50,274 nt of DNA from Moorena sp. SS36440bin_2 (lineage in GTDB: Bacteria > Cyanobacteriota > Cyanobacteriia > Cyanobacteriales > Coleofasciculaceae): NCBI GenBank assembly GCA_011524395.1, contig WTKN01000015.1:1-50274 (forward strand). The letters are read 5' to 3'. A model generated the notes under the pieces. That model was not told the origin of the DNA, searched no databases, and worked only from the letters and a program-made list of their open reading frames with translations. The position numbers and the translations under genes were made by a program. Of the stretch, positions 1-50,274 are shown piece after piece (the first letter of the stretch is position 1; each line of letters opens with the position of its first letter).

Positions 1-61
1 ATTCCCGATTCCCGATTCCCGATTCCCGATTCCCGATTCCCTACTCCCGATTCCCTACTCC
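1..61. repeat. Heptamer array (ATTCCCG type) at the left edge
   Basis: Tandem units of ATTCCCG run from base 1, becoming ATTCCCTACTCCCG near base 40. The array runs into the 3' end of the first gene: its last six or so codons and its stop (reverse complement of bases 41-43) are written in repeat sequence. The same heptamer in the opposite orientation ends the window at 50219-50274. Confidence 0.9.
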
Positions 62-673
62 CAGAAAATTTGATACTACCCATAAATCCTCTGGGCGGTC
101 AACATCAGTAAGCTCGGAAAGCATCCCCATAGTTAAGTTAAGACTCTTAGCAATATCCATCGTTTGCTGCAAAACCTCAGATGTTCCCCAACTCACTCCC
201 ACAAACAACTCTGGAATCAATCGACCTAGACCAACCAGATAGTAGCCACCATCCTTGGCTGGTCCAAGTACTAAATCATGATTGTCTAGAGCCTCAAATG
301 CCTGATTCATCACCGAACTATTCAAATCGGGGCAATCAATACCAATGATCACAACTTTCGTGATACTTTCCGCAAACGATAACTGAAATGCCGTTGTGAT
401 TCGCTTGCCCAAATCCCCATCACTCTGAGGTTTATAGACCAGATTCGACCCTAACCAATTCTCCATTAGCTGTTGATTACCACCAGCAAAATGGATTTCT
501 ACAGACACAGGGCGACCAGTTGTAAATTCCTTGGCCTGGGCAACAGTGTGTTCAGTCATGCGGCGTTGAAGGTTGGCTGCACCATCCGCTCCTAGAGCTG
601 GTATCATCCTGGTTTTAGTCTTTCCGGGCTCTGGATAGCGGCTGAAAATAATTAGGCGTTCTGTCACTATCAT
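41..673 (-). CDS. TIGR04282/DUF2064-family glycosyltransferase-like protein
   Basis: A protein of about 210 residues resembling the DUF2064 (TIGR04282) family of small GT-A-like proteins related to nucleotide-sugar transferases. The N-terminal FSRYPEPGKTKTRM motif and the later GIDCPDL and GPAKDGGYYLVGL motifs are characteristic. The substrate is unknown. I start it at the ATG of 671-673 (MIVTERLI), because the 29 codons available upstream are only translated heptamer repeat (SLFPVPCSL-type residues). The C-terminal GVGNRE is also encoded by repeat DNA, so the natural C-terminus may have been altered by repeat expansion. No operon partner is visible; the next gene lies beyond a 430-base repeat-rich gap. 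Confidence 0.8.
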   Translation of the reverse strand: MIVTERLIIFSRYPEPGKTKTRMIPALGADGAANLQRRMTEHTVAQAKEFTTGRPVSVEIHFAGGNQQLMENWLGSNLVYKPQSDGDLGKRITTAFQLSFAESITKVVIIGIDCPDLNSSVMNQAFEALDNHDLVLGPAKDGGYYLVGLGRLIPELFVGVSWGTSEVLQQTMDIAKSLNLTMGMLSELTDVDRPEDLWVVSNFLGVGNRE

Positions 674-676
674 TAT

Positions 677-738
677 ATAAAGGGAACAGGGAACAGGGAA
701 CAGGGAACAGGGAATAGGGAGTAGGGAGTAGGGAGTAG
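677..738. repeat. GGGAACA/GGGAGTA heptamer array
   Basis: About eight tandem heptamers, first GGGAACA then GGGAATA and GGGAGTA, sit immediately upstream of the DUF2064 gene. They are presumably part of its untranslated leader. Confidence 0.85.
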
Positions 739-796
739 GGCGTGGGGAAGTCGGGAACAAGAATTATAACAATTACTACACGGATTGTTATCTAGC

Positions 797-941
797 ATAC
801 AGCGTTTTTCATAACTATAAGGTAGACAGTATTTTTTTCCTGTTACCTCTTTTCTATTCCCTCTTCTCTGTTCCCTGTTCCCTATTCCCTGTTCCCTAAA
901 ACCCAAGAATTTGTAACTGACCCAATTGAAAACTGCTGTAT
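797..941. mobile_element. MITE-like element enclosing a TTCCCTG array
   Basis: The terminal arms are 797-811 (ATACAGCGTTTTTCA) and 927-941, whose reverse complement reads ATACAGCAGTTTTCA: 13 of 15 match. Between them lies a TTCCCTG array (about 838-898) followed by CCTAAAACCC. The same order of blocks recurs near 17445-17570 and, in reverse orientation, near 39732-39845. It is short, has no coding capacity and TA-rich ends, so a non-autonomous element is inferred. No target-site duplication has been proven. Confidence 0.5.
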
Positions 942-1106
942 ATAAATATATCATGAAAAATAATCTTGATTGATAATAACAGTAAAAACTACTTTTATCT
1001 CTTGACTACTGTTCCCTGTTCCTTGTTATCTGTTCCCTGTTCCCTGTTCCCTGTTCCCTAAAACCAATAAATTTTTACCTCATGAGTTTAAGAATTGGTA
1101 TATAGT

Positions 1107-1964
1107 TTACATGCCTATTTTTTCCAAAACTTCTTGTGCAAGAGACCTAAATTCTTCTGAAGCCAGAGAATAGGGCTTATAATCCAACACAGACAGAGGA
1201 GACGGTATATCCTGATTGTCTAATTTTTCAACTTGTTCAGCACACTTTGCCAAATCATCTCGATCGAAAATAACACTCTTCATCACATCAAACCCATATC
1301 GCTCGGAAATGGCTTTTATCCGTTTTGGCAAGGTATGTTGTATGAACATATTATTGGTTGCTATTTTAGAAGGCAGCACTCCCAAGACTTTAAGGGGCGG
1401 TTTAATGTTAATTTGTTTTCGATAGCCATTAATCGCTCTGATGAAATCTTTAACATTCAGTAAGCCTTGATTAGAAAAAGGCTTGAGATCTGAAGGAATA
1501 ATTAAAAAATCAGCAGTGATTAAAGCAATTCTAGCATATAAATTCCAAGAGGGAGGGGTATCAATAATGACCACATCATAGTAAGTTTTAACATCCTCTA
1601 GTTTATCAATCAGCATTAGCAAGCTAAAATCAAGCTGATTCATATCAAGCTCATATTTCATGAGATCGATGTGAGCAGGAATTACATCAATTTCTGGATT
1701 GCTGAATTCAGATTTTCTAGCTACTTCCGAGATTGAGAAGAATTCTTCAGATTGCAAAACATGGAGAATATTACACTCTTTGATATCATCAAATGCTTCG
1801 TCATGAAATTTAACCAGTCCGGTAGCAAAAGTAGCATTAGCTTGGCTATCAAGATCGATGATCAGCACTTTTTTGCGGTTTTTTCGGATAGCTGCCCCTA
1901 GGTTAACCACCGTTGTGGTTTTCCCGACCCCGCCTTTGTTATGGTATACTGCAATGACCTTCAC
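1107..1964 (-). CDS. ParA/MinD-type ATPase (orphan)
   Basis: A 285-residue member of the ParA/Soj-like deviant-Walker ATPases, which use ATP-dependent dimerisation and DNA or membrane binding to position cargo. The deviant Walker A motif KGGVGKTTTVVN lies at about residues 10-21, followed by VLIIDLDSQANAT (Walker A') and VVIIDTPPSWN (Walker B). The start is a GTG at 1962-1964, supported by a purine-rich AGAGGTAA about seven bases upstream. That ribosome site lies inside the 20 bases shared with the divergent second ParA gene. No parB-like gene or centromere array is adjacent, so the cargo is unknown. It could be a partition protein left from a plasmid or a chromosomal positioning ATPase. Confidence 0.85.
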   Translation of the reverse strand: MKVIAVYHNKGGVGKTTTVVNLGAAIRKNRKKVLIIDLDSQANATFATGLVKFHDEAFDDIKECNILHVLQSEEFFSISEVARKSEFSNPEIDVIPAHIDLMKYELDMNQLDFSLLMLIDKLEDVKTYYDVVIIDTPPSWNLYARIALITADFLIIPSDLKPFSNQGLLNVKDFIRAINGYRKQINIKPPLKVLGVLPSKIATNNMFIQHTLPKRIKAISERYGFDVMKSVIFDRDDLAKCAEQVEKLDNQDIPSPLSVLDYKPYSLASEEFRSLAQEVLEKIGM

Positions 1965-1984
1965 GTTATGTTACCTCTTTATTT

Positions 1985-2887
1985 TTGTCAAAACTGGGAT
2001 ACACCATTTCCATAGTCAATATGAAAGGCGGTGTTGGCAAGACTACCACCACCGTCAACCTTGCTACCTGTCTTGCCAAAGATTATGGCATGCGAGTATT
2101 AATCGTTGATCTCGATACCCAGATTAATGCTACCCTAAGCCTGATGCCTCCAGTGCAATTTGCTAAACTCAAGAAGGAAGACCGAACCTTAAAAAAAATA
2201 ATTAATCAAGTCATTCAGTCACCCACTCAGGCATATATTCCGATTGAACAAGCGATTCAGCGCAATATTTGTCGAGTCGATGGACTAGATTTATTGCCAG
2301 GGGATATCGAAACCTACAATGATTTTCTATTGGCTGCATTGTTGTTTTCTCAGTCAAAGGATAATCCTCAAGAGTTTGAAAACAACTGGAATCAGCTAGA
2401 AAATTATTTAATTAAGCGTGCCCTGGAGCCAGTTCAACAAACCTACGATTTTATTCTATTGGATTTCCCTCCAAGTGAGAATATTATCACTCGTAGTGGA
2501 ATTATTGCTAGTGATTTTTATCTGATTCCTGCCAAAGCAGAACCTTTATCAGTGGTTGGGATTGGCATCCTCCAAGAAGGTCAGATCAAAAAGCTGATAG
2601 AAAGCGATCGCTCTGGGATAACCCTGATTGGGATTCTGTTTTTCTCCCTTGGTCACGCCACCAATATGGCTACACAAGTCAAGAACCGATTGACTGATAA
2701 TTTTGGAAAAGACAAAATTTTTAGTATAGAAATTCCCAGGAATGTTGCAGTTGCCAAAGCCGTGGATGAGTTTCGACCGGTGGTGATCAATGAACCCCAA
2801 GCAACTGGAGCCAAAGCCTTTACTGAATTCACTCAAGAATTTATTCAAAAATTATCGAGTATTATAACAAATAAAGCTAAAAACTAG
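1985..2887 (+). CDS. ParA/MinD-type ATPase (orphan, divergent partner)
   Basis: A 300-residue ParA-family ATPase. It has MKGGVGKTTTTVN at about residues 13-25, LIVDLDTQINATL just after, and FILLDFPPSENI as Walker B. The start is TTG at 1985, because the next in-frame start, an ATG at 2021, would remove the first beta strand. No convincing ribosome-binding site precedes it. It is transcribed away from the other ParA gene with only 20 bases between start codons, so their promoters must overlap each other's coding sequence or leader. The two proteins share the fold but diverge strongly outside the motifs, so this is not a recent duplication. Confidence 0.85.
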   Translation: MSKLGYTISIVNMKGGVGKTTTTVNLATCLAKDYGMRVLIVDLDTQINATLSLMPPVQFAKLKKEDRTLKKIINQVIQSPTQAYIPIEQAIQRNICRVDGLDLLPGDIETYNDFLLAALLFSQSKDNPQEFENNWNQLENYLIKRALEPVQQTYDFILLDFPPSENIITRSGIIASDFYLIPAKAEPLSVVGIGILQEGQIKKLIESDRSGITLIGILFFSLGHATNMATQVKNRLTDNFGKDKIFSIEIPRNVAVAKAVDEFRPVVINEPQATGAKAFTEFTQEFIQKLSSIITNKAKN

Positions 2888-3000
2888 TTGATCAGAAGGG
2901 TGGAATCGGAACCCACCCCTAACCCGTCCCAGGAGGGGAACGGGAATCGGGAATCGAGAATCGGGAATCGGGAGTCGCGAGTAGGACATCGGGGAAAGAG
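2888..3000. repeat. GGGAATC-type heptamer patch
   Basis: About six imperfect GGGAATC/GAGAATC/GGGAGTC units lie at 2939-2981, between the second ParA gene and the TspO-like gene. No hairpin with a T-run was seen. Confidence 0.7.
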
Positions 3001-3093
3001 AGGTAAGAGGTATTTTTCGATTAATTTGGTTTATTTTACTACATTTTTGCTCATTTTTGAGGAAATTGGGAATTTAGGAGCAAGACCAAAATC

Positions 3094-3570
3094 ATGATTA
3101 AATCTTGGATGGTAATTGCAGCGGTAACCCTGCTAGTAGCATTCGCTGGTAACTTAATCACCAGACCCGAAGGAGTCAGATGGTTCTATCGCCTACGTCG
3201 TCCGGAATGGCTAACCTTCGAGGGAGCAATTCCCCTAATCTGGATAACTATCTTTATTTGCGGTGGTTGGTCAGCCTATATAGTTTGGGAAAATGACCCA
3301 GGTAGCCGAAGCACCTGGTTACTGATGGGTTTATATATACTACTAGAAATCATCACCATGGCTTATACACCAGTGATGTTCCTGTTTCGTAGCCTCACCG
3401 TTGGCACCATTATTGGTGGCACAGGTGCCTTATTAAGTATTATCCTGGCTTTACTGATTTATCCTGTATCTCTCGTAGCGTTCTTGCTGCTACTTCCCTA
3501 CATACTTTGGAGTCCGATTGGTACTTACACCACCTGGGAAATGAGGCGACTTAATCCAGGAGCAGCCTAA
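3094..3570 (+). CDS. TspO/MBR-family membrane protein
   Basis: A 158-residue, highly hydrophobic protein with about five membrane segments. It resembles the TspO/MBR (tryptophan-rich sensory protein) family, whose members bind porphyrins or bilins in the membrane. Supporting features are RRPEWLTFEGAIPLIW after the first helix, Trp-rich stretches, and the C-terminal YTTWEMRRLNPG, all at positions usual for the family; the length is also typical. The start ATG at 3094 begins directly with helix 1. A distant GGAG-like stretch lies about 15 bases upstream. It appears to be a single-gene unit. The ligand cannot be judged from sequence. Confidence 0.7.
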   Translation: MIKSWMVIAAVTLLVAFAGNLITRPEGVRWFYRLRRPEWLTFEGAIPLIWITIFICGGWSAYIVWENDPGSRSTWLLMGLYILLEIITMAYTPVMFLFRSLTVGTIIGGTGALLSIILALLIYPVSLVAFLLLLPYILWSPIGTYTTWEMRRLNPGAA

Positions 3571-3920
3571 TTTAATTGTCAGCATATGGGCTACTTGAGG
3601 TGCGTGCGCGTTCAGCTGTCAGCTGTCAGCTTTTCAATAAAAGAGGTAAGCATTCGAGGAACGGTTTGAGCGTCGTTCGCACAGCGTGGCCAAACGCGCC
3701 CCGCGTGGCCAAAGGCCTTAGCCTGTGCCACAAACATTAAGCCTATGCCAAAAAGCTGTTGGGTGTAGCGTGGCTATTCTGATTAATCTCAAACTATTAA
3801 ATTCTCCCGTTGGAGGTTTATTTTAACCTGAGTGCTGATAGCTGAGTGCTGATAGCTGAATACTTACGATCGCTTTTAGCGGAAGCAAAGCTTCATCGCT
3901 TAGCGTTACCTGCATGTCAA
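3571..3920. other. Gene-free gap with palindromic and CTGATAG repeats
   Basis: It holds CAGCTGTCAGCTGTCAGC near 3611, a GCGTGGCC-rich patch at about 3670-3740 related to the GCGTTCGCGTAGCGTGGCC family, and repeated GAGTGCTGATAGCT units at 3831-3858. A short GATCGCTTTTAGCG inverted motif follows near 3870. No reading frame or RNA gene is recognisable. Confidence 0.7.
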
Positions 3921-4640
3921 TCAGTAATCATCCGTTCCATAAACAGTTTTCCCATCAGGCATCACAGCAAATTGTAAATCAGCGCCTTTTAGATTAGTGC
4001 CCTTTAATACTGCATCTTGCAAATTGGCGTAACGCAAATTCGCTTTATAAAGGTTAGCACCAGTGAGATTAGTCTCCCTCAAAATTGCACCATAAATACT
4101 AGCATGACTCAAGTCAGCATGCTCCATATTAGCACCAGTCAAGTCAGCTTCTCGAAGCTCAGTACGATTAAGAATAGCAGCACTTAAATCAGCATTAGCT
4201 AATCGGATATTGAGGAGATTAGCATCACTAAGATCAGCACCTTTTAAGTTAGTATCTTTAAAGTCAGCGCCATCTAAGTCAGCAGACGTTAACTTGGCGT
4301 TTTCTAAACGAGCACCAATTAGTTTAGCATCTTTTAGTTTAGCATTCTCTAGGTTACTATCGGATAAGTTAGCTTGGCTAAAGTCAGCTCTGCTAAAGTC
4401 AACTCCACTTAAGTCAAGTCCACTCAAATCAATACCGATGAGATCACACTCTATACAGGTCTTATCTTTTAAGATAAACTCAAACACTTTTGTCTTGGTT
4501 TGTTGATGTTGAATGGTCTTACTGGAGTTATCATTAGTTTTTGTAGGTTTGCTGACCTGTTGTGCAGATGATAGATGAAGAGCAATTGGTATAGTTGCCC
4601 CTAAGACGACAGCAATGATTAAAGGTAGTTTAATGTTCAT
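3921..4640 (-). CDS. Secreted pentapeptide-repeat protein
   Basis: A protein of 239 residues. The first 26 or so form a Sec-type signal peptide (IIAVVLGATIPIALHLSSA) with no lipobox Cys. From about residue 70 to 225 it is an almost continuous A(D/N)LXX pentapeptide array such as ADFSQANLSDSNLENAKL, which folds as a right-handed quadrilateral beta helix. Two cysteines (CIEC) lie just before the array and may form a disulfide. I start at the ATG of 4638-4640; TTG and GTG codons directly upstream are possible but less likely. Predicted location is periplasm or cell surface. Cyanobacteria carry many such proteins, mostly of unknown role. Confidence 0.85.
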   Translation of the reverse strand: MNIKLPLIIAVVLGATIPIALHLSSAQQVSKPTKTNDNSSKTIQHQQTKTKVFEFILKDKTCIECDLIGIDLSGLDLSGVDFSRADFSQANLSDSNLENAKLKDAKLIGARLENAKLTSADLDGADFKDTNLKGADLSDANLLNIRLANADLSAAILNRTELREADLTGANMEHADLSHASIYGAILRETNLTGANLYKANLRYANLQDAVLKGTNLKGADLQFAVMPDGKTVYGTDDY

Positions 4641-5054
4641 CACCAAAAGCTTGCCCAGATAGACCTGAGAGTAGCCCTCTACTTAGATAGATACAATAGA
4701 TTATTCGCCCCTACCGGAATAAAAGTTTAAACTTTTGTATATAGCTGCTTCAGCTATTGGCTGTAGTAAGAGGAGAGGCTTTGCCAGAAGGGAGCGATAA
4801 TAGAGCTAGATTCCCGTTTGCTTGCCCTCACCCTCTGCTCCCTGGTTAAACTATAGGGTGTAGCCTATAAAAAAAATAGTTTAAATTTCTTTGATTATAG
4901 CATGACATAGCACGAGAGCGTAAAAATTAGAATCAGGCTATGCTGCTAAAAGCTGCCATCATAGATGACAGCGTGGCCAACTAGATGGCAGTTAGATTAA
5001 ATCTTAAAAGTTACCCACCAAAGCGCGGAATTTAAGGATTAAGGAAGTTCCATT
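4641..5054. other. Gene-free gap upstream of the PP2C gene
   Basis: Divergent promoter region for the pentapeptide and phosphatase genes. An inverted repeat CTGCCATC (4953-4960) pairs with GATGGCAG (4984-4991) around a 23-base loop that contains the dispersed GCGTGGCC motif. An AAGGA ribosome-binding site about nine bases before the phosphatase ATG supports that start. No gene seen. Confidence 0.65.
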
Positions 5055-7376
5055 ATGTTAGTTTGTCCCCAGTGTCAGTTCGAGAACCCAAATACCAACA
5101 AGTTTTGTCAACGATGTGGAACTTCCCTAACCGATAAAAGTTGTCATAAATGCGCTACCCAAGTGCCCCTAAATGCTGAAACTTGTCACAACTGCGGTGC
5201 CTTCACAGGAACGGTTTGGAGGGCTATTATTTCTAAGCAGCAAAATTGGCCAACCTCCCCCCAGAATTATCCTCAAAGCTCGGTTGAGGTGTCAGACTCC
5301 TCAGCTGATCAGGCTACCCCAGTAGCGGTGTCACAACTAAACTCTGATCAGACCGAGAGTGAACTAACCCAGCCAGAATCATTCCTAGAAACAACACAAG
5401 AGTGGCTAACGAAATCGGATACTATACTAACAGAGCCAGGGGATGATGCCACCTTGTCCCAAGCGTCAACACTGTTGGCTGATGAAGCATCGATAAACAA
5501 CAGAAGTGGCTCAGATCAAGTGGAACTAGAATCTGGGGAGAAGCCATTACTAGAGATTACGCCCATACAGGAGAAACCTCAATCTACTGAAGCTTCGACC
5601 TGGTCAATTCCTAATCTCGAAAACCCAAGTTCTCAGACAGCAACAATTGTCTATCTAGACCAGGGTAAGCGTTACAGAGTACTAGAACCTGAGAAACTCA
5701 CAGATCAGGTAGAGGAAAGTAAGACAACAGATAATAGTATCTTTGTAACAGTTTTGGACTGCCAACCGTTACAAAAGTCTCCCCTAGACGCTCTGATTAA
5801 TCAAACAATATTGTCTCCAGAGAAATTTGATCTATCGACAAACCTAGAGCAGCTAAAATCTTCCTCGAAAGAAAACTTAGACGTTTGGAAAGTCCTAGAT
5901 ATCCCAAAGAGTGCTAAACCCTATTTGGCTCTTAAGGACTTATGTTACCCTAGCGTGCCAGAAATTCATGATGTTTGGCAGCAAAATGGTAAGGCGATAA
6001 TCTTGCTAGAAAACCGTTCAGAATGGCAGTTACTGAGTAATTTGTGGGGTTCTGAAGAGTTTTCTAAACTGCAAATTTTATACTGGCTCGATGAAATGGC
6101 AAAGCTTTGGCAAGCTCTAGAGCCTTGGCATTGTCGTCAGAGTTTGTTGGAACTGACGAATCTCCGGGTGGATGAAGACCAAGCACTAGGTTTGGAGCGT
6201 CTCTATCTCGAAAGGGAGGAAAATCCCCTAACCCTAGAGGATTTGGGACAACTGTGGCAACGATTATTTAACCAGTCCCAGCGAACCCAATTTACGTCCT
6301 TGTCAACGGTTGTCCGGCAGTTGTGTACTAAAGAAATTGAAACTATTGAGGAATTGCGATCGCATCTGCAAGCCATTGCCCACGAACAAGAATCTGACCT
6401 ATACGACGGTATGGAATTAACTGACGCTGTACTCTCAGAAATGGCAAGGGCAGACACTGAACCTCCTGATAGCGAAGAATTATTGTCTGATCTATCTGCA
6501 AAAGAGCAACAAGGGGATGAAATGCCAACGGTACTGTTGCCAATGAGGTTGCAGAGTCTTGATGATCTCGGTATGACAGACATTGGTCATCAAAGAGATC
6601 ATAATGAGGATTGTTTTGGCATCCAGACTCAACTCAAAAAGCAGGAAAATCCTATTGGTCGAAGTATACAAGCTCGTGGTTTATATATTCTCTGCGATGG
6701 TATGGGAGGGCATGCGGCTGGGGAAGTAGCCAGTTCTATGGCAGTAGAGGTACTCCAGAATTACTTTAAACAAAATTGGCAAGACCAGTTTCCTACAGAA
6801 GATAGTCTCAGGAAATCCGTGTATGTAACAAATCAAGCGATTTTTGATATCAACCAACAAAATGCTCGCTCTGGCAGTGGTCGAATGGGTACGACTCTAG
6901 TCATGATGTTGATTGAAAATACGAAGGTAGGGATTGTCCATGTCGGAGATAGTCGGGTCTATCGGCTAACTCGGAAACGAGGCTTAGAGCAAATCACTAT
7001 AGACCACGAGGTCGGTCAACGAGAAATCCAGCAGGGAGTAGATCCAGAGCTCGCTTACTCTCGCCCTGATGCCTATCAACTAACTCAAGCCCTTGGACCG
7101 CGTAGTGAGCAATTCCTAAATCCCGATGTGCAATTCATAGATATCGCAGAAGATAGTATATTCTTACTTTGTTCTGATGGTTTGTCAGATAATGACCTGT
7201 TGGAAAATCACTGGCAAACTCACTTAGCGCCTTTACTCAGTTCCCGATCTAGCCTCGATCAGGGTCTGGCTAACTTGATTGAGCTGGCAAATGAGCATAA
7301 TGGTCACGACAACATTACACTAATCCTAGTTCGTGTGAAGGTGCGACCAAACTTGGCTCAACCAAGATTAAATTAG
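5055..7376 (+). CDS. Zinc-ribbon PP2C-type Ser/Thr protein phosphatase
   Basis: A 773-residue protein. The N-terminus has two zinc ribbons (Cys 4, 7, 18, 21 and Cys 30, 33, 44, 47). An acidic, low-complexity linker and a weakly conserved middle region follow, then a complete PP2C/PPM domain from about residue 505 to 765. The metal-binding aspartates are all present: RDHNEDCFG, CDGMGGHAAGE, HVGDSRVYR, CSDGLSDND and GHDNITL. It should dephosphorylate phospho-Ser/Thr proteins in the cytosol with Mn/Mg. The FHA-kinase gene follows in the same direction after a 268-base repeat-bearing spacer, so the two probably act as an opposed pair. Start ATG at 5055 has an AAGGA site. Confidence 0.9.
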   Translation: MLVCPQCQFENPNTNKFCQRCGTSLTDKSCHKCATQVPLNAETCHNCGAFTGTVWRAIISKQQNWPTSPQNYPQSSVEVSDSSADQATPVAVSQLNSDQTESELTQPESFLETTQEWLTKSDTILTEPGDDATLSQASTLLADEASINNRSGSDQVELESGEKPLLEITPIQEKPQSTEASTWSIPNLENPSSQTATIVYLDQGKRYRVLEPEKLTDQVEESKTTDNSIFVTVLDCQPLQKSPLDALINQTILSPEKFDLSTNLEQLKSSSKENLDVWKVLDIPKSAKPYLALKDLCYPSVPEIHDVWQQNGKAIILLENRSEWQLLSNLWGSEEFSKLQILYWLDEMAKLWQALEPWHCRQSLLELTNLRVDEDQALGLERLYLEREENPLTLEDLGQLWQRLFNQSQRTQFTSLSTVVRQLCTKEIETIEELRSHLQAIAHEQESDLYDGMELTDAVLSEMARADTEPPDSEELLSDLSAKEQQGDEMPTVLLPMRLQSLDDLGMTDIGHQRDHNEDCFGIQTQLKKQENPIGRSIQARGLYILCDGMGGHAAGEVASSMAVEVLQNYFKQNWQDQFPTEDSLRKSVYVTNQAIFDINQQNARSGSGRMGTTLVMMLIENTKVGIVHVGDSRVYRLTRKRGLEQITIDHEVGQREIQQGVDPELAYSRPDAYQLTQALGPRSEQFLNPDVQFIDIAEDSIFLLCSDGLSDNDLLENHWQTHLAPLLSSRSSLDQGLANLIELANEHNGHDNITLILVRVKVRPNLAQPRLN

Positions 7377-7470
7377 GTCATTAGTTAGTCATTAGTTAGT
7401 CATTAGTCATTAGTTGTTTGTTATTAGTCATTAGGTTATTAGTTGTTTGTCATTAGTCATTAATCATTAC
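7377..7470. repeat. GTCATTAGTTA short repeat patch
   Basis: Several near-copies of GTCATTAGT and TTAGTTGTTTGT follow the stop codon of the phosphatase gene. They look like simple sequence expansion, with no hairpin terminator. Confidence 0.7.
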
Positions 7471-7522
7471 TTGTATTTCATTAGTAGCTGCCAGTATATT
7501 CTGGTTAGTCACTTTGGAGAAA

Positions 7523-7618
7523 GGACAAAACTGACAAAGGACAAAACTGACAAAGGACAAAACCGACAAAAGACAAAACCGACAAAGGACAAAACCGACA
7601 AAGGATAAAACCGACAAA
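7523..7618. repeat. Six tandem 16-bp units GGACAAAACYGACAAA
   Basis: Six adjoining 16-base units at 7523, 7539, 7555, 7571, 7587 and 7603, differing at only a few positions. A degenerate seventh runs into the start of the FHA-kinase gene. At most unit junctions the sequence reads ACAAAGGACAAA, so AAAGGA, a Shine-Dalgarno-like hexamer, recurs every 16 bases. The last occurrence serves as the ribosome site of the ATG at 7645. Confidence 0.92.
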
Positions 7619-7644
7619 GGACTTTGGACAAAGGACAACTGACT

Positions 7645-8868
7645 ATGGTCACACTGACCCTCTTAGATCCGTTAAGCCCCACTCCAGTGCAGCAGTGGAG
7701 CTTTCAGAGCAAATCTACCATTCGCATTGGTCGTGCTCCTGATAATGATGTGATTGTCGATGACCCGATCGTGTCACGACATCACCTGGAACTCAGGGCT
7801 AGTGCTTCCCCATCGGGTCCGATGTGGCAGTTGGTCAATCAGGGTGCCAATGGCACCTTTCTCAATGGTGTCTTGGTTTCCCAGGGGGTGGTGCCGGAAA
7901 AGGCTCTGATTCAGCTAGCCCAGAAAGGTCCACTGCTGCAATTCCAAGTTCAAACCCAGCAACTACCTGCCCTAGCACCCAAGCCCTTGGCTGAGACTAC
8001 TAAGCCATGCCAACACCAAGGCAATGCACCAGGTAATTTGTTCTGTATTCACTGTGGTCAACCCTTGGTGCCAGTCGAGCGAGTCATTCGCAACTACCAT
8101 GTTTTGCGAACGTTGGGACAGGGGGGAATGGGAACCACTTATCTTGCCTGGGACAAAGTCAACAGCAAAGATGGATACCCACTCCTACTAGTACTAAAGG
8201 AAATGAATGCTGACATGGCTCAAATTTCCAAGGCTCAAGAACTGTTTGAACGAGAGGCTCGCACCCTGAAAACCCTGAATCATCCCGGAATTCCCCAGTA
8301 TTACGACTTTTTTGTGGAAGGGGGTAAAAAATACTTAGCAATGGCTATAATTCACGGTGAGGATTTAGAAAAACGTGTCTTAAGCACTGGACCAGTCATC
8401 TTGCCTCAGGCCGTAGAGTGGATGATTCAGACTTGCGATATCTTAGACTACATCCACGATCGGCAGCCGCCTCTAATCCACCGAGACATTAAGCCTGCGA
8501 ATTTGATGGTGCGCCATCGAGATAACCGAATTGTCATGTTGGATTTCGGTGCTGTTAAAGAAATTGGCACCATACCAGGTACACGGATTGGAGCGGAAGG
8601 ATATAGTGCTCCTGAACAAGACCGAGGTCAGCCTTGCACTCAATCGGATCTTTACGCCATTGGCCCAACTTTAATATTTCTGCTCACCGGGGAAGCACCT
8701 CTAAAGTATTATCAAAGGCGTAGTTCAGGATATCGGTTTGATGTATCAGGCGTTCCCACTGTTACTCCCCAATTAAGGAAAGTGATTGAGCGGGTTTGTC
8801 AACCAAGGGCTTGCGATCGCTACCAAACGGCAAAAGAACTGATGCAGGCTTTGGTTACTTGTATTTAG
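7645..8868 (+). CDS. FHA-domain Hanks-type Ser/Thr protein kinase
   Basis: A 407-residue cytosolic kinase with no membrane segment. An FHA phosphothreonine-binding domain (about residues 20-85, with IRIGRAPDNDV and SRHHLEL) is followed by a small Cys cluster (CQH..CIHC), then the kinase domain. The glycine loop is GQGGMGTTYLA, the ATP lysine is in VLKEM, the catalytic loop is HRDIKPAN (D281, K283), and DFG starts at D300. All catalytic residues are present. The start is the ATG at 7645; a TTG at 7624 would add seven residues encoded by the upstream tandem repeat. AAAGGA lies about ten bases upstream. It follows a PP2C gene, suggesting kinase/phosphatase control of shared targets. Confidence 0.9.
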   Translation: MVTLTLLDPLSPTPVQQWSFQSKSTIRIGRAPDNDVIVDDPIVSRHHLELRASASPSGPMWQLVNQGANGTFLNGVLVSQGVVPEKALIQLAQKGPLLQFQVQTQQLPALAPKPLAETTKPCQHQGNAPGNLFCIHCGQPLVPVERVIRNYHVLRTLGQGGMGTTYLAWDKVNSKDGYPLLLVLKEMNADMAQISKAQELFEREARTLKTLNHPGIPQYYDFFVEGGKKYLAMAIIHGEDLEKRVLSTGPVILPQAVEWMIQTCDILDYIHDRQPPLIHRDIKPANLMVRHRDNRIVMLDFGAVKEIGTIPGTRIGAEGYSAPEQDRGQPCTQSDLYAIGPTLIFLLTGEAPLKYYQRRSSGYRFDVSGVPTVTPQLRKVIERVCQPRACDRYQTAKELMQALVTCI

Positions 8869-9296
8869 GAGTCGGCGTTAATCAATATGAGCAGAAATTT
8901 AACGGGGATAATTTGGCGGTCACTAGTGATTAGGATAAGGTAAATCAGGGAATAAAGAAAGGATTTACTCACCCGCTTGGCGCGGGTATTCCTCATCTAT
9001 TACCAAGCTCTACCGATTCAAGGGTGAACGCCAAATAGAAGCGAAAGAAGTCAGATCAAGTCCAGTTAATTACTTCTTAAAATGGTTGATCCCCGTTGAT
9101 CGCCTTTTGAAAATTGTCAATTTTTAATTGTAAATAGCAAATTGTCAATAGCAAATTAACCACTGACAACTTTCAATTCTCAATTTTCATTCTTACGAAC
9201 AAATAGGTAAGGGCCTGCTAAGCCGCCAGCAATCCCTCACGGCCTAGGGTCGCACCTGATGAGATAGATAAGTACTTAGGCTTAAATTGGATCAGA
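8869..9296. other. Gene-free gap with AATTG-type repeats
   Basis: It contains a small hairpin ACCCGC-TTGGC-GCGGGT near 8971-8987, reminiscent of transposon-end hairpins but with no transposase, and several AAATTGTCAAT and CAATTTTTAATTG motifs at 9107-9190. No gene or RNA family is recognised. Confidence 0.6.
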
Positions 9297-9515
9297 TCAT
9301 TCTTCGTCCCAGGCTTCCACAGCTAGTAAGTCACTGATCGGGTCTTGCATGGTAAACCCGAATTCAGTCAGTTCCTGTTTCCAGTAAGACCATTCGTCGC
9401 CATAGAGCAGGGCAATTTTCCAAAGGCTGTCACTGGGTTTAATAATTTTGGATTCCGCCAATGAACGCACATGGCGTTGCAACTTCACCATGGGGTGAGT
9501 AACTGTTTGAGTCAT
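9297..9515 (-). CDS. Small conserved cyanobacterial protein, DUF4327-like
   Basis: A 72-residue acidic protein (MTQTVTHPMVKLQRHV at the start, DLLAVEAWDEE at the end) matching my recollection of the cyanobacteria-restricted DUF4327 family, which has this length. The central KPSDSLWKIALLYGDEWSYW stretch is the most conserved-looking part. There are no cysteines, signal peptide or membrane segment. The function of the family is unknown to me. It stands alone on this strand. Confidence 0.7.
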   Translation of the reverse strand: MTQTVTHPMVKLQRHVRSLAESKIIKPSDSLWKIALLYGDEWSYWKQELTEFGFTMQDPISDLLAVEAWDEE

Positions 9516-9790
9516 ACTCTAAAATCTCTAAATCAATTCTGTTGTTAGATTGGCTTTTGCGAATACCTGAACTACAATGCTTCCCGTTTGCGGTAATGCG
9601 CCGATCTGTAGAGTTTTGTACGGCAAGGAAGCCCCTCTATACTCTTTTAGCGCAATTGGATGCATTTAAGCAAGCCCGATTTGGGTAAATGTACGGGAAT
9701 CCCTACATAAACGTTCACACTGGACACGTAGTCAGGTTATGATAGTAGCTAGAGCCCAAGCAAGTTAGAGGCAATTACAGCAGTTTTTCC

Positions 9791-11728
9791 ATGACCCAAC
9801 CAGCACACCTTGCCCCCTACGGTTCCTGGAAATCCCCTATTAGCGCTGACATGATTGTTCAAGGCAGCGTTAGGTTGGGCACCATTGCCCTTGATAAAAA
9901 TGATGTTTACTGGATAGAAGGGCGACCTGCAGAAGGTGGACGCAATGTGATCGTGCGACGCACCCCTGATGGCAAAAGTGTCGATCTGACTCCCGAGCCC
10001 TTCAATGCTCGGACTCGGGTTAACGAGTATGGTGGTGGTGCAATTGCAGTTAAGGATGGCACAATTTACTTCTCTAATTTTGCTGACCAACGTCTGTACC
10101 AACAAACCCCAAACTCCAAACCCCAACCCGTAACCCCTATAGGTAACTGGCGCTATGGTGATGGGGTAATTGACCAGGAGCGAGGACGTATAATCTGTGT
10201 GGGAGAAAACCACACGGTGGAGGGGGAACCAGTCAATACCTTGGTTAGCATCAGCCTAGAAAACGGTGAAGATATTCAAGTGCTAGCCTCTGGCTGTGAC
10301 TTTTACTCCTCGCCGCGCCTAAGTCCCGATTGCTCTAAAGTGGCGTGGCTAAGCTGGAATCATCCCAATATGCCCTGGGATGGTACTCAACTATGGGTAG
10401 CTCCAATATTAACCGATGGTTCTCTAGGTGTTGCAGAGCCCATTGCTGGTGGGGTAGATGAGTCGGTATTTCAGCCAGAGTGGTCACCAGATGGTGTCCT
10501 TTACTTTGTATGCGATCGCACTAATTGGTGGAATCTCTACCGCTGGCAACCAACCCAAGGGGAAATAGAACCCCTGTGTGAAATGGAAGCCGAGTTTGGA
10601 CTACCCCAGTGGGTCTTTGGAATGTCTACTTATGGCTTTGATGGTGCCAATCGAATCATATGTACCTATACTCAGGCAGGAAACTGGCATTTAGCTAGTA
10701 TTGACCTAAAAACGAAGCAGCGGTCCGACATTGCTACACCATACAGCAGTATTTATGACCTCAAGGTAACTGATAATCAAGCGGTTTTTATCGCTGGTTC
10801 CGTAACAGAAGCAAGCGCTATTGTTCAGTTGGACTTGACAAATGGACAAATCAATGTATTGAGGAAGTCGAGTGAGTTAGCTATCGATACTGGCTATCTA
10901 TCGCGTCCTCAAGCGATCGCATTTCCCACCACTAATGGACTGACCGCCTATGGTTTCTTCTACCCACCACAAAACAAAGACTACACTGCACCAACCTCCG
11001 AAAAACCACCCCTAATTGTCAAAAGCCACGGTGGACCTACGGCGGCCACTTCTAGTGCCTTTAACCTAAAAATCCAATACTGGACCTCTCGTGGTTTTGC
11101 CATGTTAGATGTAAACTATGGAGGGAGTACTGGCTATGGGCGGGATTATCGTCAGCGCCTTCAAAACAACTGGGGGATTGTAGATGTTGATGACTGCACC
11201 AATGGCGCTCAATACCTAGCTGAGCAAGGACTAGTTGATAGTGAGCGACTGGCGATTGCTGGGGGGAGTGCTGGGGGTTATACAACTCTAGCTGCTCTGA
11301 CATTCCGAAATGTGTTTAAAGCTGGCGCTAGCTACTACGGTATCAGTGATTTGGAGGTACTAGCGAAGGATACCCACAAATTTGAGTCCCGGTATCTAGA
11401 TAGCTTGATCGGTCCTTATCCAGAACGTAAAGATTTATATCAACAGCGATCGCCTATTCATTTCACAGACCAACTGTCGTGTCCTGTAATTTTCTTCCAG
11501 GGGCTAGAAGACAAGGTAGTTCCTCCTAGTCAAGCAGAAATGATGGTGGGAGCTTTGAAGGCTAAGGGGTTACCTGTAGCCTATGTCACTTATGAAGGCG
11601 AGCAACACGGTTTTCGTAAAGCAGAAACGATTAAACGGACTCTCGAAGGGGAGTTGTATTTTTACTCCCGGGTATTTGGATTTGAGCTCCCAGAGGCGAT
11701 AGAACCTCTAACTATTTATAATTATTAG
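9791..11728 (+). CDS. S9-family prolyl oligopeptidase-like peptidase
   Basis: A 645-residue serine peptidase of the S9 (dipeptidyl aminopeptidase/acylaminoacyl peptidase) type. The first 380 or so residues form a WD/TolB-like beta-propeller with recurring SPDG-like blades; the rest is an alpha/beta hydrolase. The catalytic triad is readable: Ser493 in GGSAGGY, Asp574 in EDKVVP, His606 in GEQHGF. No signal peptide, so cytosolic hydrolysis of oligopeptides is expected. The start ATG at 9791 lacks a clear ribosome site, but no better start exists nearby. Length is typical for the family. Confidence 0.9.
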   Translation: MTQPAHLAPYGSWKSPISADMIVQGSVRLGTIALDKNDVYWIEGRPAEGGRNVIVRRTPDGKSVDLTPEPFNARTRVNEYGGGAIAVKDGTIYFSNFADQRLYQQTPNSKPQPVTPIGNWRYGDGVIDQERGRIICVGENHTVEGEPVNTLVSISLENGEDIQVLASGCDFYSSPRLSPDCSKVAWLSWNHPNMPWDGTQLWVAPILTDGSLGVAEPIAGGVDESVFQPEWSPDGVLYFVCDRTNWWNLYRWQPTQGEIEPLCEMEAEFGLPQWVFGMSTYGFDGANRIICTYTQAGNWHLASIDLKTKQRSDIATPYSSIYDLKVTDNQAVFIAGSVTEASAIVQLDLTNGQINVLRKSSELAIDTGYLSRPQAIAFPTTNGLTAYGFFYPPQNKDYTAPTSEKPPLIVKSHGGPTAATSSAFNLKIQYWTSRGFAMLDVNYGGSTGYGRDYRQRLQNNWGIVDVDDCTNGAQYLAEQGLVDSERLAIAGGSAGGYTTLAALTFRNVFKAGASYYGISDLEVLAKDTHKFESRYLDSLIGPYPERKDLYQQRSPIHFTDQLSCPVIFFQGLEDKVVPPSQAEMMVGALKAKGLPVAYVTYEGEQHGFRKAETIKRTLEGELYFYSRVFGFELPEAIEPLTIYNY

Positions 11729-11853
11729 TCATTATTTAATTACGTTATTTAATTACGTTAGTGTGTAGACATGGCTCAAGACCTGCGAAGTAAGCCAATG
11801 TCGGAATTTGTCTATTGGTTTCTATATTATTGTTCACCATAAACTGATCAACG

Positions 11854-12441
11854 ATGACTAGGCAGGAAAAACAATCAATAACCAGTGAGTTACAAACTCA
11901 GGCAATAATCCTCGGTGGATGGGTCGCTCTGATGTGGATTATAGAGCTGGTGGATGTATTCATTTTTGCAAGGAAACTTGATCTATATGGCATCCTTCCC
12001 CGTAACCCGATTGGGCTGCGGGGTATTTTATTTGCCCCTTTTCTCCACGGTGGTTTTTCTCATCTGATTTCCAACACTATACCTTTTCTTGTCCTAGGCT
12101 GGTTTGTAATGTTGCAAGAAACTAGCGACTTTTTCGTCGTTACCACCATCACCATGCTGGTTGGTGGTTTTGGGGTTTGGCTGTTGGGGGCTCCCAATTC
12201 AGTTCATATTGGGGCAAGTGTACTGATCTTTGGCTACCTGGGTTTTCTGCTATTTAGAGGCTTCTTTGAACGAAACCTACCCTCAATTTTTCTATCAATT
12301 CTAGTCGGCTTCCTCTATGGTGGTTTAGTTTGGGGTGTCTTACCTTCACAGCCCCATGTATCTTGGCAAGGACATTTATTTGGTTTTATCGGCGGTATCC
12401 TAGCCGCACGTCTACTGGCAAAGCGTAAACTCTCTTTGTAG
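11854..12441 (+). CDS. Rhomboid-family intramembrane protease
   Basis: A 195-residue membrane protein with about six hydrophobic segments. The rhomboid signature parts are present: HGGFSHLISNTIPFLVLG in helix 2, the nucleophile Ser122 in HIGASVLIFGYLG, and His174 in WQGHLFGFIGG. The nucleophile motif reads GASV rather than the usual GxSG, so activity is likely but less certain. The expected role is cleavage of transmembrane substrates within the inner or thylakoid membrane. It lies 125 bases after the S9 peptidase gene on the same strand, but coupling is not evident. Confidence 0.85.
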   Translation: MTRQEKQSITSELQTQAIILGGWVALMWIIELVDVFIFARKLDLYGILPRNPIGLRGILFAPFLHGGFSHLISNTIPFLVLGWFVMLQETSDFFVVTTITMLVGGFGVWLLGAPNSVHIGASVLIFGYLGFLLFRGFFERNLPSIFLSILVGFLYGGLVWGVLPSQPHVSWQGHLFGFIGGILAARLLAKRKLSL

Positions 12442-12782
12442 TGCTGAGTTTTGACTACTCAGTGGGAAAATAAAACCAGACAGACTTTGTTGTGGATCTG
12501 TAACAAATTAAAACTATCTGTCTGCTCGTGTGAGTAATATGTTTTGAGTAGAACTAGAGAAACTTTTATCAAGAATTATGCGTTCACGTAGTGTCTCCAA
12601 AGGAAAAGGAGAATCCCGGGGATTGTCGCTCCTTGGGTCAAGTCTGAAAACCCAGTGTGAGTGCAAGGTGTCACAGTCTCAATCTTCTAGGTATAACTTT
12701 TACGTATAACCAACAAAGAACGAAAATTTTTTCCCACTTAGCACTCACCACGCTTAAGCTTGATGATCAGACCATAGAGGAA
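12442..12782. other. Gene-free gap before the Trp-rich gene
   Basis: A small hairpin (CTGAGT/ACTCAG, 12443-12461) follows the rhomboid stop and could help end transcription, although no T-run follows. An in-frame extension from 12657 is possible for the next gene but looks unconserved. Confidence 0.5.
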
Positions 12783-13025
12783 ATGGCTCAAAAACAAAAA
12801 TTCCCTCATCTTGTGGGTTCAAAATGGACAGCTAAACAGAAAACTTGGGGCTGGCGGCATTTCCAAGTGGTCAATCGTAAAAACCAAGGAAAGTGGGTGT
12901 TTGCTGAAATGGTAGCTTCTTGTGACCCGAATGTCCGTTTTTGGCTAAATGCTAAACAGCTTAAAGATCCTGGCTTGTGGCAAGCAGGGTGGAAATCGTT
13001 AGCCGAAATCGAGAGCGAAGAGTAA
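12783..13025 (+). CDS. Trp-rich small protein, TIGR02450-like
   Basis: An 80-residue basic protein with the tryptophan-spaced pattern of the TIGR02450 family: FPHLVGSKWTA, TWGWRHF, GKWVFAEMVASCDP, FWLNAKQLKDP and LWQAGW. The family is small and of unknown function. I choose the ATG at 12783 because the family begins near this residue. The 42 codons upstream (from GTG 12657) are compositionally different and probably not translated. An AGAGGA sits almost against the ATG, closer than usual, so the start is not fully secure. Confidence 0.7.
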   Translation: MAQKQKFPHLVGSKWTAKQKTWGWRHFQVVNRKNQGKWVFAEMVASCDPNVRFWLNAKQLKDPGLWQAGWKSLAEIESEE

Positions 13026-13335
13026 CCGTCAGTATTAAGCGGTTGGCCAATAGCCACTCAAGTACCGTGGGCGTAGCGCATATGTTTACGAACCCCGTAC
13101 TCGGTCAATATGAAATCCTTGGTGCAGATGATTAAAAGTCTTGGCTGTAAGCTAATAGTAATAGGTTTTAGGTATTTTGTCTGGTTAGTAATGCAGCTGT
13201 CCGATGTTTGTCACACAACGGTTCCGGTTCACAGCAGCATCTGATTGATAAGATAAATGGCACGCTCCTTGATTTCAAGGCAAGCTGGTAATTGTTTATG
13301 GTTCATTGTTGTTTGTTTATTTGAGTTTTATTGCC
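13026..13335. other. Gene-free gap before the signalling island
   Basis: A mostly unstructured spacer with one short GGGCGTAGCGCATATG patch near 13069 related to the dispersed GCGTAGCG repeats. It should hold the promoter for the coiled-coil gene. Nothing else recognised. Confidence 0.55.
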
Positions 13336-14016
13336 ATGGATGGAATCAATAAAGCAGAAATGCGGGAAAGACTGGGAAATCTTGAGAAAATACGTGATAT
13401 AATAATAGGCTCTAAGCTGCGAGAGTATGATAATCGCTTCACGAAGATAGAGTCTGACTTATCCATATGGCAGCAGGAAATACGCGATCGCGTTGAGCAG
13501 ATCAAAACGACTCTGTCGAAAGAAATCGCTGCTGCTGTAGATTCCCTGGAAAAAAAACTAAGTAATCTTAGTTTAACTGCAGCCGAAGAAAGGAATGAGA
13601 TTCAGGAGCGGGTTGAGCTGCTCAACAAAAAGTTTTCTAAGAGTATTGAGGTGCTGGACGAGACAGTATACAAGCAGTCCACCTCCCTAAAGAAGGAACT
13701 TTCAGAAACTAAAGAACAGCATCAGCAAGATGTCATGAATCTCAGAAAGCAGATATTGGCAGAGCTGGAAACTAAATTTGCACAACTCAAAGATGCCAAA
13801 GCCTCGAAAGCAGATCTCGGAGACATGTTGTTAGAGTTGGGTTTGAGGCTAAAAGGGACTGAATTGGTTCCAGCACTCAAAGAAGCTAGTGATCGCTGGT
13901 CTGGATTACCACAGACCAAAGGTCATAATGGTACGGTTACTGAGAAAACTGCTACTAATAATAATCATGATGACGAGCATCTCCAGTTAATCAAGCAAAC
14001 TCAGAGTTTGGAATAG
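13336..14016 (+). CDS. Coiled-coil protein of unknown function
   Basis: A 226-residue charged protein that is almost wholly predicted alpha-helical coiled coil (for example KIESDLSIWQQEIRDRVEQI and KLSNLSLTAAEERNEI) from about residue 15 to 155. It ends in a short conserved-looking GLRLKGTELVPALKEA segment and a polar tail. No signal or membrane segment. The ATG at 13336 is preferred; a TTG-led extension of ten hydrophobic residues upstream looks spurious. The OmpA-domain gene follows 148 bases downstream in the same direction and the Ras-like GTPase after that, so it may be a cytosolic adaptor of that module. I do not recognise the family. Confidence 0.75.
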   Translation: MDGINKAEMRERLGNLEKIRDIIIGSKLREYDNRFTKIESDLSIWQQEIRDRVEQIKTTLSKEIAAAVDSLEKKLSNLSLTAAEERNEIQERVELLNKKFSKSIEVLDETVYKQSTSLKKELSETKEQHQQDVMNLRKQILAELETKFAQLKDAKASKADLGDMLLELGLRLKGTELVPALKEASDRWSGLPQTKGHNGTVTEKTATNNNHDDEHLQLIKQTQSLE

Positions 14017-14164
14017 ACTTGGCACAGTCATGCAATGCCAGCGACAAAAATTCACTTGATTTTCTGGCTAAAATTAGTTTTAAATCAAAGTGCGTTCGCG
14101 TAGCGGCTCTTTGTCGAGCATCGCTGATTTTTGCAAAAGGTTAAATAGTAACGGATAGCCACCA
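14017..14164. repeat. GCGTTCGCGTAGCG-type repeat copy
   Basis: The spacer between the coiled-coil and OmpA genes carries a partial copy (GCGTTCGCGTAGCGGC at about 14093-14108) of the palindromic repeat also found at 22859 and inside nagA. Confidence 0.7.
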
Positions 14165-16597
14165 GTGGCATTTTCAAACCAAAATCCGGCTGATCAGCAT
14201 CAGCCGGAAAATTCTATTTCAGACTCAATTGAGGTCAATTCAAGCACAGAAGACGAGTTGAAGGATTTGCTGAATTTACTCACTGACCTCAAAATTATTG
14301 ATCAGACAGATCAACCTAGCCAACACCCTAACTCTCAGCAGCAAGGGATGACCTCTGATCAAGCAGACACTATTGAGCAATCCCATTCATCCGGTGACCT
14401 TGAGGTTCTTTCTCTTGAACCTCAAACTGACCGTGGCAGTAGCAACCGACCGTATAGGGTTCAGGAGAAAGAACCATTAGCTCAGAATCAAGGAGCTGAT
14501 GCCATAGAAACAGATCAACCCCAATCGTTGGGTGTGAAAGTCTTTCGAGATCATAACCGATCACCACAGCTTCCCTTACCAAAGGAGCATCTGCCGCCAA
14601 TGCCTCAAAATCCGGAAGAGCCATTATTAGCTGAGAATTTAGTCCAATCCGAAGCCACAGAAAGCAAGCAAGACCTGCCATCAAAGTCTGATCCCGACAC
14701 CTCCCAGGAATTAGACACCTTGGCTGAGATTTTGCAAGAACTGGTGATATCTCCAGAAATGGCACAGTTTCGTGACCAGATACAAAGCCTAGCCCAGAGA
14801 CAAGGTAAGCTTGAGCATCGGATTGATCAACCTCAAGAATTGATTAATCTATTGCTACCAGTGATGGCTAAGTTGCTGGATCTCACGGTAGCTCAGTTCA
14901 GTACCTCGGTGACCGATTCCCTGACTCCCATCATTGATGAAGTAATTGACCATAGAACTCAACAGGATAAAGTGTGTGTGGGAGAAGCGATCGCTCCGGC
15001 AGTTCCAGTAGCTATTGCCTCTCGCATCATGGAGTGCCCAGAGGAAGTTGGGAAAGCGATCGCACCAGAAATGGCAGCAGCGATCCGGGAACAGATTAGA
15101 ATTGAGCGAGACGCCATGGTAAATGCTCTGTATCCGGTCATTGGCAGTACCATTTCCACATACTTAGCAGAAGAAATCCGAGCTATCAATGATAAGGTGG
15201 AAAATGCCCTCAGCATTGAAGGAATGATGCGCAAGATTCGCGCTAAGGTCCAGGGGGTTTCTGAAGCGGAATTGCTGCTTCGGGAGGTGATGCTGTTTCG
15301 GGCGCGAGCTATCTTTTTGATTCATAAAGACTCTGGTTTAGTGATTGCTGAGGTACAACCCTCTGACAAGCAGCATCTAGAGTCAGATATGCTAGCAGGG
15401 ATGCTCACCGCTATCCGTAGCTTTGTCAATGACTGCATCGCTCAGTCTGGGGATGTGGCAGAAATCGATGCTATTGACTATGGTACATCCAAGATCATCC
15501 TGGAAGTAGAGGGATATTGCTATCTGGCGGTGGTAGTTGAAGGGGAACCCACCCAACAATTCATTCATGAGTTGCGGGAAAGCCTAGGAACTATTGTTAC
15601 CCATTATGGTAAACCGATCAGGTCTTTTGATGGGGATACTACAAATATCCCGGTGGGAGTCAAGGGAATTTTACAAAATTTATTAGATCAATCCGTTAGT
15701 CAAGGGCGTCGTGATACTCAGGAAAATCGGAAAAAAGGCAAGAAACCGCCAGGCTTATTGGTGCTTGGCTTAGGGCTTCTGGGTTTAATCGCTGTATTTG
15801 GGGGAATTTATCAGCATAGGGCTAAAATAAACCGTCGCATTGAGCAAAAAACTCAACTTGCCCTCGCCTATTATGCCCCAGAAGTGGCTGATTATGGTTT
15901 AACAGTTAAAGCCAATCGCCAGATACTAAAGCTAGGTGGACAGCTACCGAATCAGGTTCTGCGCTCAAACGTCGAGCAAATTGCTAAAGCTGCCGCTCCT
16001 AACTTAGGGTTGGATAATCAAATTGAGGTGATCGAACTCCCCTATACTGATGAATTAACCCAATCTCAACTCCAAAGGGTGAGCAACACCTTGAATCAAA
16101 TGGATGGGGTAATAATTTTAGCATACTATACAGAAGGCAAGGTCACAGTAAACGGAGCGGTACTCTATGCTAAGGATGTCCCTAAGATTATCCAAGCCTT
16201 TGAGAACATTCCCGGTGTCAAGTCGGTCGAGAACAATTTACAACTCCAAGGATTAGACCTTACCAGCCGGATCTACTTTGATCTTGGTTCAGCCCAGTTG
16301 AAACCAGAGGATATAGGCACTAAAATCCGATCAATTAAGGAATATCTGGAACGGTATCCTCAAAAGCACCTGAGGATAATCGGCTACGCTGATCCTAGGG
16401 GTCAAGCTACCGAAAATCAGGGATTGGCACAACAACGAGCCCAAATGGTAAAAGATGTGCTTGTTGAGCAAGGCATTGATTCCAATCGGCTGCAAGTTCG
16501 TGGGGTTGGCAAACGACCGCCAGATGTTGATGCTAGTCAACCGCTGTGGTTAAATCGATGTGTCCTATTTGATCGGTTTACCGAGAAACCCAATTGA
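14165..16597 (+). CDS. Inner-membrane protein with longin/roadblock-like cytosolic domain and periplasmic OmpA domain
   Basis: An 810-residue protein. Residues 1-200 are low-complexity and acidic; about 215-370 are helical. Residues about 375-490 (ARAIFLIHKDSGLVIAEV, then LAGMLTAIRSFVND) resemble a longin/roadblock-type fold. A membrane helix lies at about 528-550 (GLLVLGLGLLGLIAVFGGIY). The periplasmic part has a BON-like segment at 636-697 and an OmpA/MotB peptidoglycan-binding domain at about 700-805 (YFDLGSAQLKPE, GYADPRG, GLAQQRAQMV). Start is GTG at 14165. The next gene is a Ras-like GTPase; roadblock proteins are known partners of MglA-like GTPases, so this may link GTPase state to the cell wall. 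The OmpA call is strong; the longin/roadblock call is fold-level inference. Confidence 0.75.
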   Translation: MAFSNQNPADQHQPENSISDSIEVNSSTEDELKDLLNLLTDLKIIDQTDQPSQHPNSQQQGMTSDQADTIEQSHSSGDLEVLSLEPQTDRGSSNRPYRVQEKEPLAQNQGADAIETDQPQSLGVKVFRDHNRSPQLPLPKEHLPPMPQNPEEPLLAENLVQSEATESKQDLPSKSDPDTSQELDTLAEILQELVISPEMAQFRDQIQSLAQRQGKLEHRIDQPQELINLLLPVMAKLLDLTVAQFSTSVTDSLTPIIDEVIDHRTQQDKVCVGEAIAPAVPVAIASRIMECPEEVGKAIAPEMAAAIREQIRIERDAMVNALYPVIGSTISTYLAEEIRAINDKVENALSIEGMMRKIRAKVQGVSEAELLLREVMLFRARAIFLIHKDSGLVIAEVQPSDKQHLESDMLAGMLTAIRSFVNDCIAQSGDVAEIDAIDYGTSKIILEVEGYCYLAVVVEGEPTQQFIHELRESLGTIVTHYGKPIRSFDGDTTNIPVGVKGILQNLLDQSVSQGRRDTQENRKKGKKPPGLLVLGLGLLGLIAVFGGIYQHRAKINRRIEQKTQLALAYYAPEVADYGLTVKANRQILKLGGQLPNQVLRSNVEQIAKAAAPNLGLDNQIEVIELPYTDELTQSQLQRVSNTLNQMDGVIILAYYTEGKVTVNGAVLYAKDVPKIIQAFENIPGVKSVENNLQLQGLDLTSRIYFDLGSAQLKPEDIGTKIRSIKEYLERYPQKHLRIIGYADPRGQATENQGLAQQRAQMVKDVLVEQGIDSNRLQVRGVGKRPPDVDASQPLWLNRCVLFDRFTEKPN

Positions 16598-16872
16598 AAG
16601 CGCCTTTGCTTTAGCCACCAGATAACAAGAAGAGATTGACTTTAGTCCCTTGTCTATTAAATCTGGAATCAGGAGGTGATCGAACTACTGCAATAGATCA
16701 CTAACACTAAAACCATACTGCTGTCTGGGAAAATACGGTGGGTGAGCAATAGGTATTCAAGTCCGCTGAAGAAATCATACCGTAAACCTGTTCAGATGTG
16801 GAGCCATGCCCATCTCTTAACAACTGTTTACAATCCCCGAGAGTTCAAACCAGTTGTCAGCAAGCAGTAACA
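16598..16872. other. Spacer between OmpA-domain and GTPase genes
   Basis: A 275-base spacer without repeats of the dispersed families. AGGAGGTG occurs at 16671 but no gene follows it closely. An in-frame GTG at 16798 could extend the GTPase by 25 residues, but that extension lacks similarity to small GTPases. Confidence 0.5.
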
Positions 16873-17412
16873 ATGTCCACTATTGATCGAAAAATTTGCC
16901 TAGTTGGAGACTTTGGTGTGGGCAAAACTAGCCTAATCCGCCGATTTGTGGAGGGTGTGTTTAGCGACCAATATCTTTCAACAGTCGGAGTTAAAATTTC
17001 CCGCAAAATCCTAAAATTTAAGGATGAAACCCGATCAGAACTGCTGGATATAAAATTGATGATTTGGGATTTAGAAGGTCATACTAAATTTAAGGGAATT
17101 TCACCAACTTATTTAAAAGGAGCTCACGGTGCAATTATTGTTGCTGATGTAACTCGTCTGGAAACCATTGAGCACATTATTCATCACATCGATCTGTTTT
17201 TATCCATCAATCCCAAAGGGGTGATTATTACTGCCTTAAATAAATCAGACTTAGTTGATCAAGAAAAACTGGAGCAATTGACACACATGTTACAGAAAAA
17301 AATTGCCGAGGAAGAACAAGTGATAGCGAGTTATTATACCTCAGCGAAAACTGGGTTATACGTCGATGACATATTTCAGCAATTAGGTTGCGGAACACTT
17401 CAACAGGAATAA
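16873..17412 (+). CDS. Ras/Rab-like small GTPase
   Basis: A 179-residue single-domain small GTPase. G1 is GDFGVGKTSL (K18), G2 is the Thr in STVGVK, G3 is WDLEGH, G4 is NKSD and G5 is TSAKTG, in Ras order and spacing. The residue matching Ras Gln61 is His and the preceding Ala is Glu (DLEGH, not DTAGQ), so hydrolysis may depend on a partner. There is no C-terminal prenylation motif, as usual in bacteria. The ATG at 16873 starts just before beta strand 1. It lies downstream of the OmpA/longin-like membrane protein and upstream of a receptor-like kinase. A role in polarity, motility or envelope signalling is inference. Confidence 0.88.
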   Translation: MSTIDRKICLVGDFGVGKTSLIRRFVEGVFSDQYLSTVGVKISRKILKFKDETRSELLDIKLMIWDLEGHTKFKGISPTYLKGAHGAIIVADVTRLETIEHIIHHIDLFLSINPKGVIITALNKSDLVDQEKLEQLTHMLQKKIAEEEQVIASYYTSAKTGLYVDDIFQQLGCGTLQQE

Positions 17413-17718
17413 GTAGTTATATATAGTTAATATATATAGTGATGTATAGCGGTTCTGATAGTAATTAGGTAAAAAAATTTTTTCCCTGTTGCCTGTTGCC
17501 TGTTGCCTATTGCCTAAAATCCCAAATTAACATCGAAAATCTATCTCACCTATTTTATAAATGCTATATATCTTTATATATATAGCACAGTAGCTGATAT
17601 ACCTATGCTTAGTCAACTACTGAGTCAACAGGTCACAGAATCGCACGCACTGTGTCAAGTCTCCGGGAGCAAGCCCTGGGAAAAAATCTAACATCCAACA
17701 TCCAACATCCAAAATCGC
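17413..17718. other. Gene-free gap holding a MITE-like element
   Basis: A TA-rich stretch (17418-17444), the element at about 17445-17570, then ATATATAG-rich DNA and repeated ATCCAACATCCAACATCC just before the next start codon. No gene. Confidence 0.7.
17445..17570. mobile_element. MITE-like element enclosing a TTGCCTG array
   Basis: The left end reads TATAGCGGTTCTGATAG and the right end, reverse-complemented, reads TATATAGCATTTATAAAATA. Inside are AGGTAAAAAAATTTTTTCC, a TTGCCTG array and CCTAAAATCCC. The block order matches the element at 797-941 although the internal array differs (TTGCCTG against TTCCCTG). No coding capacity. Confidence 0.5.
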
Positions 17719-19758
17719 ATGACGCCCCTCTATTGTAGTAAAGGACATGAGAATCCCAATGACAATAAGTTTTGCCGGGTTTGTGGCGAGATGCTGCCGT
17801 CCTTAGCCAAAACCTTTGAAACTGGGAAGATTCTGGGTGGTCGCTACCGCATCGTCCGGGAGTTGGGACACGGAGGCTTTGGACGCACCTATTTAGCTCA
17901 AGACCTGAACCGCTTTAATGAACCTTGTGTGCTAAAAGAATTTGCCCCCCAAGTTCAAGGTAACCACGCCTTACAAAAAGCCGAAGAATTATTTGAGCGG
18001 GAAGCGGGAGTTCTTTATAGACTGCAACACCCTCAAATCCCTCAATTTCGTGAGTTGTTTCAGGTACAACAACAGGAAAAAGGCACCCTATTGTTGGTTC
18101 AGGACTATGTCGAGGGGCAAACCTACCGCGCTCTACTGGAGGCTCGCCGACCTCAGGGACTCCGGTTTAGTGAAGCAGAAGTGACTCAACTGCTGATCCA
18201 AATCCTGCCAGTGTTGGAATATATCCATTTCATGAGGGTGATTCATCGGGATATCTCTCCGGATAATCTGATTTTGCGCAGTACCGATGGTTTACCAGTG
18301 CTGATTGACTTTGGTGGTGTCAAGGAGGTAGCAGCAAATGTGGCATCGAAGTTCCTAGGGTCAAAGGTGGCTGGTCAAAATAAGCCGATCATCACTCGCT
18401 TGGGTAAAGTTGGCTATGCTCCCCCAGAGCAGATGCAAGGAGGAAGTGTTTTTCCCCACAGTGACCTCTATGCTCTAGGGGCAACAATATTAGTATTAGT
18501 GACTGGTCAGGAACCCCAGCAGATAATTGACCCCAATACCCTGACCTGGAAATGGCAACGAGAGATCAGCCTTAGCTCTACCCTAGGTCGTATCCTGGAT
18601 AAAATGCTTCAACCGAGACCAGGAGAACGGTACCAAAATGCCAAAGAAGTGCTGCGAGACCTCACCACTCACCTTCAATTTGCCAGTGACCCGCAATCAG
18701 CTCCATCACCCCCTCAGACTAAACCGACTTTAGCAGTTGCCCCTGGTTCAAAGCCAGTAGCGGTTAACCAGCCAGCAAGCCCAGCTACCGGAAGACCATT
18801 AACCGGTGCTAGCAATAATACCCTTTTAGACTGGCTTGGCAAGGTAGTTTTGGTATCTGTCTTAGCTGCTGCTGTATTTGGCTTTACCTTCTGGGCAACC
18901 AATTGGTGGTTTACATTCAGAAAACCTCAGTCGGAACGCTCACCAAAGGAATCACCCATCGGTCAACCGGACATCAAGCCACCCGACTGGTTTACCAAGA
19001 ACGAGGAAAACCGCAAGAAATTGCTAGATCAGCGTCGTGCCAATTTGGAGATTAACGAAAAGTTCTACATTGACTTAGTCAATGAGGCGTTTTGGGACAA
19101 GTACCCAAATCAACAAAAACGACAGCTAGGCAATGGATCACAGGATGCTCCCTTAAGAGAAGAGTGGGATAAGCTGGCATTTGAGTTATTGACCCGGATT
19201 GAGTTGCTAAATTTGAGTCGGACGGCACGGGGAAGGTTGGGAAGCTATGGGACAGCAGATTTAACTCGCTGGAAGCAGCAAGTGAATCAGGTGCGCCTTT
19301 CTAGCCGTGCAGCTTATGATATTGCAGATTCTAAATTCTTTCATAAGTTTCCCGATCAGCGGGGTCAGGAGTTTATCAATAAGTCGATTGGTCAGGTGTG
19401 GCAAGGGATTGTTGGGGATACGATCAAAGCGTTGACATCGGGAAAATCCCTACAGCGCATTCAGTTTGCTGCTGGCGGAGTTCAACAAGTCAATGGAACT
19501 CTCGAGCCAGGAGACGGACAAGCGTTTACTGCTGAACTTTCTCGTGGTCAAGTCATGGAAGTCAGACTGGCTACCGATGTAAATGCGTTGTTTTCAGTTT
19601 ATGCTCCGAGCCGTCAGACGACCCCCCTATTAGAAGACTCAACCGAACGGGAGTGGAGCGGGGAGCTCCCAGCATCTGGCTTCTATGAATTTGTGGTAGT
19701 TTCTCAAGCTTCTAAACCGATTAATTATCGACTTAACTTTAAGGTTGAAGATCAGTGA
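17719..19758 (+). CDS. Receptor-like Hanks-type Ser/Thr kinase with zinc ribbon and ectodomain
   Basis: A 679-residue membrane kinase. An N-terminal zinc ribbon (Cys 6, Cys 19, Cys 22, with a nearby His) precedes the kinase domain at about 43-310: GHGGFGRTYLA, VLKEF, HRDISPDN (D178) and DFG (D197). The usual catalytic-loop lysine is Ser180. A Pro-rich linker leads to one membrane helix at about 372-397. The extracytoplasmic part holds a helical domain (from about 430, EKFYIDLVNEAFWDKYP) and a C-terminal PPC-like beta domain (about 580-678). It should sense something outside the membrane and phosphorylate cytosolic proteins. The next gene is a convergent paralogue whose ectodomain matches only the first helical part. 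Confidence 0.88.
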   Translation: MTPLYCSKGHENPNDNKFCRVCGEMLPSLAKTFETGKILGGRYRIVRELGHGGFGRTYLAQDLNRFNEPCVLKEFAPQVQGNHALQKAEELFEREAGVLYRLQHPQIPQFRELFQVQQQEKGTLLLVQDYVEGQTYRALLEARRPQGLRFSEAEVTQLLIQILPVLEYIHFMRVIHRDISPDNLILRSTDGLPVLIDFGGVKEVAANVASKFLGSKVAGQNKPIITRLGKVGYAPPEQMQGGSVFPHSDLYALGATILVLVTGQEPQQIIDPNTLTWKWQREISLSSTLGRILDKMLQPRPGERYQNAKEVLRDLTTHLQFASDPQSAPSPPQTKPTLAVAPGSKPVAVNQPASPATGRPLTGASNNTLLDWLGKVVLVSVLAAAVFGFTFWATNWWFTFRKPQSERSPKESPIGQPDIKPPDWFTKNEENRKKLLDQRRANLEINEKFYIDLVNEAFWDKYPNQQKRQLGNGSQDAPLREEWDKLAFELLTRIELLNLSRTARGRLGSYGTADLTRWKQQVNQVRLSSRAAYDIADSKFFHKFPDQRGQEFINKSIGQVWQGIVGDTIKALTSGKSLQRIQFAAGGVQQVNGTLEPGDGQAFTAELSRGQVMEVRLATDVNALFSVYAPSRQTTPLLEDSTEREWSGELPASGFYEFVVVSQASKPINYRLNFKVEDQ

Positions 19759-19787
19759 ATTGATTCAGAATGAACCAGGCAAAACAT

Positions 19788-21239
19788 CTAATTACTCAAA
19801 TAAGCCTCCTGTTCCAAATTATCCAGTAACTCTTCAGCAATTTGATACCAAGCTTGCCGGAATTGAACATCCTGTTCTTGATCCGAAAGAGTCTTTCCTT
19901 TTAATTGGGGATATGTACTATAAAAAAATTGATCAACTTTCTGATAAAAAGTCCCTGGATCAATTTTCAAATCTAGGCAACGCTGATAGATTTGCTTTTG
20001 CCGTTGCTGCTCGGTGTTACTCACAGATGCTTTAGAAGGCAATGATGGTATAGAGGGCAAAGACCAGGATATCTTGGGTAATTTTGGTGTAGGAAATCCC
20101 CCTCTGGCTACTGCTACCGTTCCAAACACTACTAATAAAGCAATGGACATAGAAAGACCAAAAAACTTTAGTTCACGGTTAGTGGATTGCTGTTTGCGAT
20201 TCAGCACAGCAGTGAAGGTTGTTTTAATGGTTTGACCAGGCGCAGCAACTAAAGTAGCGATCTGGGTAAATAGCGTATTTAGTTGTTTATTTGGTTGTTT
20301 AGTTGGTAGATTATTTGGTTGTTTAGTTGGTAGATTATTTGGTTGTTTAGTTGGTAGATTATTTGGTAGCTTAGTTGGCTGCTGGCTACTTACCGGCTGG
20401 GGAATTACGGTTAAGAGCGCTTCACTGACGTCTTGGGCTGACTGATACCTTTGTTTAGGAAGATTAGCCAGCATTTTAGTCAACACCGATTTGAAGCTGG
20501 GGCTAATAGTTATCTCTTGCCAAAGCCAGGTAGCATGATAACTATCATAAAGGTCTAGAGGCTGTTTACCGGTTACCAATACTAAAGCAGTTACCGCTAA
20601 AGCGTAAAGGTCGCTAGTGCCATCAGCTTTGCCATATCGTAACTGTTCATCTGGGGAGTAACCCCGTTTGCCCACTTGAGTGCCAATCACCTGTCCAGTT
20701 GATTGGATAATAGCAGTGGTTACCATTTCTTTGACACAACCAAAGTCAATTAATACTGGCTTGCTGTCAGAATTCCGTTTAATCAGATTATCGGGAGAAA
20801 TATCCCGATGAATGATCTGCTTAGAGTGGATATAATCTAAAACTGGCAAGATGTCTTGGAGCAGTTTAATCACATCTGCTTCCCTAAAGTTTTGACCTTG
20901 GACTAAAAGCTGGTGATAGCTGAACCCTTCGACATAGTCTTGTACTAAAAATAGATAATTTTTACGACCGATACTGGTTCTAAGTAACTCTCTAAAACAA
21001 GGAATTTGGTTATGTCTGAGCTGGTATAACATGCCAGCTTCTCTCTCAAATAATTCTTGAGCTTTTTGTAATTCATGTTTGTTTTGAAGTTGGGGAGCAA
21101 ATTCTTTAAGTACACAACGCTCTTGATAGCGATTAGCATCTTCAGCAAGATAAGTCCTTCCAAAAGTTCCTTGACCTAAGTCGCCTAAGATTTTATAGCG
21201 GTCTTTGATAATTGCTCCAGGTTTTAAGGTATTAGACAT
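19788..21239 (-). CDS. Receptor-like Hanks-type Ser/Thr kinase (convergent paralogue)
   Basis: A 483-residue membrane kinase. The kinase domain starts near residue 15 (GQGTFGRTYLA, VLKEF), has HRDISPDN (D146) and DFG, and again has Ser where the catalytic-loop lysine is expected. A linker made of three to four 8-residue repeats (NNLPTKQP) leads to a membrane helix at about 358-378 and a short ectodomain (IDPGTFYQKVDQFFYSTYP) homologous to the first ectodomain segment of the neighbouring kinase. It lacks the zinc ribbon and the PPC-like domain. I use the ATG at 21237-21239; a TTG four codons upstream is possible. It ends 29 bases from the convergent kinase gene. Confidence 0.87.
   Translation of the reverse strand: MSNTLKPGAIIKDRYKILGDLGQGTFGRTYLAEDANRYQERCVLKEFAPQLQNKHELQKAQELFEREAGMLYQLRHNQIPCFRELLRTSIGRKNYLFLVQDYVEGFSYHQLLVQGQNFREADVIKLLQDILPVLDYIHSKQIIHRDISPDNLIKRNSDSKPVLIDFGCVKEMVTTAIIQSTGQVIGTQVGKRGYSPDEQLRYGKADGTSDLYALAVTALVLVTGKQPLDLYDSYHATWLWQEITISPSFKSVLTKMLANLPKQRYQSAQDVSEALLTVIPQPVSSQQPTKLPNNLPTKQPNNLPTKQPNNLPTKQPNKQLNTLFTQIATLVAAPGQTIKTTFTAVLNRKQQSTNRELKFFGLSMSIALLVVFGTVAVARGGFPTPKLPKISWSLPSIPSLPSKASVSNTEQQRQKQIYQRCLDLKIDPGTFYQKVDQFFYSTYPQLKGKTLSDQEQDVQFRQAWYQIAEELLDNLEQEAYLSN
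20287..20378. repeat. 24-bp in-frame tandem repeat in the kinase linker
   Basis: Three perfect 24-base units at 20287, 20311 and 20335 and a degenerate fourth. They encode NNLPTKQP repeats between the kinase domain and the membrane helix, so copy-number change would lengthen the linker without a frameshift. Confidence 0.92.
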
Positions 21240-21862
21240 AATAGCCGCCAATTGATGATTTATAGTTTAGGGAAGAGGGACTTCGGAGCAGGGAATCGGG
21301 AATCGGGAATCGGGAATCGGGAGCAGTAAGAAAGAAATACGAGGATTTTTTGCAGAAGTGTTTAATCCAGTAATAACAATTTACCTTGTCAACTTATCGT
21401 TTTTGTCAAGCTATCCAGAGGTGCGACTAGTGGCGAATTTAATTACGGGTCAAACGCACCATTACGGTCTTGGAGGTTTCCATCATGAGCGACTACATCA
21501 AGACACAGAGCAGAAAGTACGAGAAAAATGATAAACAATGTATTTAAATAAAATGTATTTAAAAATTCCAACTTAATCGAAAATCACTTCTTCCCTGTTC
21601 CCTGTTCCCGGGAGCAGGTCAAATTTTCTGAAACATTAGTACTATTTTCCAGTAGAGCAAGCTTAAACCCATGAGGGGGCTATAGATAATTTACAAATAT
21701 TCATCCAGGACTAGCTCCCCTGATGCCCTATTACCTATTACCTATTACCCATTACCCATTACCCATTACCTATTACCTATTACCTATTACCTTAGTACAA
21801 ATGTTCTGCATAAGTGACATGCTCCCCCTGTTCCCAGATCCGCTGTTCCCTGCTCCCTATTC
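21240..21862. other. Gene-free gap with several repeat families
   Basis: Contents in order: a GGGAATC heptamer array at about 21292-21320; a 39-base degraded copy (21466-21504) of the palindromic repeat at 36784-36822; a TTCCCTG pair near 21592-21608; a CTATTAC/CCATTAC heptamer array at about 21728-21791; and a TGTTCCC patch next to the mdh stop. No gene or T-tailed terminator seen. Confidence 0.75.
21728..21791. repeat. CTATTAC/CCATTAC heptamer array
   Basis: About nine tandem heptamers alternate between CTATTAC and CCATTAC downstream of mdh. They are a different heptamer from the GGGAATC arrays but have the same unit length. Confidence 0.88.
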
Positions 21863-22834
21863 CTAATGACCCAGCATCCCTTGTGCCTTTTTAATATTGT
21901 CACGAACTGATTCAGCAGATATCTTGAGGGAGGACAGTTCATAATCTGTCAACTTTAATTCCAAAATTTTTTCGATGCCTCGACACCCCAATCGGGTGGG
22001 TACCCCTATAAAAATATTTTCCAAATCATATTCACCCTGAAGGTAGGCAGCTGCAGTGATTTGGCGGGATTGGTTGTGTAAAATTGCTTGTACCATCAAA
22101 CAGGCGGAGGATGCTGGGGCAAAATAAGCACTGCCTGTGCGCATCAGTTCTACAATTTCTGCTCCGCCTCGACGAGTCCGTTCAATCAGGGCTTCTATCC
22201 GGTCTGGTGTCATCAGTTCGGTGATGGGAACACCACTAACGGTAGAGTAGCGTGGTAGTGGCACCATTAAGTCCCCATGGCCTCCGAGCACTACAGCATT
22301 CACATCTGCAACGGATACACCATTTTCCATGGCAATGAATGTGCGGAATCGGGTAGAATCCAACACCCCTGCCATGCCCATGACCCGATGGGGTGGTAAG
22401 TCAGTAGCTTGCCAGGCTAGGTAGGTCATCACATCGAGGGGATTGGTGACCACGATTAACATCGCATCTGGGGATTTTGCGATCGCATTTTTAGCCGCTT
22501 CCACCACAATTTTGGAATTGATCTGTAGCAGGTCATCCCTACTCATGCCTGGTTTCCGGGGACTTCCTGCCGTAATCACCACCACATCAGAACCAGCAGT
22601 ATCAGCATAGTCATTAGTTCCGATAATTTGGCAATCGTGACCTTCAATCCCCCTGGCCTCCATTAAATCGAGAGCAATGCCTTGGGGCATACCTGGTTTG
22701 ATATCCAGGAGTACGACATCGGCCAGATTTTTCTCAGCAATCCGTTGGACAAGGGTGCTCCCTACTCTACCACCACCGATTACAGATACACGGTTGTCGT
22801 GGCAAGCAATTGGGGAGTTGGGATAGGGTAGCAT
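21863..22834 (-). CDS. mdh: Malate dehydrogenase (LDH-like type)
   Basis: A 323-residue NAD-dependent malate dehydrogenase of the lactate/malate dehydrogenase family, interconverting malate and oxaloacetate in the cytosol. The nucleotide-binding loop is VIGGGRVGST. The substrate loop RKPGMSRDDLL carries the arginine that selects dicarboxylates, which favours malate over lactate. NPLDVMTY and the catalytic GGHGD histidine are present. Its length is normal for the LDH-like MDH of cyanobacteria. The start ATG at 22832-22834 gives a slightly long N-terminus (MLPYPNSPIACHDNR) before the first strand. It is a single gene with repeat arrays on both sides. Confidence 0.93.
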   Translation of the reverse strand: MLPYPNSPIACHDNRVSVIGGGRVGSTLVQRIAEKNLADVVLLDIKPGMPQGIALDLMEARGIEGHDCQIIGTNDYADTAGSDVVVITAGSPRKPGMSRDDLLQINSKIVVEAAKNAIAKSPDAMLIVVTNPLDVMTYLAWQATDLPPHRVMGMAGVLDSTRFRTFIAMENGVSVADVNAVVLGGHGDLMVPLPRYSTVSGVPITELMTPDRIEALIERTRRGGAEIVELMRTGSAYFAPASSACLMVQAILHNQSRQITAAAYLQGEYDLENIFIGVPTRLGCRGIEKILELKLTDYELSSLKISAESVRDNIKKAQGMLGH

Positions 22835-22858
22835 GATTGGAAGGGGTAGGGTGGAAAT

Positions 22859-22890
22859 GCGTTCGCGTAGCGTGGCCTACGGCCAATCGC
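22859..22890. repeat. GCGTTCGCGTAGCGTGGCC palindromic repeat
   Basis: A clean copy of the dispersed repeat: GCGTTCGCGTAGCGTGGCC followed by TACGGCCAATCGC. Inverted TGGCC/GGCCA segments make it partly palindromic. Related copies lie at about 3670, 14093, 25981-26064 and 45168. Confidence 0.85.
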
Positions 22891-22982
22891 TTTTGCTGGA
22901 ACTCCCCCAAGTTTGATAATGCTGGCGAAATCAATATTTGTTTACACAAGGGTGGCAGATGGGAAACTTTAAGTTCATGCTC

Positions 22983-23010
22983 CCCCCAGCGAGGGATTGC
23001 TCGCTGGGGG
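22983..23010. repeat. Perfect 11-bp hairpin
   Basis: CCCCCAGCGAG and CTCGCTGGGGG around GGATTG. Very stable as RNA or single-stranded DNA. It lies downstream of ndhO (minus strand) but without a T-run in that direction. Confidence 0.8.
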
Positions 23011-23257
23011 TTGGGGGGCTGCAAAGACTTCTGTCTCCCGGCTGATATTTCTAAATGTTAAATTCGCCAGCGGTATCAAGTTTGGGGGATTTAGGCAGCT
23101 ATAGGTGCCAGAGCTCACAAGGGTTGGTTTGTGAACATTGGGGCGAGTAATTTCGTTACTTAGAATTATAAATATGTATTTAATTATACAATATTTTTCG
23201 GAATAATTCTCTCCATCTCCCTAATCCCTACGGTGCGCCTTCCCTACTCCCTAATCT

Positions 23258-23479
23258 TTAAGACGAGATTTCCAACTGATCAATACGTAACCAAATGTTG
23301 GGGGTGGGTACCCTACCAAATTTGACTAGGGCATAATCCCCCTTTATATCAAGGATTTCCCCATCAGTTTCAAACAAATAAGAGGAAAAGCGGGGGTCAC
23401 TTGCTTTTGCTTCCAGGCTACCTTCTAACTCGGCTTGGATAGCCCGAACCAATACTCCCTTTTTAATTTTCCCAGCCAT
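23258..23479 (-). CDS. ndhO: NAD(P)H-quinone oxidoreductase subunit O
   Basis: A 73-residue small peripheral subunit of the cyanobacterial NDH-1 complex, which feeds electrons from ferredoxin into the plastoquinone pool during respiration and cyclic electron flow. The KKGVLVRAI start, [10 protein letters not shown] centre and [14 protein letters not shown] end match the family, as does the length. It is thylakoid-associated and soluble itself, with no membrane helix. It appears to be monocistronic; mutM lies 140 bases upstream on the same strand. Confidence 0.92.
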
Positions 23480-23521
23480 AAAATATCTTTTGTCTTTCCT
23501 CTTCTATTCTATCGGGGGAAT

Positions 23522-23558
23522 GGGGAATAGGGAATAGGGAAATCGGGAATCGGGAATA
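23522..23558. repeat. GGGAATA/GGGAATC heptamer patch
   Basis: A short array upstream of ndhO, followed by four CACTTCCGA octamer-like units (23566-23600). Both lie between ndhO and mutM. Confidence 0.75.
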
Positions 23559-23619
23559 GAAATCCCCACACTTCCGACACTTCCGACACTTCCGACACTT
23601 CTGAGACTCCCGAGCCTGA

Positions 23620-24468
23620 TCAACGCTGACAGTTCGGACAAAAGTGAGCTGAGCGACCGACTAATTTGGTTCGCTGGATGGGGGTGCTACAGATACGACA
23701 GGGTTCTCCGGTACGACCATAAACCCAGGCAATCCCTTTATAGTTGCCATTGACTCCCTGGACGTTGATAAAATCACTAAACGTGGTACCACCACACTCA
23801 ATCGCTTGTTCCAATACTTGGATAATCGCGATCCTCAGCTTTTGGATCTGCTCTAACCCCAAATCTTTACAAAGGGTTTCTGGTCGAATACCACTCAAGA
23901 ATAATGCTTCATCGGCATAGATATTACCTATTCCTGCTACCAGGGATTGATCGAGCAAGGCGGTTTTAATCGCACGCTGGCGGTGATGGAGCTTGCTCAC
24001 TAGGTAATCTGTAGAAAATTCCTGGGAAAACGGTTCTGGTCCGAGTTGCTTTAGACCAGTGATAATGGTTTCTGGTAATTGGGATGGCGGAATCCACCAC
24101 ATTCGACCAAAAGTGCGCTGGTCGATAAACCGCAACTCCTGGTTGTTTGGGAAAAACAATCGCACTCGCGTGTGTTTTGGCTGAGGCTGGTCTTGACTTA
24201 GCCATAGCAGTTGACCAGTCATCCGGAGGTGAACACCTAACCAACCGGCTTGATTATTATCTGACTTGGTTAGTTTAGCGAGTAAGTATTTGCCCCGTCG
24301 ATGCCAATCACTAATGGTGACAGTTTTGAGTTGGGCTAAAAAATCTTTCGCAGAAATAGGGTGGGCGATGGTGCGCGATAGTAACACCTCTCCACCCTGA
24401 ATTTCCTGGCCTGTAGTCACTTGATTTAGACCCAGGCGAATTGTTTCAACTTCTGGTAGTTCCGGCAC
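23620..24468 (-). CDS. mutM: Formamidopyrimidine-DNA glycosylase
   Basis: A 282-residue bifunctional glycosylase/AP lyase that removes 8-oxoguanine and formamidopyrimidines from DNA. It begins with the catalytic MPELPEVET (Pro2 and Glu3), has the helix-two-turn-helix part around LVAGIGNIYADEAL, and ends in the zinc finger CRIC...CPNC whose last residues contact DNA. Length and order are standard. It lies just downstream of psaE on the same strand, separated by 91 bases that contain an 11-bp hairpin, so read-through from psaE is possible but probably limited. Confidence 0.95.
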   Translation of the reverse strand: MPELPEVETIRLGLNQVTTGQEIQGGEVLLSRTIAHPISAKDFLAQLKTVTISDWHRRGKYLLAKLTKSDNNQAGWLGVHLRMTGQLLWLSQDQPQPKHTRVRLFFPNNQELRFIDQRTFGRMWWIPPSQLPETIITGLKQLGPEPFSQEFSTDYLVSKLHHRQRAIKTALLDQSLVAGIGNIYADEALFLSGIRPETLCKDLGLEQIQKLRIAIIQVLEQAIECGGTTFSDFINVQGVNGNYKGIAWVYGRTGEPCRICSTPIQRTKLVGRSAHFCPNCQR

Positions 24469-24494
24469 GATTGAGTGCTTAGTTGATCAATGGT

Positions 24495-24520
24495 GAGTGC
24501 TGAGTCTTAACTTAGCACTC
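24495..24520. terminator. Hairpin between psaE and mutM
   Basis: GAGTGCTGAGT (24495-24505) pairs with ACTTAGCACTC (24510-24520) with one G-U wobble and a four-base loop. It sits just after psaE in its direction of transcription. There is no T-run, and the GAGTGCTGA motif also occurs as a dispersed repeat near 3831, so terminator function is uncertain. Confidence 0.35.
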
Positions 24521-24559
24521 TAAATACACCAGAAACTCAAGTTCCTGAGTCTGGTTAGG

Positions 24560-24775
24560 TTAACCAACTACTTCCAGTTCACTCGGTGCATAGTTATTGG
24601 TATTCACCCCAGTGGGGCTACCGCTGTAGCCAGTATAGTTAACCTTATCAAAGCGGACAATCACTGGGTATTTGATACCACTTTTGTCTACACTAGCCAC
24701 AGTTCCCACATCGCCATACCAGTAGGATTCTTTTCTTTTAATCCGAACTTTTGCACCACGTTTTAGTTCTGCCAT
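24560..24775 (-). CDS. psaE: Photosystem I subunit IV (PsaE)
   Basis: A 71-residue SH3-like stromal subunit of photosystem I that helps dock ferredoxin and supports cyclic electron flow. The start [31 protein letters not shown] and [12 protein letters not shown] are typical. Length is normal, with no transit peptide. The gene is preceded by an AT-rich leader (24776-24930), likely its promoter region. It is expected to be highly transcribed. Confidence 0.96.
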
Positions 24776-24930
24776 AAAAAAATTTACCTTACGCTCTAGT
24801 TCTACAGCCTACTACTCAATTAGGCTTTTCCGTTGACTTGATTTTTTAAGTTTTATTAATTTACCTGTAGTGAATCGGGAGTCGGAACTCAGAAGTCAGA
24901 AGTTGGAAGTCAGAAGTTGGAAGAGTGAGA

Positions 24931-26163
24931 CTACAAACGTTGCCAACTCAGCTTTGATGTTTCCTCATCCAGATGCCAGCGTAATAACTGAGCTGGTTGA
25001 CCAATGTTGAGGGTTGGTAAACCGATGGCTTGGCGAGGAGAAACCGTTGCGAGGGCAATGCCATTCTCAACGCTACAAATTCCCCACTGGACTAAATTCT
25101 CTACCCCTACCAATAATGGCAAGGTTGTCCCAGATAATGTCCCATCTGGTAGGCGTGCTGTCCCGTCTTTGACCTCTATCTGGCGGGTGTCCCAGGGATA
25201 GACACCATCGGGTAATCCTATTGGTGCTAGGGCATCGCTAACTAGAAAAATCCCTTGTTGATAATTCCCAGCACGGAGCAGCAGTTGGATCATGGTGGAA
25301 CAAACGTGCTGACCATCGGCAATTAGTCCACACTGGACACCGGGAGTAACTAGGGCAGCTCCCAGTAATCCTGGTTTGCGGTGATGGAGTCCTGGCATAG
25401 CATTAAAGGCATGGGTTACCATGGATGCCCCACGTTCAAAGGCGCTTTGGGCTTGTTCTGCTGTGGCTTGGGAGTGACCGAGACTAACGATTATGTTGCG
25501 CGATCGCAAATACGGAATCACCTCACCAATGCTATCTAACTCTGGCGCTATAGTAATAAGGTTGACCAGATCACCATAGTCTGCCAAAACTTCCTTGACA
25601 TTTTCAATAGTAAGTGGTAAAAGATACTCAAGAGGATGAGCTCCCCGTTTTTGGGGATTGAGAAACGGCCCTTCTAGATGGACACCCAAGATGCGAGCGC
25701 TTGGGGTCTGGTAAGGTTGGGAAGGGATAAATTCAGCAAACACAGAAAGCGATCGCTGAATCTTCTCGATCGAGGTAGTGACCAGAGTGGGTAAAAACTG
25801 ATCCACACCCTGATGCCAAAGGAATTGACAAATATCCTGGAGTAAAGGGATGTGGTGAAAATCCACATCGGTGAAGGCTAAGCCTAGCCCCCCATTAATC
25901 TGCAAATCCACACCCCCTAGGGACACCCAATCCCCAGCAACGTCAAGGATAGCCGGGTTAGGAAGAGTTTCTAGCTTGGGTGCGATCGGCCTTTGGCCTC
26001 CGCTACGCGAACGCGTTCGCGCAGCGTCGCCTACGGCGAAAGCGTGGCCTTTGGCCTCAGCCCCGCTTTCAGCGATCGCTTCAATAATGCCATGATCATT
26101 AATGTGAATATTCTGTAAACCCTCGTAACTAGGGACACGAGCATTGATAATATCTAGAGTCAT
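24931..26163 (-). CDS. nagA: N-acetylglucosamine-6-phosphate deacetylase with a repeat-derived insertion
   Basis: A 410-residue amidohydrolase that deacetylates GlcNAc-6-phosphate in amino-sugar recycling. Metal and active-site motifs are present: VHLEGPFLNP, SLGHSQAT, VTHAFNAM and LVSDALAPIG. Near the N-terminus, about 28 residues (around 34-61, rich in Ala, Arg, Gly and Ser: HAFAVGDAARTRSRSGGQ) interrupt the beta-sandwich just before the conserved GDWVSLGGVDLQINGG. This stretch is encoded by a palindromic repeat inserted in frame. The catalytic barrel is intact, so activity is plausible. It diverges from purE with 46 bases between starts. Confidence 0.9.
   Translation of the reverse strand: MTLDIINARVPSYEGLQNIHINDHGIIEAIAESGAEAKGHAFAVGDAARTRSRSGGQRPIAPKLETLPNPAILDVAGDWVSLGGVDLQINGGLGLAFTDVDFHHIPLLQDICQFLWHQGVDQFLPTLVTTSIEKIQRSLSVFAEFIPSQPYQTPSARILGVHLEGPFLNPQKRGAHPLEYLLPLTIENVKEVLADYGDLVNLITIAPELDSIGEVIPYLRSRNIIVSLGHSQATAEQAQSAFERGASMVTHAFNAMPGLHHRKPGLLGAALVTPGVQCGLIADGQHVCSTMIQLLLRAGNYQQGIFLVSDALAPIGLPDGVYPWDTRQIEVKDGTARLPDGTLSGTTLPLLVGVENLVQWGICSVENGIALATVSPRQAIGLPTLNIGQPAQLLRWHLDEETSKLSWQRL
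25981..26064. repeat. Palindromic repeat inserted in frame within nagA
   Basis: Two copies of the GCGTTCGCGTAGCG family meet head to head, creating the perfect palindrome CGCGAACGCGTTCGCG at 26006-26021, flanked by GGCCTTTGGCC motifs on both sides. About 84 bases, a multiple of three, keep the nagA frame open. Confidence 0.85.
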
Positions 26164-26209
26164 TAGGGAATGTGGCGAAGTCTAATTCATTTACCATCAA
26201 ACATGATTC

Positions 26210-26737
26210 ATGACCAATAACCAACCGTTAATTGGGATTATTATGGGCAGCGATTCCGATTTGCCCACCATGCAAAATGCGATCGCAGTATGTGAAGACT
26301 TTGGTGTTCCTTGGGAAGTAGCGATTGTGTCTGCCCATCGCACCCCTGAACGGATGGTAAATTATGCTCAAGACGCCCACAAGCGTGGACTCAAAGTTAT
26401 TATCGCTGGTGCTGGTGGGGCGGCTCATCTGCCTGGGATGGTGGCGGCTCTAACACCCTTGCCTGTGATTGGGGTTCCAGTGTCTAGTCGTCAGTTAAAG
26501 GGTATTGATTCCCTATACTCCATTGTTCAAATGCCTGGAGGAATTCCCGTCGCTACTGTAGCAATTGGTAATGCCAAGAATGCTGGGTTGTTAGCAGTGC
26601 AGATTTTGGGCACTCATCAGCCGGAATTACTAGATAGAGTCCAGCAGTATCGCCAGAATTTAGCAGAATCAGTGATGGAAAAGCAAGCATTGCTTGATGA
26701 GTTAGGTTATCAGCAATACTTAGAGCAGATGAGTTAA
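26210..26737 (+). CDS. purE: N5-carboxyaminoimidazole ribonucleotide mutase
   Basis: A 175-residue PurE that moves the carboxylate of N5-CAIR to give CAIR in purine synthesis. GSDSDLPTM, the SAHRTPERM active-site loop and [14 protein letters not shown] are all present. Length is normal, and the protein is expected to be a cytosolic octamer. The ATG at 26210 is the family start. It shares a 46-base divergent spacer with nagA, but the two pathways are unrelated. Confidence 0.95.
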
Positions 26738-27058
26738 TCTGGTTGCTGAGACTTTCAGAAGGTTAGCCTTTAAAAAGGCCAAAAACCCCCCTATCAAAAA
26801 GGGCATCAGGGTCAGCCATTATAGGGGGGATGTGACCGAAAATAATTTGAGCGTAATCCGACTCGTTCTATTACGTTAAGCTGGGGGATCTCAAAAGCAT
26901 CCCACCGAAGGGCGGCATCTGTTATAAATGAGCCGAGACTAAAGGCAATAGGACTTACGAATAGGAAGTTGAGTTTGGTGTTCAGCTGAAATACCAATAG
27001 CCTGTCCACACCAAATCCAAGTCATGTCAACAAACAATCTAGGAGGTAAATAGAGTTC
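26738..27058. other. Gene-free gap between purE and cysC
   Basis: Two hairpins follow purE: GCCTTT/AAAGGC at 26766-26779, and CCCCCCTAT (26786-26794) with ATAGGGGGG (26821-26829). The second is a dispersed-looking palindrome. At the right end AGGAGGT (about 27041) lies some 12 bases before cysC and is the strongest Shine-Dalgarno match in the window. No gene seen. Confidence 0.7.
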
Positions 27059-27595
27059 ATGGAACATCGTGGTGTTACAGTATGGTTAACTGGTCTTAGT
27101 GGTGCTGGAAAGACCACTATTACTAAGGCATTAGAAGAAAAACTAAACGCCCAAGGATGCAAGCTGGAAGTCTTGGATGGGGATATCGTCCGTCAGAACT
27201 TAACCAAAGGACTCGGATTTAGTAAAGAAGACCGGGATACAAACATTCGCCGAATTGGCTTTGTTGCCCATCTTTTAACCCGCAATGGAGTTATTGTCCT
27301 GGTATCCGCAATCTCCCCTTACCGTGAAATTCGAGAGGAGGTCAAGCAACGGATTGGTGACTTTGTAGAAGTTTATGTTAATGCTCCCCTAAACGTTTGC
27401 GAAGACCGAGATGTCAAAGGACTTTACAAACGAGCTCGTGCTGGAGAAATTAAGAGTTTTACTGGTATTGATGACCCCTATGAGCCACCATTAAATCCGG
27501 AGGTAGAATGTCGCACTGACAAAGAAGAATTATCAGAAAGTGTGGATAAAGTTATCAAAAAGCTGGAAGAGTTAAATTATATTTCTAGTACTTGA
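27059..27595 (+). CDS. cysC: Adenylylsulfate kinase
   Basis: A 178-residue APS kinase that phosphorylates adenosine 5'-phosphosulfate to PAPS. The P-loop GLSGAGKTT is at residues 12-20; [28 protein letters not shown] and the mobile-lid region [13 protein letters not shown] are typical. Preceded by a strong AGGAGGT ribosome site. The sulfate adenylyltransferase gene follows 113 bases downstream in the same direction, so the two steps of sulfate activation are adjacent. Confidence 0.95.
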
Positions 27596-27708
27596 AGCAT
27601 AATCTTTATACGTGAACTAAAGCATCCCACTTACACGCTTTGGAGTGGGAGTCGTATCTTGAGACAATTCTTGAGACAATTGTAGAATCTAATTATTATT
27701 CCTAGAGT

Positions 27709-28896
27709 ATGCAAAGCCCGGTGTTAAGCCATCCTTCACAAACTATCTCAGCTCACGGTGGTCAACTGATCAATCGTGTTGCTACACCCGAACAGCGGCA
27801 GGAATTTTTGGATAAAGCTGAATTTCTGCCCAGAGTCACACTAGATAAACGGGCTGTCAGCGACCTGGAAATGATTGCTATCGGTGGCTTTAGTCCCCTG
27901 ACTGGCTTCATGACCAAAGAAGACTACGAATCAGTGGTAGACCGGATGCGTCTAGCCAATAACCTACCGTGGTCAGTTCCAATCACCCTCTCGGTTACCT
28001 CTGAAGTAGCTGCTCCTCTGCAAGAAGGGGGGTTAGTCCGTTTGGATGATACCAGTGGTCAGTTTATTGGTGTATTAGAACTGACAGAAAAATATTCTTA
28101 CGACAAAACCCATGAAGCGGTGCAAGTGTACCGCACTGATGAAGATAAGCATCCTGGTGTGAAAGTCGTGTATGACCAGGGAGAGATTAATTTAGCTGGT
28201 TCGGTATGGTTACTGGAACGGTTACCCCATCCCCAGTTTCCCCCCTACCAAATCGATCCAGAAAAATCGAGAGCCATGTTCTCAGAACGGGGTTGGAAAA
28301 CAGTGGTCGGTTTCCAAACCCGTAATCCCATTCATAGGGCTCATGAATATATCATCAAGTGTGCTCTAGAAACCGTAGACGGTTTGTTTCTTCATCCTTT
28401 AGTAGGTGCTACTAAAAGCGACGACATCCCAGCAGATGTACGGATGCGTTGCTATGAAATCATGTTGGAGAATTATTTTCCCAATGACCGAGTGATTCTA
28501 GCAATTAACCCTGCTGCCATGCGTTATGCTGGCCCAAGAGAAGCCATTTTCCATGCTTTGGTACGGAAGAATTATGGCTGTACCCATTTTATTGTAGGAC
28601 GGGATCACGCTGGTGTGGGAGACTATTATGGCACCTATGATGCCCAACAAATTTTTGGTGAGTTTGAGCCAGGTGAGTTGGGGATTATGCCAATGAAGTT
28701 TGAGCACGCTTTCTACTGCACTCGCACCCAAGGTATGGCTACCGCAAAGACGAGTCCAAGTACACCAGAGCAGAGGATTCATTTATCCGGTACTAAGGTA
28801 CGGAAAATGCTACGTGAGGGAGAGTTACCACCACCGGAATTTTCCCGACCTGAAGTGGCAGCAGAACTGGCTAAGGCAATGCACGAGACGAGTTGA
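27709..28896 (+). CDS. sat: Sulfate adenylyltransferase
   Basis: A 395-residue dissimilatory-type (single-chain) ATP sulfurylase making APS from ATP and sulfate. [12 protein letters not shown] near residue 203 is the nucleotide-binding motif, and VGRDHAGVG supplies the second conserved loop. No fused kinase domain is present; that role belongs to the cysC gene just upstream. Length is typical of cyanobacterial Sat. Confidence 0.95.
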
Positions 28897-29024
28897 AGGT
28901 TACGCAAACAACCTATAACTAGTGAACTAGTGAACTAGCTGAACTGGGAATCCCACGGCTTGTGGTCGTGGGAGCGCCAATCCTGGTAGGCTGATAGCTG
29001 AAATCTGAAAGCTGAAGCGCGGAT
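28897..29024. other. Spacer with TCCCACG hairpin
   Basis: TCCCACG (28951-28957) pairs with CGTGGGA (28967-28973) around a nine-base loop, downstream of sat. No T-run follows. Two ACTAGTGAACTAG units lie at 28918-28938, and a CTGATAGCTGAAATCTGAAAG repeat-like patch lies just before the next start. Confidence 0.55.
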
Positions 29025-31340
29025 ATGGGACTTAATCGCCGGACTTTTCTGCAAAAAGCTAGTTTGGGATTGGCAACATTAGGAGTAAGTGAAACAATAC
29101 TATCCCTCCTAGGGAATAGTGGTTTAGCTGTTCCTGGAATAGACCGTTACTTCCAAGTATTAGCACAACCCCTTGGGCGAAAGTTAGCCCTACTAGTGGG
29201 TATCAACAAGTATCCTCGTAGCACACTCTTGGATGGCTGTGTTACTGATGTAGAACTACAACAAGAACTATTGATTCATCGGTTTGGCTTCAATCCGAAG
29301 GATATACTTATACTTAACGATGACCAAGCGACCCGAGAAAATATTGAAACGGCTTTTATTGAACATCTGACGGAGCAAGCTAAACCAGGTGACGTGGTAG
29401 TCTTCCACTTCAGTGGCTTCGGTAGTCAGGTCAAGCTATCTAAAGAGTATCAAACCGATAAGTCTGTTGCACTTCAAAATAGTTTGGTTCCAGTAGATGG
29501 GAGCCTGACCAAAAAAAAACCTAAGGTAGCCAACGATTTACTGGAAGAAACGCTAGTTTTGCTATTGCGATCGCTAGCCACTGACCAAGTCACTACAGTA
29601 CTTGATACTAGTCACACGGTAGCTGATAGCCTCCTCCAAGGAAATATTAAGGTACGCTCTAGTACTAACCCACCAGCCCGAGAGGCTAGTCGGGATGAAC
29701 TGGCTTTTCAAGAGCAACTGCGGCGGCGGATACAGGATTCTGGGAAAGGGATGGTCAACCGGCAATCGGTTTCGGTTGTGCCTGGAGCGGTGAATCCTAT
29801 GGCTGGTCTACTTCTAACCGCTGCTGAACCAAATCAAATCGCCATGGAGGCAAAATGGAATGGTTTCAGTGCTGGCTTATTTACCTATGCTCTTACTCAG
29901 TATCTGTGGCAGGCAATACCAACAACCACAAGTCAGGTGAGCCTGACTCATGCTTGTGTGATGGTTAATCAACTGACAGGTACACAACAACAGCCCAAGT
30001 TGGGGGGTCAGAGTAGTCTTGAGCCAATACCTACCTATTATCTGCCCCCTGACCCTAGCATGGGAGCGGATGGTGTCGTCACTGCCCTGGAAGATAATGG
30101 TCAAACTGCACAGTTGTGGTTAGCAGGATTACCAGCAACAGTTGTGGATAACTATAGCAACAATTCTGTATTGTCTGTATTGGAAGCCGGTGCTAACTCG
30201 GGAGTCTCTCAACTACAAATAACCTCTAAAGATGGTCTGACGGCTAAGGCAAAATTTATTGGTGGTAGTACTGATAATAACAATCAGCTACAAGTTGGGC
30301 AGCTGGTGCAAGAAGTAGTCCGGGTGTTACCCCGTAATATTGGTATAACGGTAGCTCTGGATGGGAACCTAGAACGAATTGAGCGAGTAGATGCTACCAG
30401 CGCCTTTTCTAGTATCTCTAATGCATCGATAGTGCAAGCAGGGGAACAACCTGCTGATTACTTGTTTGGTAAAGCACTATCTGCCAAAAAGTTTGGGGGA
30501 GGGGGTTATGGAATCTTCTATCTCGACGGTGAACCCATACCTAATGGAGTTGGGGAAGCTGGGGTAGCTGTGAAGTCAGCAGCTATGGGATTAGCTGGTA
30601 AACTGAACACCTTGCTGGCAGCAAAATTGCTACGGCTAACCGCTAATGATGGATCTTCCGGTCTAGGTATTCGGGTATCCCTACAGATGATTAAACCAGA
30701 GGAAAAGCTAGTGATGCAACTCGAAACATTACGGACGGCTTCCTCCTCACGGGTAGCTTGGGTAGGTGAGGGGCCAGCTAAAAAATCTCAGGGTGAGTTG
30801 ACGGAAACTGTGGCAGAAGCAGGTGTTCCTATTTTGCCGATTGGGAGTCGTCTCCATTATCAGATCGAAAACTACGGTGACCAACCGGTCTATTTCTTGC
30901 TATTAGGCTTTAATACCAATGGCAATGCGATCGCACTATATGAACTGCCATTTTTGGAAACATCACAGACTTCAGAAAACTCTTCATCTATAAAAAATGC
31001 CGTAATTGCTCCTGGGGAAACTCTAACCCTGCCATCAGCCGTAGCTTCGGTTGGTGGGATTGTCTCAGGTCCTAGTGGATTGGTGGAAATGCAACTGATT
31101 TGCAGTCGCTCCCCCTTCACTCAGGCCGGTACAGCTCTCGATGCTGTGCCATCTCGTCGCGGAATCGGAGCACCAATTGATGATTTGTTTAACCCTTTGG
31201 AAGTAGCCCAGGCGGTCTTGCAAGACATACACGATGCTAGTGCCAATTACCTAGATTCTTCCCTGAGTATAGGTGCTGATTTCTACGCCTTGGATGTCAA
31301 TACTTGGGCAACTTTAAGTTTTCTTTATCGGGTGGTTTGA
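29025..31340 (+). CDS. Tat-type exported caspase-fold (C14) protein lacking catalytic residues
   Basis: A 771-residue protein. The N-terminus NRRTFLQKASLGLATLG is a twin-arginine signal. A caspase/orthocaspase p20-like domain spans about residues 50-340 (ALLVGINKYP, VVFHFSGFGSQ, TVLDTSHTVAD). The SGHG motif reads SGFG (Phe132) and the DSCHSG motif reads DTSHTV (Ser196), so both His and Cys of the dyad are lost and proteolysis is not expected. The C-terminal half includes a DUF4384-like region (YFLLLGFNTNGNAIALYELP). Export places it in the periplasm or lumen. It may be a scaffold or decoy. Pseudo-orthocaspases with other substitutions are known in cyanobacteria. Confidence 0.82.
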   Translation: MGLNRRTFLQKASLGLATLGVSETILSLLGNSGLAVPGIDRYFQVLAQPLGRKLALLVGINKYPRSTLLDGCVTDVELQQELLIHRFGFNPKDILILNDDQATRENIETAFIEHLTEQAKPGDVVVFHFSGFGSQVKLSKEYQTDKSVALQNSLVPVDGSLTKKKPKVANDLLEETLVLLLRSLATDQVTTVLDTSHTVADSLLQGNIKVRSSTNPPAREASRDELAFQEQLRRRIQDSGKGMVNRQSVSVVPGAVNPMAGLLLTAAEPNQIAMEAKWNGFSAGLFTYALTQYLWQAIPTTTSQVSLTHACVMVNQLTGTQQQPKLGGQSSLEPIPTYYLPPDPSMGADGVVTALEDNGQTAQLWLAGLPATVVDNYSNNSVLSVLEAGANSGVSQLQITSKDGLTAKAKFIGGSTDNNNQLQVGQLVQEVVRVLPRNIGITVALDGNLERIERVDATSAFSSISNASIVQAGEQPADYLFGKALSAKKFGGGGYGIFYLDGEPIPNGVGEAGVAVKSAAMGLAGKLNTLLAAKLLRLTANDGSSGLGIRVSLQMIKPEEKLVMQLETLRTASSSRVAWVGEGPAKKSQGELTETVAEAGVPILPIGSRLHYQIENYGDQPVYFLLLGFNTNGNAIALYELPFLETSQTSENSSSIKNAVIAPGETLTLPSAVASVGGIVSGPSGLVEMQLICSRSPFTQAGTALDAVPSRRGIGAPIDDLFNPLEVAQAVLQDIHDASANYLDSSLSIGADFYALDVNTWATLSFLYRVV

Positions 31341-31347
31341 TTTCAGG

Positions 31348-31382
31348 TTGTTAATTGTCAATTGCTAATTGGCAATTAACAA
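31348..31382. repeat. AATTG-rich 16-bp hairpin
   Basis: TTGTTAATTGTCAATT (31348-31363) pairs with AATTGGCAATTAACAA (31367-31382) with one T-G pair and a three-base loop, seven bases after the caspase-like stop codon. It may assist termination, but no T-run follows. Similar AATTGTTAATTGT arms occur at 39852-39904. Confidence 0.7.
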
Positions 31383-31533
31383 TTACTCCATAATTGTTTA
31401 ATAGGAAATAGGGAACATGGGTAATAGTGTGGGTAGAGGGAATATCACTAATAATTTTTAGTTATTTTATTGGTTAAACTATTATTATAACTGTGCTGAT
31501 TTCAACAACATAAATTTTATTTATTCTGACTCA

Positions 31534-32100
31534 TTAACCCTTCTGAGGTAACCTCGCTTTCCCAAACACTTGCTCCGGAGTAAGTTCCAACCCTTTAAAA
31601 AGCGAATCAGTGATCAGGGCTGCTTTGGTATAAGTCCGTGGTGGGGCATCTGGATAAAAAATTGTGATACTTCTCGCCTGAGGATCAACAACCCAAACTC
31701 GCAACACTCCCGCTTCTAAATAATCGGTTGCTTTCTCGGCTAATTGCCCAAAAGTTTGTCCTGGTGAGATAATTTCGATGGCTAACTCTGGAGGTACTGG
31801 ACAAGCCTCATCTTCTATCACTTCTGAGGGCAGACGTTGAACAGAAATGTAGGTTAAATCAGGCACAGGTACCCAGTCTTGACCGTGACGTTGCAAGGTT
31901 ATTGCCCACTCTGGATTGACTTCACCCTTTTCCTGACACCACTGATCCAAAAGTGTATATAAAGCACCAGTTACCCTAGCATGAAAACGTTTAGGAGACA
32001 TTTTCGGTACTGCAACCCCCTCAACTAATTCATAGGTTACATCGGTCGAAGGCATTGCCAGAAATTCTTCCAGCGTCAGTCTAGTTTTGAGTTTTTGCAT
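31534..32100 (-). CDS. Uma2-family (DUF820) protein
   Basis: A 188-residue protein of the Uma2/DUF820 family, a PD-(D/E)XK nuclease-like fold greatly expanded in cyanobacteria. TLEEFLAMPSTDVTYELVEG at the start, WVPVPDLTYIS, PPELAIEIISPGQ and VLRVWVVDPQARSITIF contain the expected Asp, Glu and downstream positions. The biological role is unresolved despite the nuclease-like fold. It lies 26 bases beyond the end of the CRP-AAA-polyferredoxin gene on the same strand, so co-transcription is possible. Confidence 0.9.
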   Translation of the reverse strand: MQKLKTRLTLEEFLAMPSTDVTYELVEGVAVPKMSPKRFHARVTGALYTLLDQWCQEKGEVNPEWAITLQRHGQDWVPVPDLTYISVQRLPSEVIEDEACPVPPELAIEIISPGQTFGQLAEKATDYLEAGVLRVWVVDPQARSITIFYPDAPPRTYTKAALITDSLFKGLELTPEQVFGKARLPQKG

Positions 32101-32126
32101 TTTTATAAAACTACGATATCATTATA

Positions 32127-34661
32127 TCAAAATCCCACAATAATCCACCACAAACTAATCCCTATAACTATCGTACTCACATGGTGTGGTAATAACAAAC
32201 TAAAGGGTTGACGTGCTATGTTCTGGGTCAATAACAGGGATAAAAGTACTCCAGCAATTAACGTAGTTCCCTGCAAGAACGCAATTACTGCTGGATGGGC
32301 GACCAACACAGGTAATCCTTCACCACTCAATCCAAAGGTGGCAAACATTACCGGTAAAATCCTTCCCCCTTCTCCTAAACCAAGCCGCCAATAATGAGCC
32401 AAATTACCAGCTAATACTAAAGGTAAATATCCATAAGCTAATTTAACAAACGAATTCGGCTTACGAATTTCTTTTACCTGATATAATCCTACCATTATTC
32501 CTTGAGCCAATAGTGGCAAAATGGCTGGTAAACTCAACACTGTTACCGAGAGCAAACCATGAGTCCAAAACTGACTCAAATCCCACCCTAACCCCAGGTT
32601 TTCTTGCAATTCTGGTAAACGGTGCAAAAACACTGCTCCTAACAATAAGAATAACAAGGCTACCTCATAACTGCGAGACACATGGGTAGTCCACAATTCA
32701 ATGCCTGGAGGACGTAAATTCACTTCTACTGAACGATGGGGACAGGCTTTCAAACAGGTCATGCACAACACACAATCCCGGTTATCTTCTAATTGTGCTG
32801 GATGAGAGTACAAAGGACAGCCATCGGTTTCCATGCCCTCTCCTTTTTTTGGACCACCTTTATAACATTGATAGGTACTACATTCCGCTGAACATATCCC
32901 TTGTTGTGCTCGTAATTCCGTTATCGCTAGTTTAGCGAACATGCCATTCATTCCGCCAATGGGACATAAATAGCGGCACCAGAAGCGTCGCTCAAAAATT
33001 GCGGAACATATCATCGCACCTGCTGTAATTAATAACAGCAGACAAGCGGAAAGATAAGCAGTATTTTCCAAATTCCAGAGTTCTTCCCACAATAAAATCA
33101 GGAAGAATAAGCTAAACAAAAACCATCCTCCCCAGGTTTGAGCTTGTTCTCGGGGCCAACGTTTTAACTGACGGGGAAATAGCCACAGGGATAATTTCTG
33201 AGTCACTTCCCCATAAATCATGAATGGACAAACTGCACACCATAACCTACCCACAAAGGGAAAACTAATTAATACTAAGGGCCACCACCACGCCCAGAAT
33301 AAATTAAGCGCAAAGTTTTCTTGACGATTCTGGGGTCCGATAAATAAAATAGCAACAATAATCGCAAAAGCCGTTAAGGTAAAGCCATAATTAATCCGGT
33401 CTGGCCACCAAGGACTGCGGAGAAAGCGACGTAACCCTGGATAAGCATTTAAGAGATTGATACGAAATTTCTTTTTCTTACTTTGGGATGGCCAGATAAT
33501 TTCTTCAGTTAGTTCTGAACATCCTTCTAACTGCACAATGGCTCGTTCAACTAAATTGAATAATTCCTTGAGATTATTGGGAAAATCATAAGCCTGTAAT
33601 CGCCGTAATGCTTCGGGAGTGATCCGGTTTTTATTAATACATTTAGCACGAGAGATGATACTAATATAGTAGTTGACTATGTCACCAATATCGGCTTTTC
33701 GTACCCGTAATGGTGGCACTTTAATCAATTGTCCTGCCACTGAATCAATCTCTGGCAGTTTTCTCTCGGCAATCATGATAATCCGAGCCTGACTGGTAGA
33801 GACGTTGACTGTAAAATCTCTACTGTTTTGGGAACGGCTGACTGGAGTATAGGTATTAGTTCTAACTAAATTAGCGATTTCTGGAATCAGTTCTGGGCTA
33901 AGTTCTTGAATATTATTTAATAGTAAAGTTCCTTGACCTAAGGCTTCAATTAAACCAGGTTTTCCTCCGGCACGACCAAATAATTCTGCTCCCCTAGCTT
34001 GTAATTTAGAGCAATCGACTTTAATCATGGCTTGTCGCCGATAGGGAGAACTAAAATGAATCAAGGCTGCTATGTTATCTTTTTCCAGTCCAGGCTCTCC
34101 GAAGATTATCACCGATTCGCGGTTTTCCGCTGCTTGTTTAACTTGCGATCGCAATCGCACCCCATAGCGACTTTTCCCAATAATCCCCCGTTTGGCTTTA
34201 CTAACCAGATACGGTCGTAAGATAGTTTGACGCTCTTGTTCATAGGCTAGCTGAGCGGATAACTCTTCTACTTCTTCAGCCAGTTGTTGGGAGAAAGCTT
34301 GGGTAATTTCTGGATAGTGTTCCACGAGTGCCCGAAATTCGGAAGCACTGATAAACCAAAACTGACATTCGTTGAGGGTAATTAAGGTTTGCTCAACAGG
34401 TTTGTTCAATAATAGAGCTTCTAGATTAATCACTGACCCAGGGAGTAAACCCACAGCTTGCCAATCTTCAGGATTGCTTTCAATCCGACCTGAGCGGAGA
34501 ATATATAATCCTGGGGGAGGGGTATTGGCTAGCACTAAGGTTTGGTTTGCTGGCAAAATCCGCTCTTCCAGCTTAGGTGCTAGATTCTGTAACACCTCCT
34601 GAGTCAACATACTTAGAGCAGTTCGTTGTTTTAGCCACGTCACTAAGTCTGGAAGGTTCAT
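32127..34661 (-). CDS. CRP-like, sigma54-activator-like AAA and polyferredoxin fusion membrane protein
   Basis: An 844-residue fusion. Residues about 15-130 resemble a cyclic-nucleotide-binding (CRP-type) domain. About 165-395 resemble a sigma54-activator AAA+ domain, but Walker A reads GEPGLEKDN, Walker B reads LLLNNIQEL without the acidic pair, and the GAFTGA loop is absent (ELFGRAGGKPGLIEA). About 425-840 is a NapH/NosR-like membrane region with WCAVCPF, CRYLCPIGG, CSAECSTYQC and CVLCMTCLKACP, giving at least one complete 4Fe-4S-type cluster. It may couple a sensory input to membrane redox. Cyanobacteria lack sigma54, so a transcription-activator role is unlikely. Start ATG at 34659-34661. 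Confidence 0.82.
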   Translation of the reverse strand: MNLPDLVTWLKQRTALSMLTQEVLQNLAPKLEERILPANQTLVLANTPPPGLYILRSGRIESNPEDWQAVGLLPGSVINLEALLLNKPVEQTLITLNECQFWFISASEFRALVEHYPEITQAFSQQLAEEVEELSAQLAYEQERQTILRPYLVSKAKRGIIGKSRYGVRLRSQVKQAAENRESVIIFGEPGLEKDNIAALIHFSSPYRRQAMIKVDCSKLQARGAELFGRAGGKPGLIEALGQGTLLLNNIQELSPELIPEIANLVRTNTYTPVSRSQNSRDFTVNVSTSQARIIMIAERKLPEIDSVAGQLIKVPPLRVRKADIGDIVNYYISIISRAKCINKNRITPEALRRLQAYDFPNNLKELFNLVERAIVQLEGCSELTEEIIWPSQSKKKKFRINLLNAYPGLRRFLRSPWWPDRINYGFTLTAFAIIVAILFIGPQNRQENFALNLFWAWWWPLVLISFPFVGRLWCAVCPFMIYGEVTQKLSLWLFPRQLKRWPREQAQTWGGWFLFSLFFLILLWEELWNLENTAYLSACLLLLITAGAMICSAIFERRFWCRYLCPIGGMNGMFAKLAITELRAQQGICSAECSTYQCYKGGPKKGEGMETDGCPLYSHPAQLEDNRDCVLCMTCLKACPHRSVEVNLRPPGIELWTTHVSRSYEVALLFLLLGAVFLHRLPELQENLGLGWDLSQFWTHGLLSVTVLSLPAILPLLAQGIMVGLYQVKEIRKPNSFVKLAYGYLPLVLAGNLAHYWRLGLGEGGRILPVMFATFGLSGEGLPVLVAHPAVIAFLQGTTLIAGVLLSLLLTQNIARQPFSLLLPHHVSTIVIGISLWWIIVGF

Positions 34662-34866
34662 GATTGGCTCTAGGATAGACAGTGATGGGAAGTTCAGTTA
34701 ATCAAAATATTATTATGGTTAGGGAAATTTTGTTAATTATTACTTGTTAACTGAATAGTAATAAGTCAATCTGCAACTTTCACGGCAGTTAAGCTCTGGT
34801 CGTGCCTAACCCCAGAGATCCCCCTTCATAGAATACAATTAGGATTGCTATTTTAAGTTATCTAAA

Positions 34867-34939
34867 CGAGCACGGAGGGATTTGAACCCCCGACACCCAG
34901 AACCGGAATCTGGTGCTCTATCCACTGAGCTACGCGCCC
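34867..34939 (-). tRNA. tRNA-Arg (anticodon CCG)
   Basis: The minus strand folds as a 73-base cloverleaf: GGGCGCG acceptor pairing with CGTGCTC (two G-U pairs), a D arm, the anticodon stem CCAGA/TCTGG around TTCCGGT giving anticodon CCG, and a T arm with GGTTCGAATCC. CCA is not encoded; the discriminator is G. It reads CGG codons. Confidence 0.95.
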
Positions 34940-35079
34940 TTATGCTTGAGTGACTATATCAAGCGTTACTCTATTTGATTAGCTTTGATAATAGCACACT
35001 ATCGCAATTACTTATTATACACCACTTGAGCACCGAAAAGTGTAAACTGTTTGAAATCTGCCTAAGCTTGTGCCATTGG

Positions 35080-36369
35080 CTACAGATAACTGGCTGGATC
35101 GACAGGTTCACCGTTCTTACGAACCTCAAAATGGAGGTGGGGACCGGTAGAGAAACCCGTAGACCCAACGGTTGCGATCGCATTTCCTCGTTTCACCGAT
35201 TCTCCCTTACTCACCAATAGTCTACTGGCATGACCATAGAGGGTAGCAATACTGTCGCCATGGTCAATAATGACTGTATTGCCATAACCACCATACCAAC
35301 CAGCAAAAATTACTGTACCGCTATCTGCTGCTCGAATAGTACTGCCATAACTAGCCCCAAAGTCAATCCCAGAATGGAACCGAGATGTACCTAGAATGGG
35401 GTGACGTCGCCAACCAAAACTGCTGGTAATGGAGCCCTTACTGGGATAAAGCAGCTGACCAGTATTAAACACAAAAGTTTTGCGAAGCCTTGCCTTCCTA
35501 GCTGCCGCAATCTTGTTTTGACGAGCAATCTCTCGTTGAATCAAGATCACAAGATTTTTAGAATCTTCTGCTAACTGAGCTTGGGATGCTTCTAAAGCTT
35601 CTCGGTTAGAGTTAAGTCGCTCAATCAGTTGTTGCTGTGTCTTCAGCTGAGCTTGAAACTGCTTCTTTTTCGCTAGCAGTTGCTGTTTAAGTAGGGAAAC
35701 TCGGTTTTTCTGAGCCTCTATCTCGGTTTTGCGTTGGTTAATGCTGTCGGCTTCAGCTTTTAAACTAGTTAAGATTTCCTGGTCTGTTTGATAAACTAAC
35801 TTCAATCGGCGGCGTTGAGCCAGAAATTCGTTGATATCTTGACTCTTGAGCAGGATATTCGACCCAACTTCAGCAGTGGGCTGGCGCTGTAGAAAACGCA
35901 GTCGAGCAATGATTCCAGCCCGTTTTTCATAATAGCTACTCTCGGCAATTGCTAAATCCTGCTGCAACTGGTCTAGACGCTGGTTAGCCAGTTGGATTTG
36001 CCCATTGTAATCCTGGTTAGCCGTATCAGTTGACTTGAGATTAAGCTCAATCACACCCAGCTTCTTCTGGGCAGATTGCTCCACATTAGATATGCGATCG
36101 CTTTCCTTAATAATAGTAGACCGCTGTTTCTCAATATGTTGCTGTATCTGTTCCAGGGTATCTACTGCTCCTGGGTTTACTGCTCCTGGGTTTACTGCTC
36201 CTCGGTTAGATGAGGGAGAAGTACTCCCTGGAATTGTGACGATTAGCAGCCAAAGCACACAGCCTAAACAAACTCTCCCTATCCGGTATAAGCCATACCA
36301 ATCCTTAACCCTACTAAAGGCGTTGAGGTTTTTGGTATAGGTTCCCCTGTGCCGAATTTCCTTAACCAC
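35080..36369 (-). CDS. EnvC-like murein hydrolase activator (M23/LytM domain)
   Basis: A 429-residue envelope protein. A short cytosolic N-terminus and one hydrophobic segment (about 31-48) lead to a long coiled coil (about 75-285) and a C-terminal LytM/M23 domain with HSGIDFG, YGHASRLLV and GPHLHFEV. The zinc-ligand residues appear present, so it may be an active endopeptidase or an amidase activator in septal wall splitting. Three 15-base repeats encode NPGAV units after the membrane anchor. The start is a GTG at 36367-36369; no ATG lies before the anchor. Predicted location is periplasm, tethered to the inner membrane. Confidence 0.87.
   Translation of the reverse strand: MVKEIRHRGTYTKNLNAFSRVKDWYGLYRIGRVCLGCVLWLLIVTIPGSTSPSSNRGAVNPGAVNPGAVDTLEQIQQHIEKQRSTIIKESDRISNVEQSAQKKLGVIELNLKSTDTANQDYNGQIQLANQRLDQLQQDLAIAESSYYEKRAGIIARLRFLQRQPTAEVGSNILLKSQDINEFLAQRRRLKLVYQTDQEILTSLKAEADSINQRKTEIEAQKNRVSLLKQQLLAKKKQFQAQLKTQQQLIERLNSNREALEASQAQLAEDSKNLVILIQREIARQNKIAAARKARLRKTFVFNTGQLLYPSKGSITSSFGWRRHPILGTSRFHSGIDFGASYGSTIRAADSGTVIFAGWYGGYGNTVIIDHGDSIATLYGHASRLLVSKGESVKRGNAIATVGSTGFSTGPHLHFEVRKNGEPVDPASYL
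36163..36207. repeat. Three 15-bp in-frame repeats in the EnvC-like gene
   Basis: TACTGCTCCTGGGTT is repeated at 36163 and 36178, with a one-base variant at 36193. It encodes tandem NPGAV after the membrane anchor. Confidence 0.92.
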
Positions 36370-37133
36370 AGACTATCTCACTATTGTGAACAATCATCGA
36401 AAAAATTCCCGAATACAGCTGTCAACAGTTGTATATCAATTTATCCTGACGACAGTTAAACACTCCTTGGATATTATCTACTACTGCCCGATAGTTAACA
36501 ATCAGGGCAAAGCATTAGTGTTGTGATTATCGGGACTGGTGTTTACTATTTAGGTATCTAAGGTATTTGAGCTGGGAAATCATACACCAAAGTAAACACC
36601 ACAAACCCTAGCAACAACCTCACCACAAACCTCAGTCCTTTAGTCTATTGAAGTAAGGGAAATCAATTATACAGCTGGTTTAAATTCTGTGAAGTACAGT
36701 ATATATCTCGTTTTTTTGGGCGATGACAACAGGCAACCGAAGACTTTATCGTTCTGTTTTCAATTCCCCTTTACCCCTTCCCTGTCTTGATGCAGTCGCT
36801 CATGGGGGAAACCCCCAAGACCACGCTGCATCGCTAACTGTAATCAGTTTGGGGAAATTGAGTTTTTTCAGTAAAACTGTTACTTTAGCCTAATTTTCGG
36901 TAACTCTGTAAAGGTAGCTCATCTCAAATCCGGTCTAATTATTCTTATAACCCTGATCGGGGAATTGGTAATTCGTAATTGGAAATTAGTAGTTTACGAT
37001 TCCGAATTTTCCATTATAAAACATCATGGTAATAGTTTACAAACCAGTAATTAAACGGATTTGAACTATAGTTTTCAGTCAATCAGACCAAATGAAAACG
37101 TGTAATTAACCAATATTAGGATTAAATTTCGTT
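36370..37133. other. Large gene-free region (764 bases)
   Basis: The longest non-coding stretch here. It contains an 11-base perfect inverted repeat, TGGTGTTTACT (36537-36547) and AGTAAACACCA (36591-36601), a nested palindromic repeat at 36784-36832, and AATTGGTAATTCGTAATTGG-type DNA near 36963. A 59-codon frame from 36723 is interrupted by the palindrome and resembles nothing known. No RNA family is recognised. Confidence 0.65.
36784..36832. repeat. Nested palindromic repeat (GATGCAG/CTGCATC)
   Basis: The outer arms GATGCAG (36789-36795) and CTGCATC (36826-36832) enclose an inner TGGGGG-AAA-CCCCCA hairpin (36803-36817). A reverse-orientation relative with 35 of 39 identical bases lies at 21466-21504, so this is a dispersed element. 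Confidence 0.85.
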
Positions 37134-37397
37134 ATGACGGTACTAGCAGGATTTTACGTTTCTGGCGCTCTCTACTTTTTCTCGATCTGGTTTCAAGCTT
37201 TCCAGAAAGACACTAATTTATCTCCTGAGCAAATCCGCTTGTCTTGGATAGTGTTGACGATAGCAACCGTTTTTTGGCCAATTGTTGCCCCGATTGCTAA
37301 TCTGGAGAAGAGTTCTAGAACAAAAGATACTTTAGTTAATCAGCAAGAGGTTGATGCTAATAAAACAGGGATTTCACCTGAGCTATCCCGCACTTAA
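37134..37397 (+). CDS. Small membrane protein of unknown function
   Basis: An 87-residue protein with two hydrophobic segments (about residues 4-22 and 38-55) and a polar C-terminal tail. FYVSGALYFFSIWFQAF and LSPEQIRLSWIVLTIATVFW look like a conserved cyanobacterial small membrane protein, but I cannot name the family. The ATG at 37134 begins straight into helix 1. There is no operon partner and no catalytic motif. Thylakoid or plasma-membrane location is likely. Confidence 0.6.
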   Translation: MTVLAGFYVSGALYFFSIWFQAFQKDTNLSPEQIRLSWIVLTIATVFWPIVAPIANLEKSSRTKDTLVNQQEVDANKTGISPELSRT

Positions 37398-37672
37398 TTG
37401 GAACATATAGCGTTTGTATCTAGGTTTTAAACAAACTTCTTGCAGGAATTGGCTTGCATACAACAGGCAAAAGGCAAGAGGCAAAAGGCAAGAGTAAGCC
37501 ACCCCTAACCCTTACCAAGAGGGTAAAGAGATCCGGAGTTTTCTGCCATAATAAAAAACCTCCTAGGTATACATTTTATACGCGAAAAGTTTTATATCTC
37601 TCTTTTGTTTCCGGAAAGTGACAGAAGAGGGATATATAGTTGTCAATATAGTCAAGTCAGGGATTAAGTCTT
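37398..37672. other. Spacer with TATAGCG motif and GGCAAAA repeats
   Basis: ATATAGCGTTTGTAT at 37405-37419 is an exact inverted match of 38344-38358. AGGCAAAAGGCAAGAGGCAA heptamers follow at 37466-37493. An AT-rich region precedes the next gene. Confidence 0.75.
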
Positions 37673-38044
37673 ATGTTCTGTTTAAAAAAATTGGCATTTA
37701 TTATTACAACTGTATCATTATTTACTGCTACAGGTAACATCTGGATTAATAAATCAGTTGCACAAACCTATGATGCAAATGGCAACTTTTATGATCATCT
37801 TGGAAGAATAAATCAATGGTATAGCCCAAATGGCCAATTCAGCAGGGGAGATTTTATTCGAATATATGGACAGGATCTAGGAATATTTTTGTATCAGGTT
37901 TATTTGCTAGATCAATCCTATTCTATCTGTTCAGGTAGTCTTCTTTCAGAGATTAATCCCGCTGGTTGTAATACATACGATCACTGGCAACAAAGGCGTT
38001 ACGAAATATTTCGAGAGCTCAGATATCAAGAGATTCTGAGATAG
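37673..38044 (+). CDS. Secreted hypothetical protein
   Basis: A 123-residue protein with a clear Sec signal peptide (KKLAFIITTVSLFTATGNIWI, cleavage likely near SVAQ) and a mature part rich in Tyr, Gln and Asp containing two cysteines (CSGSLL and AGCNTY). The mature domain (TYDANGNFYDHLGRINQWYS) matches no family I recognise. It sits between two 15-base inverted repeats (37405-37419 and 38344-38358). Base composition is AT-richer than neighbouring genes, which suits either recent arrival or weak selection. Predicted periplasmic or extracellular. Confidence 0.6.
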   Translation: MFCLKKLAFIITTVSLFTATGNIWINKSVAQTYDANGNFYDHLGRINQWYSPNGQFSRGDFIRIYGQDLGIFLYQVYLLDQSYSICSGSLLSEINPAGCNTYDHWQQRRYEIFRELRYQEILR

Positions 38045-38055
38045 CTTCAAAATCT

Positions 38056-38214
38056 ATGAAAATTGTTTTTATCCTCAACTTATCAGGTTTTTTTATGCAT
38101 ATCATATCTACTCGTTCATGTTCTTGGATTAGCTACTTTTATTTAGGAATAACTACAGCACTTGCGGCTTTTAGTTATTCAGTTCAATGTTTTGCTATTA
38201 ATGATTTTATATAG
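38056..38214 (+). pseudogene. Possible truncated signal-peptide ORF cut by a MITE-like element
   Basis: A 52-codon frame starting 11 bases after the previous stop. It encodes a hydrophobic stretch with signal-peptide character (YFYLGITTALAAFSYSVQ) followed by only a few residues, then a TAG lying within the TATATAG end of the element that begins at 38208. The sequence beyond the element is the 3' end of trmFO. It may be the beginning of a secreted-protein gene lost through insertion, or chance. Confidence 0.3.
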
Positions 38215-38359
38215 CGTTTATAAATGAGATGTAAACCTAAGAGTTTTTTTTATTGAACAATAAAACTCTGGATCTTCTTCCCCTCTTGCCTTTTGCCTCT
38301 TGCCTCTTGCCTCTTGGCCTTTGGGAGTATTTTCACAACTCAAATACAAACGCTATATA
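38208..38359. mobile_element. MITE-like element with TATATAGCGTTT ends
   Basis: The left arm starts TATATAGCGTTTATAAATGA at 38208, and the right arm, reverse-complemented, starts TATATAGCGTTTGTATTTGA. About 20 of 24 end bases match. The interior carries a TTGCCTC heptamer array at about 38287-38318. It is about 152 bases, non-coding, with TA at both ends, consistent with TA-target (IS630/Tc1-like) miniature elements by inference. Confidence 0.55.
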
Positions 38360-38366
38360 GGAGTTG

Positions 38367-39731
38367 TTATGCTGCTGATACGCGCAGCCTACTCAACCAA
38401 TCATTAAGATCTCCTAAAGCGCGATCGCGATATGCTCCATACCGTTCTCGCTTATTCTTTATCCGCACTGGCAATTCGGGCAAAATCCCAAAATTTGGTG
38501 GCATAGGCTGAAAATGCTTAGGTGATGCGGAACTGATAAACTCAAACAACGCTCCCATCATCGTAGTGGGTGGCATCGTTACCAGTTCCAATCCCAATAC
38601 CAATCGCGCCGCATTGGTACCAGCTAGCCACCCTCCCGCAGCAGCAGCTGTATAACTTTCTGTTCCTACCAATTGACCAGCTGCCAACAAAGTAGACCGT
38701 TTTTTGAACTGTAGGGTTGGTTCCAATAACTCAGGAGCATTGAGAAAGGTGTTGCGATGCATCACTCCCATGCGCACAAACTCTGCTTCTTCCAAACCTG
38801 GAATTAGTCGAAATACCCGTTTCTGCTCACCCCAGCGCAAATTGGTTTGGAATCCTACCATATTCCACAGCTGACCTGTTTTATCTTCCTGTCGCAGCTG
38901 TACCACAGCATAAGGACGCTGGTGCTGATTTTCCGGGGCGCGGAAGTCTCCCTTACGGGCATCAAATAGTCCCACTGGCTTCAGAGGACCGTAGCGCATA
39001 GTATCTTCCCCCCGACGAGCCATCTCCTCAATCGGTAGGCAGCCTTCAAAAAATTTAGCAGTTTCTTGCTCAAAGTCTTTCAATTCTGCCTTTTGGGCTG
39101 CACACAGTTCTTCCCAGAAGTGACGATATTGCTCCCGATTCATGGGACAATTAAGATAAGCCGCTTCTCCTTTGTCATACCGGGATGCCATAAAGGCAAT
39201 ATCACGATTGATGGATTCCCCCACTACAATCGGTGATGCGGCATCAAAAAAACTAAAGTATTCTAAACCAGTGAACTGTTGCAGATCTTGGGCTAAAGCA
39301 GGACTAGTCAACGGACCGGTTGTCAGTACCACCACCCCTGTGGTAGGAATTTGCGGAACTTCCTCCCGCTGCAACTCGATCAGGGGATGACTAGCTAAGG
39401 TTTCCGTCAATTCCCGACTAAATACTGCTCGGTCTACAGCTAAGGCACCCCCAGCTGGAACAGCATGTTTATCAGCTTTGCCAATAATAATTGAATCAAG
39501 GCGTCTCAATTCTTCGTGCAACAAACCCGCAGCGCGATCGCTTGACTTAGCACCAAAAGAATTGCTACATACTAATTCTGCCAATTCGACGGTATGATGA
39601 GCCGGGGATAGTCGCACTGGTCGCATTTCGTGCAACACAACTGGTACTCCTGCCTGAGCAATTTGCCAAGCGGCTTCTGTACCCGCTAGTCCACCACCGA
39701 TAACATTTACTTGTTGTTTGTCATTAGTCAT
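38367..39731 (-). CDS. trmFO: Methylenetetrahydrofolate--tRNA-(uracil-5-)-methyltransferase
   Basis: A 454-residue FAD enzyme that methylates U54 in the T loop of tRNA using methylenetetrahydrofolate. The FAD motif [14 protein letters not shown] is at the N-terminus; [10 protein letters not shown]-like [12 protein letters not shown] and GGLAGTEAA are typical, as is the C-terminal [10 protein letters not shown]. Length is normal. Its start lies next to a MITE-like element (39732 onward), which therefore forms its upstream leader and presumably its promoter region. Confidence 0.94.
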
Positions 39732-39845
39732 TATATAGCAAAGGGAACAGGGAATAGGGAATAGGGAATAGGGAGTCGGGAGTCGGGAGTCGGGAGTCGG
39801 GAGTAGGATAAAAATCCTGTCTACCTCATTACTATTAAAACCACT
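39732..39845. mobile_element. MITE-like element directly upstream of trmFO
   Basis: It begins TATATAGCAAAGGG at 39732, carries GGGAACA, GGGAATA and GGGAGTC heptamers (39745-39815), and ends with CCTGTCTACCTCATTACTAT. The reverse complement of that end, AGGTAGACAGGATTTTT, matches 16 of 17 bases inside the element at 797-941. It is therefore a reverse-orientation relative. Confidence 0.5.
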
Positions 39846-39851
39846 TTATTC

Positions 39852-39904
39852 AATTGTTAATTGTTGCTTTTTAACTGTTACTATTAAATTTACAATTAAC
39901 AATT
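39852..39904. repeat. AATTGTTAATTGT inverted repeat
   Basis: AATTGTTAATTGT (39852-39864) and ACAATTAACAATT (39892-39904) are perfect inverted arms separated by 27 bases, downstream of the site-2 protease gene. They are related to the hairpin at 31348-31382. Confidence 0.75.
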
Positions 39905-39958
39905 TTATAGTCTTAGTTTTTACTCATCAATTTTAATTGATAACGCGGCAGTATTTGA

Positions 39959-41461
39959 CTAAATAGTTAATAACTTAGTGATTGTTCCTGGTACTGGCAA
40001 AATAATAATGACTAAAATCAACAAGGCTATAATTCCGCACAAATCTCGCCAGTTGTCAAGTTCTGAAACATCATTAAGGGCTGGTTCATCTGCCACTGGC
40101 ATGAATAAAAGAATAATTGCCCACAGGAGTAATTCTGGCTGAATCAATACTAGGAGCATCATTAACAGCCGGGTAATTTGACCAATGGTCATACCAGTTC
40201 TTTGACCCAACATGGCATGGACGATATGCCCACCATCAAGTTGGCCCACTGGCATTAAATTGAAAGCAGTAACAACTAAACCGACATAACCAGCGACTGC
40301 GACAGGATGAAGCTTAATGGCTGTGTTGGAGACAAACTCACTGCCCAATGCCCATTTACTTAGTAAGGTGAGCAAAAAGGAAAATCGCGGATTGAGGGAT
40401 TCTAGGTTCAAGATTCCTGAAGAGTCAGACAAAGGCACTACAGTGGAATGGGCTAACCCCCACATTAGGATTGGTAGGGTAACCACTAAGCCAACTAGTG
40501 GACCAGCAATGCCTATATCAAATAAGGCTTTACGGTTAGGAACAGGAGAGCGTATATGAATAAATGCTCCCAATGTTCCCAAGAATAAAAAGGGTATCGG
40601 GATAAAGTAAGGCAGAGTTGTACGCACCTTGTAAACCATTGCGGCGAAATAATGGCCAAGTTCATGAATGCTGAGAATTGCCATTAAGGCCAGGGCATAG
40701 GGCAGTCCTTGCAGTAAAAGCGCTGGGTCAGTAAGGGGATTTTCCGACACCCCAGCGATCTGAGTTCCCATCCAGGTGGTGGTAAACAAGGTAATCACCA
40801 TCAGCCCCAATGCTAAACCAGGTCGCGTTAATGATTCAGACCCCCTGTAAGGTTTGGTTGATTTTTTGGTATTGGGCACTAGAGCAAAGAAGGGTTTGCC
40901 GCTAAAGCTTTCTTGAAAGACTACGAAAAAGCGATCGCCAAACTCGGCTTCTATATTTGACCGCACGGTACGGTAGGCTTGCTCTGGGTTAGTGCGCAGT
41001 TTGCCCCGACACAACACCACTTGAGGTCGGTACTCAATATTCTGGAGATAGTAGATTCCCCAGGGAAAACAATTTCTGAGGTCTTTTTCTTCTTCTTTAG
41101 TAATGGGACGAAGGCTTGACTTTTCAGTTGCCGATGAAATTTTGGCGACCGGGTCTGATGTACTTGTTTTAGTCGGATTGTCTTTGGTCATGGTTGAATT
41201 GGGAGCTGGGCGTCCCCACTGAATCAGCAGCCAGTACAATGGCAAGCAAATCACAAATGGACCGAGCAATAGGGCTGGTGGTATTGGTGTGTTCTTACCA
41301 TTGAACAGAGTCCAACCAATCCAGACTAGTGGTGGAGTCATCATTACCAGCCACAGTAACCAGACTGGTGTCCGGGTGAGGCTGGCAACGGTGCGCTGGA
41401 TCACAAGGTAGGTAATCACAGCGAGTAAAATAAATGTAAATGGGAGTAGCCAGAGTTCCAT
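39959..41461 (-). CDS. Site-2 protease-family membrane metalloprotease (EGY-like)
   Basis: A 500-residue polytopic membrane protein of the M50 site-2 protease family. The zinc motif ILSIHELGHYFAAM and the second ligand region NLMPVGQLDGGH are intact. A soluble domain (about residues 115-205) between N-terminal and core helices resembles the plant and cyanobacterial EGY-like group. Expected to cut membrane-bound regulators within the bilayer. It diverges from the MBL-fold gene with 50 bases between starts. No substrate gene such as an anti-sigma factor is adjacent. Confidence 0.88.
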   Translation of the reverse strand: MELWLLPFTFILLAVITYLVIQRTVASLTRTPVWLLWLVMMTPPLVWIGWTLFNGKNTPIPPALLLGPFVICLPLYWLLIQWGRPAPNSTMTKDNPTKTSTSDPVAKISSATEKSSLRPITKEEEKDLRNCFPWGIYYLQNIEYRPQVVLCRGKLRTNPEQAYRTVRSNIEAEFGDRFFVVFQESFSGKPFFALVPNTKKSTKPYRGSESLTRPGLALGLMVITLFTTTWMGTQIAGVSENPLTDPALLLQGLPYALALMAILSIHELGHYFAAMVYKVRTTLPYFIPIPFLFLGTLGAFIHIRSPVPNRKALFDIGIAGPLVGLVVTLPILMWGLAHSTVVPLSDSSGILNLESLNPRFSFLLTLLSKWALGSEFVSNTAIKLHPVAVAGYVGLVVTAFNLMPVGQLDGGHIVHAMLGQRTGMTIGQITRLLMMLLVLIQPELLLWAIILLFMPVADEPALNDVSELDNWRDLCGIIALLILVIIILPVPGTITKLLTI

Positions 41462-41511
41462 GATGAAAGATCACACCGTCTACTAAAAACTACAATTAAA
41501 CTACAAGCATT

Positions 41512-42216
41512 GTGCAACCCGATACTCCAGCAAAAGGCGATTTTTCTCTTACGCCAAGCGCATCGTCTAATCAGCAAACTGCTGCATCCAAGCCACCACG
41601 CCTTGTTCTAGATACCATTTTTGCTTTTCCACCCAATCGAGATACGTTAGGTGGTACGGCTTATATTATTGTAGGAAATTCCTTCAACCTATTGATTGAT
41701 TGTCCTGCCTGGAATGAGACTAACCAAGAATTTTTGCGTGAGCAAGGGGGAGTCTCATTACTGTTTATTACCCATCGGGGTGGTATTGGTAAAGCAAAGG
41801 AAATTCAGGAGAGTATGGGGTGCCAAGTCCTGATTCAAGAACAAGAGGCTTACTTACTGCCGGGATTGGAGGTAGTTACATTTCACCAGGAGTTCACTAT
41901 AAATCCCTGCTGCTACGTCGTTTGGACTCCTGGTCACTCTCCTGGTTCTTCTTGTCTTTACTACACTGGTGCCGGGGGTGTGCTATTTTCTGGGCGTCAT
42001 TTGCTTCCTAGTAAACAAGGAGAACTGTTGCCCCTGCGAACCCCGAAAACATTTCATTGGCCAAGACAGATTCGGAGTGTACAATCTTTGCTTGAGCGTT
42101 TTACCCCAGAGACTCTTCAATTTATCTGTCCTGGGGCCAATACTGGTTTTTTGCGAGGCCAAGGTGTGATTGACCAAGCTCACCAGGGTTTATCAGCAAG
42201 TTTGCGCGGAGTTTGA
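41512..42216 (+). CDS. Metallo-beta-lactamase-fold protein with degenerate metal motif
   Basis: A 234-residue protein with an MBL fold: GGTAYIIVGNSFNLLIDCP, then THRGGIGKAKEI, TPGHSPGSSCLYY and LFSGRHLL. The usual HxHxDH reads HRGGIG and the GD Asp is replaced by Arg (SGRH), so the binuclear metal site is largely missing; only the PGHSPG His and a few others remain. It may be a non-hydrolytic or binding protein. The start is GTG at 41512; the first 25 or so residues are low-complexity. It is divergent from the site-2 protease gene. Confidence 0.75.
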   Translation: MQPDTPAKGDFSLTPSASSNQQTAASKPPRLVLDTIFAFPPNRDTLGGTAYIIVGNSFNLLIDCPAWNETNQEFLREQGGVSLLFITHRGGIGKAKEIQESMGCQVLIQEQEAYLLPGLEVVTFHQEFTINPCCYVVWTPGHSPGSSCLYYTGAGGVLFSGRHLLPSKQGELLPLRTPKTFHWPRQIRSVQSLLERFTPETLQFICPGANTGFLRGQGVIDQAHQGLSASLRGV

Positions 42217-42270
42217 ACAGCCAGAAGCGCTATATATCTGACGCCCTGATGCTCGCTATGCTCTGAGCAC

Positions 42271-43506
42271 CTAACTTACCTTAGCTAGAACAGTTTCAGA
42301 AGTTAACAACTTGATTGCTTCCTGATACTGACTATCTGCTTCTGTTCCCACTTGGCTCATAGTAATTGCTTCTAAAGGCACCTCCAAGTCTGGCTCAATC
42401 CCTAATTTATTAATATCCCGGTGTAGTGGTGTCTCATACTTGGCAACGGTAACTGCTAATCCTGACCCATCTATTAGTTCAAATAACGACTGAATTAACC
42501 CTTTGCCAAAGGTTTTTTCCCCTACTAGCTTTGCCCTACCATTGTCCTGTAAAGCCCCAGCTAGAATCTCACTAGCACTGGCGCTGCCTTGATTAACTAA
42601 TACGACCAAGGGGTCTTCCGTAAGAGCGTCACCATAGGCTTCAAAGCTACCAATGGTGCCTTGGCGGTTAACGGTGTAAACAATAGTGCCTTGATCTAAC
42701 CAGAGGCGAGCAATTTCAATACCTGCCTGCAATAGACCCCCTGGGTTATTCCTCAGATCAAGAATATAGCCATGGGCACCCATCTCCTTGAATTGAGCAA
42801 CAGCGTGGGCAACTTCCATGGGGGCGTTGGCACTAAATTGAGACAGACGAATATAACCGACTGGGTCTCTATTTTCGTTGGTATCGAGCACTGCATAAAC
42901 TGGATTTAGGGAAATGCGATCGCGCACTATCTCCACCAATTTTGGCTGTTCTTTCTGGCCTTGAATTGTCAAGGTAACCGTTGTACCAATTGGTCCACGC
43001 ATCCGTGCTGCCGCTTCATCGAGAGTCATTTCCCTAGTCAACATGCCATCAATTTCTAGGATGTGATCCCGTGGTCGGATACCGGCTAAATCCGCTGGTG
43101 ATTGAGCAATTGGGGTAATTACTTCTAACTCACCCGTTTCCCCATCAATGGCAATTTGTAGCCCGACACCGGAGAGTTCACCAGAGGTGTTGATTTGTAA
43201 ACTATGATATTGCTCGGGTCTGAGCAATCGTGTGAAGGGATCCCCAAGACTCCCTAACATTGTTTCTATGGCAGTATAAGTAGCTTCACGATTAGGCAGC
43301 CGCTTTTTCAAGGTCTTCTGACGTAACAACCACCAATTCTGATGGTTAAAGGTATCATCAACGTAGGATTGAGAGACAATCCGCCAAGCTTGGGAAAAAA
43401 GCCTTTCCTCCTGAGAGAAGGCAGCTGCTGTTGGTGTCCACCAGGCAGACAATAGGATGATTGGCAAGGTTAGTAGGAGTCCAACCCACAAGGATCGTTT
43501 GTGCAT
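42271..43506 (-). CDS. ctpA: Carboxyl-terminal processing protease
   Basis: A 411-residue S41 protease with an N-terminal signal (GLLLTLPIILLSAWWTPTAAA), placing it in the lumen or periplasm. A PDZ domain (about 95-185, with GVGLQIAIDG and LEIDGMLTREM) precedes the catalytic domain carrying the serine in GSASASEIL and the lysine in GEKTFGKGLIQ. CtpA trims the C-terminus of precursor D1 so that the manganese cluster can assemble. Paralogues ctpB and ctpC exist in cyanobacteria; divergence from petB favours ctpA. I use the ATG at 43504-43506 rather than a TTG two codons earlier. Confidence 0.85.
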   Translation of the reverse strand: MHKRSLWVGLLLTLPIILLSAWWTPTAAAFSQEERLFSQAWRIVSQSYVDDTFNHQNWWLLRQKTLKKRLPNREATYTAIETMLGSLGDPFTRLLRPEQYHSLQINTSGELSGVGLQIAIDGETGELEVITPIAQSPADLAGIRPRDHILEIDGMLTREMTLDEAAARMRGPIGTTVTLTIQGQKEQPKLVEIVRDRISLNPVYAVLDTNENRDPVGYIRLSQFSANAPMEVAHAVAQFKEMGAHGYILDLRNNPGGLLQAGIEIARLWLDQGTIVYTVNRQGTIGSFEAYGDALTEDPLVVLVNQGSASASEILAGALQDNGRAKLVGEKTFGKGLIQSLFELIDGSGLAVTVAKYETPLHRDINKLGIEPDLEVPLEAITMSQVGTEADSQYQEAIKLLTSETVLAKVS

Positions 43507-43538
43507 GATCAAAATTATTAGAGTACTTGTTAAGTTAT

Positions 43539-43566
43539 GTTACCTGTAACGGCGATCAGGTATAAT
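43539..43566 (+). promoter_or_regulatory. Candidate operator and -10 element upstream of petB
   Basis: The perfect palindrome GTTAC-CT-GTAAC (43539-43550) lies ten bases before TATAAT (43561-43566) in the ctpA-petB divergent region. A palindrome at -35 spacing suggests a factor-controlled promoter. A second inverted repeat, ATGTTAA-AA-TTAACAT, lies at 43615-43630. Confidence 0.35.
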
Positions 43567-43727
43567 ATTTGGGCTGTAACCGCCAGAGTTTATAGCAAAT
43601 TAATGAAGCAGATCATGTTAAAATTAACATCATGTAACATATAGGCTGTATTCGTTGTTAAGTTAGGGAGTTGAAGACTCCGACACTCAACGTCTGACGG
43701 CAAAATCCTTTCGGAAACTCTGGCCTC

Positions 43728-44396
43728 ATGTTTTCTAAGCAAATCACTGACTCGAAAGTATACGACTGGTTTGAGGAGCGTCTGGAAATTCAGGCACTTT
43801 CCGATGACATCACTTCAAAGTACGTACCTCCCCACGTTAATATTTTTTACTGCCTGGGTGGAATTACTCTAACTTGCTTTGTAATCCAGTTCGCCACTGG
43901 ATTTGCCATGACCTTCTACTACAAGCCGACGGTCGCTGAGGCATTTAGCTCTGTACAGTACATTATGACTGAAGTGAGCTTTGGCTGGCTGATCCGCTCA
44001 GTTCACCGCTGGTCTGCGAGCATGATGGTGCTGATGATGATTCTGCACGTCTTCCGGGTCTATCTGACTGGTGGTTTCAAAAAGCCCCGTGAACTGACCT
44101 GGGTGACAGGAGTAGTTTTAGCAGTAATTACCGTCTCCTTCGGTGTAACTGGCTATTCTTTGCCTTGGGACCAAGTTGGTTATTGGGCGGTCAAGATTGT
44201 ATCTGGCGTTCCTGAAGCTATTCCCGTGGTTGGTTCTTTAATCGTCGAACTGCTGCGTGGTGGTACTAGTGTAGGTCAGGGTACCCTGAGTCGCTACTAC
44301 AGCTTACATACCTTTGTTCTACCTTGGTTTATCGCTGTCTTCATGTTGCTACACTTCCTGATGATTCGCAAACAGGGCATTTCTGGTCCGTTGTAA
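43728..44396 (+). CDS. petB: Cytochrome b6
   Basis: A 222-residue cytochrome b6, core of the b6f complex that oxidises plastoquinol and passes electrons to plastocyanin or cytochrome c6. Four membrane helices with the paired heme-ligand histidines ([10 protein letters not shown] and [18 protein letters not shown] and LLHFLMIR) and the Cys42 that covalently holds heme cn (FYCLGG) are present. The few extra N-terminal residues are usual in cyanobacteria. Followed after 99 bases by petD, forming the petBD operon, and divergent from ctpA. Confidence 0.97.
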
Positions 44397-44495
44397 ATCT
44401 GTACTGACTAAAAGTCAGGAAAGTGTTAAAACTAAATGCAAACCTTCCTGCTGCCACCTGCTTACCTTTACTTATTAAGGAGAATAATTTAAGCA

Positions 44496-44978
44496 ATGTC
44501 AGTTCTTAAAAAGCCGGATCTAGACGATCCCATTTTACGTGCCAAACTAGCCAAGGGGATGGGTCATAATTATTATGGCGAGCCAGCTTGGCCTAATGAC
44601 CTCCTCTACGTTTTCCCAGTGGTAATCATGGGTTCCATTGCTCTATGCATTGGTTTAGCTGTGCTTGATCCAGCTCTGATTGGTGAGCCAGCAGATCCCT
44701 TTGCCACACCGTTAGAAATCCTCCCGGAATGGTATCTATATCCTGTTTTCCAAATTTTGCGGATTCTCCCTAATAAACTTTTGGGTATTGCTGCTATGGG
44801 ATCAGTTCCCTTGGGTCTGATGCTGGTTCCCTTCATCGAAGGTGTGAACAAATTCCAGAACCCATTCCGCCGTCCAGTAGCAACTACGGTATTTTTATTT
44901 GGTACCCTAGTCACCATCTGGCTTGGTGTTGGTGCTGCCTTACCCATTGATAAGTCTTTGACTTGGGGTCTGTTTTAA
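44496..44978 (+). CDS. petD: Cytochrome b6f subunit IV
   Basis: A 160-residue three-helix subunit completing the quinol-oxidation site of cytochrome b6f. [20 protein letters not shown] at the N-terminus and the [14 protein letters not shown] motif (PEWY, Qo site) are standard. AAGGAG lies about 14 bases before the ATG. It follows petB and ends at a strong terminator about 100 bases downstream. Confidence 0.97.
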
Positions 44979-45292
44979 GATAAGCCTAACCATCAGGCTG
45001 ATCCGACAACTAGAGTTTTAACTAGAGTTTGTGGGATTTCCACTGGTTAGTGATTAGTCCTTTAAAAAAGCTTTTGTCAAAATCCCACGGCTCAAAGTAC
45101 GTGGGATTTTTGTTTGATAATAATTTCAAATAATTTCCTCCGTGCCAAGTATCGTAACCCTGTCTTTGTTCGCGCAGCGTCGGGCTTTGCCCGAATGGCT
45201 ACAAGTGCTCCCTTGTTTTTCCCTAATATCCCTAATGCTTTTAGAAATACTTCGAGGCTAAGATAGGTGAATCGAATTCAAAACTAACGAAT
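44979..45292. other. petD to GT4 spacer
   Basis: It holds the petBD terminator and, at about 45168-45200, a TTCGCGCAGCGTCGGGC repeat copy of the GCGTTCGCG family with GGGCTTTGCCC inside. No additional gene. Confidence 0.75.
45079..45111 (+). terminator. Intrinsic terminator of petBD
   Basis: The perfect 11-base stem AAAATCCCACG (45079-45089) and CGTGGGATTTT (45100-45110) with a ten-base loop is followed by TTGTTT. It is the clearest rho-independent terminator in the window. Confidence 0.85.
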
Positions 45293-46438
45293 TTGAGCGA
45301 TACACAGAAAACCGCATCTAACTACGTATTCATTTTCCTAGAGATTTTTGAGTGTGAAGGGGGCATCCAATCCTACGTCAAAGATATTTTCGAGGCATAT
45401 TTGTCTGTTGCTGCTAAGTCTGTTACCAGTTCTAGCGCTGAAGTATTTTTGCTGCGGGATCGTCTAGGTTGTGACAATCCCTTTGATGTCTACCCACTCA
45501 GATTTCATTACCTGAAAACCAAGCCTCCTGTGCTAGGGCGTGTTCGCTTAACACTAGCACTAGGTTTTTATTTATGGCAAAAACGTCCCAAGCACGTTTT
45601 CTGCGGTCATATCAAACTGGCTCCTCTGACTCAGCTGTTGTGCAATAGTCTAGGGATTCCCTATACAGTTTTGACCTATGGCAAAGAGGTTTGGAAACCT
45701 TTACCCCTAAAAGAACGTAATGCCCTAGAGCGGGCAGCAGCAATTTGGACTATTAGTCGTTACAGTCGCGATCGCGCTTGTGCTGCCAATAAGCTAAATC
45801 CTGAAAAGGTAAAGATGTTGCCTTGTGCTGTTGATGGGAATAATTTTACTCCTGGTCCGAAATCACCAGCCTTAATTGAAAAGTATGGTCTGGCTGGTGC
45901 TAAGGTGCTGATGACCGTTGCCCGTCTGTGGTCTGGGGATATTTATAAAGGAGTAGATGTTACCATTCAAGCACTGCCTGCGATCGCAAAAATCTTTCCA
46001 GAGGTTAAATATCTAGTTATTGGTCGTGGTGATGATCAACCGAGACTGGCACAGCTAGCGAAAGATTTGGGTGTTGGGGATCGGGTAGTCTTTGCTGGTT
46101 TTGTCCCTACACCAGAATTAGTGGAACACTACCGAGTAGCTGATGCCTACGTCATGCCCTCCCAAGAAGGCTTTGGTATTGTATACCTAGAGGCCATGGC
46201 TTGTGGTAAACCTGTCCTGTCTGGGGATTCTGATGGTTCTGCTGATCCGTTGCAAGATGGTCAGCTTGGTTGGCAAGTTCCCTATCGAGACCCCGATGCA
46301 GTGGCTACAGCTTGTATTGAAATTCTCAAGGGAGAGGATCAGCGCTGTGATGGTCAGTGGTTACGAGAACAATCCCTAGGGTTATTTAGTAAAGAGGCTC
46401 TGACAAAGCAGTTAAAAGAATTACTTGATTTTGCGTAA
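45293..46438 (+). CDS. Family GT4 glycosyltransferase
   Basis: A 381-residue GT-B glycosyltransferase of family GT4. The N-terminal half contains the acceptor-side EGGIQSYV glycine motif; the C-terminal half has VARLWSGDIYKG, LVIGRGDDQPRL and the EX7E nucleotide-sugar motif EGFGIVYLEAMACGKPV. A role in surface polysaccharide or glycolipid synthesis is likely; donor and acceptor cannot be told. The start is TTG at 45293, because an in-frame stop precedes it in the alternative GTG frame and the first in-frame ATG is far inside. No operon partner is close. Confidence 0.85.
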   Translation: MSDTQKTASNYVFIFLEIFECEGGIQSYVKDIFEAYLSVAAKSVTSSSAEVFLLRDRLGCDNPFDVYPLRFHYLKTKPPVLGRVRLTLALGFYLWQKRPKHVFCGHIKLAPLTQLLCNSLGIPYTVLTYGKEVWKPLPLKERNALERAAAIWTISRYSRDRACAANKLNPEKVKMLPCAVDGNNFTPGPKSPALIEKYGLAGAKVLMTVARLWSGDIYKGVDVTIQALPAIAKIFPEVKYLVIGRGDDQPRLAQLAKDLGVGDRVVFAGFVPTPELVEHYRVADAYVMPSQEGFGIVYLEAMACGKPVLSGDSDGSADPLQDGQLGWQVPYRDPDAVATACIEILKGEDQRCDGQWLREQSLGLFSKEALTKQLKELLDFA

Positions 46439-46652
46439 ACATTGTTCTGATTCCCGTACATCCCCATCCTTGTTAGTAATAAAGCCAGAATCAAGCCTGG
46501 GAATAGGGAAAGCTTGGTTTATGGGTTTTCAGCTTTGGCTCAGAAGCCCCTCGTGGAGCATAAGCAGCGAGGGGGAGTTGCCCTTCAAGTTAAAGCGAAT
46601 CTGAATTAGGATATAACTACCCCATGATATTTGTTATTTTTAAAAGAAAACA
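46439..46652. other. Spacer with CCCCTCG hairpin
   Basis: CCCCTCG and CGAGGGG pair around a 14-base loop at about 46551-46578, downstream of the GT4 gene. No T-run follows. It resembles the dispersed hairpin at 22983-23010. Confidence 0.55.
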
Positions 46653-47033
46653 GTGAATCAGAATACCCCGAGACAGTTTCAGTTCAACCTGTCAGGTATG
46701 GGCTGTTGGCTAGCGTTCTTCTTAACTTGTTTCTTGCTAGGCACAGTTGGCTTGGGATGGGTAGTCAATGGTTTTTTGATTTTGATTGCTTTTTTAATCA
46801 TCTCACCAGTGATTGCCTGGTTCGGATTTCGCTGGTGGCTCAGACGTAATCTAGTGGAAGATCAATGTCCAGTCTGTGCCCATCAGTTCACTGGGTTTAA
46901 TAATACCCAGTGTCAGTGCCCCAGTTGCGGGGAAGTTTTGAAGATAGAACAGGGTCGTTTTAACCGCTTAACAGCTCCAGGCACCATTGATGTGGAAGCG
47001 GTTGAGGTATCGGTTAAGCAGATTGAAGATTAG
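46653..47033 (+). CDS. Small zinc-ribbon membrane protein
   Basis: A 126-residue protein with two hydrophobic segments (about residues 15-60, GCWLAFFLTCFLLGTVGLGW and an ILIAFLIIS stretch) and a cytosolic zinc ribbon with CPVC (about 74-77) and CPSC (about 89-92). It looks like a conserved cyanobacterial hypothetical protein that I cannot name. The start is GTG at 46653, which leaves a short polar N-terminus before the first helix. Confidence 0.65.
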   Translation: MNQNTPRQFQFNLSGMGCWLAFFLTCFLLGTVGLGWVVNGFLILIAFLIISPVIAWFGFRWWLRRNLVEDQCPVCAHQFTGFNNTQCQCPSCGEVLKIEQGRFNRLTAPGTIDVEAVEVSVKQIED

Positions 47034-47133
47034 AGTTATGGATTAATAACCCATAGACTTCGCTGCAGTTGTCAGGCAAAAGGCTTGCATACAATAATTT
47101 TGAGTGTTGAACTTTTAGTTCTGCACGCTGGTA

Positions 47134-47565
47134 TTAGGGAGTCTTCGTGATCGATAAGGTATAAGGATGCTGTTCACCATTGCGATCGCCAACGTAGAAT
47201 GAGTAGCTGCCTTGCTCCCAATACCCGATTTTAACAATATTCCCCCCAGATAAATTATCGGCCTGTGTACATGAGGTACCATTTGGCTCCTGAATCAATA
47301 GAGTGGGCTGGCCTTGGCTTTCTAGGTTGAAGCGCAAGTAGGTAAAATCTTGATTCAAATTAATCACATGATTGGGCTGGGTACTAACCATACCGCATTG
47401 GCTCTTATTTGATCCTCCAGAGTTTCCAGTCACTACGATGGGATCAGGCTGGAATCCAGGCTGAAGGTTGATGGTTTCGGCGTTGGCGACACCAGCGCTA
47501 CTTAAGCTTACACCTAGGGTGATTGGAACAATCATCCACTGTGGGAATAGTTTAGTCATTGTCAT
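47134..47565 (-). CDS. Small secreted beta-rich protein of unknown function
   Basis: A 143-residue protein with a signal peptide (MIVPITLGVSLSSAGVANA). The mature part is predicted beta-rich with two cysteines (SQCGMV and TSCTQ) and LESQGQPTLLIQEPNG and GSYSFYVGDRNG segments, which resemble the PPC-like domain pattern seen at the end of the larger kinase ectodomain. Periplasmic or extracellular. GGGGC just before the ATG at 47563-47565 supports that start. Function unknown. Confidence 0.65.
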   Translation of the reverse strand: MTMTKLFPQWMIVPITLGVSLSSAGVANAETINLQPGFQPDPIVVTGNSGGSNKSQCGMVSTQPNHVINLNQDFTYLRFNLESQGQPTLLIQEPNGTSCTQADNLSGGNIVKIGYWEQGSYSFYVGDRNGEQHPYTLSITKTP

Positions 47566-47935
47566 GCCCCAAAATGTTTTGGTCTCTTACTAATACACTT
47601 GTTCTAGATTACTTGACTATCTCGACCAAGAATTTGTTTCGCTTTACAATCGCTAAATCACTCCCTATTCTCTACTCCCATTAACCCCAAGGGCAGGGTA
47701 CATCACCCAATTTAAAACTGCTATATAATAATGAGGCTGATTTCATAGCAGTTCAGTGTTATTGCCGATATTCAACTGGTTAAGTCTAGACATAGTTAAA
47801 CATAGTCATCAGGTGTTTGCCCCAAAAACGGTATCAACCAAAATCTGCTATAATCTCGGAGAATTTGCTTACTGATCCTTGAAATCAGTGCTTAAAGTAA
47901 TTAAAAAGCAATAAATCGCAGCCTGGTAATTAAAT
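47566..47935. other. Divergent gene-free region with repeat end
   Basis: It contains a fragment related to the MITE-like right end (47705-47727), and a nine-base perfect inverted repeat AACTGCTAT (47716-47724) with ATAGCAGTT (47745-47753). It should contain the promoters of the secreted gene and of the RDD-pentapeptide gene. No other gene. Confidence 0.65.
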
Positions 47936-50206
47936 ATGGCTAGCCCCACTCTAAAAACAGGTCAACACCGAGAAGGTAGCTGGTATTTTCCGCTGCGACT
48001 GAACTTGGTACTGCCACTGGTGACTAGGCGTTGCGTGGCAGCGCTTTTGGAAGTCTCGCTGGTAACTACCAGTGCGCTGCTCCCTTATGGGATTGGTTTG
48101 TATGCAGAAAAATACTCGAAGGCAGAACCAGTTCCCCTTAACCCAGTGTTGGGGGCAACCCAGAATGCGATCGCCAAAACTCTAGCTTACCCCCGGCTAC
48201 AACTAACCAAGCGCGTCACTCCCCTGACCAATTTATTTTGGTGCGCTTCCTTAGTGATGCCAGTAGCAGTAACCCTATGGCAACTTTATCTGCTAGGAAA
48301 AACTGGTCAAACTACTCCCAAAGGTTGGTTTGGAGTGCGAGTGGTTACCACCTCGGGTAAATCCCCTGGTTTGATGGGTGCGGTGTGGCGTGAGGCAGTG
48401 GGACGCTGGGGATTACCACTGGGAAGTGCTTATTTACTCTGGCGCTACACTGGAGCGTTTCCTGACTTGGTGATTTTGTTGGGATTGGCAGGATTGATGC
48501 TATTGGCAGAGAGTTTTAGTTCTGTATTAAATCCTCAACATCGCAGCCTCCACGACTACATAGCCGGAACTTATGTCTCGGATTCCTCTCGGTTGCTCTT
48601 GCCGTACTGGTCAAGTTTTGAATCCTTCCCCTCACCAGAGTATGAAGACGTTGAGCTAGAGGAGGACACTGATGAACAATGGTATCAAGAGTATGAAGAG
48701 GTTGAGCTAGAGGAGGACACTGATGGGCAATGGTCTAATCACCAGGAAGCTACCTCGGATTACCGTAGCGCAACAGTTAATACCATTACCCTGATATCAT
48801 TATCTCAACAGCACTCCCTCAATCTTTGGTTGTGGATGCGCCGACATCCCGGTCTTACTCTGGTAATTGTTACCTTTGGCGGAATGGGGTCTGTACTGGG
48901 CACGTTTGTGGGAACCCAAATCTATATTCAAAGTCAGGCCAATTGGCGAGCGTTCAATCAGCAGAAGAATCAGGTCTTTCTGACCTTAGTGAAACAATTA
49001 AGCTCCACTGAGAGCACGGCTCAAGAAGAACGTTTGGGATCAATTCTGGCTCTAGGTAGGATAGACGACCATCGTGCTGTACCGTTTCTGGTGGATTTGC
49101 TGGGTCAGGAAAACACCCCTAGCTTGATTGATACCCTCCAACAAACCTTGGTCAGTAAAGGTGTTCAACCGCTTCCCCATCTACGACTATTGAATCAATC
49201 CTTGGCAAACGACCAGAAAACCCTAACCAGGGAAGGTCAAGCTGAGGTTGGGGGAGTGCTAGCGGTGCGGCACCGAGCAACTAAGCAAGCTATCTCGAAA
49301 ATTCTGACTATCTACGACGGTCAAGTACACAATGCTAACCTGAGCAATATTAACCTCAGTAAGGTTAATCAAGGTTATGGCTATTTTAATCCAATTCTGA
49401 ACAACCTGAATTTGTCGGGCATTAATTTCCGCTACGCTGATTTGTCCGGGGCTAATTTGGAGGGTAGTCGCTTTTATGGTCCTGGTGAGGATGAACATTA
49501 TGGCACTTTTGATGATTGGGTCAGTGACTTCAGTGGAGCTGATCTCAGGGCAGTTAACCTAACTGGTGCGATTCTCGATAATGTCCTGATGAATCGCACT
49601 AATTTAATCGGGGCAACCCTCAACCGAGCCAGGTTTTATAACGGCAGCCTAATTGGTGCTAATCTCAGCAGTGCCCAGCTGATTAATGCTGATTTCCGTA
49701 GAGCTATTTTAGAAAATGCTAGCCTGACAGGAGCTAATTTGGGGGAAGCAAAATTCAGTCTCTCTAGTCTTCATGGTGCTCGTTTGGGCAAAGTTAGTGC
49801 TGTGGGGAGTGATTTCTCTTTTGCTGATTTAAGTCAATCAAGCTGGCAAAAAGCAAATCTTTCTAGGGCAAATTTGAGTAATGCTAATCTCAAAAATGTT
49901 GATTTTAATTCAACCCAATTGGTAGGGGCTAATTTACGCAATGCTAAGCTGTTTAATGCTAAGCTACGTTACGCTAATCTAAGTGCTGCGGATTTGCGAG
50001 GGGCTAATTTAGCTGGAGCAGATTTTAAGGGAGTTACCTTTGCTATGGCTAAACAAACTAAGGCTAATCAATTTATTACTTTGCCTCCACCTAAATCGAA
50101 TTTAGCCCGGATCAAGGGGGTTGATTTTGCCCATGTTAAAAATTTAGATGAGCAGCAACTTCGATATATTTGTACCTATGGTGGACTTCATCCTAGATGT
50201 TTGTAA
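47936..50206 (+). CDS. RDD-domain membrane protein with C-terminal pentapeptide repeats
   Basis: A 756-residue protein. An RDD-like membrane domain (about 20-215, with RCVAALLEVSLVTTS, TTPKGWFGVRVV and NPQHRSLHDYIAGTYV) is followed by an acidic linker with a duplicated 17-residue unit (about 235-266). Another membrane segment lies at about 302-330, then a HEAT-like stretch (about 345-400, ILALGRIDDHRAVPFLVDLL), and from about 466 to 725 a long pentapeptide array (ANLSRANLSNANLKNVDFNS). The array probably faces the cytosol or periplasm as a rigid beta helix tethered by the membrane domains. Function unknown; the combination is known in cyanobacteria as large hypothetical proteins. Confidence 0.85.
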   Translation: MASPTLKTGQHREGSWYFPLRLNLVLPLVTRRCVAALLEVSLVTTSALLPYGIGLYAEKYSKAEPVPLNPVLGATQNAIAKTLAYPRLQLTKRVTPLTNLFWCASLVMPVAVTLWQLYLLGKTGQTTPKGWFGVRVVTTSGKSPGLMGAVWREAVGRWGLPLGSAYLLWRYTGAFPDLVILLGLAGLMLLAESFSSVLNPQHRSLHDYIAGTYVSDSSRLLLPYWSSFESFPSPEYEDVELEEDTDEQWYQEYEEVELEEDTDGQWSNHQEATSDYRSATVNTITLISLSQQHSLNLWLWMRRHPGLTLVIVTFGGMGSVLGTFVGTQIYIQSQANWRAFNQQKNQVFLTLVKQLSSTESTAQEERLGSILALGRIDDHRAVPFLVDLLGQENTPSLIDTLQQTLVSKGVQPLPHLRLLNQSLANDQKTLTREGQAEVGGVLAVRHRATKQAISKILTIYDGQVHNANLSNINLSKVNQGYGYFNPILNNLNLSGINFRYADLSGANLEGSRFYGPGEDEHYGTFDDWVSDFSGADLRAVNLTGAILDNVLMNRTNLIGATLNRARFYNGSLIGANLSSAQLINADFRRAILENASLTGANLGEAKFSLSSLHGARLGKVSAVGSDFSFADLSQSSWQKANLSRANLSNANLKNVDFNSTQLVGANLRNAKLFNAKLRYANLSAADLRGANLAGADFKGVTFAMAKQTKANQFITLPPPKSNLARIKGVDFAHVKNLDEQQLRYICTYGGLHPRCL
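48638..48733. repeat. 51-bp in-frame tandem duplication in the RDD-pentapeptide gene
   Basis: Units at 48638-48688 and 48689-48733 are nearly identical, each encoding EYEDVELEEDTDEQW or its close variant. The second lacks the final two codons. Confidence 0.9.
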
Positions 50207-50218
50207 CTCTATCTTAGA

Positions 50219-50274
50219 TTAGGGAGTAGGGAGTAGGGAATCGGGAATCGGGAATCGGGAATCGGGAATCGGGA
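50219..50274. repeat. GGGAATC heptamer array at the right edge
   Basis: GGGAGTA twice, then GGGAATC repeated to the end of the window. It is the reverse complement of the ATTCCCG array at bases 1-61 and continues past the window. Confidence 0.9.

Follow-up and report, generated by a model that had tools for sequence, protein, structure and literature searches.

RESULTS

Genes and domains of the locus

The sequence analyzed here (the window) is a 50,274-nucleotide stretch of the Moorena sp. SS36440bin_2 genome (contig WTKN01000015.1). At positions 13336 to 17412 it carries a co-directional trio of open reading frames (ORFs), all on the plus strand, that encode a coiled-coil protein, a membrane protein with an OmpA domain, and a Ras-like GTPase. 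The first gene (13336..14016, likely start ATG 13336) encodes a cytoplasmic coiled-coil protein of 226 amino acids (aa) with the N-terminal motif KIRDIIIGSKLREYDNRFTKIE. Its Pfam matches are to generic coiled-coil families only, and these are weak and fall under the curated cutoffs; a hydrophobic segment was sought along the sequence and none was found.

The second gene (14165..16597) encodes an 810-aa membrane protein composed of an N-terminal variable region, a helical region, a predicted longin domain, one transmembrane helix, a BON domain, and an OmpA domain. The helical region (residues 318 to 376; 15116..15292) is conserved, mostly helical, and modeled with a pLDDT of 26 to 68 in blocks of ten residues. 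It precedes the longin-type domain (residues 377 to 505; 15293..15679), for which the predicted fold consists of two strands, a helix, three strands, and C-terminal helices. The single predicted transmembrane helix lies at residues 530 to 548 (15752..15808), where the Kyte-Doolittle mean reaches 2.43 across 19 residues; nothing elsewhere in the protein exceeds 1.6. Pfam places a BON domain at residues 656 to 695 (16130..16249; E 1e-7) and an OmpA-like domain at residues 704 to 793 (16274..16543; E 1e-16, better than the curated cutoff). Asp743 and Arg758, which we take to be the peptidoglycan-binding pair of the OmpA domain, occur in 77 and 106 of 106 homologues, respectively. Judging from family membership, the OmpA/BON end would be periplasmic and would hold peptidoglycan. 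A read-through single-chain model of a relative (L075) reproduces the domain anatomy, apparently with two BON-like repeats; its pTM is 0.38 and it carries no interface information.

The third gene (16873..17412) encodes a Ras/Rab-like small GTPase of the Group 1 Rup type (179 aa; Pfam Ras, E 7e-26). Its ORF extends back to GTG 16798. Because Met predominates at the position of ATG 16873 in an alignment of 36 sequences, we place the start there, and the first 25 codons of the ORF are probably not translated. With this start, 275 bp separate the stop codon of the membrane protein gene from the GTPase gene. The preliminary description of this DNA had named a co-directional trio and made the OmpA and GTPase calls, all of which hold. 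The 7.75-Mb assembly from which the window comes contains one match each for the membrane protein, the GTPase, and the longin-domain profile.

A pair of Ser/Thr kinase genes that face each other (17719-19758, with a zinc-ribbon-like start, and 19788-21251) adjoins the operon in a position that is not conserved. The kinase gene at 17719-19758 was considered as part of the module and rejected: of the 87 loci listed, the window and L072 are the only two where it lies behind the GTPase gene. At the Moorena loci L032 and L073, a gene unrelated to the kinase sits behind the GTPase gene, in the place that the output gene described below usually takes; its product, starting MRVFVLDKNKKPLDPC, looks to us like an IscB-type RNA-guided nuclease.

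Conservation and linkage of the three genes

The survey comprised 121 loci: 40 from the genome set, the best 80 of 258 relatives (from one scan), and the window. A membrane protein ORF of >600 aa was present at 120 of these, and 106 loci, including the window, were left after removal of those identical over the last 400 aa. ORF calling was mechanical, taking the earliest possible start and thinning overlapping ORFs by length, with the result that some start positions and gaps are off. The three genes occur in the exact order coil, membrane protein, GTPase on one strand at 81 of the 106 nonredundant loci, and the remaining 25 include 6 at which a neighbor is missing at the sequence end. The gap between the membrane protein and GTPase genes has a median of 29 bp (89 loci, 10 of them overlapping, with the stop codon counted in the gap). 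At four more distant loci of the same type (L195 to L198), the order coil, membrane protein, GTPase was found in all four. The conservation of this three-gene arrangement is far beyond chance.

Co-occurrence across genomes follows the same pattern. At E up to 1e-15, the membrane protein is encoded in 40 of 57 genomes, with the window's own counted. Searches by varying methods and thresholds located the GTPase in 39 of those 40 genomes, compared with 1 of the 17 others. The lone genome with the membrane protein and without the GTPase is 61 percent complete. In 16 of the 17 genomes without the membrane protein, the GTPase is absent as well at E up to 1e-15; the remaining one is 67 percent complete and carries a divergent copy (E 9.5e-28). 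All eight genomes in which the GTPase gene was not directly adjacent, or in which the contig ended, do have the GTPase. The Fisher exact test gives p 4.9e-12, a value that ignores relatedness among genomes that are nonindependent by shared ancestry. The linkage suggested earlier for the three genes is thus borne out by neighborhood and by co-occurrence. Of 292 genomes drawn from across the phylum, 34 contain the domain, and the system is far from universal.

A predicted longin fold in the membrane protein

The domain ahead of the transmembrane helix had been proposed to be longin/roadblock-like, with structure prediction and a fold search of residues 375 to 490 as the check. A Pfam search of the membrane protein gave no match across this region. 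Residues 318 to 505, aligned with 57 relatives, were modeled with AlphaFold2 (mean pLDDT, 70.1; pTM, 0.62). In the numbering of this model, strands at 62-70 and 76-80 are followed by a helix at 90-110, strands at 118-122, 125-132, and 135-142, and C-terminal helices at 147-163, 165-169, and 180-187. A short helix (50-58) lies ahead of the first strand, with a pLDDT of about 60. By tens of residues, pLDDT is mostly 77 to 92 for the strands and last helices, 53 to 70 for the central helix and flanks, and 26 to 68 for the first 60 residues.

A Foldseek search with the model gave 29 matches in the PDB with E values no higher than 0.001, with adaptor sigma subunits at the top; among the matches listed, Sec22b, Ykt6, and Ragulator are present, and Mon1-Ccz1 appears at 0.001. 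With a second structural aligner, the longins among the matches listed include Sec22b (Z 13.9; 2.6 A over 121 residues), VAMP7 (12.9), and Ykt6 (12.5), together with TRAPP subunits (up to 12.1) and Fuzzy (11.5). Roadblock-type matches among those listed score lower: Rag-like and EGO-complex proteins reach Z 10.3, a Streptomyces roadblock (3kye) 10.0, and MglB (3t12) 9.7. Assignment of each match to the longins or the roadblocks was made partly from what we take to be its family. Among the matches listed, longin alignments run to model residue 188, Rag-like ones to 178-180, and roadblock ones to 165-170, and those of the free roadblocks begin at chain residue 25 or later. The two families carry their extra helix at opposite ends of the fold, and a longin is described as a five-strand core with a central helix and two C-terminal helices, without an N-terminal packing helix (PMC10933270). 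The predicted model has the five-strand core, the central helix, and the C-terminal helices of that description. Because the longins have the higher Z scores and their alignments take in the last helix, whereas roadblocks end sooner, residues 377 to 505 are a longin by predicted fold.

Sequence comparison was less informative. Fuz_longin_1 matches were weak (E 0.015 in 1 of 29 members and 0.095 in 1 of 31), and unrelated Pfam families matched more members. One domain profile (A7), compared with PDB sequences at E up to 10, had the TRAPP longin BET5 as its sole match, at chance level (E 1), and another (A1) gave zero matches to PDB sequences. Robl_LC7 is absent from the Pfam matches listed for the window protein and the domain relatives, and profile comparison with canonical roadblocks gave a probability of 2.1 percent at best. 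As a control, the longin profile was compared by hhalign with the sensor family of the output gene described below, and no match resulted. The earlier proposal therefore stands as to a fold of the longin/roadblock type, but its roadblock half is not favored, given longin Z scores of up to 13.9 against at most 10.3 together with the profile and Pfam results.

The genome of the window separately encodes two canonical Robl_LC7 proteins, at L157 (G000:C175) and L158 (G000:C193). The Rup GTPase profile had no match at these two loci or at 28 other roadblock loci of relatives (1.8 to 3.3 kb each).

The GTPase

The best PDB sequence matches of the GTPase are Rab14 and Rab1. Its motifs are ordinary (G1 GDFGVGKTS, G4 NKSD, and G5 SAK), and its length of 179 aa (204 at most) is inside the 150 to 240 aa expected of Group 1 Rup. 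The position of the G3 glutamine, directly after DxxG, is occupied by His (residue 95 of the 204-aa ORF); glutamine occurs there in 13 of 106 sequences from loci of the window's type (type 1) and in 0 of 8 from the type 2 and rhizobial operons described below. The G3 Asp is kept in the window, in 105 of the 106, and in all 8, so the GTPase does not have the MglA-like replacement.

A fourth gene encoding an output enzyme

The GTPase gene lies within six genes of the membrane protein gene at 96 of the 106 loci. At 87 of these 96, a downstream gene on the same strand encodes a protein with a conserved N-terminal sensor-like domain, within 150 bp at 74 of them. Pfam was run on 55 such proteins of <900 aa, which came only from the loci of the best 80 of 258 relatives (one 98-aa copy of 56 was omitted): PAS_9 was matched in all 55, HisKA and HATPase in 41 each, a receiver domain in 23, a nucleotide cyclase in 8, and GGDEF in 3. 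The sensor-like domain is followed by a glutamine in the pattern LxQxxNE, which fits 102 of 136 stretches of a redundant set; 8 have another residue and 26 are off pattern. By eye, L055, L058, and L064 have a gene starting like the sensor domain directly behind the membrane protein gene.

Nine loci with the GTPase are without the output gene: five are from Moorena (the window, L032, L033, L072, and L073), and the others are L042, L046, L067, and L069. The sequences of L033 and L042 stop at the GTPase gene, so they are locally uninformative on this point. A search for the output gene in the genus of the window, Moorena, recovered it in 0 of 4 genomes, and all 4 match only the second, generic PAS stretch. 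The fourth gene was invisible in the preliminary description because the genus lacks the output enzyme.

Related operons in rhizobia and a second cyanobacterial type

The same cassette is present on Mesorhizobium and Rhizobium plasmids, where it consists of genes for a coiled-coil protein, a 1,021-aa OmpA protein, a GTPase of 163 or 164 aa, and a 356-aa protein annotated as an adenylate/guanylate cyclase in one of the two plasmids. Profiles matched these cassettes at E 7e-31 and 8e-30 for the domain and at 8e-39 and 9e-37 for the GTPase; the sensor profile reached only 1e-3. The coil HMM matched the rhizobial coil genes at an E value of about 1e-20.

A second cyanobacterial type (L189 to L194) has membrane proteins of 589 to 604 aa that resemble the rhizobial form. 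The GTPase gene is adjacent at all six loci and the coil gene at five, the sixth stopping at a contig end. An N-terminal motif like KIRDIIIGSKLREYDNRFTKIE is also found in the type 2 and rhizobial coil proteins. At four of the six loci, a stand-alone sensor-like protein of 127 to 135 aa is encoded within 4 bp of the GTPase gene or overlapping it, and this small protein may be homologous to the type 1 sensor. A kinase-like gene follows it, or follows directly, at four of the six loci (by eye).

DISCUSSION

We conclude that the operon in the window matches the Group 1 Rup neighborhood published by Wuichet and Søgaard-Andersen in 2014 and is not new. That neighborhood comprises a coiled-coil protein, a protein in which an uncharacterized domain (Unc) is followed by a transmembrane segment and OmpA, a GTPase, and an output module (PMC4316618). 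The same source describes Group 1 Rup GTPases as lacking the G3 glutamine, names members from Cyanobacteria and one from Mesorhizobium loti, and reports that 0 of 71 Rup genes are coupled to MglB; as of 2014, by its account, no Rup GTPase had been characterized experimentally. The window shares the coil, the Unc-transmembrane-OmpA protein, and the GTPase without G3 glutamine. It differs in that the Unc domain of 2014 here models as a longin and, by search, in that the genus is without the output module. PMC4316618 calls the output gene a highly conserved neighbor and does not treat it as defining the GTPase family; for that reason we read its absence as loss, and the window as a Group 1 Rup member that has lost its fourth gene. 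The system proposed earlier thus survives as a conserved linked module, but one already published, which normally includes a fourth gene. The longin identity of the Unc domain, by predicted fold, is new as far as we have searched; in the openly licensed literature we recognized neither a later study of Rup systems nor any description of them as containing a longin.

The explanation we prefer is a Group 1 Rup signaling operon in which a peptidoglycan-anchored longin regulates or docks the Rup GTPase, and we regard it as about evenly balanced between right and wrong. The OmpA/BON end would hold peptidoglycan, and the single transmembrane helix would connect it to the cytoplasmic helical stretch and the longin. 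By analogy with MglB acting on MglA, or with longin guanine nucleotide exchange factors (GEFs) acting on Rabs, the longin could serve as a regulator of Rup or as its docking platform, so that the state of the envelope would set the nucleotide state or location of the GTPase. Gene order suggests that GTP-bound Rup might then switch the N-terminal sensor domain of the neighboring enzyme, be it a histidine kinase, a nucleotide cyclase, or a diguanylate cyclase, with the coiled-coil protein as a putative scaffold. Since Moorena is without the output enzyme, output there would pass through another protein or through the coil/membrane complex itself. The conjectural steps of this scheme are the binding of peptidoglycan, the topology, the contact between longin and GTPase, the direction of the signal, and output switching. 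In its favor are the conserved gene order with short or overlapping gaps, the co-occurrence of GTPase and membrane protein, the rhizobial cassettes, the predicted longin fold, the domain content of the output enzymes, and the published neighborhood; against it weigh the covariation result given below, the low pTM of the read-through model, the weak profile and sequence comparisons, the long membrane protein paralogues that have no coil or GTPase gene beside them, and the lack of the output gene in Moorena. The general claim, that in Group 1 Rup operons a Rab-like GTPase is encoded alongside the longin that regulates it, and that this longin is covalently tethered to peptidoglycan, is put forward a little short of an even chance.

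The signal may instead run from the inside out, with the longin as a passive docking site or effector, as in the SRP receptor alpha subunit or the adaptins, and with GTP-bound Rup recruiting or releasing the membrane protein and so altering envelope anchoring. Many of the closest folds among the matches listed (Sec22b, VAMP7, and adaptor sigma subunits) are longins that are not known as exchange factors, which favors this reading, as does the retention of the three genes in Moorena although no output enzyme was found there. However, the presence of the output enzyme behind the GTPase at 87 of 96 loci suggests that cytoplasmic signaling is the usual purpose, and we consider an inside-out role rather unlikely. 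If the domain were a roadblock of the canonical MglB kind fused to OmpA, the operon would be an MglA/MglB system. The roadblock-type domains among the fold neighbors (MglB itself at Z 9.7) agree with this, but Robl_LC7 is absent from the listed Pfam matches, and the longins are the better match in score and in coverage of the last helix; such an identity is very improbable.

It is also conceivable that the longin makes no contact with the GTPase and dimerizes or binds an internal segment, as SNAREs do, while the GTPase-activating protein or effector is the output sensor domain or the coil. This would accord with the idea, raised in PMC4316618, that the output sensor domain supplies the glutamine in trans: the G3 glutamine is scarce in these GTPases, and the LxQxxNE glutamine is frequent after the sensor domain. 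Covariation does not favor the longin either. Mutual information was computed for 77 paired loci (Neff 41); the others of the 86 loci that have both coil and GTPase are without a sensor gene close downstream. Per 1,000 column pairs with the GTPase, those above z 4.5 numbered 2.02 for the longin, 2.01 for the OmpA control, 1.52 for the coil, and 0.92 for the sensor. The longin-GTPase signal over these 77 loci is thus no higher than that of the periplasmic control, which also holds the highest single z. Against this, Moorena retains the longin protein and the GTPase, and the sensor gene was not found there by search. We judge an arrangement without longin-GTPase contact to be unlikely.

The operon resembles several known systems in part. 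Like the MglA/MglB polarity module, it has a small GTPase whose neighbor carries a domain of the roadblock/longin type; MglB, however, is a free cytosolic roadblock, whereas the longin-like domain here is joined across the membrane to OmpA, and MglA lacks the G3 Asp (PMC4316618), whereas this GTPase is Rab/Ras-like. With the actinobacterial conservon (CvnA-D) it shares a set of four genes that include a kinase, a fold of the GTPase-regulator type, and a small GTPase, an analogy also drawn for Rup systems in PMC4316618. Conservons differ in having MglB homologues and Group 2 MglA GTPases (PMC4316618), without a described OmpA anchor. In common with the eukaryotic longin GEFs (TRAPP, Mon1-Ccz1, and Fuzzy-Inturned), it pairs a predicted longin fold with a Rab-like GTPase, and TRAPP and Fuzzy rank among the best fold matches listed for the domain. 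Those GEFs are eukaryotic multisubunit complexes; exchange is only a candidate activity here.

If the proposal is right, bacteria have their own version of the eukaryotic Rab-longin partnership, and have it in the GTPase group considered nearest to Rab/Ras/Rho. The regulator that the MglB-uncoupled Rup GTPases have so far lacked would thereby be identified, at the least as an obvious and testable candidate. If the neighbor is indeed a longin, the pairing of longin and Rab-like GTPase may predate, or be independent of, Asgard archaea and eukaryotes. PMC3521125 derives eukaryotic longins from prokaryotic roadblocks, and a longin encoded next to a Rab-like GTPase in bacteria would bear on that origin. 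Moreover, a cell wall-anchored GTPase regulator would be an unusual envelope sensor.

The survey also turned up variants of the locus. Membrane protein paralogues of about 1,200 aa occur without an adjoining coil or GTPase gene at L051 (6012-9617), L052 (7920-11528), and L148 (7769-11446), downstream of genes that we presume to be PdxA-like; the full operon is found as well in genomes (G020 and G051) or an assembly (Tychonema, L129) carrying such paralogues. Arthrospira sp. PCC 9108 (L139, 9482-11470) and G048 (L071, 7518-10203) each have the membrane protein gene broken into two ORFs. At L037, a tandem pair of GTPase genes (9786-11296) lies behind a single membrane protein gene.
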